Assembly (NCBI GenBank): GCA_947589675.1
Contig: CANQCI010000014.1
Coordinates: 1-40,905, forward strand
Direction: 5' to 3'
Length of the DNA: 40,905 nucleotides
Source of the DNA: an uncultured Bacilli bacterium
Lineage (GTDB): Bacteria > Bacillota_I > Bacilli_A > RF39 > UBA660
Under the pieces are notes generated by a model. The model made no database searches. It saw only the letters and a program-made list of their open reading frames with translations, and was not told the origin of the DNA. Position 1 is the first letter of the stretch, and every line of letters starts with the position of its first letter. A program made the position numbers and the translations under genes. Below are positions 1 to 40,905 of the stretch, one piece after another.

Positions 1-77
1 AACCCACTTTACTAAAAAAGGCAAGAAAAACAATTGTCGATTTTTGGCGTATTTTAGCCAAATTTGTCGAATATATG

Positions 78-101
78 AAAAAAGCTAGCAAAATCGCTAA
101 C
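78..101 (-). terminator. metG intrinsic terminator
   Basis: On the minus strand GTTAGC (rc of 96-101) and GCTAGC (rc of 84-89) form a 6-bp stem with one G-U pair around a GATTTT loop, followed directly by six T. It starts three bases after the metG stop codon. Confidence 0.7.
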
Positions 102-103
102 TT

Positions 104-1738
104 CTACTTATTTTTTAAGTTATTTATTTCTGTCGTTATAACTGATTTGTCATATCTTGGATATAAAGGTTCTATTTCTGGCTTTATCTTAACTTGGGTT
201 AAAGCTTGATATTCCCAATTATCATTAATAATATTTAAATATTCTTCTACAACCTTAGTACTAAAAGGTAAGAATGGTTTTAAAACAGTATTAATATTAA
301 AGATAATATTACAACAATTAAATAACACTTCTTGACATTTTTCTTCATCAGTTTTAGCTAATTCCCATGGCTTCATATCATCGAAATATTTATTAGCTTG
401 ATTTATAACGGCGAAAATTTGGGCTAAAGCTTCCTTGGCATTACCATCTGCAATTAAATTACCTACTTCGGGATACAAATTTTTTAAAGTATCTTCAAGA
501 GTACTATCTAAAGGATAATTATTTAAAGTCCCTTTAAAACTTTTATTAATAAATACTAACGTCCGATTAACAAAGTTTCCCCATTTACCAAGTAATTCCC
601 CATTTAAAGAATTAATAAAATCATGCCAAGAAAAATTAAAGTCTTTATTTATAGCTTCATTACTTATGAAAAAGTACCGAATAGCATCTGCGGGATAATT
701 ATCTAATAAATGTCTTAAAGAAATATAATTGCCTTTACTTTTAGAAAGTTTTTCGCCCTCAATTGTAACATGATTATCACTAACTATTTTATCAGGTAAA
801 TGATAATTTTCTTGGGTAGCTAAAAGAAGAGATGGAAAAATTACTGTATGAAATGGAATATTATCTTTAGCATGAACTAAGTAAATCCGATTATCATAAC
901 CATTTTTCCAATATTCTTCCCAATTTAAGTTATGAGCATCACAATACTTTTTACTTGCGGTAACATAGCCCCAGACATTTTCAAACCAACCATAGATTTT
1001 TTTATCTTCATAACCCTTAATTGGTATGTCAATGCCCCAGTTAAGCGAACGAGAAGCACACCTATCAGGAACCCCTTCAGCTAAATACCGTTTGGTAAAA
1101 ACAACTGCATTATCCCGCCAATCATGTTCATGTAAATCAACTAATTTTTTAATATCATCTTGAAACTTGGATAAAGAAAAATACAGATTCTTAGTAGATT
1201 TAACTTCGGTTTTATTCCCACATATAGCACATTTAGTATTTAAAACATTATTAATTTCTAAAAGACTACCACACTTCTCACATTCATCGCCCTTAACATC
1301 GGCACCACACTTAGGACAAACCCCAATAATATACCGGTCAGCTAAAAACAATTCACAATGAGAACAATATAGCTGTTCTTCTTTTACTTCGTATAAATAA
1401 CCTAACTCATAGTACTTTTTAAATTGTTCTTTCACAAAATCTTTATGATAAACATCATCAGTGCGATTAAATAAATCATAACTAAAACCTAAATCTTGAA
1501 AATCCTTAGTAAAAGAAGTATGACACTCATCTACTAATTCTTTGGCGGACTTATTTTCCTTTAATGCTTTTACATCAATCGGGGTTCCATGGCAATCAGT
1601 CCCAGAAACCATGATAACTTTATCCCCCTTTTGGCGATAGTATCTTGCAATAACATCACCAACTAAACTACTTGCGGCATGACCTATATGCAAATCACCA
1701 TTCGCAAAAGGCCAACTTATTCCGACAATTACATTCAT
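104..1738 (-). CDS. metG: Methionyl-tRNA synthetase
   Basis: Charges tRNA-Met with methionine in the cytoplasm, for both initiation and elongation. The 544-residue product has the class I signature HIGH at residues 17-20 and the KMSKS-type loop as KLSKSKGN near residue 331. The connective peptide carries eight cysteines in four CxxC pairs (C125/C128, C141/C144, C153/C156, C170/C173), the two-zinc-knuckle form seen in E. coli-type MetG. The C-terminal helical anticodon-binding domain follows, and the protein stops there: it lacks the EMAP-like tRNA-binding dimerisation domain found at the C terminus of many longer MetG proteins. The ATG lies 7 bases after AGGAGGG. It is controlled by the T-box upstream. 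Confidence 0.97.
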   Translation of the reverse strand: MNVIVGISWPFANGDLHIGHAASSLVGDVIARYYRQKGDKVIMVSGTDCHGTPIDVKALKENKSAKELVDECHTSFTKDFQDLGFSYDLFNRTDDVYHKDFVKEQFKKYYELGYLYEVKEEQLYCSHCELFLADRYIIGVCPKCGADVKGDECEKCGSLLEINNVLNTKCAICGNKTEVKSTKNLYFSLSKFQDDIKKLVDLHEHDWRDNAVVFTKRYLAEGVPDRCASRSLNWGIDIPIKGYEDKKIYGWFENVWGYVTASKKYCDAHNLNWEEYWKNGYDNRIYLVHAKDNIPFHTVIFPSLLLATQENYHLPDKIVSDNHVTIEGEKLSKSKGNYISLRHLLDNYPADAIRYFFISNEAINKDFNFSWHDFINSLNGELLGKWGNFVNRTLVFINKSFKGTLNNYPLDSTLEDTLKNLYPEVGNLIADGNAKEALAQIFAVINQANKYFDDMKPWELAKTDEEKCQEVLFNCCNIIFNINTVLKPFLPFSTKVVEEYLNIINDNWEYQALTQVKIKPEIEPLYPRYDKSVITTEINNLKNK

Positions 1739-1756
1739 ATTTTTTCCCTCCTAAAT

Positions 1757-2012
1757 AAAACCTCTTAAGATTTTATTAATCTTAAGAGGTGAATATATCA
1801 CGTTACCACTCTTATTTTATTAATATTTTCCAATATTAACCTTAGTAACCATTTTTGGTCTATGCGATAACAGGCACACCTGGAATAACTTACCTATCAG
1901 CTATTCACCCTTCAGAACCATGTTCAAAAAATAACTACATCCTCTATTTCCACCACCTAGAGTTCTCTTTAATGCTTTTATTTTTCTACTCTTTCTTGCA
2001 TTGGCTTTAATG
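1757..2012 (-). promoter_or_regulatory. T-box riboswitch, methionine-specific, with terminator
   Basis: The metG leader senses uncharged tRNA-Met. Reading the minus strand, Stem I carries the specifier region GAAC-AUG-GUUCUGAAG, with the AUG at 1919-1921 placed as the specifier is in known glycine T-boxes. The T-box sequence AGAGTGGTAACG (rc of 1801-1812) contains UGGU. Its variable U can pair with an A discriminator base, which is what tRNA-Met has. A 12-bp perfect terminator stem (CCTCTTAAGATT, 1761-1772, with its complement 1778-1789) is followed by TTTTATTT. The 305 bases between metG and the upstream gene hold only this element and its promoter. Confidence 0.93.
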
Positions 2013-2018
2013 CTTTAA

Positions 2019-2047
2019 ATTTTATATTATTTTCCCCATTTTGTCAA
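2019..2047 (-). promoter_or_regulatory. metG promoter
   Basis: On the minus strand TTGACA (2042-2047) is separated by 17 bp from TAAAAT (2019-2024), a near-consensus sigma-A promoter. It overlaps the stop codon of the upstream gene at 2044. Transcription would begin near 2012, giving a leader of about 270 bases, which fits the T-box. Confidence 0.8.
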
Positions 2048-2496
2048 TCAACTATGAAGCTTTTCTTTGAAGATTTAGTAACAATTTCCCTAATACCAGC
2101 ACAAAATTCTTTACTGCCCACGATAATGATTGGTGTTTCATCATCTTTATATAAATGGTAATCAGCATTTAAATCAATTACATCATCATCTAGATTTAGG
2201 TAAGCTAAAACTCTTTTAATTAAATAACTATTAATAGCTACCAAATAACGACTAAGATGAATTTTATTTATTTGCATGGGATAATGAATTAAAATATTAA
2301 AAACACTTTTAATTTCCCCATCACACCAAAAATTATAAATGCCATCTAGGCTAGGCAAAGAAACCTCTGTTAAGGCTTCTATTAATTTTTCCATAGTTAA
2401 ATTTTGCTGACATATCCGATTATCAATATTTAACAATTCTAAAACTATTTCAGGTTCTTCATTAATTTTATTTATTAGATAATTTTTTATATCCAT
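2044..2496 (-). CDS. Hypothetical protein, 150 residues
   Basis: I do not recognise this family. The product is acidic, probably soluble and mainly helical, without a signal peptide or membrane segment. A GAGGG ribosome binding site lies 5 bases before the ATG, which supports it as a real gene. Residues 117-130 (DDETPIIIVGSKEF) form the only strongly hydrophobic strand. It lies 25 bases downstream of the TPM protein gene on the same strand, so it may be the last gene of the lemA operon. Its 3' end overlaps the metG promoter. Confidence 0.6.
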   Translation of the reverse strand: MDIKNYLINKINEEPEIVLELLNIDNRICQQNLTMEKLIEALTEVSLPSLDGIYNFWCDGEIKSVFNILIHYPMQINKIHLSRYLVAINSYLIKRVLAYLNLDDDVIDLNADYHLYKDDETPIIIVGSKEFCAGIREIVTKSSKKSFIVD

Positions 2497-2521
2497 CTTA
2501 ATCCCTCTTTTATATCACTAC

Positions 2522-3406
2522 TTAAAAATGCCGTGAAGAGCCACCGCCTCCCGAGCGACCACCGCCGCCACTTCCGCCAAATGAGGAATGACCACCGGAA
2601 GAAAAGCCACCGCCGCCCAGTCTAATATGACCACCACCATGAACAACAGCCCAAAACCCGAAAAAGCCCTGTAACTCGAAAAGAAGATACGTAAATAACC
2701 AGACCCTAATTTTTAACCAAACAAAAATTATCATTAAAATATTAAGAATAAAAGCGAACATAAAGGGGTGATATTTTCGGGTTTTCTTTTTCTTACCACG
2801 CCAATTTTCCCAAAGAACCCCTAGAAGAACTCCATAACTAATTGCCACTATAATGCCCAGGGCAAATTCTGAATCTGACTTCTTTTCTTTATCATCAACC
2901 TTAATAGGACTTTCCGAAGTCGCAATTTGGTAGTAATCACATATTTTTTTATAAAAGGCGGCATACCCATTCTTAATTCCTTCATTCCAATTATCATCTT
3001 TTAGATAAGGAATTATATATTCATCTTGATACCGCCCCGTTAAACCATCAGTTAAAACGCCCTCTAAGCCATAGCCAACTTCGACCCGAAATTCTCGTTC
3101 TTCTAAAGCTAAAAGAAGTAATAAGCCATTATTTTCTTTAGCATCACCAATCTGAAAATAATTAAAAAGCTTATTAGCATACGTTTCTAAATCCTCCCCC
3201 TCTAAGTTGGGAACCGTTACCACCACTATTTGGGCTTTAGTTGAAGCTGCCAATTCTTTAGAATGCGTAATTATGTACTCTTCAACCTCATTTGATAAAA
3301 TATTTGCATAATCATTAACATAAAATTCCTCAGTGGGCTTAACAATAGCTTTAGGACTTAGAATAAAACTCCATAATAAAGTAATTATTAAAATAATCTT
3401 TTTCAT
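2522..3406 (-). CDS. TPM domain membrane protein (YgcG/Psb32 type)
   Basis: A secreted or membrane-anchored protein of 294 residues. It has an N-terminal signal segment (residues 1-20), then a TPM domain (about 25-165) with the typical core EVEEYIITHSKELAA, the VVVTVPNL strand and GYGLEGVLTDG. Three hydrophobic segments follow (about 181-200, 215-232 and 234-255), and the C-terminal 35 residues are rich in Gly, Ser and His and end in SSRHF. This architecture is typical of the family, whose function is unsettled. It starts two bases after the lemA stop codon with only a weak ribosome binding site, so translation is probably coupled. LemA/TPM pairs are common in Bacillota. Confidence 0.88.
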   Translation of the reverse strand: MKKIILIITLLWSFILSPKAIVKPTEEFYVNDYANILSNEVEEYIITHSKELAASTKAQIVVVTVPNLEGEDLETYANKLFNYFQIGDAKENNGLLLLLALEEREFRVEVGYGLEGVLTDGLTGRYQDEYIIPYLKDDNWNEGIKNGYAAFYKKICDYYQIATSESPIKVDDKEKKSDSEFALGIIVAISYGVLLGVLWENWRGKKKKTRKYHPFMFAFILNILMIIFVWLKIRVWLFTYLLFELQGFFGFWAVVHGGGHIRLGGGGFSSGGHSSFGGSGGGGRSGGGGSSRHF

Positions 3407-3408
3407 AT

Positions 3409-3975
3409 TTAATTAAAGTCAACACTTGGGACATCTTTTTTACTATCATCAACTTCAAAATAAGGAGCTTCCTCAAAATTAAACATACCAGCCACTATAT
3501 TTTGGGGAAATCTTTTCGTTTTCTTATTATAACTTCCCACCACTTCATTATAATTTCTTCTCGCATTCGCAATTCTATTTTCGGTTCCCGCTAATTCATC
3601 TTGTAAATTAATAAAATTTTGATTAGCTTTTAAATCCGGATAATTTTCAACAATTACCAGTAAAGCATTTAAAGCATTATCCAGTTTGGCATTAGCCTCC
3701 GCTTTCTCTTCAACATTACTCGCCTTTAAAAGATTTTCTCTAGCTTCCGTGATGTTATTAATGGTTGCTTCTTCATGTTCAACATATCCCTTAACTGTAT
3801 TAACTAAATTAGGAATTAAATCTGCTCTTCTTTCTAATTGCACATCAATTTCGGCTAAATTAGTATCAATATTTTCCCGTGCATCAACAAAGCCATTATA
3901 ACTAGATACGCCAAAAACAATCCCAATTAAAAGAATAACACCAACAACTTCACCAATTATATAACCTTTTTTCAT
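3409..3975 (-). CDS. LemA family protein
   Basis: A small membrane-anchored protein of the LemA family; the molecular role is not known. One N-terminal transmembrane segment (about residues 5-25, GEVVGVILLIGIVFGV) is followed by the family's helical domain: residues YNGFVDARENIDTNLAEIDVQLERRADLIPNLV are diagnostic, as is FNFEEAPYFEV near the C terminus. I chose the ATG at 3975, not the in-frame GTG nine bases upstream, because AAGGG lies 8-9 bases before the ATG. First gene of a pair with the TPM protein. Confidence 0.93.
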   Translation of the reverse strand: MKKGYIIGEVVGVILLIGIVFGVSSYNGFVDARENIDTNLAEIDVQLERRADLIPNLVNTVKGYVEHEEATINNITEARENLLKASNVEEKAEANAKLDNALNALLVIVENYPDLKANQNFINLQDELAGTENRIANARRNYNEVVGSYNKKTKRFPQNIVAGMFNFEEAPYFEVDDSKKDVPSVDFN

Positions 3976-4052
3976 TTTCTTCACCCTTTCTTCTTAAATT
4001 CATTATCCCATTTTTATTCCTCTTATTCAAGTCTAATTTGCCATCAAAAAAA

Positions 4053-4076
4053 ATTGTAATACCAAAGTATTACAAT
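4053..4076 (-). terminator. Terminator of the XRE regulator gene
   Basis: Perfect 10-bp inverted repeat ATTGTAATAC / GTATTACAAT with a 4-base loop. On the minus strand it is followed by eight T. The right arm includes part of the stop codon of the regulator gene. Confidence 0.85.
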
Positions 4077-4432
4077 CAACCTAGCTTTTTCTTGACTAAA
4101 TCAGCCCCTCGCTTGGGGTCTTGAAAAAGCATTTCATACACAATTTTATCTTTTTTCATCTCATCAATAAATATCGCTTCTTCATTGGTAATGGTACGAA
4201 AAGAAATTTTATTTTTATTATTCACTTTCATAATATGGTCAGTTCCCAGTAAATAATCTGATGATACTCCCAAAACATTTATAAGCTCAACAACACCCTC
4301 CAAAGTCGGATTGCGGGACTCTTTTTCATAACAACATATAGCTGATTTACCAACCCCAATAAGTTCACCTAACTGTTTTTGGGTAAAACCTTGAGCAATC
4401 CTCGCCTCTTTCAATCTACTTCCAACAATCAT
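4076..4432 (-). CDS. XRE-family transcriptional regulator
   Basis: A DNA-binding protein of 118 residues. Residues 5-62 form a helix-turn-helix of the Cro/CI (HTH_3) type: SRLKEARIAQGFTQKQLGEL, then GVGKSAICCYEKESRNPTLE and LGVSSDYLLG. The C-terminal half is short, charged and without a recognisable ligand domain. It stands alone between the ssb-like gene and lemA, with its own terminator. The ribosome binding site is weak (AGCTGGTAAA). Its target is unknown; no clear palindrome lies directly at its start. Confidence 0.9.
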   Translation of the reverse strand: MIVGSRLKEARIAQGFTQKQLGELIGVGKSAICCYEKESRNPTLEGVVELINVLGVSSDYLLGTDHIMKVNNKNKISFRTITNEEAIFIDEMKKDKIVYEMLFQDPKRGADLVKKKLG

Positions 4433-4510
4433 AATTTTACCAGCTTTCTAAATGTAGTATAGCCAAGATAATAAATATAATGCGGATATTTTACCTAAAG
4501 TGAACTTTTT

Positions 4511-4843
4511 CTAATTACTTTCTTTTTTACATGACGAAATAAAAGTTATTCTTTCCGCTATGACTTCCGTTATAAACCTTTTTTCATGTTCACTATTTTC
4601 ATAACTTCGGTTTTGTAAACGTCCCTTAATCCCCACAACATCACCAGCATGACAGTATTCACTGGTATTTGAGGCAATACCATTCCATAACACACAGCGA
4701 ATAAAATCGGCTTCATAAACTCCATCAGCATTTTTAAAAGGACGAGAAACAGCTAGGTTTATAAAAGTATAATCTTTCCCATTTTCACTTTTTTTAACTG
4801 TAGGATTTTCCGTCAGACGACCAACCAAAACAACTTGGTTCAA
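4511..4843 (-). CDS. Short single-stranded DNA-binding protein
   Basis: An OB-fold SSB of 110 residues. The start MNQVVLVGRLTENPTVKKSE, the strand YTFINLAVSRPFKNADG, ADFIRCVLWN and GDVVGIKGRLQNRSYE are the usual SSB core. It ends after ITFISSCKKESN with a short basic/neutral tail. It lacks both the disordered linker and the acidic DDxPF tip by which SSB recruits partner proteins, so it is probably a second, specialised SSB. The start codon is TTG, positioned 7 bases after a strong GGGGAGGTG site; there is no competing ATG. A 24-bp palindrome lies 56 bp upstream. Confidence 0.88.
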   Translation of the reverse strand: MNQVVLVGRLTENPTVKKSENGKDYTFINLAVSRPFKNADGVYEADFIRCVLWNGIASNTSEYCHAGDVVGIKGRLQNRSYENSEHEKRFITEVIAERITFISSCKKESN

Positions 4844-4898
4844 TATTTTTCACCTCCCCTCGCCCATCAATTTACCAAAATTTAGGCGAAATGACAAA

Positions 4899-4922
4899 TT
4901 GCCAATTTACCTAAATTGGCAA
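4899..4922. repeat. 24-bp palindrome upstream of ssb
   Basis: Perfect inverted repeat with arms TTGCCAATTTA and TAAATTGGCAA separated by CC. No T-run follows on the ssb strand, so it looks more like a protein-binding operator than a terminator. Flanking sequence carries the words GGCGAA and TTTGTCGAA on the minus strand. Confidence 0.55.
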
Positions 4923-4984
4923 AGGATAAAGCGACTTTTTCGACAAAATTCGCCCCCCAAAAACCCTATTTTATTGAAAATAAA

Positions 4985-5025
4985 AAACCAATTATTAAAA
5001 TTGTTAATCTTTTAATAATCGGTTT
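4985..5025 (-). terminator. sufB terminator
   Basis: On the minus strand arms at 5010-5025 and 4985-5000 pair over 16 bases with one mismatch; the 9-base loop contains the sufB stop codon. It is followed by TTTTTTATTTT. Confidence 0.85.
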
Positions 5026-6293
5026 AATTCTACGGCATATTCCATTGGTAAGCTTTTTTTAAAGTCTGTTACAAACCCCAAGATTAGTAATTCTTTAGCT
5101 TTATCTTCACTTAATCCCTTACTCATTAAATAAAATAATTTTTCCCCACTTACCTTGGATACCACTGCTTCATGTTCAATAAAACTTTGGGTATTTTCTA
5201 AACTATTCTTCGGATAAGTATTACTTTTACTTAACTTATCCATAATAATTGTATCACATTTAATACTGGCTTTACTACCCGTTGCCCCTTTGGTTATTTT
5301 GACCCAACCACGGTAATTAGCCACTCCCCCATCCGCAGCAATTGACTTACTAATAATATTACTCTTGGTATCTTTGCCTATATGGATCATTTTAGCTCCG
5401 GCATCAAGCTGTTGCTTACTTTTAGCATAAGCAATACTTAAGGATTTCCCCCTTGCTCTATCTCCTTTTAAAATACAAGCGGGATATTTCATTGTTACTT
5501 TGCTTCCAATATTACCATCAATCCATTCCATCTGTCCATCTTCTTCAACAATCGCTCTTTTTGTTACTAAATTATACACATCAGTTGACCAATTTTGGAT
5601 TGTCGAATAACGGCATTTAGCATGTTTTCCCACATATATTTCCACTACCCCAGCATGAAGGGTCGTCTTTGCCTTAGTTTTGGCGGTACACCCTTCGATA
5701 TACTCTAGTTCAGCATAATCATCCACAATAATGATTGTTCTTTCAAATTGCCCTAAAGCATCAGTTTCAATCCGAAAGTAACTTTGCAAAGGTCGGTCAA
5801 GCTTTGTATGGGGAGGAATATAAATAAATGAACCCCCACTCCAAACAGCCCCATTTAAAGCGGTATATTTATTTTCATTATATTTAACTAAATTATTAAA
5901 ATATTTCTTAAATAACTCCGGATATTTTTGTAAAGCTTCATCAGTACTTGTAAATATAATATTTTTATCTGTTCTTTGTTTATGATATATTACTTCACTT
6001 TCATATTGATTAGTAACCCCATCTAAATACTTCTCCTCTGCTCTAATAACCCCCAAATTTTCAAAAGTATCTTTAACACTTTCTTTAACTTCTGCCCAAT
6101 TACTTTTTAAACCCTCTAAATCATTCTTATAATATACTATCTTATCAAAATCTATATCTAATTTAATCCCAAACTTTGGATTATCTAATTTAAAAAATTC
6201 TTCTAAACTTTTTAATCTAAACTCTTCCATCCATTTTGGTTCATTTTTTATTTTTACTAAATTTCTAATAAATTCTTCATTTAATTTTGTCAT
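5004..6293 (-). CDS. sufB: Fe-S cluster assembly scaffold SufB
   Basis: Scaffold subunit of the SUF iron-sulfur cluster assembly complex, normally SufB-SufC-SufD. The 429-residue product matches SufB, not SufD: ALNGAVWSGGSFIYIPP, YFRIET..GQFERT, the EGCTAKT motif with the conserved cysteine, WIDGNIGSK, MKYPACILKG, DAGAKMIHIG, the CDTIIMD cysteine motif and IEHEAVVSKV with the conserved Glu/His. The C terminus PMEYAVELNRLLKD is also diagnostic. I chose the ATG at 6293, since AAGAAGTGG precedes it and the promoter leaves too little leader for the GTG at 6302. It is monocistronic here; no sufC, sufD, sufS or sufU is in the window. Confidence 0.96.
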   Translation of the reverse strand: MTKLNEEFIRNLVKIKNEPKWMEEFRLKSLEEFFKLDNPKFGIKLDIDFDKIVYYKNDLEGLKSNWAEVKESVKDTFENLGVIRAEEKYLDGVTNQYESEVIYHKQRTDKNIIFTSTDEALQKYPELFKKYFNNLVKYNENKYTALNGAVWSGGSFIYIPPHTKLDRPLQSYFRIETDALGQFERTIIIVDDYAELEYIEGCTAKTKAKTTLHAGVVEIYVGKHAKCRYSTIQNWSTDVYNLVTKRAIVEEDGQMEWIDGNIGSKVTMKYPACILKGDRARGKSLSIAYAKSKQQLDAGAKMIHIGKDTKSNIISKSIAADGGVANYRGWVKITKGATGSKASIKCDTIIMDKLSKSNTYPKNSLENTQSFIEHEAVVSKVSGEKLFYLMSKGLSEDKAKELLILGFVTDFKKSLPMEYAVELNRLLKD

Positions 6294-6311
6294 TTCAACC
6301 ACTTCTTAATT

Positions 6312-6340
6312 ATCTTACTATAAAAGAGTTACAAAAACAA
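6312..6340 (-). promoter_or_regulatory. sufB promoter
   Basis: On the minus strand TTGTTT (6335-6340), 17 bp, TAAGAT (6312-6317). The predicted start of transcription is about 10-12 bases before the ATG at 6293. Confidence 0.6.
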
Positions 6341-6369
6341 TTGTATTTTTTTTATAAATTTGTTAGAAT
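6341..6369 (+). promoter_or_regulatory. Promoter of the gene at 6397
   Basis: TTGTAT (6341-6346), 17 bp, TAGAAT (6364-6369). Its -35 box directly abuts the -35 box of the divergent sufB promoter. AGGAGTAGG follows, 6 bases before the ATG. Confidence 0.6.
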
Positions 6370-6396
6370 AATTTATATAATAGGAGTAGGATATAT

Positions 6397-7089
6397 ATGA
6401 ATAATAGTTTTAATAAAGAAAGTGATTCTTTATTATCAATTATATCTGATGAAGATACTAATTTTTTTAATGATTTTAAGAAAGGTTTCTCTAGTCTAAA
6501 TGATGTTTATTATGAAAATGGTATTTTAACTTTTCCCATGGGTTCTCTAACTATTGATGAATATACATTAAAAAATATCTTACCTAGTACTTTTACCATG
6601 GCTCCTAATGATATATATATTTATTTAAAACATAAATATTATTTAGCCAAAGGAACAGATATCGAAGATATCTTTAATTTATTTCCCCAATTAGTGATAA
6701 CTAATGATGAAGAACAACGTTTAAAAGATTTTACTCTTGATTATTGGGAAAGATTAAATTTATATAACAGGGAACAACCTATTTTAGAAAATGATGGAGT
6801 CTTTATGCGGGAACTTCACCAAAGACAAAAAGTTATCGCTGAAAGTTATCAACGTCCCCTTATGGCGGCTAATATTATTGCCTCAACTTATGCTAACAAA
6901 GTTAATGAAGAAATGAATAATCAAGCTCCTGAAAAAGGCAATAATATGGTCAAGACTTTAAGTAAACCTGGTGTTTCCCAAGAAGAAATTGATGAAGCTT
7001 TAGGTATCGGTGGTTTTGCGGCGGTTCTAATAATCATTGGCATCACTTTAGCGGTTGGACTTTACATTGGTGTTCGTTTAATGACTTAA
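6397..7089 (+). CDS. Tail-anchored hypothetical membrane protein
   Basis: I do not recognise the family. The 230-residue protein has a soluble N-terminal part of about 200 residues, rich in acidic residues and tyrosine, then one hydrophobic segment at the very C terminus (about 206-229, GFAAVLIIIGITLAVGLYIG) ending in RLMT. With no signal peptide it should be tail-anchored with the bulk in the cytoplasm. A good promoter, a strong ribosome binding site (AGGAGTAGG) and a terminator make it a complete single-gene unit. It is divergent from sufB. Confidence 0.75.
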   Translation: MNNSFNKESDSLLSIISDEDTNFFNDFKKGFSSLNDVYYENGILTFPMGSLTIDEYTLKNILPSTFTMAPNDIYIYLKHKYYLAKGTDIEDIFNLFPQLVITNDEEQRLKDFTLDYWERLNLYNREQPILENDGVFMRELHQRQKVIAESYQRPLMAANIIASTYANKVNEEMNNQAPEKGNNMVKTLSKPGVSQEEIDEALGIGGFAAVLIIIGITLAVGLYIGVRLMT

Positions 7090-7111
7090 ATACCTTTTAG
7101 GTATTTTTTTT
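7088..7111 (+). terminator. Terminator of the gene at 6397
   Basis: AAATACC / GGTATTT stem of 7 bp with a 5-base loop, followed by five T. It overlaps the last codons of the convergent phosphoesterase gene. Confidence 0.75.
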
Positions 7112-7636
7112 AATTTCCATTTTCGTTCGATTACTTTTAATACTTCTTTTATATTTATTTAAATTACAATAATTTACATACTTATCTTTATCTTTAATAA
7201 TTAACCAATTACATTTATCTATTCTAACTAAACTCCAATTCCCTTTAACTCTTTTTCCCTTTAATTTAAATTTTAATACCCCTTTTTTTAAATCATTTTT
7301 AAAATTCCCTAAATCTTCATACGTTCCCCTATCCCAAAGCATAACCACCCCAGCTCCATATTCACCCTCTGGAATTACACCTTCAAAATGCCGATAACTA
7401 AGGGGATGGTCTTCCACCTTTATTGCTAAGCGTTTATCCACTGGATTATAAGATAAACCCTTCGGAACAGTAAAACTAAGCATCACCCCTTGATACTCTA
7501 AGCGCAAATCAAAGTGTTCTTTTCTTGCCCAATGATGTTGAAGACAAAATCTTCTTTTTTTATCTTTAACTACTTTCCCTTTAGGTTCCCTCGTTTTAAA
7601 AAAATTCCTTTTTTCATTATACTTATCTAATTTCAT
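7097..7636 (-). CDS. LigD-type 3'-phosphoesterase, stand-alone
   Basis: An end-healing enzyme: LigD phosphoesterase domains trim 3' ribonucleotides and 3' phosphates at DNA breaks. The 179-residue product is one such domain. The residues needed in the Pseudomonas enzyme are all in place with constant offset: H35, H41, D43 and R45 (in QHHWARKEHFDLRLE), H77 (EDHPLSY) and Y81, followed by IPEGEYGAG at 88-96. In most bacteria this domain is fused to a ligase; here the ligase and Ku are about 23 kb away (30800-32433). The C-terminal 30 residues are basic. It ends convergently with the gene at 6397. Confidence 0.92.
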   Translation of the reverse strand: MKLDKYNEKRNFFKTREPKGKVVKDKKRRFCLQHHWARKEHFDLRLEYQGVMLSFTVPKGLSYNPVDKRLAIKVEDHPLSYRHFEGVIPEGEYGAGVVMLWDRGTYEDLGNFKNDLKKGVLKFKLKGKRVKGNWSLVRIDKCNWLIIKDKDKYVNYCNLNKYKRSIKSNRTKMEIKKNT

Positions 7637-7651
7637 ATTCTTATTTTACCC

Positions 7652-7679
7652 AAAAAAAGAAGAAGTAATCCCTCTTCTT
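7652..7679 (-). terminator. Terminator of the surface-protein operon
   Basis: On the minus strand AAGAAG / CTTCTT with an 8-base loop, followed by C and seven T. The arm includes most of the stop codon of the last gene. Confidence 0.7.
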
Positions 7680-9411
7680 AATATATTTTCGCTTGATAAT
7701 TTAACTTAGCTCGAACACTAACTCCATCATCTTCTCTAATAACTTCTACATTATCCACAATAGTTAAATAATTCTTTCTTAAATATTTATCAACTATATT
7801 CTTAACATTAATAAATAATCCTTGAATTTGAGCATCTGTTGCCTCAGGATTAGCCCTCACAAACTCTGTTACATCCATAGTAATAGACACGCCAATCATT
7901 TTCTTACTAGAAAACGATACATTATCAATTGATATATTTATCAATTTCTTTAAATCATCTACCGAATAATTATTTACTTGTAAATCTTCTATCTTAAAAT
8001 AATTTATTCCATTTAATCTATATACTTTTAAAGCAAAATATTTATTAACACTTTCATCTTTAATTATATAATATTTTTCATAATCACTTTGTTCACCAAA
8101 TACTTTACTATTTATTTCATTTAACAAAGTCCCATCATTAACAATCGTATTAACTAAATTATCACTTATTCTATCTCTATATATACTATTATTATTTCTA
8201 ATATTACTTATAGTCCCAACAAAGTCAGTCCCAAAATTAACATTTTGACTAGCTACAACCGGAACTTCCACACTAGAATTACTTGGTGTACTAGTAGATA
8301 TATTACTTTCTATACCTGGTACATCATCACCAATTGGGTCGCCTGCTGGAACATATGGAAAGCTTTCAATATACTCTAATAAATCTTTTAAATCGATGCG
8401 TCCAGATGAATGAAAGGTTATTCCTTCAAAATCACTTGGAATATTTTTTAAAACAAATTTAGCTATATCTATTTTTTTATTTGCCAAATACTCTGTTATC
8501 GTTCTTATTTCTTCTGGACTAAACATTAAAGCTAAATATTCATCAAATATAGTTTTTATTTTGGCTTCATTAGTAGTAGTAAAAAACATATCCTTATTTG
8601 CTAAATTATCACTATCTGATGTAAAAACATATCCTAGAAAATTATCATCAATAGAAAAAGTATAATTTAACGAGTCAGAACTCATTGTTATTCCTTTAAG
8701 AGGTGAAGTAAAATTACTACTAGAATAACCAGCAACATATTTTTCTACTAAATTAGTTATTTCACTATCTCGAAAACTAAATTTTTTACTTTTAGGTTGA
8801 CTAGTTACATATTTTTTTAATTTGTTCAAAAAAGTTTCAGAAGCTGAACCATCAATTGGTACAGTAAACGGATTTTCAATTATAGCTGGTATTTCTTCAT
8901 AAATACTTCGCCCAATTTGATAAATAAACTTTTGTTCTTTACCAATTTGTTCATATATTTTTATTTCAAAATTATATCCAGAGCCTGAATTACCATATTC
9001 CGCACTACTTGTGCTTGGACAACTCATTGATAGGTTAGACTTATTTTCATCTTTAGAAGTAAATTTAAAGATTTTACCATCACTTAGATTACCTGTTCCA
9101 TTATTTTCTAATGTACAATCTTTAGGAACAACTATTTCATATACATCATCACTAATTTCATCTACCACAGTATTTCTTTTAAATCCTAAAGTAAATTCAA
9201 AATTTCCGGTTTTACTTGCCTTATTTTCATCAAGTACAAAAGTTTCAACATCATTTTTATATAATGAAGTAAGAGTACTTTTAAATGTAAAAGCTGTTGG
9301 TACATTAGCAACATATTTTGCACTAGATACAGCAATGCTACATAAATTATTAATTCCCAAAGTAACCAATAATACCAAAATTGTAATTTTAATTTTTTTG
9401 TTTTTCTTCAT
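7678..9411 (-). CDS. Exported protein with SipW-type leader, 577 residues
   Basis: A predicted secreted protein, last gene of the seven-gene surface operon. It has a basic start (KKNKKIK), a hydrophobic stretch at 9-28 and the sequence SSAKYVANVPTAFTFKSTL, which resembles the leaders of its operon neighbours (TYAKY, TYSKY). That places the likely signal-peptidase site just before AKYVA. The rest is beta-rich without recognised domains. A proline-, serine- and threonine-rich linker (about 360-385) splits it into an N-terminal and a C-terminal half; the latter looks like a structural SEA- or pilin-like module (VDKYLRKNYLTIVDNVEVIRED), which I cannot assign. Start ATG after GAGGG, 10 bases past the previous stop. 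Confidence 0.72.
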   Translation of the reverse strand: MKKNKKIKITILVLLVTLGINNLCSIAVSSAKYVANVPTAFTFKSTLTSLYKNDVETFVLDENKASKTGNFEFTLGFKRNTVVDEISDDVYEIVVPKDCTLENNGTGNLSDGKIFKFTSKDENKSNLSMSCPSTSSAEYGNSGSGYNFEIKIYEQIGKEQKFIYQIGRSIYEEIPAIIENPFTVPIDGSASETFLNKLKKYVTSQPKSKKFSFRDSEITNLVEKYVAGYSSSNFTSPLKGITMSSDSLNYTFSIDDNFLGYVFTSDSDNLANKDMFFTTTNEAKIKTIFDEYLALMFSPEEIRTITEYLANKKIDIAKFVLKNIPSDFEGITFHSSGRIDLKDLLEYIESFPYVPAGDPIGDDVPGIESNISTSTPSNSSVEVPVVASQNVNFGTDFVGTISNIRNNNSIYRDRISDNLVNTIVNDGTLLNEINSKVFGEQSDYEKYYIIKDESVNKYFALKVYRLNGINYFKIEDLQVNNYSVDDLKKLINISIDNVSFSSKKMIGVSITMDVTEFVRANPEATDAQIQGLFINVKNIVDKYLRKNYLTIVDNVEVIREDDGVSVRAKLNYQAKIY

Positions 9412-9421
9412 ACTTCAACCC

Positions 9422-10021
9422 TCACTTTAACATTTGATTTGCAAGATAACCAACTGAAATTATATCATATACTTTTTTATTTTGAATTGACTGATAATCG
9501 GTTGGGTCACATGCTTCCCCATTTTTACTTTTCCAAAAACATGGGTCATAAACGACTGTTATCTTTAAAACTTTATTAAATTCTTCTCCCATTAGTTTTC
9601 GTGACTCTATACTAAAATCCAAATATTCGGTTGGCTGGCTTTTCCGAAACTCAATTTCATTACCTAAACCATCTACAATCTCACTTACTCTAAAACCATC
9701 ATTATAATTTACTGTGTATGATAAACTTAAATTGGTTAAAACCTCAAAGCTAGCATTAATATTAACTACAAAAGTTTTTGCTTCTGTAGGACGCCATTCA
9801 TCAATTACACAGGATTTATCAGTATCTTCGGCAATATCACAACCCTCAGGAACAACTTCAAGTTTAAATTTAGCAACTCGTGCTTCGCTAGTTCCGGATA
9901 TACTGGATACATACTTAGAATAGGTTACCACAGAAGTAAAAAGCATTAAAACTCCTACATACATACATAACCATTTATAGAGATTTTTTCTAAATTTTTT
10001 ACTATGCAATAATCCTTTCAT
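9422..10021 (-). CDS. Small exported protein with SipW-type leader, 199 residues
   Basis: Predicted exported fibre-type or accessory subunit. Residues 18-34 form the hydrophobic leader (WLCMYVGVLMLFTSVVT), followed by YSKYVSSISGTSEARVAKFKLEV. This is close to the leader and mature start of the TasA-like protein at 13909 (AKYTSTVNGTENTARVAKWGF), so the two are probably homologous at this end. The mature part is a beta-sandwich-like sequence of about 160 residues with four cysteines (CDIAEDTDKSC and CFWKSKNGEAC), possibly two disulfides. It lies 13 bases after the second signal peptidase gene, with GGGGAGG as ribosome binding site. Confidence 0.75.
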   Translation of the reverse strand: MKGLLHSKKFRKNLYKWLCMYVGVLMLFTSVVTYSKYVSSISGTSEARVAKFKLEVVPEGCDIAEDTDKSCVIDEWRPTEAKTFVVNINASFEVLTNLSLSYTVNYNDGFRVSEIVDGLGNEIEFRKSQPTEYLDFSIESRKLMGEEFNKVLKITVVYDPCFWKSKNGEACDPTDYQSIQNKKVYDIISVGYLANQMLK

Positions 10022-10034
10022 AAGACCTCCCCAA

Positions 10035-10658
10035 CTAACGTTTCTTCTTCTTTCTTTTCTTATTACTTTTCTTATCTTTATTTTCTTTACTATTATTTAT
10101 TACTTTTTCTTTCTCTTTATTATCTTTTTGTTCTAAATATTTTTTCTCTTCTTCATCTAGAACTAAATCATCTTTATCATCTAAACTCATTAAAACACAT
10201 ATTAATGTTCCAACGATGAATATTAATATACTAACAACTGGATTTTTCAAAGAAGATACAATAGTACCTAAACCATTTAACTTAAACATGTACCTCCCAA
10301 CTAAATTTTTAGTTGGGATAGGTTCATCTTCGGTATTATTGCTATCTCCCTTAGTAATCATTTGTTTAGGATTAATATCCACAATTCTGTGGGTTACAAA
10401 GGAACCATTCACATCATAAAATGTTACAATATCACCTTTCTTATAATCATAAACAATCGTATCTATTACAATTATATCACCAGCATTTATTGTTGGTTCC
10501 ATTGACCCAGTTGCCACTTGTAGTAAAGCATAACCATTTATAGTTGTTAAATCTTTTTTTAATATTTTTAAATTTACAAAATTATATAAATTAAACGCAA
10601 ATATTATTAATAAGATTGAAAAGACAAATATAAATATTATTTTCTTTACAATTTTCAT
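10035..10658 (-). CDS. SipW-type signal peptidase I (second copy)
   Basis: Membrane protease that removes signal peptides outside the cytoplasmic membrane. The catalytic serine is S52 in ATGSMEPTI. The general-base position is H90 (FVTHRIVDI) and not lysine, which is the mark of the SipW/archaeal/ER (S26B) branch. The GDSNNTED motif of the family follows near residue 105. Membrane segments are at about 6-27 and 141-160. The C-terminal 45 residues are a Lys/Glu/Asn-rich cytoplasmic tail. Its ATG overlaps the stop of the upstream gene (TAATG), so translation is probably coupled. Its neighbours downstream are two leaders of the SipW type, its likely substrates. Confidence 0.93.
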   Translation of the reverse strand: MKIVKKIIFIFVFSILLIIFAFNLYNFVNLKILKKDLTTINGYALLQVATGSMEPTINAGDIIVIDTIVYDYKKGDIVTFYDVNGSFVTHRIVDINPKQMITKGDSNNTEDEPIPTKNLVGRYMFKLNGLGTIVSSLKNPVVSILIFIVGTLICVLMSLDDKDDLVLDEEEKKYLEQKDNKEKEKVINNSKENKDKKSNKKRKKKKR

Positions 10659-13600
10659 TATTTAACACATTCGTCCTTTTCTACTTTAAAGTGAATACCT
10701 ACTCTTAAAGCATAAATAGTATCTTCTTTATTTTGATTAGCATATTGTCCAATCTTGGTATCTAGTTTATCATCAAGTTCAATCCATCGCCAGTTCAAAG
10801 TAATTTCTGTCTTTTCCCCTGGTTTTAACACAATACTTGGATTACCAACATTATAGTAATTAACTCGGTCATGATTTAATAATTCATAAATAGAGTCATC
10901 AGTACTATTTCCTGATTTACCTAAATAATAGTTATTATTATAATCTTTTATAACATAACCCATATTTAAACAACCCTCAGCAAAACAAACAGTTTTTGTT
11001 TCTTCTAAAGATAATCTATCAATAGTCATTTCTTTACCATAATTATTAGTTAATTCCATAGTGTAATAACCCTTAGCTCCTGGATAGATAATTTTATCTT
11101 TTCCATACTTTTGGAAGTATTCTTCATTATGGAATAAATCTACATCTGTTAAATACAATGTCTTTTCTTCCATAATTGGGTCATCTTCTGGTACATCACT
11201 ATAAACAGCATACAATGTTAAATCATCAGTAACATCAACTTTAGGATTTTCAGGAGTATATTTAACTTCCCCATCTGGTGTTTCACTAAAGCCTACTAAC
11301 TTATAGTATTTACAATCAATTTCTTTATAACCTTCAAAGTAATCAGTTAAATCAAATTCTCCATCTCTTACTTTAAAGTTCATTGTATCTGTAAATTCAT
11401 TAAAATATCCACCATTACCATCTAATGTTAAAGTATAATATTGTTTTACATGAACAGTTATATCAAATTCACTAACAACATCACCTTTATAGGAACCTCT
11501 AACATGGATATCAATATCACCCTCATAATCATCATCAACAGTAAGTCTTAATGATAAATCATCAGAACCACCTGTAAATTCTAAGTGAGCTTTAGGATTA
11601 TCCGTAGTTACATCAATGAAAATATCTGGATTATTTTCATCATATATTCTAAGTCCACCAGGTATTTCTTTAGCTTTAGCATGACCACTTGGGAAGAAAT
11701 CAGTATGAAGAACAAAATCACGACTTAACTTATCACCAGCAACATGTAAATCTAATTCTTTTTTATCAGTACTTACATAATGGTCTTTGCTATAAACATT
11801 AATTTGCGTATCAGTTACATAACCATCATAAGTTAATGTTAATTCATTAGTTGTTCCAACTAAGTCAGTTTCAGGTGTAACTGTAACGACATTCTTCTTC
11901 ATTTCGAAATTATAACTATCAATATCATTTAATTCTACTTCAATATCATCATAATCAAAATCACTTATGGCATGACCATCTTCATAAACAGTATAGATAA
12001 TATTATGTTTAGTTTGAGCTAAGAAAGTATATTCTAAATTATCAATCGCAATTGTTCTAATAACTCGATATACTTCAACATAATATGTTTTCTTATCGCC
12101 ACTTTCACTTTCGACAGTAATTTCAATATCATTAGCCCCTTGGTTAAGTGGTAGATTATTTAAATCTGTAACTACTTCATCATTATATTTATAAGTAACT
12201 TTAGATTTTCCATCATCAACAACAGCACCTAAAGTAAAGCTTTCTTGGTCAAATGGTACTCTAACATAATATTCTTCTATATAAGAATTAAACTTACTAA
12301 TTGTTTTATTATCTATTCTTAAATCTTTTAAATTATTATTAGTACTCTTTTCTACTTTAATATTTATGGTATATGTCCGAGTAGTGCCTCCGGCACTTTC
12401 GACAACAATTTCCACAATATTAGAGCCTAATGTTAAATCTAAATCTTCTAAGCTATTAACAACTTGACCTTTATACTTTAAGGTAACTTTAGCATCTTTA
12501 CTAGATAAATTATAATAAATACTTTCTTTAGTATATTCAGTACCTAGTTTAACTTCATAATCTAAAATATTTTTATTAAATCTAGGATTTAACTTTCCAT
12601 ACTTAACACTTAAACCGCTTAAAGAACTATCTTTAGATTTAGGCTTTTCAGCTCTATTAATTGTAACTTTATAAGTAGTTTTACTGCCATTTTCGGCTGT
12701 AACTTCAATAACTAATTCATTATTACCAACTTGTAATTCTAAATCTTCTAAAGAACTAACACTCTTAGCATTATATTTATAGGTAACTTTAGCTTTACTA
12801 CTACGAGCAACTGCATTAAGTGTTAATTTACTTTGGTCATTACTAAAGCCTAAATAGTATGAATAAGTATTACTTTTAAAATCAATAGTTCCTTTACTTG
12901 CTGTTAAACTCTTTAATAAACTATCATTACTCTTTTTATTAACACTAGTACTTTGTTTACTTGGTTTAGCACTTGAAGTGCCTCCAACAGGCTTAGTATT
13001 ACTTGACGTTCCCCCAGTACTTGTTCCCGTTCCCGTATTACTTGTACCTGTATTATTACTTGTACCAGTTTCACTATCAATAACAGTTATTTCATAATTA
13101 GCTGTATATTCTTTACCTTTATTAGTAACTGATAACACTACTTCCGTAGTACCAACAGCTTTACCTGTAATATTTAATACACCATCACTAGCTTTAGCAC
13201 TAGCTACTTTTTCATCTTTAACACTAACATTTACTGTACCATCAATATTTTCAAGTTCATAAGCAACATTTAAAACTTTAGTATCATTTAAATTAATTGT
13301 TCCCTTAGTTTTTGATAAAGTCAAACTAGCAACAGAACCTGTAATTGTAACTGATGCTTTAGCTTGATAAGTCTTACCATTTGACTTAGTTTCAAGGGTA
13401 ACATCAACTTTACCAGCTGTCTTAGCTTTAATAACTATATGTTCATCATCAACATAACAAGTAGCTATTTGAGCATCACTTGTATAACAAGTAAAAGTTT
13501 CGGGCATAATATTATAGTAGTAAAAACTTAATTTACCATCTTCATCACTTAATGCCATTTCCATTGTTTCAACATCAAAAATTAAGTCTTTATTTAATAC

Positions 13601-13807
13601 AATTTCTCCATCATTATTACTTGGTTCAGCACTATATTCACCACGATTAACAAATAAATCACCAATTTTACCCCAGAACTTAGAAGTACAACTTGTAATT
13701 AATAAAAGAATTATGATAATAATTATTATTACTTCAATAATTCGTTTAATTCTTTTCTTACGTTTTTCTTGTTCTTTGTCATTATCCTTTTCTTTTTTAT
13801 TATCCAT
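10658..13807 (-). CDS. Large Ig-like/cadherin-like surface protein
   Basis: A predicted membrane-anchored wall protein of 1049 residues. A basic N terminus and one hydrophobic segment (about 23-43) anchor it. Two bacterial Ig-like (BIG2) repeats follow, then a Ser/Thr/Gly/Asn-rich linker (about 250-290), three cadherin-like beta-sandwich repeats of about 90 residues (each beginning LKSLTASKGTIDF, LSGLSVKYGKLNP or LKDLRIDNKTIS and ending TTYKVTINR or equivalent), further beta domains, an InlB/Listeria-Bacteroides-type repeat (LTLDGNGGYFNEF ... LYAVY) and a C-terminal domain with DECVK. I chose the ATG at 13807 (AGGAGGG 6 bases upstream) over a start 45 bases earlier. No LPXTG sorting signal is present. 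Confidence 0.85.
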   Translation of the reverse strand: MDNKKEKDNDKEQEKRKKRIKRIIEVIIIIIIILLLITSCTSKFWGKIGDLFVNRGEYSAEPSNNDGEIVLNKDLIFDVETMEMALSDEDGKLSFYYYNIMPETFTCYTSDAQIATCYVDDEHIVIKAKTAGKVDVTLETKSNGKTYQAKASVTITGSVASLTLSKTKGTINLNDTKVLNVAYELENIDGTVNVSVKDEKVASAKASDGVLNITGKAVGTTEVVLSVTNKGKEYTANYEITVIDSETGTSNNTGTSNTGTGTSTGGTSSNTKPVGGTSSAKPSKQSTSVNKKSNDSLLKSLTASKGTIDFKSNTYSYYLGFSNDQSKLTLNAVARSSKAKVTYKYNAKSVSSLEDLELQVGNNELVIEVTAENGSKTTYKVTINRAEKPKSKDSSLSGLSVKYGKLNPRFNKNILDYEVKLGTEYTKESIYYNLSSKDAKVTLKYKGQVVNSLEDLDLTLGSNIVEIVVESAGGTTRTYTINIKVEKSTNNNLKDLRIDNKTISKFNSYIEEYYVRVPFDQESFTLGAVVDDGKSKVTYKYNDEVVTDLNNLPLNQGANDIEITVESESGDKKTYYVEVYRVIRTIAIDNLEYTFLAQTKHNIIYTVYEDGHAISDFDYDDIEVELNDIDSYNFEMKKNVVTVTPETDLVGTTNELTLTYDGYVTDTQINVYSKDHYVSTDKKELDLHVAGDKLSRDFVLHTDFFPSGHAKAKEIPGGLRIYDENNPDIFIDVTTDNPKAHLEFTGGSDDLSLRLTVDDDYEGDIDIHVRGSYKGDVVSEFDITVHVKQYYTLTLDGNGGYFNEFTDTMNFKVRDGEFDLTDYFEGYKEIDCKYYKLVGFSETPDGEVKYTPENPKVDVTDDLTLYAVYSDVPEDDPIMEEKTLYLTDVDLFHNEEYFQKYGKDKIIYPGAKGYYTMELTNNYGKEMTIDRLSLEETKTVCFAEGCLNMGYVIKDYNNNYYLGKSGNSTDDSIYELLNHDRVNYYNVGNPSIVLKPGEKTEITLNWRWIELDDKLDTKIGQYANQNKEDTIYALRVGIHFKVEKDECVK

Positions 13808-13837
13808 AATTCTCCCTCCTAAATAAAGTATTGAGCT

Positions 13838-13892
13838 TCCGAATAAACCCATAAAATGATTTATGGATTTATTTGGAAGTTAAATAACTTCC
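13838..13892. repeat. Overlapping hairpins between tasA-like gene and the 1049-residue gene
   Basis: Two inverted repeats overlap by three bases: an 18-bp imperfect stem (13838-13855 with 13860-13877, two mismatches, 4-base loop) and a perfect 8-bp stem GGAAGTTA / TAACTTCC (13875-13892, 2-base loop). No T-run follows on the transcribed strand. Likely an mRNA processing or stability structure that sets a high level of the upstream TasA-like mRNA relative to the downstream genes; this role is inferred. Confidence 0.6.
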
Positions 13893-13908
13893 ATAGCAAC
13901 ACTTACCA

Positions 13909-14634
13909 TTAGTTTTGTACTGGTAAAGTTTGTGTTGCTGTTAAATCAACTTTAAATGTTGCTTTTATTTCTGTTCCTTTTGATGCATTAGTACCTTTTT
14001 CAGTATCTGCACTATCGACATTACTATCTAAACCAGTTGTATCATCATATACCCATTCCCAATGAAGATATACTTTACCATCAGAAGATACTGGGACTGA
14101 TGGAGTTGAACCAGCTTCAACAGTAATAATACCTGCTTTATTAGTCATAGCACTTATAATTGCATCTTTTAAAGATGAATCTTGAGTACCATCAAAGTTA
14201 TCAATAGTATAAATGGTTTCAGAATCCTTTACAGCACTATAGGCTTCTTTATTATTATTTTGGTCATCAATCCAGAATTTTAATGATTTTGTACCATCAG
14301 TTAAAGAAACTGTTGGTGTAATATCATAATCAACTTCACTTTCACCAAAATTTTGTAATGCTGTTGATGTTAAGCTTAAGTCAATCATCCCACGAGTTCC
14401 TGGTGCGATTAAATTTTCGCCAGCTTTAACATGAGTGAATTTACCATTAGTATCAAATATATTATATTCAATGCTTGCACCACCATCAGAGTTAAATCCC
14501 CATTTAGCAACACGAGCTGTATTTTCAGTACCATTAACAGTACTTGTATATTTAGCATAAGTACCACTTACAGAGAAAGTAGTAATAGCTACACCAGCAA
14601 CTAAAGCCATAAGACCCATGAATTTCTTATTCAT
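13909..14634 (-). CDS. TasA/CalY-like fibre subunit
   Basis: Candidate major subunit of a secreted fibre. The 241-residue protein has a SipW-type leader (residues 1-27, MNKKFMGLMALVAGVAITTF ending SVSGTYA) and a mature start KYTSTVNGTENTARVAKWGF, in keeping with camelysin/TasA-family proteins that lose their leader to SipW. The mature part (about 210 residues) is beta-rich, with no cysteine, and ends in FKVDLTATQTLPVQN. The ribosome binding site is the strongest of the operon (AAAGGAGGTGA), and the gene is flanked by RNA hairpins on both sides, which suggests high expression. A signal peptidase gene is directly upstream. TasA identity rests on leader, size and context, not on an alignment. 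Confidence 0.8.
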   Translation of the reverse strand: MNKKFMGLMALVAGVAITTFSVSGTYAKYTSTVNGTENTARVAKWGFNSDGGASIEYNIFDTNGKFTHVKAGENLIAPGTRGMIDLSLTSTALQNFGESEVDYDITPTVSLTDGTKSLKFWIDDQNNNKEAYSAVKDSETIYTIDNFDGTQDSSLKDAIISAMTNKAGIITVEAGSTPSVPVSSDGKVYLHWEWVYDDTTGLDSNVDSADTEKGTNASKGTEIKATFKVDLTATQTLPVQN

Positions 14635-14677
14635 TATAGTTTCACCTCCTTTGTGAATATATTACATAATTTTTTAA

Positions 14678-14697
14678 ATGGGATTATGCCAACCCAT
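14678..14697 (-). repeat. Hairpin upstream of the TasA-like gene
   Basis: ATGGG / CCCAT with a 10-base loop, followed on the minus strand by TTAAAAAATT. The 100 bases between the first signal peptidase gene and the TasA-like gene also contain a second pairing (TAAAT...ATTTA around 14708-14726). Either weak termination or transcript stabilisation is possible. Confidence 0.4.
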
Positions 14698-14734
14698 GTA
14701 TATATGTAAATGCCCTAAGGCGATTTACCAAATT

Positions 14735-15475
14735 TTATTTAGTCTTTTTAGACTTACTATTATTTTTATTAGATGAAGAACTATTTTTTTTAACAGGTTC
14801 TTTTTTTATTTCTTCTTTTTCTTCTGTTTTATCTTCTTCATCTTTTTCTTTCTTCTTATTAGTTAATTCTTCATGCATTTTCTTATATTCCAAAAATTCT
14901 TCATGTTCTAATATTCTTTGTTTCTTAGTTGAAATTACAAATCCAATTATAAATATCATTGTAATTAATAATAATATTATAATTATAGTTGTTGGTTTTG
15001 CAAGAGTATCCATGATAGAACCAAAACCTGGAATACGCATGACATAAACTCCCTCAACTGAGTCTAGTGAAACTAAACTTTGGTCTTGAGTATTATTACT
15101 GTCCCCTTTAGTTATAAAGTAAGACTCACCTGTATCTTCAATAACTATATCAATAATTCGGTGGGTTGTTACTGTATTATCTTCATCACGGAAAGCTATA
15201 ATATCATTTACTTTTAAAGTTTCAGGTTCAACTATCTTAGTAATTATTAAATCCCCCTCATGAATAGCTGTTTCCATTGAACCAGACAATACGATAAATG
15301 GTTTATAACCAAAGATATCAGGAATTTTATCTTCATGTAATCTTGATTGTACCATTATCCAAATGTTCATTATTAGAATTGGCACTAAAATTATACAAGC
15401 TACAATTATTAACCAGTTACTTGGCGATTTATACCATTTTTTCTTTTCCTTATTATCAATTTCTTTTTTCGCCAT
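14735..15475 (-). CDS. sipW: SipW-type signal peptidase I (first copy)
   Basis: Membrane protease of the S26B branch, 246 residues. The catalytic Ser is S66 (VLSGSMETAI) and the histidine H105 (VTTHRIIDI) replaces the lysine of ordinary LepB; the family's KGDSNNTQD follows at 123-131. One membrane segment precedes the catalytic domain (about 21-43) and one follows (about 163-184). The last 55 residues are a highly charged Lys/Glu tail ending in a polybasic stretch. It overlaps the upstream gene by one base (TAATG). It sits directly before the TasA-like gene, the arrangement of sipW-tasA in Bacillus, so the TasA-like protein is the probable substrate. Confidence 0.93.
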   Translation of the reverse strand: MAKKEIDNKEKKKWYKSPSNWLIIVACIILVPILIMNIWIMVQSRLHEDKIPDIFGYKPFIVLSGSMETAIHEGDLIITKIVEPETLKVNDIIAFRDEDNTVTTHRIIDIVIEDTGESYFITKGDSNNTQDQSLVSLDSVEGVYVMRIPGFGSIMDTLAKPTTIIIILLLITMIFIIGFVISTKKQRILEHEEFLEYKKMHEELTNKKKEKDEEDKTEEKEEIKKEPVKKNSSSSNKNNSKSKKTK

Positions 15476-17784
15476 TATAATGCTCCATTTCTACTATCAT
15501 TTTTTCTAACTAATTTCCGACCGTATGAATTGGAGTCAGAAATTTGACTATTTTCTAAAGAAAATTGACTATAATTTTCAATATCAACCTTTTGACTAAA
15601 TACATCATTACGAATTTCATATTCGTTGTCTTCTTCCAAAGCTTGTGTCCAACTACACTTTGGTCGACTACATTTTTTTATTTTCTTCCATTTGACAACA
15701 ACAACTTCATGAGGAGTAATTTCTTCTCTTTGAACTTTATGACACACAGAACATTTATAAATAATTTTTTGACAACCCTCATCGCTATTCAAATAAATTA
15801 TATCTTCTTCTTTTTCATCACAACTATGATATGTTCTAGTTGCTGAGCAACCATCGTTTTGACATTCTTGATAATACTCACCACTTGGTAACTTTTTGCC
15901 AAAACTCCAATCATGAGCTCTGTTGACAGTTATTCCACAAACACATTCAATCGTTTCATTATTTTCATCGTAGCTTTCCACCGTATAAACATGCTTTGTA
16001 TCATGAGGTGTTACCACCTTAGCATCGCAATCTTTATCTTCACAATCTTGAACCCAATCATAATTTTGGTCAGCACCCGCCATATGAGGTTCCCCATATA
16101 AATGAACATGTTCTGTAATCCGTTTGCAATCACAATTAGGATTTAAACATTCTTCTACATAAATGTAACCACCATCACTAGTTCTTTCTAAATGTTTATT
16201 ACCAAATTTATGTTCTTTTCTAATAGTTTCGCCACAAGCACAAGCATATGTTTCCCCTGCATCATCATAGCCCATGAATGTAGAATAATCATGTTCATGC
16301 GTAGGTTCTTTAGTATAACTATAGCCACAACCATTATTTTGACAAGTATATTTAATACTTCCATCATCTAGGATATCTTCTTGTAAATTATGGGCAATAA
16401 CTTTATTATTACCACAAGAACAATCCCAATATTCATTTTCACTATCAGTACTATTTAATTTATATTCGTGAGTATGAACTTTTTCATAATTACAATAATC
16501 ATTTAAACATTCATATTTATAACCATTTTCATCAACAGTTTCTTTTATATTATGTTTATTAGTTAAAGTTTCCCCACAAGTACATGTAAAGTGTTCATAG
16601 GTATCATCATAACTACTTAACTTATAATCATGATGATGTTTTTCCGGAGTATTATGACTACCGGTATTACCACCATGGTTTGTTCCCGGAACACCTTGAC
16701 TTGGTGTACTAGGTGTACTTGGATTACTTGGAGTATTAGGATTACTTGGCTTACTTGGGTTTGTTGGTTTAGTTGGTTCCCCTGGTATATCTACACCCCA
16801 ATCACCCCGTTCATTAGGGTCAATAGCCCCTTGAGGGTCATCTTGCCCAGGAGCAACAGGTGCATCCCCAATAGATGCGGTCTTACTATAACCACAACCA
16901 TCATGTAAGCAAACATAAGTAACAGTCCCATCCCCATTAATATTTTTACCTATCACATGGGTCGTAACTAATTCATCACCACATACACACTTATGGACTT
17001 CATAAGTATCATCAAAAGAAATAATATCGCCATATTGATGTTCATGGTCTTTTTCTTCTTTATTCCCACATAGAGAACAAACAGCTTCATCTTTATTACT
17101 TGCTTCTTGATAAACACTATCCCCAAATTGACAAGCCTCAACAACATCATTTACTTTTTCATGTCCACATACCGTACATTCTAAAGTTTCTCTAATCGTA
17201 TGCGTACTATCACTATTAGCAATAATTTCTTTATTTACTTCCTTATATTCATGAAGTCTTGTTTCAACTTCCCCACAAACACAAGTTCTTTGTTCTACAT
17301 CATCAACATCAGCCCAAGCGGAAAACTCATGAACATGACTAACACTTGGTATATCTTCTTCTATTTTATTACTTACATTAATAGTATCTTTTTTATCATT
17401 ATTAACTGTTACATTACTAACTTCTTCTTTTATTACCTTATTAATATCTATTTCTTCTTGTCTAGAACTTACTTGTTGTTCTTCTTCCTTATTTATCTCA
17501 TTTTCTTCTATAATATCTTTAGTTTCTTCTTGTTGTAAATCACCTTCAATTATAAACAAATCTTCATTATTATGATTACTATGGCTACTATCCACTTCAT
17601 CACTATAAGAACTACCTCTATCAGGATTAACATTTGGCTTAGCAACATCATTAGCTTTCTTAATACCAAAGAAACCACCAATAGCGACAACACCAGTTAA
17701 GAAAAATGCGGCTACTCTTTGTTTAAGCCTTTTTCCATAACCAATTTTATTTTGTTTATTATCCTTTCGTTTTTTTATACTCAT
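15475..17784 (-). CDS. Cys/His-repeat surface protein, 769 residues
   Basis: First gene of the surface operon. A basic start and one hydrophobic segment (about 27-43, AFFLTGVVAIGGFFGIK) anchor it in the membrane. An acidic Glu/Asn/Ser region (45-150) leads to a series of short modules with the pattern HxHxY..(D)..Y..C-x-C-G-(E/N)....H.., often followed by ECxNxxC. Two or three modules precede a Pro/Asn/Thr/Ser-rich linker (about 305-370) and about six follow it. The Cys and His are spaced as in treble-clef or rubredoxin-like metal sites, so metal binding or disulfide-stapled mini-domains are the two options; I do not recognise a described family. ATG chosen at 17784, eight bases after GGGGAG; a TTG three bases earlier is possible. 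Confidence 0.8.
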   Translation of the reverse strand: MSIKKRKDNKQNKIGYGKRLKQRVAAFFLTGVVAIGGFFGIKKANDVAKPNVNPDRGSSYSDEVDSSHSNHNNEDLFIIEGDLQQEETKDIIEENEINKEEEQQVSSRQEEIDINKVIKEEVSNVTVNNDKKDTINVSNKIEEDIPSVSHVHEFSAWADVDDVEQRTCVCGEVETRLHEYKEVNKEIIANSDSTHTIRETLECTVCGHEKVNDVVEACQFGDSVYQEASNKDEAVCSLCGNKEEKDHEHQYGDIISFDDTYEVHKCVCGDELVTTHVIGKNINGDGTVTYVCLHDGCGYSKTASIGDAPVAPGQDDPQGAIDPNERGDWGVDIPGEPTKPTNPSKPSNPNTPSNPSTPSTPSQGVPGTNHGGNTGSHNTPEKHHHDYKLSSYDDTYEHFTCTCGETLTNKHNIKETVDENGYKYECLNDYCNYEKVHTHEYKLNSTDSENEYWDCSCGNNKVIAHNLQEDILDDGSIKYTCQNNGCGYSYTKEPTHEHDYSTFMGYDDAGETYACACGETIRKEHKFGNKHLERTSDGGYIYVEECLNPNCDCKRITEHVHLYGEPHMAGADQNYDWVQDCEDKDCDAKVVTPHDTKHVYTVESYDENNETIECVCGITVNRAHDWSFGKKLPSGEYYQECQNDGCSATRTYHSCDEKEEDIIYLNSDEGCQKIIYKCSVCHKVQREEITPHEVVVVKWKKIKKCSRPKCSWTQALEEDNEYEIRNDVFSQKVDIENYSQFSLENSQISDSNSYGRKLVRKNDSRNGAL

Positions 17785-17841
17785 CAATATTTCTCCCCTT
17801 TACATTTAAACCAAAACTCAATTAATGACTTGTACAAATTT

Positions 17842-17870
17842 ATTGTAATAGATTTGCCCTAAAAATTCAA
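17842..17870 (-). promoter_or_regulatory. Promoter of the surface-protein operon
   Basis: On the minus strand TTGAAT (17865-17870), 17 bp, TACAAT (17842-17847). It lies about 55 bases before the first gene of the seven-gene operon; no other promoter of comparable quality was seen within it. Confidence 0.6.
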
Positions 17871-17905
17871 GTAAAATTTTCAAAAATTTAATCATTTAAA
17901 TTTGA

Positions 17906-17935
17906 TTGACATAACCCCTGTTTATAAGCTAAAAT
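17906..17935 (+). promoter_or_regulatory. Promoter of the small RNA at 17942
   Basis: Consensus TTGACA (17906-17911), 18 bp, TAAAAT (17930-17935), placing the transcription start near 17942, just where the folded RNA begins. Confidence 0.7.
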
Positions 17936-17941
17936 TTAATT

Positions 17942-18041
17942 AGTGAGTGAGTAGTTCGCTGATATCCTAGAGGGTATAAGTAAATTATACCAGCAAGCTT
18001 GCCTTGTGGGTTCCTTTAGTCAGGGGAAAGCTCACTTTTTT
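17942..18041 (+). ncRNA. Unassigned structured small RNA, about 100 nt
   Basis: An RNA gene bounded by a consensus promoter and an eight-T terminator tail. The two ends pair (AGTGAG with CTCACT, plus a G-U pair). Inside, GCTG pairs with CAGC around a perfect 7-bp hairpin GGTATAA/TTATACC with a GTAAA loop, and TTCCT pairs with GGGAA in a 3' hairpin. There is no open reading frame of note. It is convergent with der and divergent from the surface operon. It does not contain the SRP RNA apical motif and is too short for 6S RNA, so I cannot name the family. Confidence 0.65.
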
Positions 18042-19346
18042 TTACTCATCATTTTTATTTTTAAATTGTAATACAATAGGTGTCCCAGTTAAATCAATAT
18101 TATCTCTAATTTGATTTTCTAAATACCTAGCATAACTAAAATGAACTAAACTTTTATCATTAACTTGAAAAGTAATCTTGGGAGGACAACTTTCGGTTTG
18201 ACTAACAAAATAGATTTTTAATCTTTTACCTTTATATGATGGAGCAACATGCATACTTGTTGCTTCATTAATAATATTATTTAAAACATTCGTAGGTATT
18301 TCTAAACGATTGTTAGTATAAGCTTTTTTAACCTCTGGCATTAATGATGCCATTCTTTTTTTAGTTAAAGCACTAACAAACACCACTTTAGCATAGGAAG
18401 CAAACTTAAATTCATCTTCTATATCACTTAACCAAGTTTTAATATCTTGATTAGGATTTTTAACCATATCCCATTTATTAACACATATTACAACCCCACA
18501 CCCAGCATCTATGGCATAAGATAAAATATGTTTATCATGTTCAATAATCCCCGTAGAAGCATCAACCACCAACACACAAACATCACTTCGCTCAATGGCT
18601 TTTAAACTTCTTAGCAAAGAATACTTCTCAACTGTTTCATATATCTTCCCTTTTTTTCGCATCCCTGCCGTATCAATTACAGTATATTCTTCATGATTAT
18701 ACATAAACTTCGTATCTATGGCATCTCTAGTTGTCCCGGCAATATCACTAACAATAACTCTACTTTCATTAAGTAAAGCATTAATCAAACTACTCTTCCC
18801 CACATTAGGTCGCCCTATCACACAAAACTTAATTGAATTATCTTCTTTTATTTCCTCAAGTTTTATATCTTTAGTTATTTCTTTTAATAAATTATCAAAA
18901 CCAATATTATGTTCCGCACTAACCGGAATAATTTTAGCAAAACCTAATTCATAAAAATTATAAATATTATTCATTCTTTTATCATTATCTATTTTATTAA
19001 CAACTACAATTACTTCTTTATGACTTTTTTTAAGTAAATCCCTGACGTGATAATCTGCGGCATCAGCATCATTTATGCCATCAACCACAAACAAAATTTT
19101 ATCTGCTTCATCTATCGCTAACTCGGCTTGCATAATAATATCTTTATCAAAATTATCTTCTCCTAAAATTATTCCCCCCGTATCTATTACATGAAATTTC
19201 TTATCTTGATAAGTACACGTTCCATATATTCTATCTCTTGTAATTCCTGGTGTATCTAAAATAATCGCTTTTTTTTCTTTAATTAAGCGATTAAATATGG
19301 AACTTTTCCCAACATTAGGTTTTCCAATTAAACAAACAGTTTGCAT
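18042..19346 (-). CDS. der: Ribosome-assembly GTPase Der (EngA)
   Basis: Double-GTPase needed for maturation of the 50S ribosomal subunit. Both G domains are complete over 434 residues: GKPNVGKSS (8-16), DTPGI and NKID in the first; GRPNVGKSS (about 179-187), DTAGM and NKWD in the second, then the C-terminal KH-like domain (SYKGKRLKIYFVSQT...GTPIVLQFK). ATG 4 bases after GGGGGAT. It is the third gene of the engB-pseudopilin-der operon; only 14 bases separate it from the pseudopilin gene. Confidence 0.97.
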   Translation of the reverse strand: MQTVCLIGKPNVGKSSIFNRLIKEKKAIILDTPGITRDRIYGTCTYQDKKFHVIDTGGIILGEDNFDKDIIMQAELAIDEADKILFVVDGINDADAADYHVRDLLKKSHKEVIVVVNKIDNDKRMNNIYNFYELGFAKIIPVSAEHNIGFDNLLKEITKDIKLEEIKEDNSIKFCVIGRPNVGKSSLINALLNESRVIVSDIAGTTRDAIDTKFMYNHEEYTVIDTAGMRKKGKIYETVEKYSLLRSLKAIERSDVCVLVVDASTGIIEHDKHILSYAIDAGCGVVICVNKWDMVKNPNQDIKTWLSDIEDEFKFASYAKVVFVSALTKKRMASLMPEVKKAYTNNRLEIPTNVLNNIINEATSMHVAPSYKGKRLKIYFVSQTESCPPKITFQVNDKSLVHFSYARYLENQIRDNIDLTGTPIVLQFKNKNDE

Positions 19347-19360
19347 AGTTATCCCCCATT

Positions 19361-19777
19361 CTAATTATTACTTATTTTATCTTTAATAACGGCATAAACC
19401 CGATTATTCTTCCGATATATTTGGGCTGTATCATTAAACATCGATTTTTTAGTAACGTTATTAGTAAATAACTTATTTCCAACACTATCTGTTTCTTCGG
19501 AATATAAGTATTGATTATCTAATAATTCTTTAACTGTTACGACTTTACAATTACTATAATTTTGCCCCGAAACAACACAAGTTTCCGTTAAAACATTAGG
19601 ATTAGATTGCCCATAGTCAATTGCGGCATGTCTTATTTCTTCATACTTAGCTTCTAACAATTTTTCATCTGATGAAGCACTAATCCCCATATAAGCATTA
19701 AAACTTAAAGTCATAATAACTCCCAGTAATACTAAAACCGCTAATAACTCCACTAAAGTAAATCCCTTTTTATTCAC
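19361..19777 (-). CDS. Type IV pilin-like pseudopilin
   Basis: A 138-residue protein with a prepilin leader: MNKKG/FTLVELLAVLVLLG. The cut before Phe and the glutamate at position +5 of the mature protein are the hallmarks of prepilin peptidase substrates. The hydrophobic helix runs to about residue 30, followed by a globular domain with two cysteines (ETCVVSGQNYSNC), which could form a disulfide. The start codon is GTG, with AAGGAG inside the last codons of engB and a 2-base gap to its stop. No other type IV pilus or competence gene is in the window, so prepilin peptidase and assembly ATPase must be elsewhere if it is processed. Confidence 0.88.
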   Translation of the reverse strand: MNKKGFTLVELLAVLVLLGVIMTLSFNAYMGISASSDEKLLEAKYEEIRHAAIDYGQSNPNVLTETCVVSGQNYSNCKVVTVKELLDNQYLYSEETDSVGNKLFTNNVTKKSMFNDTAQIYRKNNRVYAVIKDKISNN

Positions 19778-19779
19778 CT

Positions 19780-20370
19780 TTATTCACTCCTTAATTTACT
19801 TTCAATAATACTTAAAACCTCAGCTCTTCCCTTTTTCGTAATTGTTGAAAAAGTAATAAATTCATCAGCTTCTTTAAATTTTAAAGTATCTTTTATTAAT
19901 TTATCTTGTTTAGCTCGATTATTTTTACTAATTTTATCATATTTAGTAGCAATAATTGTTATATCTAAATTATAAAATTTTAAAAACTCATACATTAATA
20001 CATCATCTTCTGTTGGTTTATGCCGATAATCAATAAGCATAAAAACATGACGTAAATTACTTCTACTTTTTAAATATTCTTCAATCATTAACCCAAACTT
20101 CCGTTGTCGCTCTTTACTAACACTAGCATAACCATAACCAGGAACATCAACTAAATAAAAATCATCATTGATTAAATAGAAATTGAGGGTTTGGGTTTTC
20201 CCTGGTTTAGAACTAGTTCTCGCAAAATTCTTTCTTTCTATTAAAGTATTAATAAAACTCGATTTACCAACATTACTTCTTCCTACTAATAAAAACTCAC
20301 TTTTATTATCAGTTGGATATTGACTTTGGCGAACCGCAATAATAGGTTCTAACACTTTATTTATTGGCAT
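19780..20370 (-). CDS. engB: Ribosome-assembly GTPase EngB (YsxC/YihA)
   Basis: GTP-binding protein that takes part in late 50S assembly. The 196-residue product has G1 GRSNVGKSSFIN (about 30-41), the G2 region SSKPGKTQTLNFY, G3 DVPGYGYA, G4 as TKYD and the G5 region FSTITKKGR, the standard EngB set. ATG after TTAGGTGATGA. First gene of the operon with the pseudopilin and der, with its own upstream promoter. Confidence 0.96.
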   Translation of the reverse strand: MPINKVLEPIIAVRQSQYPTDNKSEFLLVGRSNVGKSSFINTLIERKNFARTSSKPGKTQTLNFYLINDDFYLVDVPGYGYASVSKERQRKFGLMIEEYLKSRSNLRHVFMLIDYRHKPTEDDVLMYEFLKFYNLDITIIATKYDKISKNNRAKQDKLIKDTLKFKEADEFITFSTITKKGRAEVLSIIESKLRSE

Positions 20371-20396
20371 AAACTCATCACCTAAGCTAATTATAT

Positions 20397-20426
20397 ATTA
20401 TAAAAAGTAAAATTGCAAATTTCCAA
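20397..20426 (-). promoter_or_regulatory. engB operon promoter
   Basis: On the minus strand TTGGAA (20421-20426), 18 bp, TATAAT (20397-20402), about 27 bases before the engB start codon. Confidence 0.5.
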
Positions 20427-20441
20427 AATAAAGCCATAATA

Positions 20442-20465
20442 AAACTAGAGTAAGCTCTCTAGTTT
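20442..20465 (-). terminator. Terminator downstream of the HipA-like gene
   Basis: Perfect 9-bp stem AAACTAGAG / CTCTAGTTT with a 6-base loop. On the minus strand TTTTATTAT follows. It separates the HipA-like operon from engB. Its arms also precede a T-run (CCTTTTTT) on the plus strand, so it could work in both directions. Confidence 0.7.
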
Positions 20466-20473
20466 CCTTTTTT

Positions 20474-20575
20474 AGGTTCCTCTTATGGTGGGAATCACCG
20501 CTTTTTTAAGTTCCTCTTAATGGTGGGAATCACCGCTTTTTTAGGTTCCTCTAAGGTGGGAATCACCGCTTTTTT
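20474..20575. repeat. Three tandem copies of a 33-35-bp element
   Basis: Copies begin at about 20474, 20509 and 20543. Each reads, on the plus strand, A(A/G)GTTCCTCTT, a variable spacer of 1-3 bases, then GGTGGGAATCACCGC and six T. Copies differ in one or two bases at the spacer. Within a copy GGTG can pair with CACC, or GGTTCC with GGAATC; both cannot form together. The T-run after each copy on the plus strand is terminator-like but the stem is short. The rest of the 244-bp gap holds the terminator and the engB promoter described separately. Confidence 0.8.
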
Positions 20576-20614
20576 GTATCTATAATATACCCTATTTTTT
20601 TAATATTGTCTACT

Positions 20615-21802
20615 TTATTCTTCTATTAATCTTTTTAATTTATTAATTTGTCTATTTAATATAATACATATCCGATTAATTCTTTTATCACTCATTTTCG
20701 TTATATTTTGATATTTATGTAATAAATCATCAAACCATTCAACTAAACCATTTAATTTAGATATATCTATTCTCTTTAAATCTTTAACAACCTTTATTAT
20801 TTCATCAAAAGGTTTTACTTCATAAAATAATCTACCACTACCAGATATATGAACTTCATCTTCATCATAATACTCAATATTTAAGCTTTGTCCATTATCA
20901 AAAATGGGAGCAACATCAACCCAATTTAAAGTATTAACATCTCTAATAATCCCAAAATTATTTAAATGCCGGTCTTCATTCATAATAATATAATCTAAAA
21001 TATACATATTTTCGACTTTTTCTCGAGCATTATTAATATTATGTTCTTCTAACTTTTTAATATATTCTTCATAATCTTGAAGACTATCATATCTTTTCAT
21101 ATCATTTCTAATTTGATAGCATGTAATAAGCTCGGTGTCTTTGGTGATAAAACAAGGACACTTTGATACCACCATATCTTTATAAACATCAATGGTATAT
21201 TCAACATGACTAAAACCCAGCCTAGCACATATTTCACTAGCTAAAGCTTCATTAAAGGGTTGCACTAATTCATTTTTATATCCACCTTTTAATAAATATC
21301 TTACACCTCCCTCAATAATCCAAGCTTTTTTTAACATTCCATCGGTTGTATTATTAGGTGTTTTTAAAGAAGTTTCTTTTACTACTCTTTTACTATTAGT
21401 TGCAAATGATGCTTCCAAAAACTCGGCATAATCAAAATCATTATCAAAGAAATTAACATCATCATAAGATATATTACTATCATATGGTTTCAGCCAGTAC
21501 TGGTCAGTTAAAGATAAACCATGGGCTTTATCAAGTAATTCATAAGGAGCGGTAATATTAAGCCGGTGCAATAATAAGTCTAATTTATCACGCCAAGCGG
21601 GAATACCTCGACCTTTAAACCAAGCACTTAAATTAGTTCGAAAAGGAGTATCATTAATATCATCTTCCATATAAAAACTTTTTAAAATATAAGGAGCATA
21701 ATCAATATTTTCTACTTCATATATTTTTACAAAAACTCCTGTGGCTGGGTCATATTCTGCCATTAGGACTTCCACATTTTTATTCATCAGTATGCATTTC
21801 AT
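20615..21802 (-). CDS. HipA-like kinase domain protein
   Basis: A 395-residue protein with a C-terminal HipA-type kinase fold. The catalytic loop is visible as NEDRHLNNFG (275-284: D277, N282), followed by the metal-binding FDNG (301-304) in APIFDNGQSL. K172 in YLLKGGYKNE and the glutamate in FNEALASEI are in the expected places for ATP binding. The N-terminal 100 residues are not recognisable. HipA-type toxins phosphorylate glutamyl-tRNA synthetase and are usually paired with HipB; no HipB is present here. Instead it follows a DUF4143 ATPase by 32 bases in one operon. ATG after GGGGAG. Confidence 0.8.
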   Translation of the reverse strand: MKCILMNKNVEVLMAEYDPATGVFVKIYEVENIDYAPYILKSFYMEDDINDTPFRTNLSAWFKGRGIPAWRDKLDLLLHRLNITAPYELLDKAHGLSLTDQYWLKPYDSNISYDDVNFFDNDFDYAEFLEASFATNSKRVVKETSLKTPNNTTDGMLKKAWIIEGGVRYLLKGGYKNELVQPFNEALASEICARLGFSHVEYTIDVYKDMVVSKCPCFITKDTELITCYQIRNDMKRYDSLQDYEEYIKKLEEHNINNAREKVENMYILDYIIMNEDRHLNNFGIIRDVNTLNWVDVAPIFDNGQSLNIEYYDEDEVHISGSGRLFYEVKPFDEIIKVVKDLKRIDISKLNGLVEWFDDLLHKYQNITKMSDKRINRICIILNRQINKLKRLIEE

Positions 21803-21834
21803 TTTAATACTCCCCTTCCTTTATATCTATTATT

Positions 21835-23031
21835 TTAAAACTCATCACTTAATAAAAAATCAATTAAATTTAAATGAATTATACCATCTCTTGATAAATT
21901 TACTTTATCTAAAGAAATAACATATTTAGGATTATTATCTTCAATACTTTTAAAAGCCCCAAACTCACGAGCCATGGTATCAGCGTGTCCCGCAATTTCA
22001 TAAGTTACTTGGAAATATTTAATACTTCCATCTTTCTTCGCTAAAAAATCTACTTCCCCATTTTTAGTTTTACCAATATATACTTCATAATTTCTATTTA
22101 TTAATTCATTATATACAATATTTTCTAAAACAACATAACTCTTAAATTCAGGATTGTTATTTTTAATTTGAGCAATCCCCACATCTGTAACATAATATTT
22201 ATTTAACGTTTTTAAAACTTCTTTTCCCGCAATATCATACCGATATACTTTTTTTAAAATTAAAGCTTTACATAAAGCATCTATATAACTATATAGTGTT
22301 TCATAAGATATTTTCTTATTTAAATATTTAATAATATTATCAGCCCTAAATTCTCTTCCAGTTGTTTCTATTAAATACTGTAATATTTTATCAAATAATC
22401 CTGTATCTTTAATATTTAATCTTTTAACAACATCTCTTAGAATAATAGAGTCATAAACACTATATAAATAATTTTTAATATCTATTTCTTGCGTAAATTC
22501 GCATCGATTAGGAAGTCCACCCCACCTAGCATAATCCCAAAAAGTATTTAAATCATGACCATCTTTATTAGTTAAAGAAACATATTCTTTATATGATAAA
22601 GGATTAATGTTAAATGATACATATCGTCCTGATAAAACGGTTGATAACTCTTGGGATAATAATTTACCATTCGAACCTGTTATAAATATACTAAGATTTT
22701 TAATTGATGCCCTTAAAGAATTAATAACTTTTTCAAAATTATCTACACTTTGGATTTCATCTAAAAATAAATAATATTTTTTATTATCTTTAATTTTATC
22801 TTTGATATATTTATTTAATTCTTTATAATCAAGTAATTTTTCAAATTCAATAAATTCAAAATTAATAAATATTATATGCTCATCATCTATTTTCTTATCC
22901 TTTTTTAATTCCGCAATTATTTGGGATAATATTACGGATTTGCCGCATCTTCTGATACCCACTAAAATTTTAATTAAATCGGAGTCATAAAACCCTCTTA
23001 TCTTAGCTAAATAACTTTCTCTTAAAAGCAT
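21835..23031 (-). CDS. AAA ATPase with DUF4143 domain (first copy)
   Basis: Predicted cytoplasmic ATPase, 398 residues. Walker A is GIRRCGKS (25-32) and Walker B FLDEIQ (about 91-96). The middle contains the arginine-finger-like TGSNGKLLS and the SGRY..F.INPLSYKEY stretch typical of the AAA_14 family. The DUF4143 C-terminal domain has EVDFLAKKDGSIKYFQVTYEI, which resembles the core of the PD-(D/E)XK nuclease fold. The biochemical function of this family is not established. I chose the ATG at 23031 because GGGTG precedes it; the promoter leaves almost no leader for the GTG at 23040. It leads an operon with the HipA-like gene. Confidence 0.88.
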   Translation of the reverse strand: MLLRESYLAKIRGFYDSDLIKILVGIRRCGKSVILSQIIAELKKDKKIDDEHIIFINFEFIEFEKLLDYKELNKYIKDKIKDNKKYYLFLDEIQSVDNFEKVINSLRASIKNLSIFITGSNGKLLSQELSTVLSGRYVSFNINPLSYKEYVSLTNKDGHDLNTFWDYARWGGLPNRCEFTQEIDIKNYLYSVYDSIILRDVVKRLNIKDTGLFDKILQYLIETTGREFRADNIIKYLNKKISYETLYSYIDALCKALILKKVYRYDIAGKEVLKTLNKYYVTDVGIAQIKNNNPEFKSYVVLENIVYNELINRNYEVYIGKTKNGEVDFLAKKDGSIKYFQVTYEIAGHADTMAREFGAFKSIEDNNPKYVISLDKVNLSRDGIIHLNLIDFLLSDEF

Positions 23032-23048
23032 AACTATCACCCAAACTA

Positions 23049-23077
23049 ATTATACAAACTTTAAAGATATTTGTAAA
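23049..23077 (-). promoter_or_regulatory. Promoter of the DUF4143/HipA-like operon
   Basis: On the minus strand TTTACA (23072-23077), 17 bp, TATAAT (23049-23054). The -35 box overlaps the end of the 30-bp palindrome at 23075-23104. Confidence 0.7.
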
Positions 23078-23104
23078 GTTATTACGATACATCGTAATAA
23101 CTTT
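23075..23104. promoter_or_regulatory. Palindromic operator of the DUF4143/HipA-like operon
   Basis: Perfect inverted repeat: AAAGTTATTACGAT, two bases, ATCGTAATAACTTT. A related weaker pair TTATTAC...GTAATAA lies at 23118-23139. Position over the -35 box suggests a repressor site; the binding protein is unknown. Confidence 0.7.
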
Positions 23105-23117
23105 TGGATTTAGATAA

Positions 23118-23139
23118 TTATTACAGTTAAGCGTAATAA
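23118..23139. promoter_or_regulatory. Secondary operator-like half-site pair
   Basis: TTATTAC and GTAATAA, 7-bp arms spaced by 8 bases, share the GTAATAACTTTT sequence with the stronger palindrome 14 bp away. A second copy of the same site. Confidence 0.5.
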
Positions 23140-23146
23140 CTTTTTG

Positions 23147-23165
23147 AGGGACAAGTTTTGTCCCT
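23147..23165. repeat. AGGGACAA hairpin before the gene at 23201
   Basis: Arms AGGGACAA / TTGTCCCT, 8 bp perfect, 3-base loop. It is 36 bp upstream of the plus-strand gene; role unknown. Confidence 0.5.
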
Positions 23166-23200
23166 TTAGTTAATAAACTTAAAATAAAGGAGGAAAAAAT

Positions 23201-23563
23201 ATGGCTGATGATACTTTTCCTCCTAATATCGACCCTCATGCTTTTACCTTAATTGCGGTGGCGGTTGGTTATGCTTGCATTGGCGATTATAATGCTAATG
23301 AACAAAATGCCATTGGTAACTGGGTAATCATGGTGGGACAATATATCTTAACTCATGCGGCTCAACAACAATTAATTGAGTCAAGAATTGAAAATAGTAA
23401 CATTAATATTAATAGCCGCAAAGCCAAAAAGGGTGGTTCTTACTATACGGATAATAACAATAATAAAAGTAATCAAAATCAAAGACAAGAAGTTGATTTA
23501 TTAATTGAAGCGGTCGCCAAAATGCAAAGAGAATTACAAAATATTAAAAATAAACAAAATTAA
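23201..23563 (+). CDS. Small conserved-looking hypothetical protein, 120 residues
   Basis: I do not recognise a named family. An AAGGAGGAAAAA ribosome binding site precedes the ATG. Residues 1-70 look like a compact helical domain (IDPHAFTLIAVAVGYACIGDYNANEQNAIGNWVIMVGQYIL...), moderately hydrophobic but too polar for a sure membrane segment. An Asn/Lys-rich linker (71-92) leads to a C-terminal heptad-like coiled coil (EVDLLIEAVAKMQRELQNIKNK). The shape suggests a small oligomeric scaffold or adaptor. It ends convergently with the surface protein gene, stops overlapping by 4 bases. Confidence 0.75.
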   Translation: MADDTFPPNIDPHAFTLIAVAVGYACIGDYNANEQNAIGNWVIMVGQYILTHAAQQQLIESRIENSNININSRKAKKGGSYYTDNNNNKSNQNQRQEVDLLIEAVAKMQRELQNIKNKQN

Positions 23564-25110
23564 TTAATAATATAAGGATCTCTTATACTACCAGTTCCTG
23601 ATACATACGTAACCTTATCATTTAAATAAAAGGTTGGTCTTACTAATTTAGTATTTGTAACTTCCTCATCATTAATTTTATTAATCGTAAATACTTCACT
23701 TGGGGTAGTATTATTTCTAGTTAATAACCATTCATTAACGCCCATATATAACCAATTATTAACATTTATTTGTTCATTATTATAACTTGAAACCATATCT
23801 TGCCAATTATCTTTAACGGCGGCATAACCATAATCACTAGCATACATTAACCCCACTTTATCAGTTACTTCTAAATCATTATCTGTACATATACTAGTCG
23901 CATTATCTCCTGTTTCATTAGTACATTTTTGTTCGCCTAAAGTTATTTTATTAGCTCCTAGTTCATAATCATATAAATCATTCACGGCATAATCAAGACT
24001 ACTTACCCCACCAATAGCCCAAGAAGATGAGGCTATCTTATCAAGCCATGGAGCTTCAAAATTACTTAAAAAACCATTTTCTTCATCATTTAAAGCTACC
24101 CGCAAGTTACTATAAGCCCAATTATTATTAAGTACTTCGGTTCCACTGTAAGTATAACCGGTAAGACTAGGAAGATTTCCCTCATAACCTAAAGAATTTG
24201 TAATCACTTCTTGTTTAACATCCATTTTAAGTTCCGTATTTTCTAAATAATCCGCTTTAACTAATTTAACTTGATTACCAAATACCCCAATAATTCGATA
24301 TAAATTATTATAATTACTTGTTAAAGAACATTGGTAACTACCAAAACAGACATAATTATTCGGATTTTTCCCGACATAACGATAACTTAAATCTTTATCT
24401 ACTTCTACCAAACTTTCTTCTTTAGTACCATCTGCTAATACTCTATCCTTTAATAAAACATTTTCTTGTTTCGTTTGTAAAAAAACATCCATTTTTAAAC
24501 TAGCATTTTCATTAATGGCTTGGTCGCTTTCTAAATTAATAAAAGTTAACGTAAATGTCCAAGTATGTTTTGTCCCTTCTGTTTTAGAGGTGGTCGAAAT
24601 AGGATAATCTTTCATAACAATATATTCCCCGACTAACCCCGTTATATCAAAACCAGTTATTCCATTAACATTAACATGCTTTAAATCTGGAGCTTCGGTT
24701 AATTCATCCCCATTTTCATCTAATATAGTCAAGATTAATTCGGGTGTTAAGGCAGTGGTTGAATAAGTATAAGTGTTATTAGTTATCTTAAAACCTACTT
24801 CATAAGTAGTACTAGCTTCATCATTTTTTAAATTAGCAATTAATTGGACAGTTGGATTAGTTGTATCCGTTATATTCCCACTTTTTAAATTAAAGTTATC
24901 CGTGGTCGCACTCATATTTAATTTATTACCTTTACTAAATATTAAGGTATCATCATTCGCTGTTACTTCCCCTTCATAAGTTATATTTTCATCTAAATCG
25001 GCACCTAAATAAGAATAGGTAAATTTGCCAATTAAAAGAACTACTAATAACATAATAATAAATAAAATGGTTGCTAAAAATATTTTATTACTAGTTTTTA
25101 ACCGACTCAC
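23560..25110 (-). CDS. Membrane-anchored surface protein, 516 residues (paralogue of 38610)
   Basis: A predicted exported protein. Residues 8-29 form one hydrophobic segment followed by FTYSYLGADLDENITYEG, which resembles the SipW-type leaders of this window. An N-terminal beta domain of about 190 residues is followed by a C-terminal domain of about 290: YRYVGKNPNNYVCFGS..C....NNLYRIIGVF, ...VKLVKADY, ...WAIGGVSSLDYAVNDLYDYELGANKI, LMYASDYGYA, NNWLYMGVNEWLLTR and VRPTFYLNDKVTYVSGTGS..DPY. The same ordered motifs appear in the protein at 38610. GTG chosen at 25110, with AAGGG 8 bases upstream. Confidence 0.8.
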   Translation of the reverse strand: MSRLKTSNKIFLATILFIIMLLVVLLIGKFTYSYLGADLDENITYEGEVTANDDTLIFSKGNKLNMSATTDNFNLKSGNITDTTNPTVQLIANLKNDEASTTYEVGFKITNNTYTYSTTALTPELILTILDENGDELTEAPDLKHVNVNGITGFDITGLVGEYIVMKDYPISTTSKTEGTKHTWTFTLTFINLESDQAINENASLKMDVFLQTKQENVLLKDRVLADGTKEESLVEVDKDLSYRYVGKNPNNYVCFGSYQCSLTSNYNNLYRIIGVFGNQVKLVKADYLENTELKMDVKQEVITNSLGYEGNLPSLTGYTYSGTEVLNNNWAYSNLRVALNDEENGFLSNFEAPWLDKIASSSWAIGGVSSLDYAVNDLYDYELGANKITLGEQKCTNETGDNATSICTDNDLEVTDKVGLMYASDYGYAAVKDNWQDMVSSYNNEQINVNNWLYMGVNEWLLTRNNTTPSEVFTINKINDEEVTNTKLVRPTFYLNDKVTYVSGTGSIRDPYIIN

Positions 25111-25241
25111 TATTATCACCCTTATTCTTATCTAATTGTACCATAGTTTTAAAAAAACAAAAATAGCTAATTTTATATCACATTTTATTTTACACCTTTT
25201 AGGAGTTGTGATAGAATAATTTTTTATGCGGGGTGATTTGG

Positions 25242-26312
25242 ATGAACAAAGGTTGGACTGTGGGAACCCTTCGAAAAAAGAAAGTATTAATTGAAAAAAG
25301 ACTACCATATGCTACGGTAGCAGAAAAAGCAAAATATTTAGATGATATACAAACTTTAGAATATGTTATTTATAGTTTAACTCATAATGACAAAGGGGAA
25401 ATGATAACCCCTCCTTTAAAGGAAATAATTAATGATGAATTAGAATTACTTAAACCATATCGTTTTTTATGGGCTGATTTAATAAAATATGGTAATATTT
25501 TAAAAAATTATCCTATAAGTTCTAAATATAATTCCGATATTAAAGCTAATTTAACAGATATATATAATTTTATTAATGATTTTTATGCTTCAACCAATAA
25601 TTATTTTTACAATTATTTTGCTAGAGAATTTAAAAATAGAGACAAGTACATTCGCTTAGCAGTTTTACCAGAGTTCTCCGGACAAGCTTTTCATCTCCAA
25701 ACTTTCAAGGAAACTTTTATTGAAGCTAATTATACCCAAAGTTTTAATGTGGTAAGTACTCTTATTCATGAATATGGACATGCCATTCATTTTAATATCA
25801 ATTATCCTTTACAAAGTTTTGATATTATGATTCCTTATCATGAATTATTATCATTATTTTTTGAACTAATAAGTTATGATTATGCAAAAAATACTAATTT
25901 TTATCCCGAAGCTGCTAATTTAACTAAAATTAATTCGATAGCTTATGATATTAATAATTTTTATTTTTTTCGAACTGAACTTTTAATTTTAAAATTAAAG
26001 CAACAAAATATCTCAATTCCTAATTTAAAAAATGAAGCAAAACGGCGCTACGGGATAGAAAAAAATGATTTTAATAATATCTTTCAAATGTTAGGGAGTG
26101 ATAAAATATCTTATATGGCTTCCATGATGTTAGCCATTGAACTATTATATTTATATCGTCAAGATAAAGATAATGCTTTATGGATATTAAAAAACATTGC
26201 TACCTATGATAAATTAAATCCACGTAAATTATATAAATATATACTTGAAATGGGTATTAAACCAAATGAAAATGTCGAAAATTTTTATAAAAGTCTAGTA
26301 AAAAAATTATAG
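25242..26312 (+). CDS. M3-like zinc metallopeptidase, short
   Basis: A predicted cytoplasmic peptidase of the thimet/oligoendopeptidase F (M3) clan. H176EYGH is the zinc site; the third ligand is probably the glutamate in YHELLSLFFE about 25 residues on, with the usual spacing. The motif is preceded by AVLPEFSGQAFHLQTF, and a helical C-terminal region follows. Full PepF is about 560-600 residues with HExGH near 385; this 356-residue protein lacks most of the N-terminal part, which closes the substrate channel, so substrate range may differ. No frameshift was seen. ATG 6 bases after GGGGTG; the GTG nine bases earlier is less well placed. Ends in a 23-bp hairpin terminator. Confidence 0.82.
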   Translation: MNKGWTVGTLRKKKVLIEKRLPYATVAEKAKYLDDIQTLEYVIYSLTHNDKGEMITPPLKEIINDELELLKPYRFLWADLIKYGNILKNYPISSKYNSDIKANLTDIYNFINDFYASTNNYFYNYFAREFKNRDKYIRLAVLPEFSGQAFHLQTFKETFIEANYTQSFNVVSTLIHEYGHAIHFNINYPLQSFDIMIPYHELLSLFFELISYDYAKNTNFYPEAANLTKINSIAYDINNFYFFRTELLILKLKQQNISIPNLKNEAKRRYGIEKNDFNNIFQMLGSDKISYMASMMLAIELLYLYRQDKDNALWILKNIATYDKLNPRKLYKYILEMGIKPNENVENFYKSLVKKL

Positions 26313-26355
26313 TAATAAAAAAGACTCTTGTTAGTCTTTTTTATTACTATAATTT
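26304..26355. terminator. Bidirectional terminator between the peptidase gene and ffh
   Basis: Perfect 23-bp inverted repeat (26304-26326 with 26333-26355) and a 6-base CTTGTT loop. It holds the peptidase stop codon in one arm and touches the ffh stop in the other. The T-rich arm serves as U-tract in either direction. Confidence 0.9.
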
Positions 26356-27661
26356 AACGCATTTTGGGCATCTTCATATTATTCATTCGTTTCATCATAT
26401 CTTTCATCATTGCAAATTGCTTTAAAAGCCGATTAACTTCTTCCACACTTCGTCCACTTCCCTTAGCTACACGAAGTTTACGACTAGCCTTTAAGATTTC
26501 CGGATGTCTTCTTTCTTCATAAGTCATTGAAGAAATAATAGCTTCTACATGAGCTAATTCTTTAGGGTCAATCGAAATATTATTTAGTCCCATCTTCCGA
26601 GCTTGCGGAAGCATTTTAATAATATTTTCTAAAGGACCTAATTTTTTTATTTGTTTTAAATTAAGTAAAAAATCATTTAAATCATATTGCCCTTTTTTCA
26701 TTTTTTCTGCTTGAGCCATAGCTTCATCTTCATCAATTATATCTTCAACTTTTTCCACAATACTCATGATGTCGCCCATATCCAAAATTCTTTCCGCCAT
26801 TCGTTCGGGATAAAATTCACTTAAACCATCCATCTTTTCTGAATTACCAATAAACTTAATGGGAATATTAGTAAGATGTCTTACGGATAAGGCTACCCCA
26901 CCTTTGGTATTTCCATCTAACTTAGTTAAAATACAACCGGTCAAATTAATTTGATTATTAAATCCTGTGATAACATTAATGGCATCTTGTCCCATAGAAC
27001 CATCAATAACTAAGATCTTTTCATGAGGGTTAATAACTTCTTCAATATCTTTTAATTCTTGCATTAAAGCTTCATCGATTTGTAACCGCCCGGCGGTATC
27101 AATGATAATATAATCACAATTATTATCTTTGGCAAAACTTAACCCATCTTCAACTATTTCGACAACATTCTTTTTTTCACTAGTATAAACTGGCACATTC
27201 AATTCTTTACCAATCGTTTGTAATTGGTCTATCGCCGCAGGTCGATAAATATCTCCAGCGATAAGAAGTGGCTTCTTTGCTTGTTTTTTTCGCAAATAAT
27301 TGGCAAGCTTCCCTGCGGTCGTAGTTTTCCCACTTCCTTGTAAGCCCACTAACATTAAAATAGTCGGATTTTGGGTGGTTTCTAAAGGAACATAATCTCC
27401 ACCTAATAAAGCCACCAATTCATCCTTAACAATTTTTATAAATAATTCATCGGGCTTTAAGCTTTTACCAACCTCAGCATTTAACGCTTTATCTTTAACT
27501 TTATTAATAAATTCTTTAACTACTTGATAATTAACATCAGCTTCTAGTAAAGCAATTCTAATTTCTCGCATAGCATCTTGGATATTATCCTCAGTAATTT
27601 TGCCCATGCCCCGAATATTTTTGATAGCATTTGTTAAACGATCTCCCATATATTCAAACAT
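26354..27661 (-). CDS. ffh: Signal recognition particle protein Ffh (SRP54)
   Basis: GTPase that binds signal sequences of nascent membrane proteins and delivers ribosomes to FtsY. The 435-residue product has the N-terminal four-helix bundle (1-85), G1 GLQGSGKTTTAGKLA (106-120), DTAGR, TKLDG and a methionine-rich M domain at the C terminus (MMKDMMKRMNNMKMPKMR). ATG at 27661 after GGGG; an in-frame GTG 12 bases upstream lies in the ribosome binding site. The ylxM gene that usually precedes ffh in Bacillota is not here; an AbiEi-like gene lies in its place. Confidence 0.96.
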   Translation of the reverse strand: MFEYMGDRLTNAIKNIRGMGKITEDNIQDAMREIRIALLEADVNYQVVKEFINKVKDKALNAEVGKSLKPDELFIKIVKDELVALLGGDYVPLETTQNPTILMLVGLQGSGKTTTAGKLANYLRKKQAKKPLLIAGDIYRPAAIDQLQTIGKELNVPVYTSEKKNVVEIVEDGLSFAKDNNCDYIIIDTAGRLQIDEALMQELKDIEEVINPHEKILVIDGSMGQDAINVITGFNNQINLTGCILTKLDGNTKGGVALSVRHLTNIPIKFIGNSEKMDGLSEFYPERMAERILDMGDIMSIVEKVEDIIDEDEAMAQAEKMKKGQYDLNDFLLNLKQIKKLGPLENIIKMLPQARKMGLNNISIDPKELAHVEAIISSMTYEERRHPEILKASRKLRVAKGSGRSVEEVNRLLKQFAMMKDMMKRMNNMKMPKMR

Positions 27662-27690
27662 ACTTATCCCCACTTTCTTAAATCTATTTT

Positions 27691-27719
27691 ATTCTAACAT
27701 ATTTTAAATAAGCTAACAA
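27691..27719 (-). promoter_or_regulatory. ffh promoter
   Basis: On the minus strand TTGTTA (27714-27719), 17 bp, TAGAAT (27691-27696), about 20 bases upstream of the ffh ribosome binding site. Confidence 0.6.
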
Positions 27720-27736
27720 GCTCGATAGAAAAGTCC

Positions 27737-28330
27737 TCATTTATTACGTTTTATTCTTTTTAGATACTTAGCTAATAATACAACATTTGTGGAATGATAT
27801 AAATGACTTAGTAATTCTATCTTAGTACTATCTAAATTTTCAAATTCCTCTTCATCAATTCGTAAATCGTTAAATAGCATGTATTCGAGATTAGCATAAT
27901 TAGCTAAAGGTGATAAAGTATAAAGCTTATCACATAAAGCTTTCTCAGGGGAAGCTATTTGATAAGAATAGTTTTCTTCTACTTTTAATATTATTTCTTC
28001 GGGATAAGCTTTACTCGGAATATCTCGGTAAGTAAAGGTGCCAAAATTAGTTACATAACATTTTTTCTTTCTTTTAGCAAATGTAGCACAAGTTACTGTA
28101 TATACCCTTTCTGGAATTAGTCCATAACAAGCTAAAGCATACTCAAAAGAAATATATGATGGACCATAAATACTACCGGCTAATAAATAACCTGGGGTAT
28201 TAGGATCAGTTTCATATAAACCGTTTATTATTTTAATTAGTTTGCCATTCTTAACTTCTCTTGCTAGTTTGGTATTTTTATTAGCATATTTTTTTAATTT
28301 TTCTTTAAACATTCTACTAGTAATTATCAT
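27737..28330 (-). CDS. AbiEi-like antitoxin/winged-helix protein
   Basis: A 197-residue protein that resembles the antitoxin of AbiE-type toxin-antitoxin systems. Residues 1-45 look like the AbiEi winged helix (ITSRMFKEKLKKYANKNTKLAREVKNGKLIKIINGLYETD), and SIYGPSYISFEYALACYGLIPERVYTVTCAT and SPEKALCDKLYTL match the AbiEi C-terminal domain pattern. Its classical partner, the AbiEii nucleotidyltransferase, is absent; a DUF4143 ATPase lies directly upstream. The ATG at 28330 has AGAGGTGAAA before it, but that site is inside an inverted repeat. An earlier in-frame start would put the repeat in the coding sequence. Confidence 0.75.
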   Translation of the reverse strand: MIITSRMFKEKLKKYANKNTKLAREVKNGKLIKIINGLYETDPNTPGYLLAGSIYGPSYISFEYALACYGLIPERVYTVTCATFAKRKKKCYVTNFGTFTYRDIPSKAYPEEIILKVEENYSYQIASPEKALCDKLYTLSPLANYANLEYMLFNDLRIDEEEFENLDSTKIELLSHLYHSTNVVLLAKYLKRIKRNK

Positions 28331-28375
28331 ATTTTCACCTCTTTTTATCATTTTGCGATAAAATGTGGTGAAAAT
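28331..28375 (-). promoter_or_regulatory. Inverted repeat covering the AbiEi-like ribosome binding site
   Basis: ATTTTCACC (28331-28339) is complementary to GGTGAAAAT (28367-28375), and TTTTATC to GATAAAA inside. The ribosome binding site AGAGGTGAAA lies in the first arm, so in mRNA it would be sequestered. It also contains CATTTTGCGA, shared with the palindrome at 29618-29666. Confidence 0.65.
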
Positions 28376-28391
28376 CAATGTTTTTTTTATT

Positions 28392-29588
28392 TTATGTTGC
28401 CAACCAATTAGCTATATCAATAATTTGGATGCCTTCATATTGATAAGTAGCATGCTTAGTCCGAGCTATTAATATTTTAGGATAGGCATCTTTTATTTTT
28501 AATAAAGAATCTACTTCTCGTTTAAAAACATTATTATCAAAATCATTTCCTATATCATCGGATACTTGGATATATATTTTTTCATTTCTTTTTAAAGCGA
28601 CAAAATCTACTTCTTTTTCATATAAAACACCAACATATACTTCATACCCTCTGCGAATTAATTCCATTGCCACGATATTTTCATAAATATTACCATAATT
28701 CATGTTTTTAGTACCTTCAATAGCATATTTAACCGCATGATCAACTAAATAATATTTATCCTGCGTTGATAAGTACCTTTTCCCCTGAATATCATATCTT
28801 TTTACTTTATAAAAAGCAAAAGCCTCACATAAATATTTAATATATGTCCCAACTGTTTTATCATTAATATTTACTTTATTAGAATTTAAAGTATCAGTAA
28901 TACTTCTATAAGAAGTAATTCTCGCAATATTATCGATTAAAAAATCACTAATGCTGTCTAATAAAGGAATATTTTGAATATTATTTCTTTCTACTATATC
29001 TCTTACAATCATCGTTTTATAAACTAATGATATGTAATTATATTTTTTATCTATATCCTTATAATAATAAGAACCGGCAAATCCGCCTTCTAAAACATAG
29101 CGATCAAAATTTTCATCATTATTATTTAAATTAAAATATTCCAAAAATTCTTTATACGAAAAAGGATAGACTTCAATATTATAGGTTCTTCCTGTAAAAA
29201 GAGTAGCTAAGTCGCTTGATAAAAGAAACGCATTAGACCCTGTTATATAAATGTCATACTTTTTCTCAGCATGAAAATTATTTATTGCCTTTTCAAAATC
29301 TTTACATATTTGCACTTCATCAATCATAATAAAATTATTTTTTTGGGGATTATATTTTTCTTTAATATATTTTATTAATTCTTTATATTCTTTTAAATTA
29401 TCAAATTCATCAAGATTATAATCAATATAAATGATATTAGAATTATGATCATTTTCTTGAATATAACTCTTAAACATATTAAGTAATTCTGATTTTCCAC
29501 TTCGTCTAACACCAGTAATAACTTTTATATCAGGAGTTCCCATAACATCGATTATATCCTGTAAATATTTTCTTTTAATTATCTTCAT
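28392..29588 (-). CDS. AAA ATPase with DUF4143 domain (second copy)
   Basis: Second DUF4143 ATPase, 398 residues, the same length as the copy at 21835. Walker A is GVRRSGKS (26-33), Walker B MIDEVQ (about 92-97). TGSNAFLLSSDLATLFTGRTY and YPFSYKEF follow, as in the first copy, and the C-terminal EKEVDFVALKRNEKIYIQVSDD is the nuclease-like core. Sequences diverge in the C-terminal half, so the two are paralogues, not a recent duplication. ATG after AGAGGTGA. It is transcribed from a promoter buried in a 49-bp palindrome, with the AbiEi-like gene 61 bases downstream in the same operon. Confidence 0.88.
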   Translation of the reverse strand: MKIIKRKYLQDIIDVMGTPDIKVITGVRRSGKSELLNMFKSYIQENDHNSNIIYIDYNLDEFDNLKEYKELIKYIKEKYNPQKNNFIMIDEVQICKDFEKAINNFHAEKKYDIYITGSNAFLLSSDLATLFTGRTYNIEVYPFSYKEFLEYFNLNNNDENFDRYVLEGGFAGSYYYKDIDKKYNYISLVYKTMIVRDIVERNNIQNIPLLDSISDFLIDNIARITSYRSITDTLNSNKVNINDKTVGTYIKYLCEAFAFYKVKRYDIQGKRYLSTQDKYYLVDHAVKYAIEGTKNMNYGNIYENIVAMELIRRGYEVYVGVLYEKEVDFVALKRNEKIYIQVSDDIGNDFDNNVFKREVDSLLKIKDAYPKILIARTKHATYQYEGIQIIDIANWLAT

Positions 29589-29611
29589 CTAATTAATCAC
29601 CTCTTAATATC

Positions 29612-29639
29612 ATTATACTCTTCATTTCGCAAAAAGCAA
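29612..29639 (-). promoter_or_regulatory. Promoter of the DUF4143/AbiEi-like operon
   Basis: On the minus strand TTGCTT (29634-29639), 16 bp, TATAAT (29612-29617). The spacer and -35 box fall inside the palindrome at 29618-29666. Confidence 0.6.
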
Positions 29640-29666
29640 TTTTTTTGCATTTTGCGAAATGAAGAG
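29618..29666. promoter_or_regulatory. 49-bp palindromic operator
   Basis: Arms of 22 bp with a single mismatch and a 5-base T loop; the outer 17 bases of each arm (CTCTTCATTTCGCAAAA and its complement) match perfectly. It covers the promoter of the minus-strand DUF4143 gene and lies upstream of the plus-strand vanY-like gene. CATTTTGCGA recurs in the repeat at 28331-28375. Confidence 0.75.
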
Positions 29667-29720
29667 GTTTATAGTCATCTTTTTCTTTTTATGATATAAT
29701 CTATAACACAGGTGATACAT

Positions 29721-30803
29721 TTGAAATTAAAATTATGGGTTAAAGTTCTAATAGGAATAGTTTTAATAATGGGTATTTATACTATTTCTACGAAATATTT
29801 ATTAAAGGATAATGGCACAAATAAAAAAAATGATACTTCTCTTTTAAAAAAGTATAATATTTCTAATAGTTATAAAAGTGATACTTTGTTATATGTTTTA
29901 GAAAAAGATTTATATAATGAAGCTTATTTAGAAGAATATGCCAAAATTAATTATAGTGATAAAAATAATTTTGCTGATGTTTTAAAATCTTTTTTACCCA
30001 AAGGATATACTGGGGAAGAAATAAATTATATTATGAATTTAAGTCAAAATAATATTAATAAACTTAAAAATTTAGAACATACAGATATTAGTGCTTACTA
30101 TCAATTTAAAAATTTTAATGTTGATAATCTTAAAAGATATCAAGATTACCAAGCTACCCATGATTATCCCCTTGATAAAGTTATAACTTATGTTAATATT
30201 AATTTAGATTTACCAGTTTATACTAATACATTAGAAGCTAAAGATGGAAATGATTATTTAGTTTTAGTTAATAAATATAATAGTTTACCTAATAATTATC
30301 AACCAAGTGATTTAGACTATGTAAATGGTCAATATCAAAATAAAGTACCAATGCGAAAAGTAGCTAAAGAAGCTTTAGAAAAACTCCAACAAGCTGTAAC
30401 TGCGGAAATTGGCATTACCCTAAATCCAACCACAGCTTTTCGAAATCAAGGTTTTCAAAGTACTTTATATAATAATTATGTTAATAAAGATGGTGTCGAA
30501 GCGGCTGATACTTATTCCGCTCGTCCCGGATTTTCCGAACACCAAACAGGCTTAGCTATTGATTTAAAAAATCCGGCAACGCCATCTAATCGCCGCCTTA
30601 ATGAAAGTGATTATGCTTGGCTTAAAGAAAATGCCTATCGCTTTGGCTTTATCATTCGCTTTCCTGGTGGTAAAGAATTTATCACCGGCTATCAAGAAGA
30701 AAATTGGCATATTCGTTATGTTGGTGAAGAAGCTGCTAAAATCATTCATGATAATGATTTAACTTTAGAAGAATATGTAGATTTATATGTAACTGAATAT
30801 TAG
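29721..30803 (+). CDS. VanY-type D-Ala-D-Ala carboxypeptidase
   Basis: A membrane-anchored zinc peptidase that trims the terminal D-alanine of cell-wall stem peptides outside the membrane. One N-terminal membrane segment (about 6-22) is followed by a 170-residue linker region, then the VanY/LAS domain: TTAFRNQGFQSTLY, ARPGFSEHQTGLAIDL (zinc ligands His and Asp), YRFGFIIRFP and ENWHIRYVG (third ligand His). 360 residues. The start codon is probably TTG at 29721, five bases after AGGTGA; the upstream GTG overlaps that site. A TATAAT at 29695-29700 fits a -10 box. Ends convergently with the ligase gene, 4-base overlap. Confidence 0.9.
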   Translation: MKLKLWVKVLIGIVLIMGIYTISTKYLLKDNGTNKKNDTSLLKKYNISNSYKSDTLLYVLEKDLYNEAYLEEYAKINYSDKNNFADVLKSFLPKGYTGEEINYIMNLSQNNINKLKNLEHTDISAYYQFKNFNVDNLKRYQDYQATHDYPLDKVITYVNINLDLPVYTNTLEAKDGNDYLVLVNKYNSLPNNYQPSDLDYVNGQYQNKVPMRKVAKEALEKLQQAVTAEIGITLNPTTAFRNQGFQSTLYNNYVNKDGVEAADTYSARPGFSEHQTGLAIDLKNPATPSNRRLNESDYAWLKENAYRFGFIIRFPGGKEFITGYQEENWHIRYVGEEAAKIIHDNDLTLEEYVDLYVTEY

Positions 30804-31684
30804 TTTTTTAAAAAGGGCTGGCGTAAATGCCCTTTTTTAGTTACTTCTAAATAACCAACTTGGCAAGTAATATTAGGCTTTAAATAATGAGCTTTTTCTT
30901 GATAATCTTTAAAAGGACTTTTGGTAAATACTTTAGCTTTTATTACTTCCCGATATAAACTAGTATTTTTTCCTAAAGTAACTTTCCCAACATAATATAA
31001 ATTAGCTTCTTGATATTTTCCTAAAATTAAAGAAATAGTTTTACCCCCTTTATTATCGATATATCCCCCGATGAAAAAAGTATCTTCTTTTATATTTTTA
31101 ATTTTTAACCACGTATTTGATCTATTGTTGGGCTCATAAATCCCCTTTTTTTCTTTAGCGACAATCCCCTCCAAGGACATTTTCTTAACTTCTTTAAATA
31201 AATTTATTCCCTCGTTTTCAAGATATTTGCTTTTAATAAAAACTTCATTATCAAGAAATGTATCTAATATTTTCTTTCGTTTAATTAAAGGTAAATTAAT
31301 TAAATCTTGTTTTAAATATAAAATATCAAATGCTACAAAAATAACTGGGCATTCTTTAGCAATTAGGTCAATTTTCTTTTTATCTTTTAAAACAAATCTT
31401 TTTTGGAGTTCACTAAATGAGGGTTTACCTTCATCTAAAGCAATAATTTCGCCATCAAAAATAACTTTATTTAAACAATAATTTCGTAATACAGTTAATT
31501 CTGGAAAAAGATAAGTTATATCTTTATTATGCCGATTTTTAATTATAATTTTTTCAGGACTTACAAAAATTAAAGCTCTTAATCCATCAAACTTTAATTC
31601 ATATAAATAATCTTTAGAGTTAAAAGGCTGGTCTAATTCTCCAAGTAACATTGGCGTAAAGTCACTATGCTCCCAAAGGCTCAT
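30800..31684 (-). CDS. ATP-dependent DNA ligase (LigD ligase domain type)
   Basis: Seals double-strand breaks together with Ku. The 294-residue enzyme has the covalent-adenylation motif I ELKFDGLRAL (K31), FDGEIIA (motif III), FVAFDIL (IIIa), LEGIVAK (IV) and TWLKIK (V), followed by the OB domain. It is the LigD ligase module alone, without polymerase or phosphoesterase domains; the phosphoesterase is separate at 7097. The ATG overlaps the Ku stop codon by 4 bases (ATGA), so it is co-translated with Ku. The 3' end of the coding sequence doubles as the terminator of the convergent vanY-like gene. Confidence 0.94.
   Translation of the reverse strand: MSLWEHSDFTPMLLGELDQPFNSKDYLYELKFDGLRALIFVSPEKIIIKNRHNKDITYLFPELTVLRNYCLNKVIFDGEIIALDEGKPSFSELQKRFVLKDKKKIDLIAKECPVIFVAFDILYLKQDLINLPLIKRKKILDTFLDNEVFIKSKYLENEGINLFKEVKKMSLEGIVAKEKKGIYEPNNRSNTWLKIKNIKEDTFFIGGYIDNKGGKTISLILGKYQEANLYYVGKVTLGKNTSLYREVIKAKVFTKSPFKDYQEKAHYLKPNITCQVGYLEVTKKGHLRQPFLKN
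30810..30838 (+). terminator. Terminator of the vanY-like gene, inside the ligase gene
   Basis: AAAAAGGGC / GCCCTTTTT stem with a 10-base loop and a T-run, 6 bases after the vanY-like stop. On the other strand it encodes the C-terminal residues GHLRQPFL of the ligase. Confidence 0.7.
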
Positions 31685-32433
31685 TTAGTTTCCTTTAAAC
31701 TTTTTTCTAAAGCTGTTAATAAATCATTTACTTGCGTGCGTGGTTTTCTTTTTACACTGGAAATTTTCTTGCCTTTTAACTTGGTATCAATTGCCTTTTT
31801 AATATTATTTTGATATTCATCAAGATATTTTTCGGGCGTAAATTTAACTTGCATACTTTGAATTAACTTAACAGCTAAATCCATCTCCTTTGGGGTTATT
31901 TTCTTTACTTCTTTTTCTCCACTTGGGATATTAACTTCCTCGGCAAAATAAAGAGTAGTTAAAACCATACAATCATAAGCAAAACGAATTATACAATAAT
32001 AAAATTTATTACCTAAAACAGTTTTAGCTAAAGCCACCTTTTTAGTTTTCTTTAAAGCTTCAACAAATAAATAATAAGCTTTAGATTTACTATCAGTTTT
32101 TAAATAATAACTTTTTTGATAATAAGTTGGATCAATTTCACTAATATTAACAAAACCGATGACATCAATTAATTTCTCATTTTCGGGTTTTAATTTATCT
32201 AATTCTTTCTTTTCAAAAACAATATATTCATCTTTTAAGTAAGCATACCCTTTAACTATTTCTGTTTCTTTAACATTTTTCTTACAATGCGGACAATATT
32301 TTAAATACTTAATACGGTTTAAACATTTAGTATGTAATTGATTAAAAGATGTATCATTATTTTTAATAATGGGATTCATTATAACTGGAATATTAACTAA
32401 GGCAAAAGAAATATTACTATGAATATTTGGCAT
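31681..32433 (-). CDS. ku: Ku family DNA end-binding protein
   Basis: Homodimeric ring that binds double-strand DNA ends and recruits the ligase for non-homologous end joining. The 250-residue protein has the bacterial Ku beta-barrel. N-terminal features are SFALVNIPV and the zinc-like site HTKCLNRIKYLKYCPHCKKNV (C37, C47, C50). KSYYL, KAYYLFVEALKKTKKVALAKTV and L.TLYFAEEV follow, as in the core, then a basic tail that fits Ku-ligase contact. Operon with the ligase. The promoter region is shared with the divergent rloA and contains an imperfect AT-rich inverted repeat (32463-32495). Confidence 0.94.
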   Translation of the reverse strand: MPNIHSNISFALVNIPVIMNPIIKNNDTSFNQLHTKCLNRIKYLKYCPHCKKNVKETEIVKGYAYLKDEYIVFEKKELDKLKPENEKLIDVIGFVNISEIDPTYYQKSYYLKTDSKSKAYYLFVEALKKTKKVALAKTVLGNKFYYCIIRFAYDCMVLTTLYFAEEVNIPSGEKEVKKITPKEMDLAVKLIQSMQVKFTPEKYLDEYQNNIKKAIDTKLKGKKISSVKRKPRTQVNDLLTALEKSLKETK

Positions 32434-32555
32434 AAAACATCACTCTTTATTAGTATGAGCCAAAGTTATATTTTTATTAATAATAAAAATAACTTAATAA
32501 AGTTTAATTATTTTTATCATTTTTGTGAAAATATTACAAATATTTAAAAAAATAA

Positions 32556-32585
32556 TTGCATTTATATCAAAATTATTATTATAAT
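32556..32585 (+). promoter_or_regulatory. Promoter of rloA-rloB
   Basis: TTGCAT (32556-32561), 18 bp, TATAAT (32580-32585). CAGGGG follows, 8 bases before the ATG at 32605. Confidence 0.6.
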
Positions 32586-32604
32586 ATTAACAGGGGTGAA
32601 ATAT

Positions 32605-33867
32605 ATGTTAATTGAATTTAGTGTCAAAAACTTTATGTCTTTTAAAGATAAAGTTACATTATCAATGGAAAAAGGTAATGGTGAAGAAAATATTAATAAT
32701 ACATTTAACGTAAATAATAATGTTTTATTAAAAACTGCGGCTATATACGGAGCCAATGCTTCTGGTAAATCAAATATTTTAAAAGCCTTTACGTGTGCCA
32801 TTTTAATGGTGCGTAGTTCTAATTTACTTCCTATCAACGGAAAATTTGAATTAATTAAACCATTTTTATTTGATTCTAAAAGTAAAAATGAACCAAGTGA
32901 ATTTGAATTTATATTTATAAGCAATAAAATAAAATATCGTTATTTTTTTACTGCGGATACAAATAAAGTTTATGAGGAAATTTTAGATGCTTATTATTCC
33001 CAAAAACCTACTAATATTTTTACAAGAACTAATACCAATTCTTATGAATTTAATAATGATAAAAATAAATTAGAACCTATTATTTCGAAAAATGCTGAAA
33101 ATAAGTTATTTTTGGCAACAGCAACCAATTGGAATTATGAAAAAACAAGAGATGCATACTTATGGTTCAGTAATGGAATTGACACCTTTGATTCTTTAGA
33201 ACATATTTCAGAAAATGATTTAAAAGAATATAGTAATGATAATAATTTAAAAAAATTTGCTTTAAAATTATTAAAAGAATCAGACATACTCATTAAAGAT
33301 ATTAATGTTGATTATAGTGAAAAAGAAATGGATAGTACCATGGTAGATATGTTAATTCCCCCTTTGGCTAAATCAGGAGGAACAATCAAAATGTCCAATG
33401 TGAAAATTGAATTAAATCACGAAGTTATTGACAAAAATAATAATAAACATTATTATACCTTAAATTTTAATGATGAATCATCAGGAACAAAAGTATTATT
33501 TGCTTTAGCACCATTTTTAAAAAAATCATTTGAAAGTCCAAAGGTTATAATCATAGATGAATTAGAAAGAAGCTTACACCCAGCTTTAGTAGAATTTATT
33601 ATAAAATTATTTAATAATAAAAATATTAATAAAGCAAACAGTCAATTAATATTTATGACTCATGCCGGTTATCTTTTAAATCTTGATTTATTTAGAAGAG
33701 ATCAAATCTGGTTTACGGAAAAAAATGCTAGCACTGGAATTTCTGATTTATATCCTCTTGACTCTTTTTCGGTGAGAAAGGATGAAAATATTGAAAAAGG
33801 ATACCGTAATGGAAGATATGGGGCTATCCCTTTTATAAAAGATATTGATTTATGGCTAGACAATTAA
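32605..33867 (+). CDS. RloA-like AAA/ABC-type ATPase
   Basis: ATPase half of a predicted phage-defence pair. The 420-residue protein starts MLIEFSVKNFMSFKDKVTLS, has Walker A GANASGKS (49-56), an ABC-signature-like DESSGTK (290-296), Walker B VIIIDELERSLHP (314-326) and the H-loop region QLIFMTHAGYLL, the OLD/AbiL/RecF-like arrangement. The next gene is RloB-like, and RloA-RloB (also known from the lactococcal AbiL locus) are found together. ATG at 32605 chosen over the GTG at 32596, which lies in the ribosome binding site. It overlaps rloB by 16 bases, so translation is coupled. Confidence 0.88.
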   Translation: MLIEFSVKNFMSFKDKVTLSMEKGNGEENINNTFNVNNNVLLKTAAIYGANASGKSNILKAFTCAILMVRSSNLLPINGKFELIKPFLFDSKSKNEPSEFEFIFISNKIKYRYFFTADTNKVYEEILDAYYSQKPTNIFTRTNTNSYEFNNDKNKLEPIISKNAENKLFLATATNWNYEKTRDAYLWFSNGIDTFDSLEHISENDLKEYSNDNNLKKFALKLLKESDILIKDINVDYSEKEMDSTMVDMLIPPLAKSGGTIKMSNVKIELNHEVIDKNNNKHYYTLNFNDESSGTKVLFALAPFLKKSFESPKVIIIDELERSLHPALVEFIIKLFNNKNINKANSQLIFMTHAGYLLNLDLFRRDQIWFTEKNASTGISDLYPLDSFSVRKDENIEKGYRNGRYGAIPFIKDIDLWLDN

Positions 33868-34451
33868 AACATCTTAAAAAAAAGCCTTTAATAGTAATTT
33901 GTTCCGAGGGAGGTAAAAAATCATCTGAATACTATTATTTTCGAAATTTTGCTAGTAGAAACTTAAGAGTTCAATTTTCCACTGGAAATAATACCGATCC
34001 TAAAGGCATGTTGGAAGATTTATTAAAATACATTGAAAATGAGGATATAAAATCAGAAGAAACAGTAAAAATATTTTTAGTATTAGATACGGACTTGAAT
34101 GAAAATAGAATAAATAATATTTTAGAAATAGAAAATATTTGCCTAAAAAATAATATTCAAATAATTACATCGGCTCCTACTTTTGAAATATGGTTTTTAC
34201 TCCATTATCGAAGTAATAAATTAAAATTTGCCTCAAGCCAAGCTGTAAAAAAAGAATTAGAAAAAATAAATGGTGCATATTCCGAAACAATAAACATGTA
34301 TCCAATTATTAAAGATTATACTAATAAAGCCATGGTAACTGCTAAATTGTTAGAACAACAAATCAATAAAAATAATGAAAAACTAATATATGCTAATCCT
34401 CATACAAGTATATATAAAATATTGGATAGTATTGCTAATATTATAAAATGA
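33852..34451 (+). CDS. RloB-like putative nuclease/effector
   Basis: Presumed effector of the pair. The 199-residue product has a TOPRIM-like arrangement: an acidic motif in ICSEGGKKSSEYYYF (16-30, E19), LVLDTDLN (76-83, with two aspartates) and the family motif PTFEIWFLLHY (109-119). A basic N terminus (ARQLKHLKKK) precedes it. RloB-family proteins are thought to be nucleases activated on phage infection; that is family knowledge, not shown here. Its start lies inside the last codons of rloA. It ends in a bidirectional terminator. Confidence 0.87.
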   Translation: MARQLKHLKKKPLIVICSEGGKKSSEYYYFRNFASRNLRVQFSTGNNTDPKGMLEDLLKYIENEDIKSEETVKIFLVLDTDLNENRINNILEIENICLKNNIQIITSAPTFEIWFLLHYRSNKLKFASSQAVKKELEKINGAYSETINMYPIIKDYTNKAMVTAKLLEQQINKNNEKLIYANPHTSIYKILDSIANIIK

Positions 34452-34480
34452 CTTTGCGAATTAACGTAAAGTCATTTTAT
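34443..34480. terminator. Bidirectional terminator between rloB and pnp
   Basis: Perfect 13-bp arms ATAAAATGACTTT / AAAGTCATTTTAT with a 12-base loop. The first arm contains the rloB stop codon; T-rich sequence flanks both sides. Confidence 0.8.
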
Positions 34481-34486
34481 ATTTTA

Positions 34487-36643
34487 TTAATTTTCTTTTT
34501 TTTCGTCTTTTTTAGGATTTTTTGGTAAACATTCTTTACGAGATAAATTTAGGCGTCCACGATTGTCATAGCCCAAAGACTTAACCAAGATTTCATCGCC
34601 AACTTTAACTACATCACTTGGCTTATTAACTCGTTCATGAGCTAATTGTGAAACATGAACTAAGCCTTCGCAATTAGGCCATAGTTCCACAAAAACACCA
34701 AAATCTTCAACCTTAGTAACTTTGCCGGTATAAATTTTATCAGTTTCTACTTCACGAACAATGTCTTCAATCATTTTGCGAGTTTTAGCAATAATTGCTG
34801 CATCAGTATGGTAAATAATTACTCGACCGTCATCTTCTAAGTCAACTTTAACCGCATCTTTATCATTTACGCTTTTAACATTGGAAGCATCAAGTATAAT
34901 TTTCGTAATAGTTTCTCCCCCACGTCCTATGATATCTTTAATTTTTTCTGGATCAACATTAAAGGTATCAATTTTAGGAGCATATTTACTAACACTTTTG
35001 CGAGGTTCTTGAATAGCTGAGGTCATAACATCTAAAATTTCTAATCGAGCTTTTTTAGCTTGAGCTAAAGCTTCTTTTAAAATTGCTTTGGTAACTCCCT
35101 TTATTTTAATATCCATTTGTAAAGCAGTTATTCCCTTTTTAGTTCCAGCTACTTTAAAATCCATATCCCCCATATGGTCTTCTAAGCCTTGGATGTCTGT
35201 TAAAATTGTATATTTATCACCATTGCTAATTAATCCCATAGCAATCCCAGCTACTGGAGCTTTAATTGGAACTCCAGCGGCCATTAAACTAAGACAGCCT
35301 GAACAAATTGTTGCTTGACTAGATGAACCATTACTTTCTAATACTTCGGATACAACTCTGATGGTATAAGGAAATTCTTCTTCGCTCGGTATAACTTGAG
35401 CTAAAGCCCTTTCACCTAAAGCACCATGACCAATTTCCCGACGACCTGGGCTACCATAACGACCGGTTTCACCTACGGAAAATTGAGGAAAATTATAATG
35501 AAGCATAAACCGCTTACTATCTTCAATTTCAATTCCATCTAAAATTTGATGTTCTCCTAAAGCACCTAAAGTAGTTGTAGCTAAAACTTGAGTTTCTCCC
35601 CGACTAAATAAAGCGGAACCATGTGTACGTGGTAATAAATCAATGCCCGCATAAAGAGGTCTTATTTCATCCATAGCCCGTCCATCAATTCTTTTTTTAT
35701 CAATTGTTACTAAATTTCGCATCGCATTAGCTTCGATTATTTGTAAAATTTTCGTCACAAATTTTAATGTTTCTTCTAAATTTTCATCATTTTCATAAAG
35801 TTCAGTAAAATGAGCAAGGGTATCTTCTTTCACTTTATCTATTTCGGCATACTTTTCTAATTTTTCAGGAATTTTTAAAGCTTCGAGCATTGATGTTCCT
35901 ACATAATCTTCAACTTGTTGTTGTAATTCGGTAGGAATAGTTGCCTTTTCTAACTCAACTTTTGGAACTCCCACTTCTTTAATAATCTTTTCTTGAAACT
36001 CACATAAAACTTTAATATTTTCATGAGCAAACATTAAAGCATCTAACATTACTTCTTCACTTAATTCTTGAGCACCAGCTTCAACCATACAAATAGCTTC
36101 TTTAGTTCCAGCTACTGTTAAATGAAGAGTACTTTTTTCCGTTTCCGCAGCAGTTGGATTAATAACAAAATTTCCATCAACTAAACCAACAATTACTCCA
36201 GCAACTGGGTCATTAAAAGGAATGTTAGAAATATTTAAACATAGTGATGAGCCAAATAAAGCAGCCATTTCTGGGGAATTATCTTGATCAACCGATAGTA
36301 CTGTATTAATAACTTGAATTTCATTTCGTAAATTTTCATCAAACATAGGGCGAATTGGTCGGTCAATTAACCTTGCAGCCAAAGTTGCCGCTTCACTTGG
36401 TCGCCCCTCTCTTTTAATAAATCCGCCGGGAATTTTTCCAACAGCATATAGTTTTTCTTGATATAAAACTTGTAAAGGGAAAAAGTCTTGAGTTAGCATG
36501 CTCTTTCCCATGACACAAACCGACAAAACCACGGTATCTCCATAACGAACTAATACTGAACCATTAGCTTGTTTAGCCAATTCTCCAGTTTCCACGATAA
36601 GCTCTCGTCCTAAAAAATCTAAATTATAAACCTTTTTTTCCAT
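34487..36643 (-). CDS. pnp: Polynucleotide phosphorylase
   Basis: 3'-to-5' phosphorolytic exoribonuclease of the degradosome. The 718-residue enzyme has two RNase PH domains (the second with [27 protein letters not shown] and [13 protein letters not shown]), a KH domain with IIGRGGETI (about 555) and an S1 domain ([29 protein letters not shown], about 625-655), then a short Lys/Asp/Glu tail. ATG at 36643 chosen because AGAGGTGA precedes it; the in-frame ATGs 15 and 21 bases upstream lie before that site. Downstream of rpsO with a processing-type hairpin between them. Confidence 0.97.
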
Positions 36644-36671
36644 TCTTTCACCTCTCATAAACATAAAAAAT

Positions 36672-36693
36672 AGACACTTAAAATAAAGTGCCT
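36672..36693 (-). terminator. Hairpin between rpsO and pnp
   Basis: On the minus strand AGGCACTT / AAGTGTCT (8 bp, one G-U pair, 6-base loop), followed by ATTTTTTA. A leaky terminator or an RNase-processing stem, as seen between rpsO and pnp in other bacteria. Confidence 0.7.
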
Positions 36694-36700
36694 GTTTTTA

Positions 36701-36970
36701 CTATTTTCTTAAATTTAATTTTTTAATAACTTCCCGATAACTTACGACATCATTTTTCTTTAAGTAATCTAATAGTTTCTTACGTCGCCCAACTTTCATT
36801 AACATTCCTCTTTTAGAATGATAATCATGAATATGGGTCTTTAAATGGGCAGTTAAATCATTAATTTCATGGGTTAAAATAGCTATTTGGACTTCGGTAC
36901 TTCCGCAGTCATTTTTATTTTTTCCAAATTCTTTAATGATATTTGCTTTTTCTTCTTTTGTTAAAGCCAT
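36701..36970 (-). CDS. rpsO: 30S ribosomal protein S15
   Basis: Primary 16S rRNA binding protein of the 30S platform. 89 residues, the usual length: begins MALTKEEKANIIKEFGKNKN, then DCGSTEVQIAILTHEIN, HDYHSKRGMLMKVGRRKKLLDYL and RKK ending. ATG after AAGGAGGATAATT. Followed by pnp. Its leader (36971-37036) may hold an S15 autoregulation site, which I cannot confirm by eye. Confidence 0.98.
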   Translation of the reverse strand: MALTKEEKANIIKEFGKNKNDCGSTEVQIAILTHEINDLTAHLKTHIHDYHSKRGMLMKVGRRKKLLDYLKKNDVVSYREVIKKLNLRK

Positions 36971-37042
36971 AATTATCCTCCTTATAAATGGTTAAAACAA
37001 AGTAATGAGATTTGCCTCAAAACCTAGTTATAACTTATTTTA

Positions 37043-37071
37043 ATTATATTTGATTATTTCTACTTTTGCAA
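37043..37071 (-). promoter_or_regulatory. rpsO-pnp promoter
   Basis: On the minus strand TTGCAA (37066-37071), 17 bp, TATAAT (37043-37048). It begins just past the rplT stop codon at 37077, so rpsO-pnp has its own start separate from the infC operon. Confidence 0.75.
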
Positions 37072-37076
37072 GATGC

Positions 37077-37646
37077 TTATTTTTCTTTTTTAGCTGCAGT
37101 TGTTTTCTTAGCTGGAGCTTTCTTGGTTGTTTCTTTACTACTATCTTTAGTTGCTACTTTTTTAGTTGTAGTTTTTTCTTCTTTAGCAGTTTCTTTTTTA
37201 GTAGTTTTCTTAGGTTCTTCTTCAACCTTTACTTCAGCTTCATCAGCTTTCTTAGTTTCTTTTTTAGCTGCTACTGGAGTTATTTTTTCTCCATTTAAAG
37301 CCTTTTTAGCAGTTTCTACTAAACTTGCAAAACTCTTTTCATCCATAATAGCCATTTCACTTAACATCTTTCGATTAATTTCGATGCCAGCTTTATTTAG
37401 ACCATTAATGAATTTTGAATAACTAATATCATTTTCCCGACATGCGGCATTAATTCTTGTTATCCATAATTTCCGGAAGTTTCTTTTATTAGCCCGACGA
37501 TCCCGGAATGCATAAGCTCCACTATGAAAAACTTGCTCTTGAGCTGTTTTATATAATCTATGTTTACTTCCAAAGTAACCTTTTGCTTCTTTTAAAACTT
37601 TACGCCGTCTATTCTTGGATACATTTCCACCTTTAACTCTTGCCAT
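37077..37646 (-). CDS. rplT: 50S ribosomal protein L20 with long C-terminal tail
   Basis: 23S rRNA-binding assembly protein of the 50S subunit. Residues 1-117 are a normal L20 ([64 protein letters not shown]). The usual protein ends near residue 118. Here about 70 extra residues follow, made almost only of Lys, Thr, Glu and Ala, with KKT/KKE repeats. The tail looks intrinsically disordered and resembles histone-H1-like tails. The reading frame is unbroken and the extension has no homopolymer run, so a frameshift fusion is unlikely. Third gene of the infC-rpmI-rplT operon. Confidence 0.95.
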
Positions 37647-37659
37647 ATTCTCTCACCTC

Positions 37660-37854
37660 TTAGATTACAGATTTTAATCTGTTTCTATCTCCTTTTGCTA
37701 AAGTTCCTTTATTACGTCTTTGACGTACTTCTTTAGCACTGTCTTTACCAGTCTTGTGGTTACTACCTGATTTCATATAGGTTAGTTGTCCATTTTTCTT
37801 TTGCTTAAAAACTTTTGCACTAGACTTATGTGTTTTTTGTTTACATTTTGCCAT
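37660..37854 (-). CDS. rpmI: 50S ribosomal protein L35
   Basis: Small basic 50S protein, 64 residues: MAKCKQKTHKSSAKVFKQKK, SGSNHKTGKDSAKEVRQRRN and a DRNRLKSVI end are typical of L35. It starts one base after the infC stop codon, with GGAGAAGGAAAG as ribosome binding site inside infC. Lies between infC and rplT as in most Bacillota. Confidence 0.97.
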   Translation of the reverse strand: MAKCKQKTHKSSAKVFKQKKNGQLTYMKSGSNHKTGKDSAKEVRQRRNKGTLAKGDRNRLKSVI

Positions 37855-37855
37855 A

Positions 37856-38395
37856 TTATTTCTTTCCTTCTCCTTTTTTAGGTGCTAATATAATTGACAT
37901 TTGTCTTCCCTCTAGCTTCGGTTCTGTTTCAATAATTGAATAATCACTTAAGCTAGAAGCAAATCTTAATAGTACATCTTGTCCTAGTTCAGGGCGAGCC
38001 ATTTGCCGTCCTTTAAACCGAATAAACGCCTTAATTTTATGTCCCTTTATTAAATAGCTTTGAGCATTCTTTCTTCGGGTTTCAAAATCACCTACATCAA
38101 TTGTAGTTGATAAGCGATATTCTTTAACATCTTTATTAGCTTCACGTTGTTTCTTTTGAGCTTCCTTAAGTTTCTTTTGTTTTTCATAACGAAATTTATT
38201 ATAGTCCATTATTTTAGCAACAGCTGGAACAGAATTACTACTCATTAAAACTAGATCTAAGCCAGCATAACTTGCCAATGTTAAAGCATCTTGTAATTGC
38301 TTTAATCCCATTTTTTCACCATTAGGACCAATTACCATTAATTCCGAAACTTTAATTTGCTCATTAATTAGTAAGTCATTACTATTATTTGCTAT
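37856..38395 (-). CDS. infC: Translation initiation factor IF-3, probable AUA start
   Basis: Keeps ribosomal subunits apart and proofreads the start codon. From the start chosen here it has 179-180 residues, the size of E. coli IF-3. N-domain: NEQIKVSELMVIGPNGEKMG, ALTLASYAGLDLVLMS; C-domain: IDVGDFETRRKNAQSYLIKGHKIKAFIRFKGRQMARPELG and EGRQMSIILAPKK. No ATG, GTG or TTG is well placed. An ATA codon at 38393-38395 lies 7 bases after GGAGGT, which matches the rare start codons (AUU or AUA) known for infC and used for autoregulation. The in-frame GTG at 38431 falls inside the leader hairpin and would place the ribosome site inside the gene. Confidence 0.9.
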   Translation of the reverse strand: MANNSNDLLINEQIKVSELMVIGPNGEKMGLKQLQDALTLASYAGLDLVLMSSNSVPAVAKIMDYNKFRYEKQKKLKEAQKKQREANKDVKEYRLSTTIDVGDFETRRKNAQSYLIKGHKIKAFIRFKGRQMARPELGQDVLLRFASSLSDYSIIETEPKLEGRQMSIILAPKKGEGKK

Positions 38396-38416
38396 GTCAA
38401 GCACCTCCAATATATA

Positions 38417-38444
38417 TAAAAATGGATACACAATTAGTATCCAT
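38417..38444 (-). terminator. infC leader attenuator hairpin
   Basis: On the minus strand ATGGATAC / GTATCCAT (8 bp, 7-base loop) with TTTTTATATATA after it, 10-15 bases before the infC ribosome site. In Bacillota the infC-rpmI-rplT leader is an L20-dependent attenuator; the position fits, but the L20-binding fold was not verified. Confidence 0.75.
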
Positions 38445-38550
38445 TTCCATTATATTACTTACAAGAACTATCATATAATTGGCATTTAACCCATTGCTCT
38501 CTTGCAATCAGGTGGATAAAAATCGCTTTCCTTTTTTAAATAACATCAAT

Positions 38551-38579
38551 ATCTTACAATAGTAATCTATGATTGTCAA
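38551..38579 (-). promoter_or_regulatory. infC-rpmI-rplT promoter
   Basis: On the minus strand TTGACA (38574-38579), 17 bp, TAAGAT (38551-38556). The leader from about 38544 to the start codon is about 150 bases long. Confidence 0.8.
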
Positions 38580-38609
38580 GCAAAAATTATCACTTATTTT
38601 GCAATTTAA

Positions 38610-40856
38610 TTAAACATTTAAACGATAAGGACTTTCCTCAGTTCCTATTCCTTCTTTATATAGTGTAGATGCTTTTAGGTAAAATGTTGGTCTAACAGAC
38701 TGAGAATTAACACTTTCTTGAGGCCAGCTGCCCACATATCCCCGATTATCAATATGTATTACTTTATTATTTGCTGTATAATCACGAGTTATTGTAAATT
38801 CATAAAAACCATTGTATAGCCAATTACTTTTTTTGGCTTCAATATTTGCAAGATCTAAAGGGGATGCCCAAAGTTCTGATTTTATAGCAAAGTAATAATC
38901 GCTTGCATACATTAAACCAATTTCGGCATTAGTTGTTAATAAATCCTGCGTACAAGTAATATAATTACCATCATTATCGACGCACTTATTTTCATCACCC
39001 ATCTTTATTTTATTTTTCCCCAATTCTATATCATATAAATCTTTTGATTTTTGGACTGAAGAACCTATTGCTCCCCCAATAATCCATGTAGTATTATCAA
39101 TTAAATTTTGCCATTTCAATTCTAAATTTCTTAAATAGCCTGTATTTTTATCATTTAACTTAAGTTTAATCTGACTATTATTCCAATTATTATTTTTATT
39201 TGTCCCTATCCATTGAAAATAATCTGCTTCATCAGCTTTATGTATTCTAGGAGCTATACCTGCTAAACAATAAGCATCAATACATATTGCATGAACTTTA
39301 AATTTTACCAATCCTAATTCATCCTCAGTAATATATTCACTTTTTATTAATTTTACTCGATACTCTATATTTCCATTTACATCAAAGGGATAAACGCCAA
39401 GTATCCGATATAAATTGGTATATGGACAAGGTGAGGCATCTGAACCAAAACACACAAAATTATCTGGATTATTCCCTGAATACCGATAAGCTAAATCACC
39501 AGCATCATCTATTACCCCGTCATTATTTACATCTATTTTGCCATCATGAAATATTAAATTTACTCCATCTTGTTTTTTCGATACTACTTGGGCTAATGTT
39601 TGATTATTTTCTTCTTCATGGAAGTAAGGTTTAGTTTTAACTATTTCTGTATATGGATTAGAATATCTTTCATTTTCATCTTTTACTTTGACATTTATAG
39701 TATAATTTGAATTACTTTTTAATCCATCAAAAGTATATTCAACTTTATCAGTTCCATCGACTTCTATTGGTTCATTACTATCTAGTTGAAAATAATATTT
39801 ATTTATATTTCCATCATGACTTGTTCCCGTTGCTACTACTTTTATCTTTTCATAATCTTTTTCAATACTTACATTTACCTCAGGTATTTTATATTTATCA
39901 GTTGTAATAATTGTTTCATAAATATTACTTTGATACCCTTCGGTATCTTTAGCATAGGAATATATTTTATAATTTTGATTTTCTTTTAAAGGCTTACCAT
40001 CATCAGTTGTTGTAAATTCATAACTAGCTTCCTTGCTTTCATGAAAACTATAACTCATAGCTTCACTTAAACTTAACGTATTTATAACTTGAGGTGCCTC
40101 ATCAGTTTCTTCAATGGCAAAATAATATGTATCGATATCATTTGTTCCTTCTTCAATTTCCAAACTTGTGCTTATACTTTTATAAGTAGTAGTTGATGTT
40201 ATCTTTTTTATTTCAGCTAAATCATAGGTTTCTACATCCTGAGGAGTTATTAAAATACTTCCTTTAAAACTTTTACCCGCATTACCATTTTGATTACTTC
40301 CTAAATTTACTAAAGTTACTTCGATTTGCCATTCATCTATTTTAGCAACATTTTCTGCGGTAATTTTTTGCTTTAGTTTTATTGGATAAGCTCCATGTTT
40401 AACATTGGTTATATCAAAACCTTGGTCTTTCACATAAGTAAATCCCGACATTTCAGTTAGCATAGTTTGATTTGGGTCAGTTACTTTTAATATTAATTCA
40501 GGTTTTAATTCACTGGTTGTATATTCTAATTCATTAGCTTCTATTACTAAATAAATATTATAGTATTCGGTAGCTTCTTTCGTATTATTGTTGGGAGTTA
40601 AAGTCGCTGTAACTGTTGTATCATCTGTTATATTTTCATCACCTGATTTAAAGTTATCTTGATTAGCATTTATTAAAATAGCATCACCATTGTTGAAGGT
40701 AAGTGAGTCAGTTGTACCCGAGCTAATCTCAATATTAGCACTTCCACCTGTTCCTTTTTGAGCTTGAAAGAAAGCATAAGTGGCACCACCCACGACAAAC
40801 AAAAGTGTAAACAATGTAAACATAATTAAACCTTTTTCTTTTCTAGATTTATCCAT
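38610..40856 (-). CDS. Membrane-anchored surface protein, 748 residues (paralogue of 23560)
   Basis: A predicted exported protein. Residues 9-28 form the leader helix; the stretch GGATYAFFQAQKGTGGSANI resembles the TasA leader (GGGTWAAFNDIKS), so it may be cut by SipW. A beta-rich N-terminal domain (to about 200) leads to two fibronectin-like modules (about 210-320 and 325-410; TYYFAIEE, YYFQLD, SNSNYTINVKVKDEN), then the C-terminal domain shared with the protein at 23560: LAYRYSGNNPDNFVCFGS, NLYRILGVY, VKLIKSEY, W.IGGAIG, LYDIELGKNKI, LMYASDYYFA, SNWLYNGFYEFTITRDY and RPTFYL ending GTEESPYRL. ATG at 40856, 10 bases after GAGGG; an ATG nine bases earlier is too close to that site. Confidence 0.8.
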   Translation of the reverse strand: MDKSRKEKGLIMFTLFTLLFVVGGATYAFFQAQKGTGGSANIEISSGTTDSLTFNNGDAILINANQDNFKSGDENITDDTTVTATLTPNNNTKEATEYYNIYLVIEANELEYTTSELKPELILKVTDPNQTMLTEMSGFTYVKDQGFDITNVKHGAYPIKLKQKITAENVAKIDEWQIEVTLVNLGSNQNGNAGKSFKGSILITPQDVETYDLAEIKKITSTTTYKSISTSLEIEEGTNDIDTYYFAIEETDEAPQVINTLSLSEAMSYSFHESKEASYEFTTTDDGKPLKENQNYKIYSYAKDTEGYQSNIYETIITTDKYKIPEVNVSIEKDYEKIKVVATGTSHDGNINKYYFQLDSNEPIEVDGTDKVEYTFDGLKSNSNYTINVKVKDENERYSNPYTEIVKTKPYFHEEENNQTLAQVVSKKQDGVNLIFHDGKIDVNNDGVIDDAGDLAYRYSGNNPDNFVCFGSDASPCPYTNLYRILGVYPFDVNGNIEYRVKLIKSEYITEDELGLVKFKVHAICIDAYCLAGIAPRIHKADEADYFQWIGTNKNNNWNNSQIKLKLNDKNTGYLRNLELKWQNLIDNTTWIIGGAIGSSVQKSKDLYDIELGKNKIKMGDENKCVDNDGNYITCTQDLLTTNAEIGLMYASDYYFAIKSELWASPLDLANIEAKKSNWLYNGFYEFTITRDYTANNKVIHIDNRGYVGSWPQESVNSQSVRPTFYLKASTLYKEGIGTEESPYRLNV

Positions 40857-40889
40857 AAAATACATACCCTCATTCTAAGGCATACTACC

Positions 40890-40905
40890 AAAAAAAAAAA
40901 AAAAA
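40890..40905. repeat. Homopolymer A run at the window edge
   Basis: Sixteen consecutive A end the window. It lies upstream of the 748-residue gene on its coding-strand side, so any promoter further up is outside the window. Confidence 0.9.

Follow-up and report, generated by a model that had tools for sequence, protein, structure and literature searches.

A conserved seven-gene operon of an uncultured Bacilli bacterium appears, from its genes and their relatives, to build a TasA-like surface fibre. The operon lies in a window of 40,905 nucleotides, the whole stretch of DNA that was analysed. We assign a probability of about 0.6 to the reading that it encodes a cell-attached, probably donor-strand-assembled fibre in which proteins g3 to g7 have the roles proposed below. 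Most of what is known of TasA-type fibres comes from Bacillus, in which their hold on the cell is unsettled; the operon offers a conserved, testable answer on attachment in small-genome, uncultured gut Bacilli. Its features are as follows.

15475 to 17784, minus strand: g1, Cys/His-repeat protein of 769 aa with an N-terminal membrane anchor (36 Cys, 35 His)
14735 to 15475, minus strand: g2, upstream S26B (SipW-like) signal peptidase, 246 aa, S66/H105
13909 to 14634, minus strand: g3, candidate fibre subunit (pilin), exported, leader GTYA↓KY
13836 to 13892, minus strand: RNA element in the g3-g4 gap; hairpin H1 (13875 to 13892, GGAAGTT..AACTTCC) overlaps the longer H2 (13836 to 13879)
10658 to 13807, minus strand: g4, candidate fibre base, 1049 aa
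10718 to 11149, minus strand: C-terminal pilin-like domain of g4 (about aa 885 to 1021; extent taken from the g3 profile match)
10035 to 10658, minus strand: g5, downstream S26B (SipW-like) signal peptidase, 207 aa, S52/H90
9422 to 10021, minus strand: g6, candidate minor exported subunit, 199 aa, leader TYS↓KY
7678 to 9411, minus strand: g7, large exported protein and tip candidate, 577 aa, leader SSA↓KY

Operon layout, distribution and RNA element

All seven open reading frames were present on the minus strand, spanning positions 7678 to 17784, with an ATG at 17784 as the start codon of the first gene. The intergenic gaps from g1 to g7 are, in order, -1, 100, 101, -1, 13 and 10 nt, which makes a single transcription unit plausible. 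A promoter scan gave sites at chance level only, and therefore no promoter is claimed. A first-pass annotation of this DNA had described a seven-gene surface operon with two S26B-type peptidases, a Cys/His-repeat protein first and a 1049-residue Ig/cadherin protein between two peptidase-substrate sets. Each of these elements was recovered: both peptidases exceed the TIGR02228 cut-off, g1 has the Cys and His content listed above, and g4 is 1049 aa long when counted from the ATG at 13807 (1064 in the open reading frame list). In most loci that extend far enough a gene like g1 stands first; its product has a hydrophobic stretch at the N-terminus, repeats of the CxxC/CxCG type and, in most cases, a basic, LVRK-like tail at the C-terminus. 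No LPXTG-type sorting signal was found at the C-termini of g1, g3, g4, g6 and g7, and the operon genes include no sortase; the operon proteins do not qualify as a sortase-assembled pilus.

The seven-type gene order is also found in about nine further genera of the family to which the source bacterium belongs (genomes G097, G085, G083, G091, G064, G010, G079, G050 and G425, with parts on further contigs) and is also present in rabbit-gut MAG loci. A shorter form of the operon occurs in other families of class Bacilli and in loci labelled Clostridia and Erysipelotrichaceae. Gene order is thus kept across genera, as the first-pass annotation had proposed to check, and among the sampled loci peptidase genes were not found unlinked from the exported genes. 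The operon is not fixed in the source genus, as it is missing after der in three congeners; G097 has der on one contig and the operon on another. A search of viral contigs gave no relative, and an open frame of 24,217 aa with a TasA-like N-terminus in G178 was rejected as a masked run of N.

The gene for the main subunit candidate is marked by a conserved, covarying structured RNA in the g3-g4 gap. Its folding z is -4.5 here and averages -6.3 across 21 loci, both sides had changed in 7 of 18 pairs (0 of 500 shuffles were as high), and a covariance model of the element, run on 98 genomes, gave matches at g3-g4 junctions only. A probable role of the hairpin pair is to shield the g3 message or set it apart, which would give an excess of the subunit. 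It is possible, if rather doubtful, that the hairpin is instead a transcription terminator or attenuator: a predicted terminator after bsaA in Clostridium perfringens results in a short sipW-bsaA mRNA and a long one produced by read-through (PMC7395162), and the overlap of H1 and H2 is attenuator-like. However, the stem has no U-run 3' of it and the element is absent from the calls of the terminator scan, and in clostridia 3' stem-loops are documented to set stoichiometry through stability (PMC4423207, PMC8219983), consistent with an mRNA processing or stabilising element.

The candidate subunit and its anchored relative

In an alignment of 23 g3 homologues (A1), G24, T25, A27, Y29, A43 and W45 were invariant. 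The TasA leader ends GTWA↓AF, and that of g3 ends GTYA↓KY. The g3 leader is of the SipW type, with a hydrophobic stretch, a small residue at -1 and an aromatic residue at +2, and by analogy with the A27↓A28 site of TasA the mature protein would start at K28. The invariant Y29 of g3 lies at the place matching F29 of TasA, a donor-strand interface residue (PMC9674648).

The TasA-like nature proposed for the g3 product is supported only indirectly. PF12389 (TasA/camelysin) matched neither g3 nor its homologues, nor anything else in the genome itself, and no TasA sequence match was obtained; the g3 leader, on the other hand, resembles camelysin leaders. Full-length, the g3 profile reached 95% probability against camelysins, nearly all of it from the leader, and direct profile comparison of the two cores gave about 2%. 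The anchored-domain family described below links the two, at 76 to 93% to camelysins and 98% to g3. Neither the g3 nor the g6 profile matched PDB sequences up to E 1. Structure prediction, suggested along with the first-pass annotation, gave a poor AlphaFold model for g3 itself (eight sequences, pLDDT 44), and its viral jelly roll matches (Z ~5) were disregarded. A compact g3 homologue yielded a model of modest confidence (pLDDT 57.5, core 70 to 83), which resembles donor-strand-exchange pilins, the best structural matches being CsuA/B, the Csu pilus, EcpA, FimG and Ena fibres, with a best Z of 8.4, a level that the tool rates ambiguous. TasA was not among the matches listed for this model, which is no evidence against TasA. 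On the main reading, g3 is probably the repeating subunit of a fibre that is probably donor-strand-assembled.

The g4 protein begins with a lipobox-like or transmembrane segment (LLLITSC; pattern used, [LVI][ASTVI][GAS]C after a hydrophobic stretch). The Cys of LITSC is invariant among 12 homologues and LspA is present in the genome; the N-region is long and charged. Three Cadherin-like domains follow (PF12733, E 2.9e-26), and stalk length is very variable in the source family (678 to 1523 aa). Shorter versions consist of a membrane anchor and the pilin-like domain, lack the lipobox and look like plain signal anchors. The g3 profile matches the C-terminus of g4 (E 1.1e-8), and it independently picks up g4 C-termini across eight genomes as well as the short anchored proteins, with matches that nearly always start past the leader/donor part. 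Profile-profile comparison of the g4 domain with g3 gave 91 to 96% probability. When leaders were cut off, the g3 core kept a probability of 98% against the short anchors and 95% against the g4 domain. The domain is homologous to the g3 pilin, without leader and without donor strand. This fits the 'dedicated anchor' that had been supposed for the fibre, and g4 is probably, on sequence grounds, the fibre base.

An acceptor domain without a donor strand could also serve a chaperone. On this unlikely alternative, g4 would be an assembly chaperone or nucleator whose domain holds g3 until polymerisation, like TapA or CapP, the TasA-fibre accessories that act in this way (PMC10151520, PMC13082335), and the fibre would be released into the matrix. 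However, the membrane anchor and variable-length Cadherin-like stalk fit a wall-spanning base better, and TapA donates a strand, whereas g4 has none to give.

Two signal peptidases and two leader classes

Both peptidases score well above the TIGR02228 (S26B) cut-off of 51.85 bits (g5, 90.5; g2, 87.5). With NF046067, the Bacillus SipW equivalog, scores were 70.7 and 102.2 bits, under the curated cut-off of 190, and the two are therefore called SipW-like and not SipW equivalogs. The Ser/His dyads previously called, S66/H105 and S52/H90, were confirmed, the catalytic Ser and His columns being invariant in 35 aligned S26B copies. In the S26B tree one branch, of weak support (57/83), parts all upstream (n = 31) from all downstream (n = 29) copies, g2 grouping with every other upstream copy and g5 with every other downstream copy; the position label changes once, versus 20.4 times when shuffled.

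Leaders fall into two classes that run parallel to these groups. Beside the upstream peptidase the leader reads GT[YFW]A↓[KR]Y, with Ala at -1 in 29 of 29 and Gly at -4 in 28 of 29. The remaining operon leaders have Gly at -4 in 0 of 48, Ala at -1 in 11 of 48 and mostly Ser at -1; [KR][YF] at +1/+2 is common in both classes. N-termini of the leader type were found in 78 of 133 non-peptidase genes within these operons and in 3 of 300 outside; two of these three are true operon tip genes. Chance is excluded as the source of the leader match because of this enrichment and the recurrence of gene order across genera. The two peptidase-substrate sets suggested earlier are thus borne out by separate S26B groups, two leader classes and fixed adjacency; which peptidase cuts which leader we infer from these.

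That one S26B is mainly regulatory or redundant, with a single peptidase processing all leaders, seems improbable. The SipW of Bacillus subtilis has been described as bifunctional (PMC13082335), the +1/+2 residues are common to both classes, and some loci (L086, L087) have a single S26B adjoining a pilin gene; however, both copies keep the dyad in all 35 aligned sequences, and the parallel between leader classes and S26B groups counts against this reading.

The leader pattern TYAKY/TYSKY/SAKY noted at first pass reads as described, with a looser fit for g7 than for the other two, and g3 and g6 do share the mature start (A)RVAK(W/F). TYS.Y and Cys61 were invariant in 11 g6 homologues (A2). The g3 profile matches g6 (E 5.2e-6) mostly over the leader/donor region, and the g6 core compared with g3 without leaders gave a weak probability of about 12%, so that the case for g6 as a TasA-fold protein is weak. 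Twelve positional g7 homologues (A3) share about 20% identity; g7 resembles g3 in its leader only, and the idea that it is a related fibre protein beyond the leader found no support in the core comparison.

Proposed fibre and known systems

We propose that Sec exports g3 and that g2 cuts it after GTYA, and that the new N-terminus (KYTS...ARVAKW) would act as a donor strand completing the next subunit, like TasA residues 28-38. Held in the membrane, with its Cadherin-like domains across the wall, g4 would form the base; its pilin-like domain, lacking a donor strand, would therefore accept only, so the first g3 subunit would dock there. g6 and g7, each a leader and donor segment on a diverged body, would serve as minor/adaptor and tip proteins; their maturation would fall to g5, their leader class differing from that of g3. 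The base would thus accept, subunits donate and accept, and tips donate only, and each of the two leader classes would have its own peptidase; the many genomes offer natural variants on which peptidase specificity and fibre polarity could be tested. That the exported proteins are monomeric or loosely attached adhesins sharing a SipW-type export route would suit models of low to modest confidence, but is unlikely given that TasA, CalY and BsaA, known S26B-linked exported proteins, polymerise, that the segment just after the cut site is conserved, that an acceptor-type domain stands alone on a separate protein, and that the placing of a hairpin behind a single gene points to unequal stoichiometry.

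The operon is of the TasA/camelysin-SipW kind; compared with the simple sipW-tasA pair of biofilms it is a multi-part form, with two peptidases, a candidate anchored base and an RNA hairpin, and we found no description of such a form. More tentatively, it may represent a separate class of donor-strand fibre in Gram-positive bacteria. Two peptidases of non-overlapping leader specificity would sort subunits from minor and tip proteins, an acceptor-only anchored base, on which the fibre grows, would give a polarity the reverse of that of the TapA-initiated TasA fibre, and a dedicated RNA element would set subunit excess.

In tapA-sipW-tasA of B. subtilis, an S26B gene likewise adjoins a subunit with a 27-residue leader, with an accessory protein alongside; here, in contrast, there are two S26B genes, no TapA homologue was seen, an anchored acceptor-type pilin domain replaces the strand donor, and PF12389 does not match g3. 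The sipW-tasA/capP/calY region of Bacillus cereus also encodes several SipW-processed, sortase-independent exported proteins, but with one SipW, in separate transcription units, and with no membrane-anchored pilin-domain protein described. The sipW-bsaABCRSD operon of C. perfringens resembles the present one in having a SipW, a secreted protein that polymerises, other exported proteins and, behind the gene for the main subunit, a terminator-like element; that locus has one SipW and a two-component system, and neither a second S26B nor a pilin-domain anchor has been described. Subunits of Csu/type 1 chaperone-usher pili and Ena endospore appendages come nearest to the modest-confidence compact-homologue model, whereas the present operon has S26B-type leaders and no usher or periplasmic chaperone. 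In the archaeal thread (Saci_0406/Saci_0405), Sec-exported subunits form a fibre by donor strands and a one-sided relative acts as the cap (PMC9715654), much as proposed here; its cap donates a strand and has no acceptor, and g4 appears to be the reverse.

Operon make-up and recurrence

The window is one contig of a 1.46-Mb metagenome-assembled genome (MAG), whose closest named relatives found were MAGs from rabbit gut, labelled as uncultured Bacilli or Tenericutes.

Operon features in transcription order
17784 to 7678, minus strand: seven-gene operon (gaps -1, 100, 101, -1, 13, 10 nt)
15475-17784, minus strand: g1, Cys/His-repeat protein
Gene 2, minus strand: g2, S26B (SipW-type) peptidase
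Gene 3, minus strand: g3, exported protein, 241 aa
Gene 4, minus strand: g4, Cadherin-like protein, 1049 aa
Gene 5, minus strand: g5, S26B peptidase
Gene 6, minus strand: g6, exported protein, 199 aa
Gene 7, minus strand: g7, exported protein, 577 aa

Among 98 genomes sampled from the family, direct g3 matches were found in 16 and g3-profile matches in 33, and gene order was read from loci fetched around g3 matches. Co-occurrence of these genes in related genomes, raised in the first-pass annotation, was borne out: the order upstream S26B, g3, g4, downstream S26B, g6, g7 was kept in nine genomes (G097, G085, G083, G091, G064, G010, G079, G050, and G425) and in rabbit-gut loci L027-L029, with contig-end fragments in further genomes. 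A shorter form, comprising upstream S26B, pilin, a 190-280-aa membrane-anchored protein, and downstream S26B plus minor exported proteins and a large terminal protein, was present in G019, G022, G025, and family f5 of the same class, and also in loci with Clostridia (L030, L031) or Erysipelotrichaceae (L032) labels. Simpler or partial two-peptidase forms occurred in four families of the class (f7, f16, f18, f21). The operon was absent at this site from congeners G382, G448, and G045, and G097 has der on a different contig from the operon; the module is thus patchy among relatives, and moves or is lost.

Cys-rich CxxC/CxCG repeats were kept in the first operon gene (window, L025, L026, L028, L029, L035, L036, L038, L043, L089), and its product mostly ends in a basic tail such as LVRK. 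The pilin gene was found in tandem near-identical copies at L027:1096-2592 and L040:9893-11417. A 24,217-aa open frame (G178:C9:15662 onward, L153) was rejected as a giant gene: past a pilin-like start, it consists of masked N. Three features flank the operon:

17946-18041, plus strand (opposite to the operon): DUF3800-VII RNA (RF02967, 66.8 bits), between g1 and der
19361-19777, minus strand: type IV pilin-like gene with an N_methyl motif, flanked by engB and der; three congeners have it at this site too, as does G097 in more diverged form
6397-7089, plus strand (opposite to the operon), past its 3' end: 230-aa protein that matches no Pfam family and has a membrane segment at its C-terminus

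Two peptidase groups and two leader classes

Both g2 and g5 scored above the TIGR02228 cut-off and below that of the Bacillus SipW equivalog; two more S26B genes lie elsewhere in the genome. On a tree of 62 S26B sequences, all upstream copies (31/31) fell on one side and all downstream copies (29/29) on the other, with one change of label versus 20.4 in shuffles; the dividing branch had modest support (57/83; 61% of bootstrap trees).

Leader-type N-termini were carried by 78 of 133 non-peptidase operon genes versus 3 of 300 neighbours. As judged from sequence, the operon leaders form two classes. In the gene flanked by the upstream peptidase and the anchor, the leader read GT[YFW]A|[KR]Y; position -1 was Ala in 29/29 and position -4 was Gly in 28/29, versus Gly at -4 in 0/48 and Ser at -1 in 37/48 of the remaining leader-bearing genes (Fisher P, 4e-20 and 2e-12, for related and hence not independent sequences). 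The putative cut (|) was placed by analogy with TasA, in which residues 28-38 form the donor strand (PMC9674648). The two peptidase-substrate sets proposed earlier are thus upheld as separate S26B groups and leader classes, while adjacency and the parallels between them suggest that each peptidase cuts the products of its adjoining genes. Separately, at L034:8644-10252 (G000:C18), an S26B peptidase of 354 aa, whose N-terminal part is long and polytopic, directly follows a gene for a 163-aa exported beta-rich protein (leader ..AVGYSLFASD), perhaps another such pair.

The g3 pilin candidate and g4 as a putative base

The TasA-like reading of the first-pass annotation gained indirect support. Profile search did not place g3 in the TasA/camelysin family (no PF12389 match), and no PDB sequence matched it. 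On profile comparison, the g3 leader matched camelysin leaders and its core had no direct match to the camelysin core, the two being bridged by an anchored-domain family. The predicted model of g3 itself was poor; that of a compact homologue from L032 was modest (pLDDT 57.5, core strands 70-83), and its best structural matches were strand-exchange pilins, led by CsuA/B (Z 8.4, 2.9 A over 98 residues), with the Csu pilus, EcpA, FimG, and Ena fibres. Viral jelly rolls came next at Z 6-7, and a Z of 8 is not decisive. Collectively, leader, bridging family, and homologue model make it reasonable that g3 works like TasA but do not establish that it is TasA. Both leader and donor segment were kept in g6, whose core was weakly like that of g3 (12% probability), and g7 shared the leader alone.

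Within its genome, the g3 profile matched only g3, the g4 C-terminus, and g6. The hydrophobic g4 N-terminus ends LLLITSC, with the Cys invariant in 12 homologues; LspA is encoded in the genome. Three Cadherin-like domains were found in g4, and in eight genomes the g3 profile picked up its type of C-terminal domain. At other loci, short anchored proteins combine a membrane segment with the same pilin-like domain. Leaders removed, the g3 core matched these anchors at 98% and the g4 domain at 95% probability. In almost all, the match began past the leader and ARVAKW segment (model position at least 55 of 219; exceptions, L038 and L049). A pilin-type domain without a donor segment suggests that g4 may provide the acceptor at the fibre root.

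The g3-g4 hairpin and comparison with known systems

Folding of the g3-g4 gap was stronger than in shuffled sequence at all 21 loci examined (mean z, -6.3). Seven pairs of an 18-bp stem had changed on both sides; its covariation score was 0.272 versus 0.144 in shuffles (0/500 as high), a signal destroyed by sliding partners. A smaller upstream hairpin, GGAAGTT..AACTTCC, has bases in common with the stem, so the two are mutually exclusive. A covariance model matched in 12 of 98 genomes searched; each match lay immediately 3' of a g3-type gene or was the same hairpin read on the opposite strand, and some were at sites outside the training set (G053, two in G025). No Rfam family matched at gathering score. 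In clostridia, 3' stem-loops set subunit stoichiometry via mRNA stability (PMC4423207, PMC8219983), and Clostridium perfringens bsaA has a predicted terminator at the same position, after the subunit gene (PMC7395162); here, no U-run follows the stem and a terminator scan of the window made no call there. Either device would give g3 in excess.

Neither two SipW-type peptidases in one operon nor a pilin-domain anchor was found described in the open-access literature, of which our search was incomplete, so novelty is provisional. In published TasA models the first strand is donated by TapA (PMC10151520, PMC9674648), whereas the g4 domain would accept one, which would reverse fibre polarity. The operon is classed here as a variant of the SipW-TasA/camelysin kind, set apart by its two SipW-type peptidases and pilin-domain anchor.
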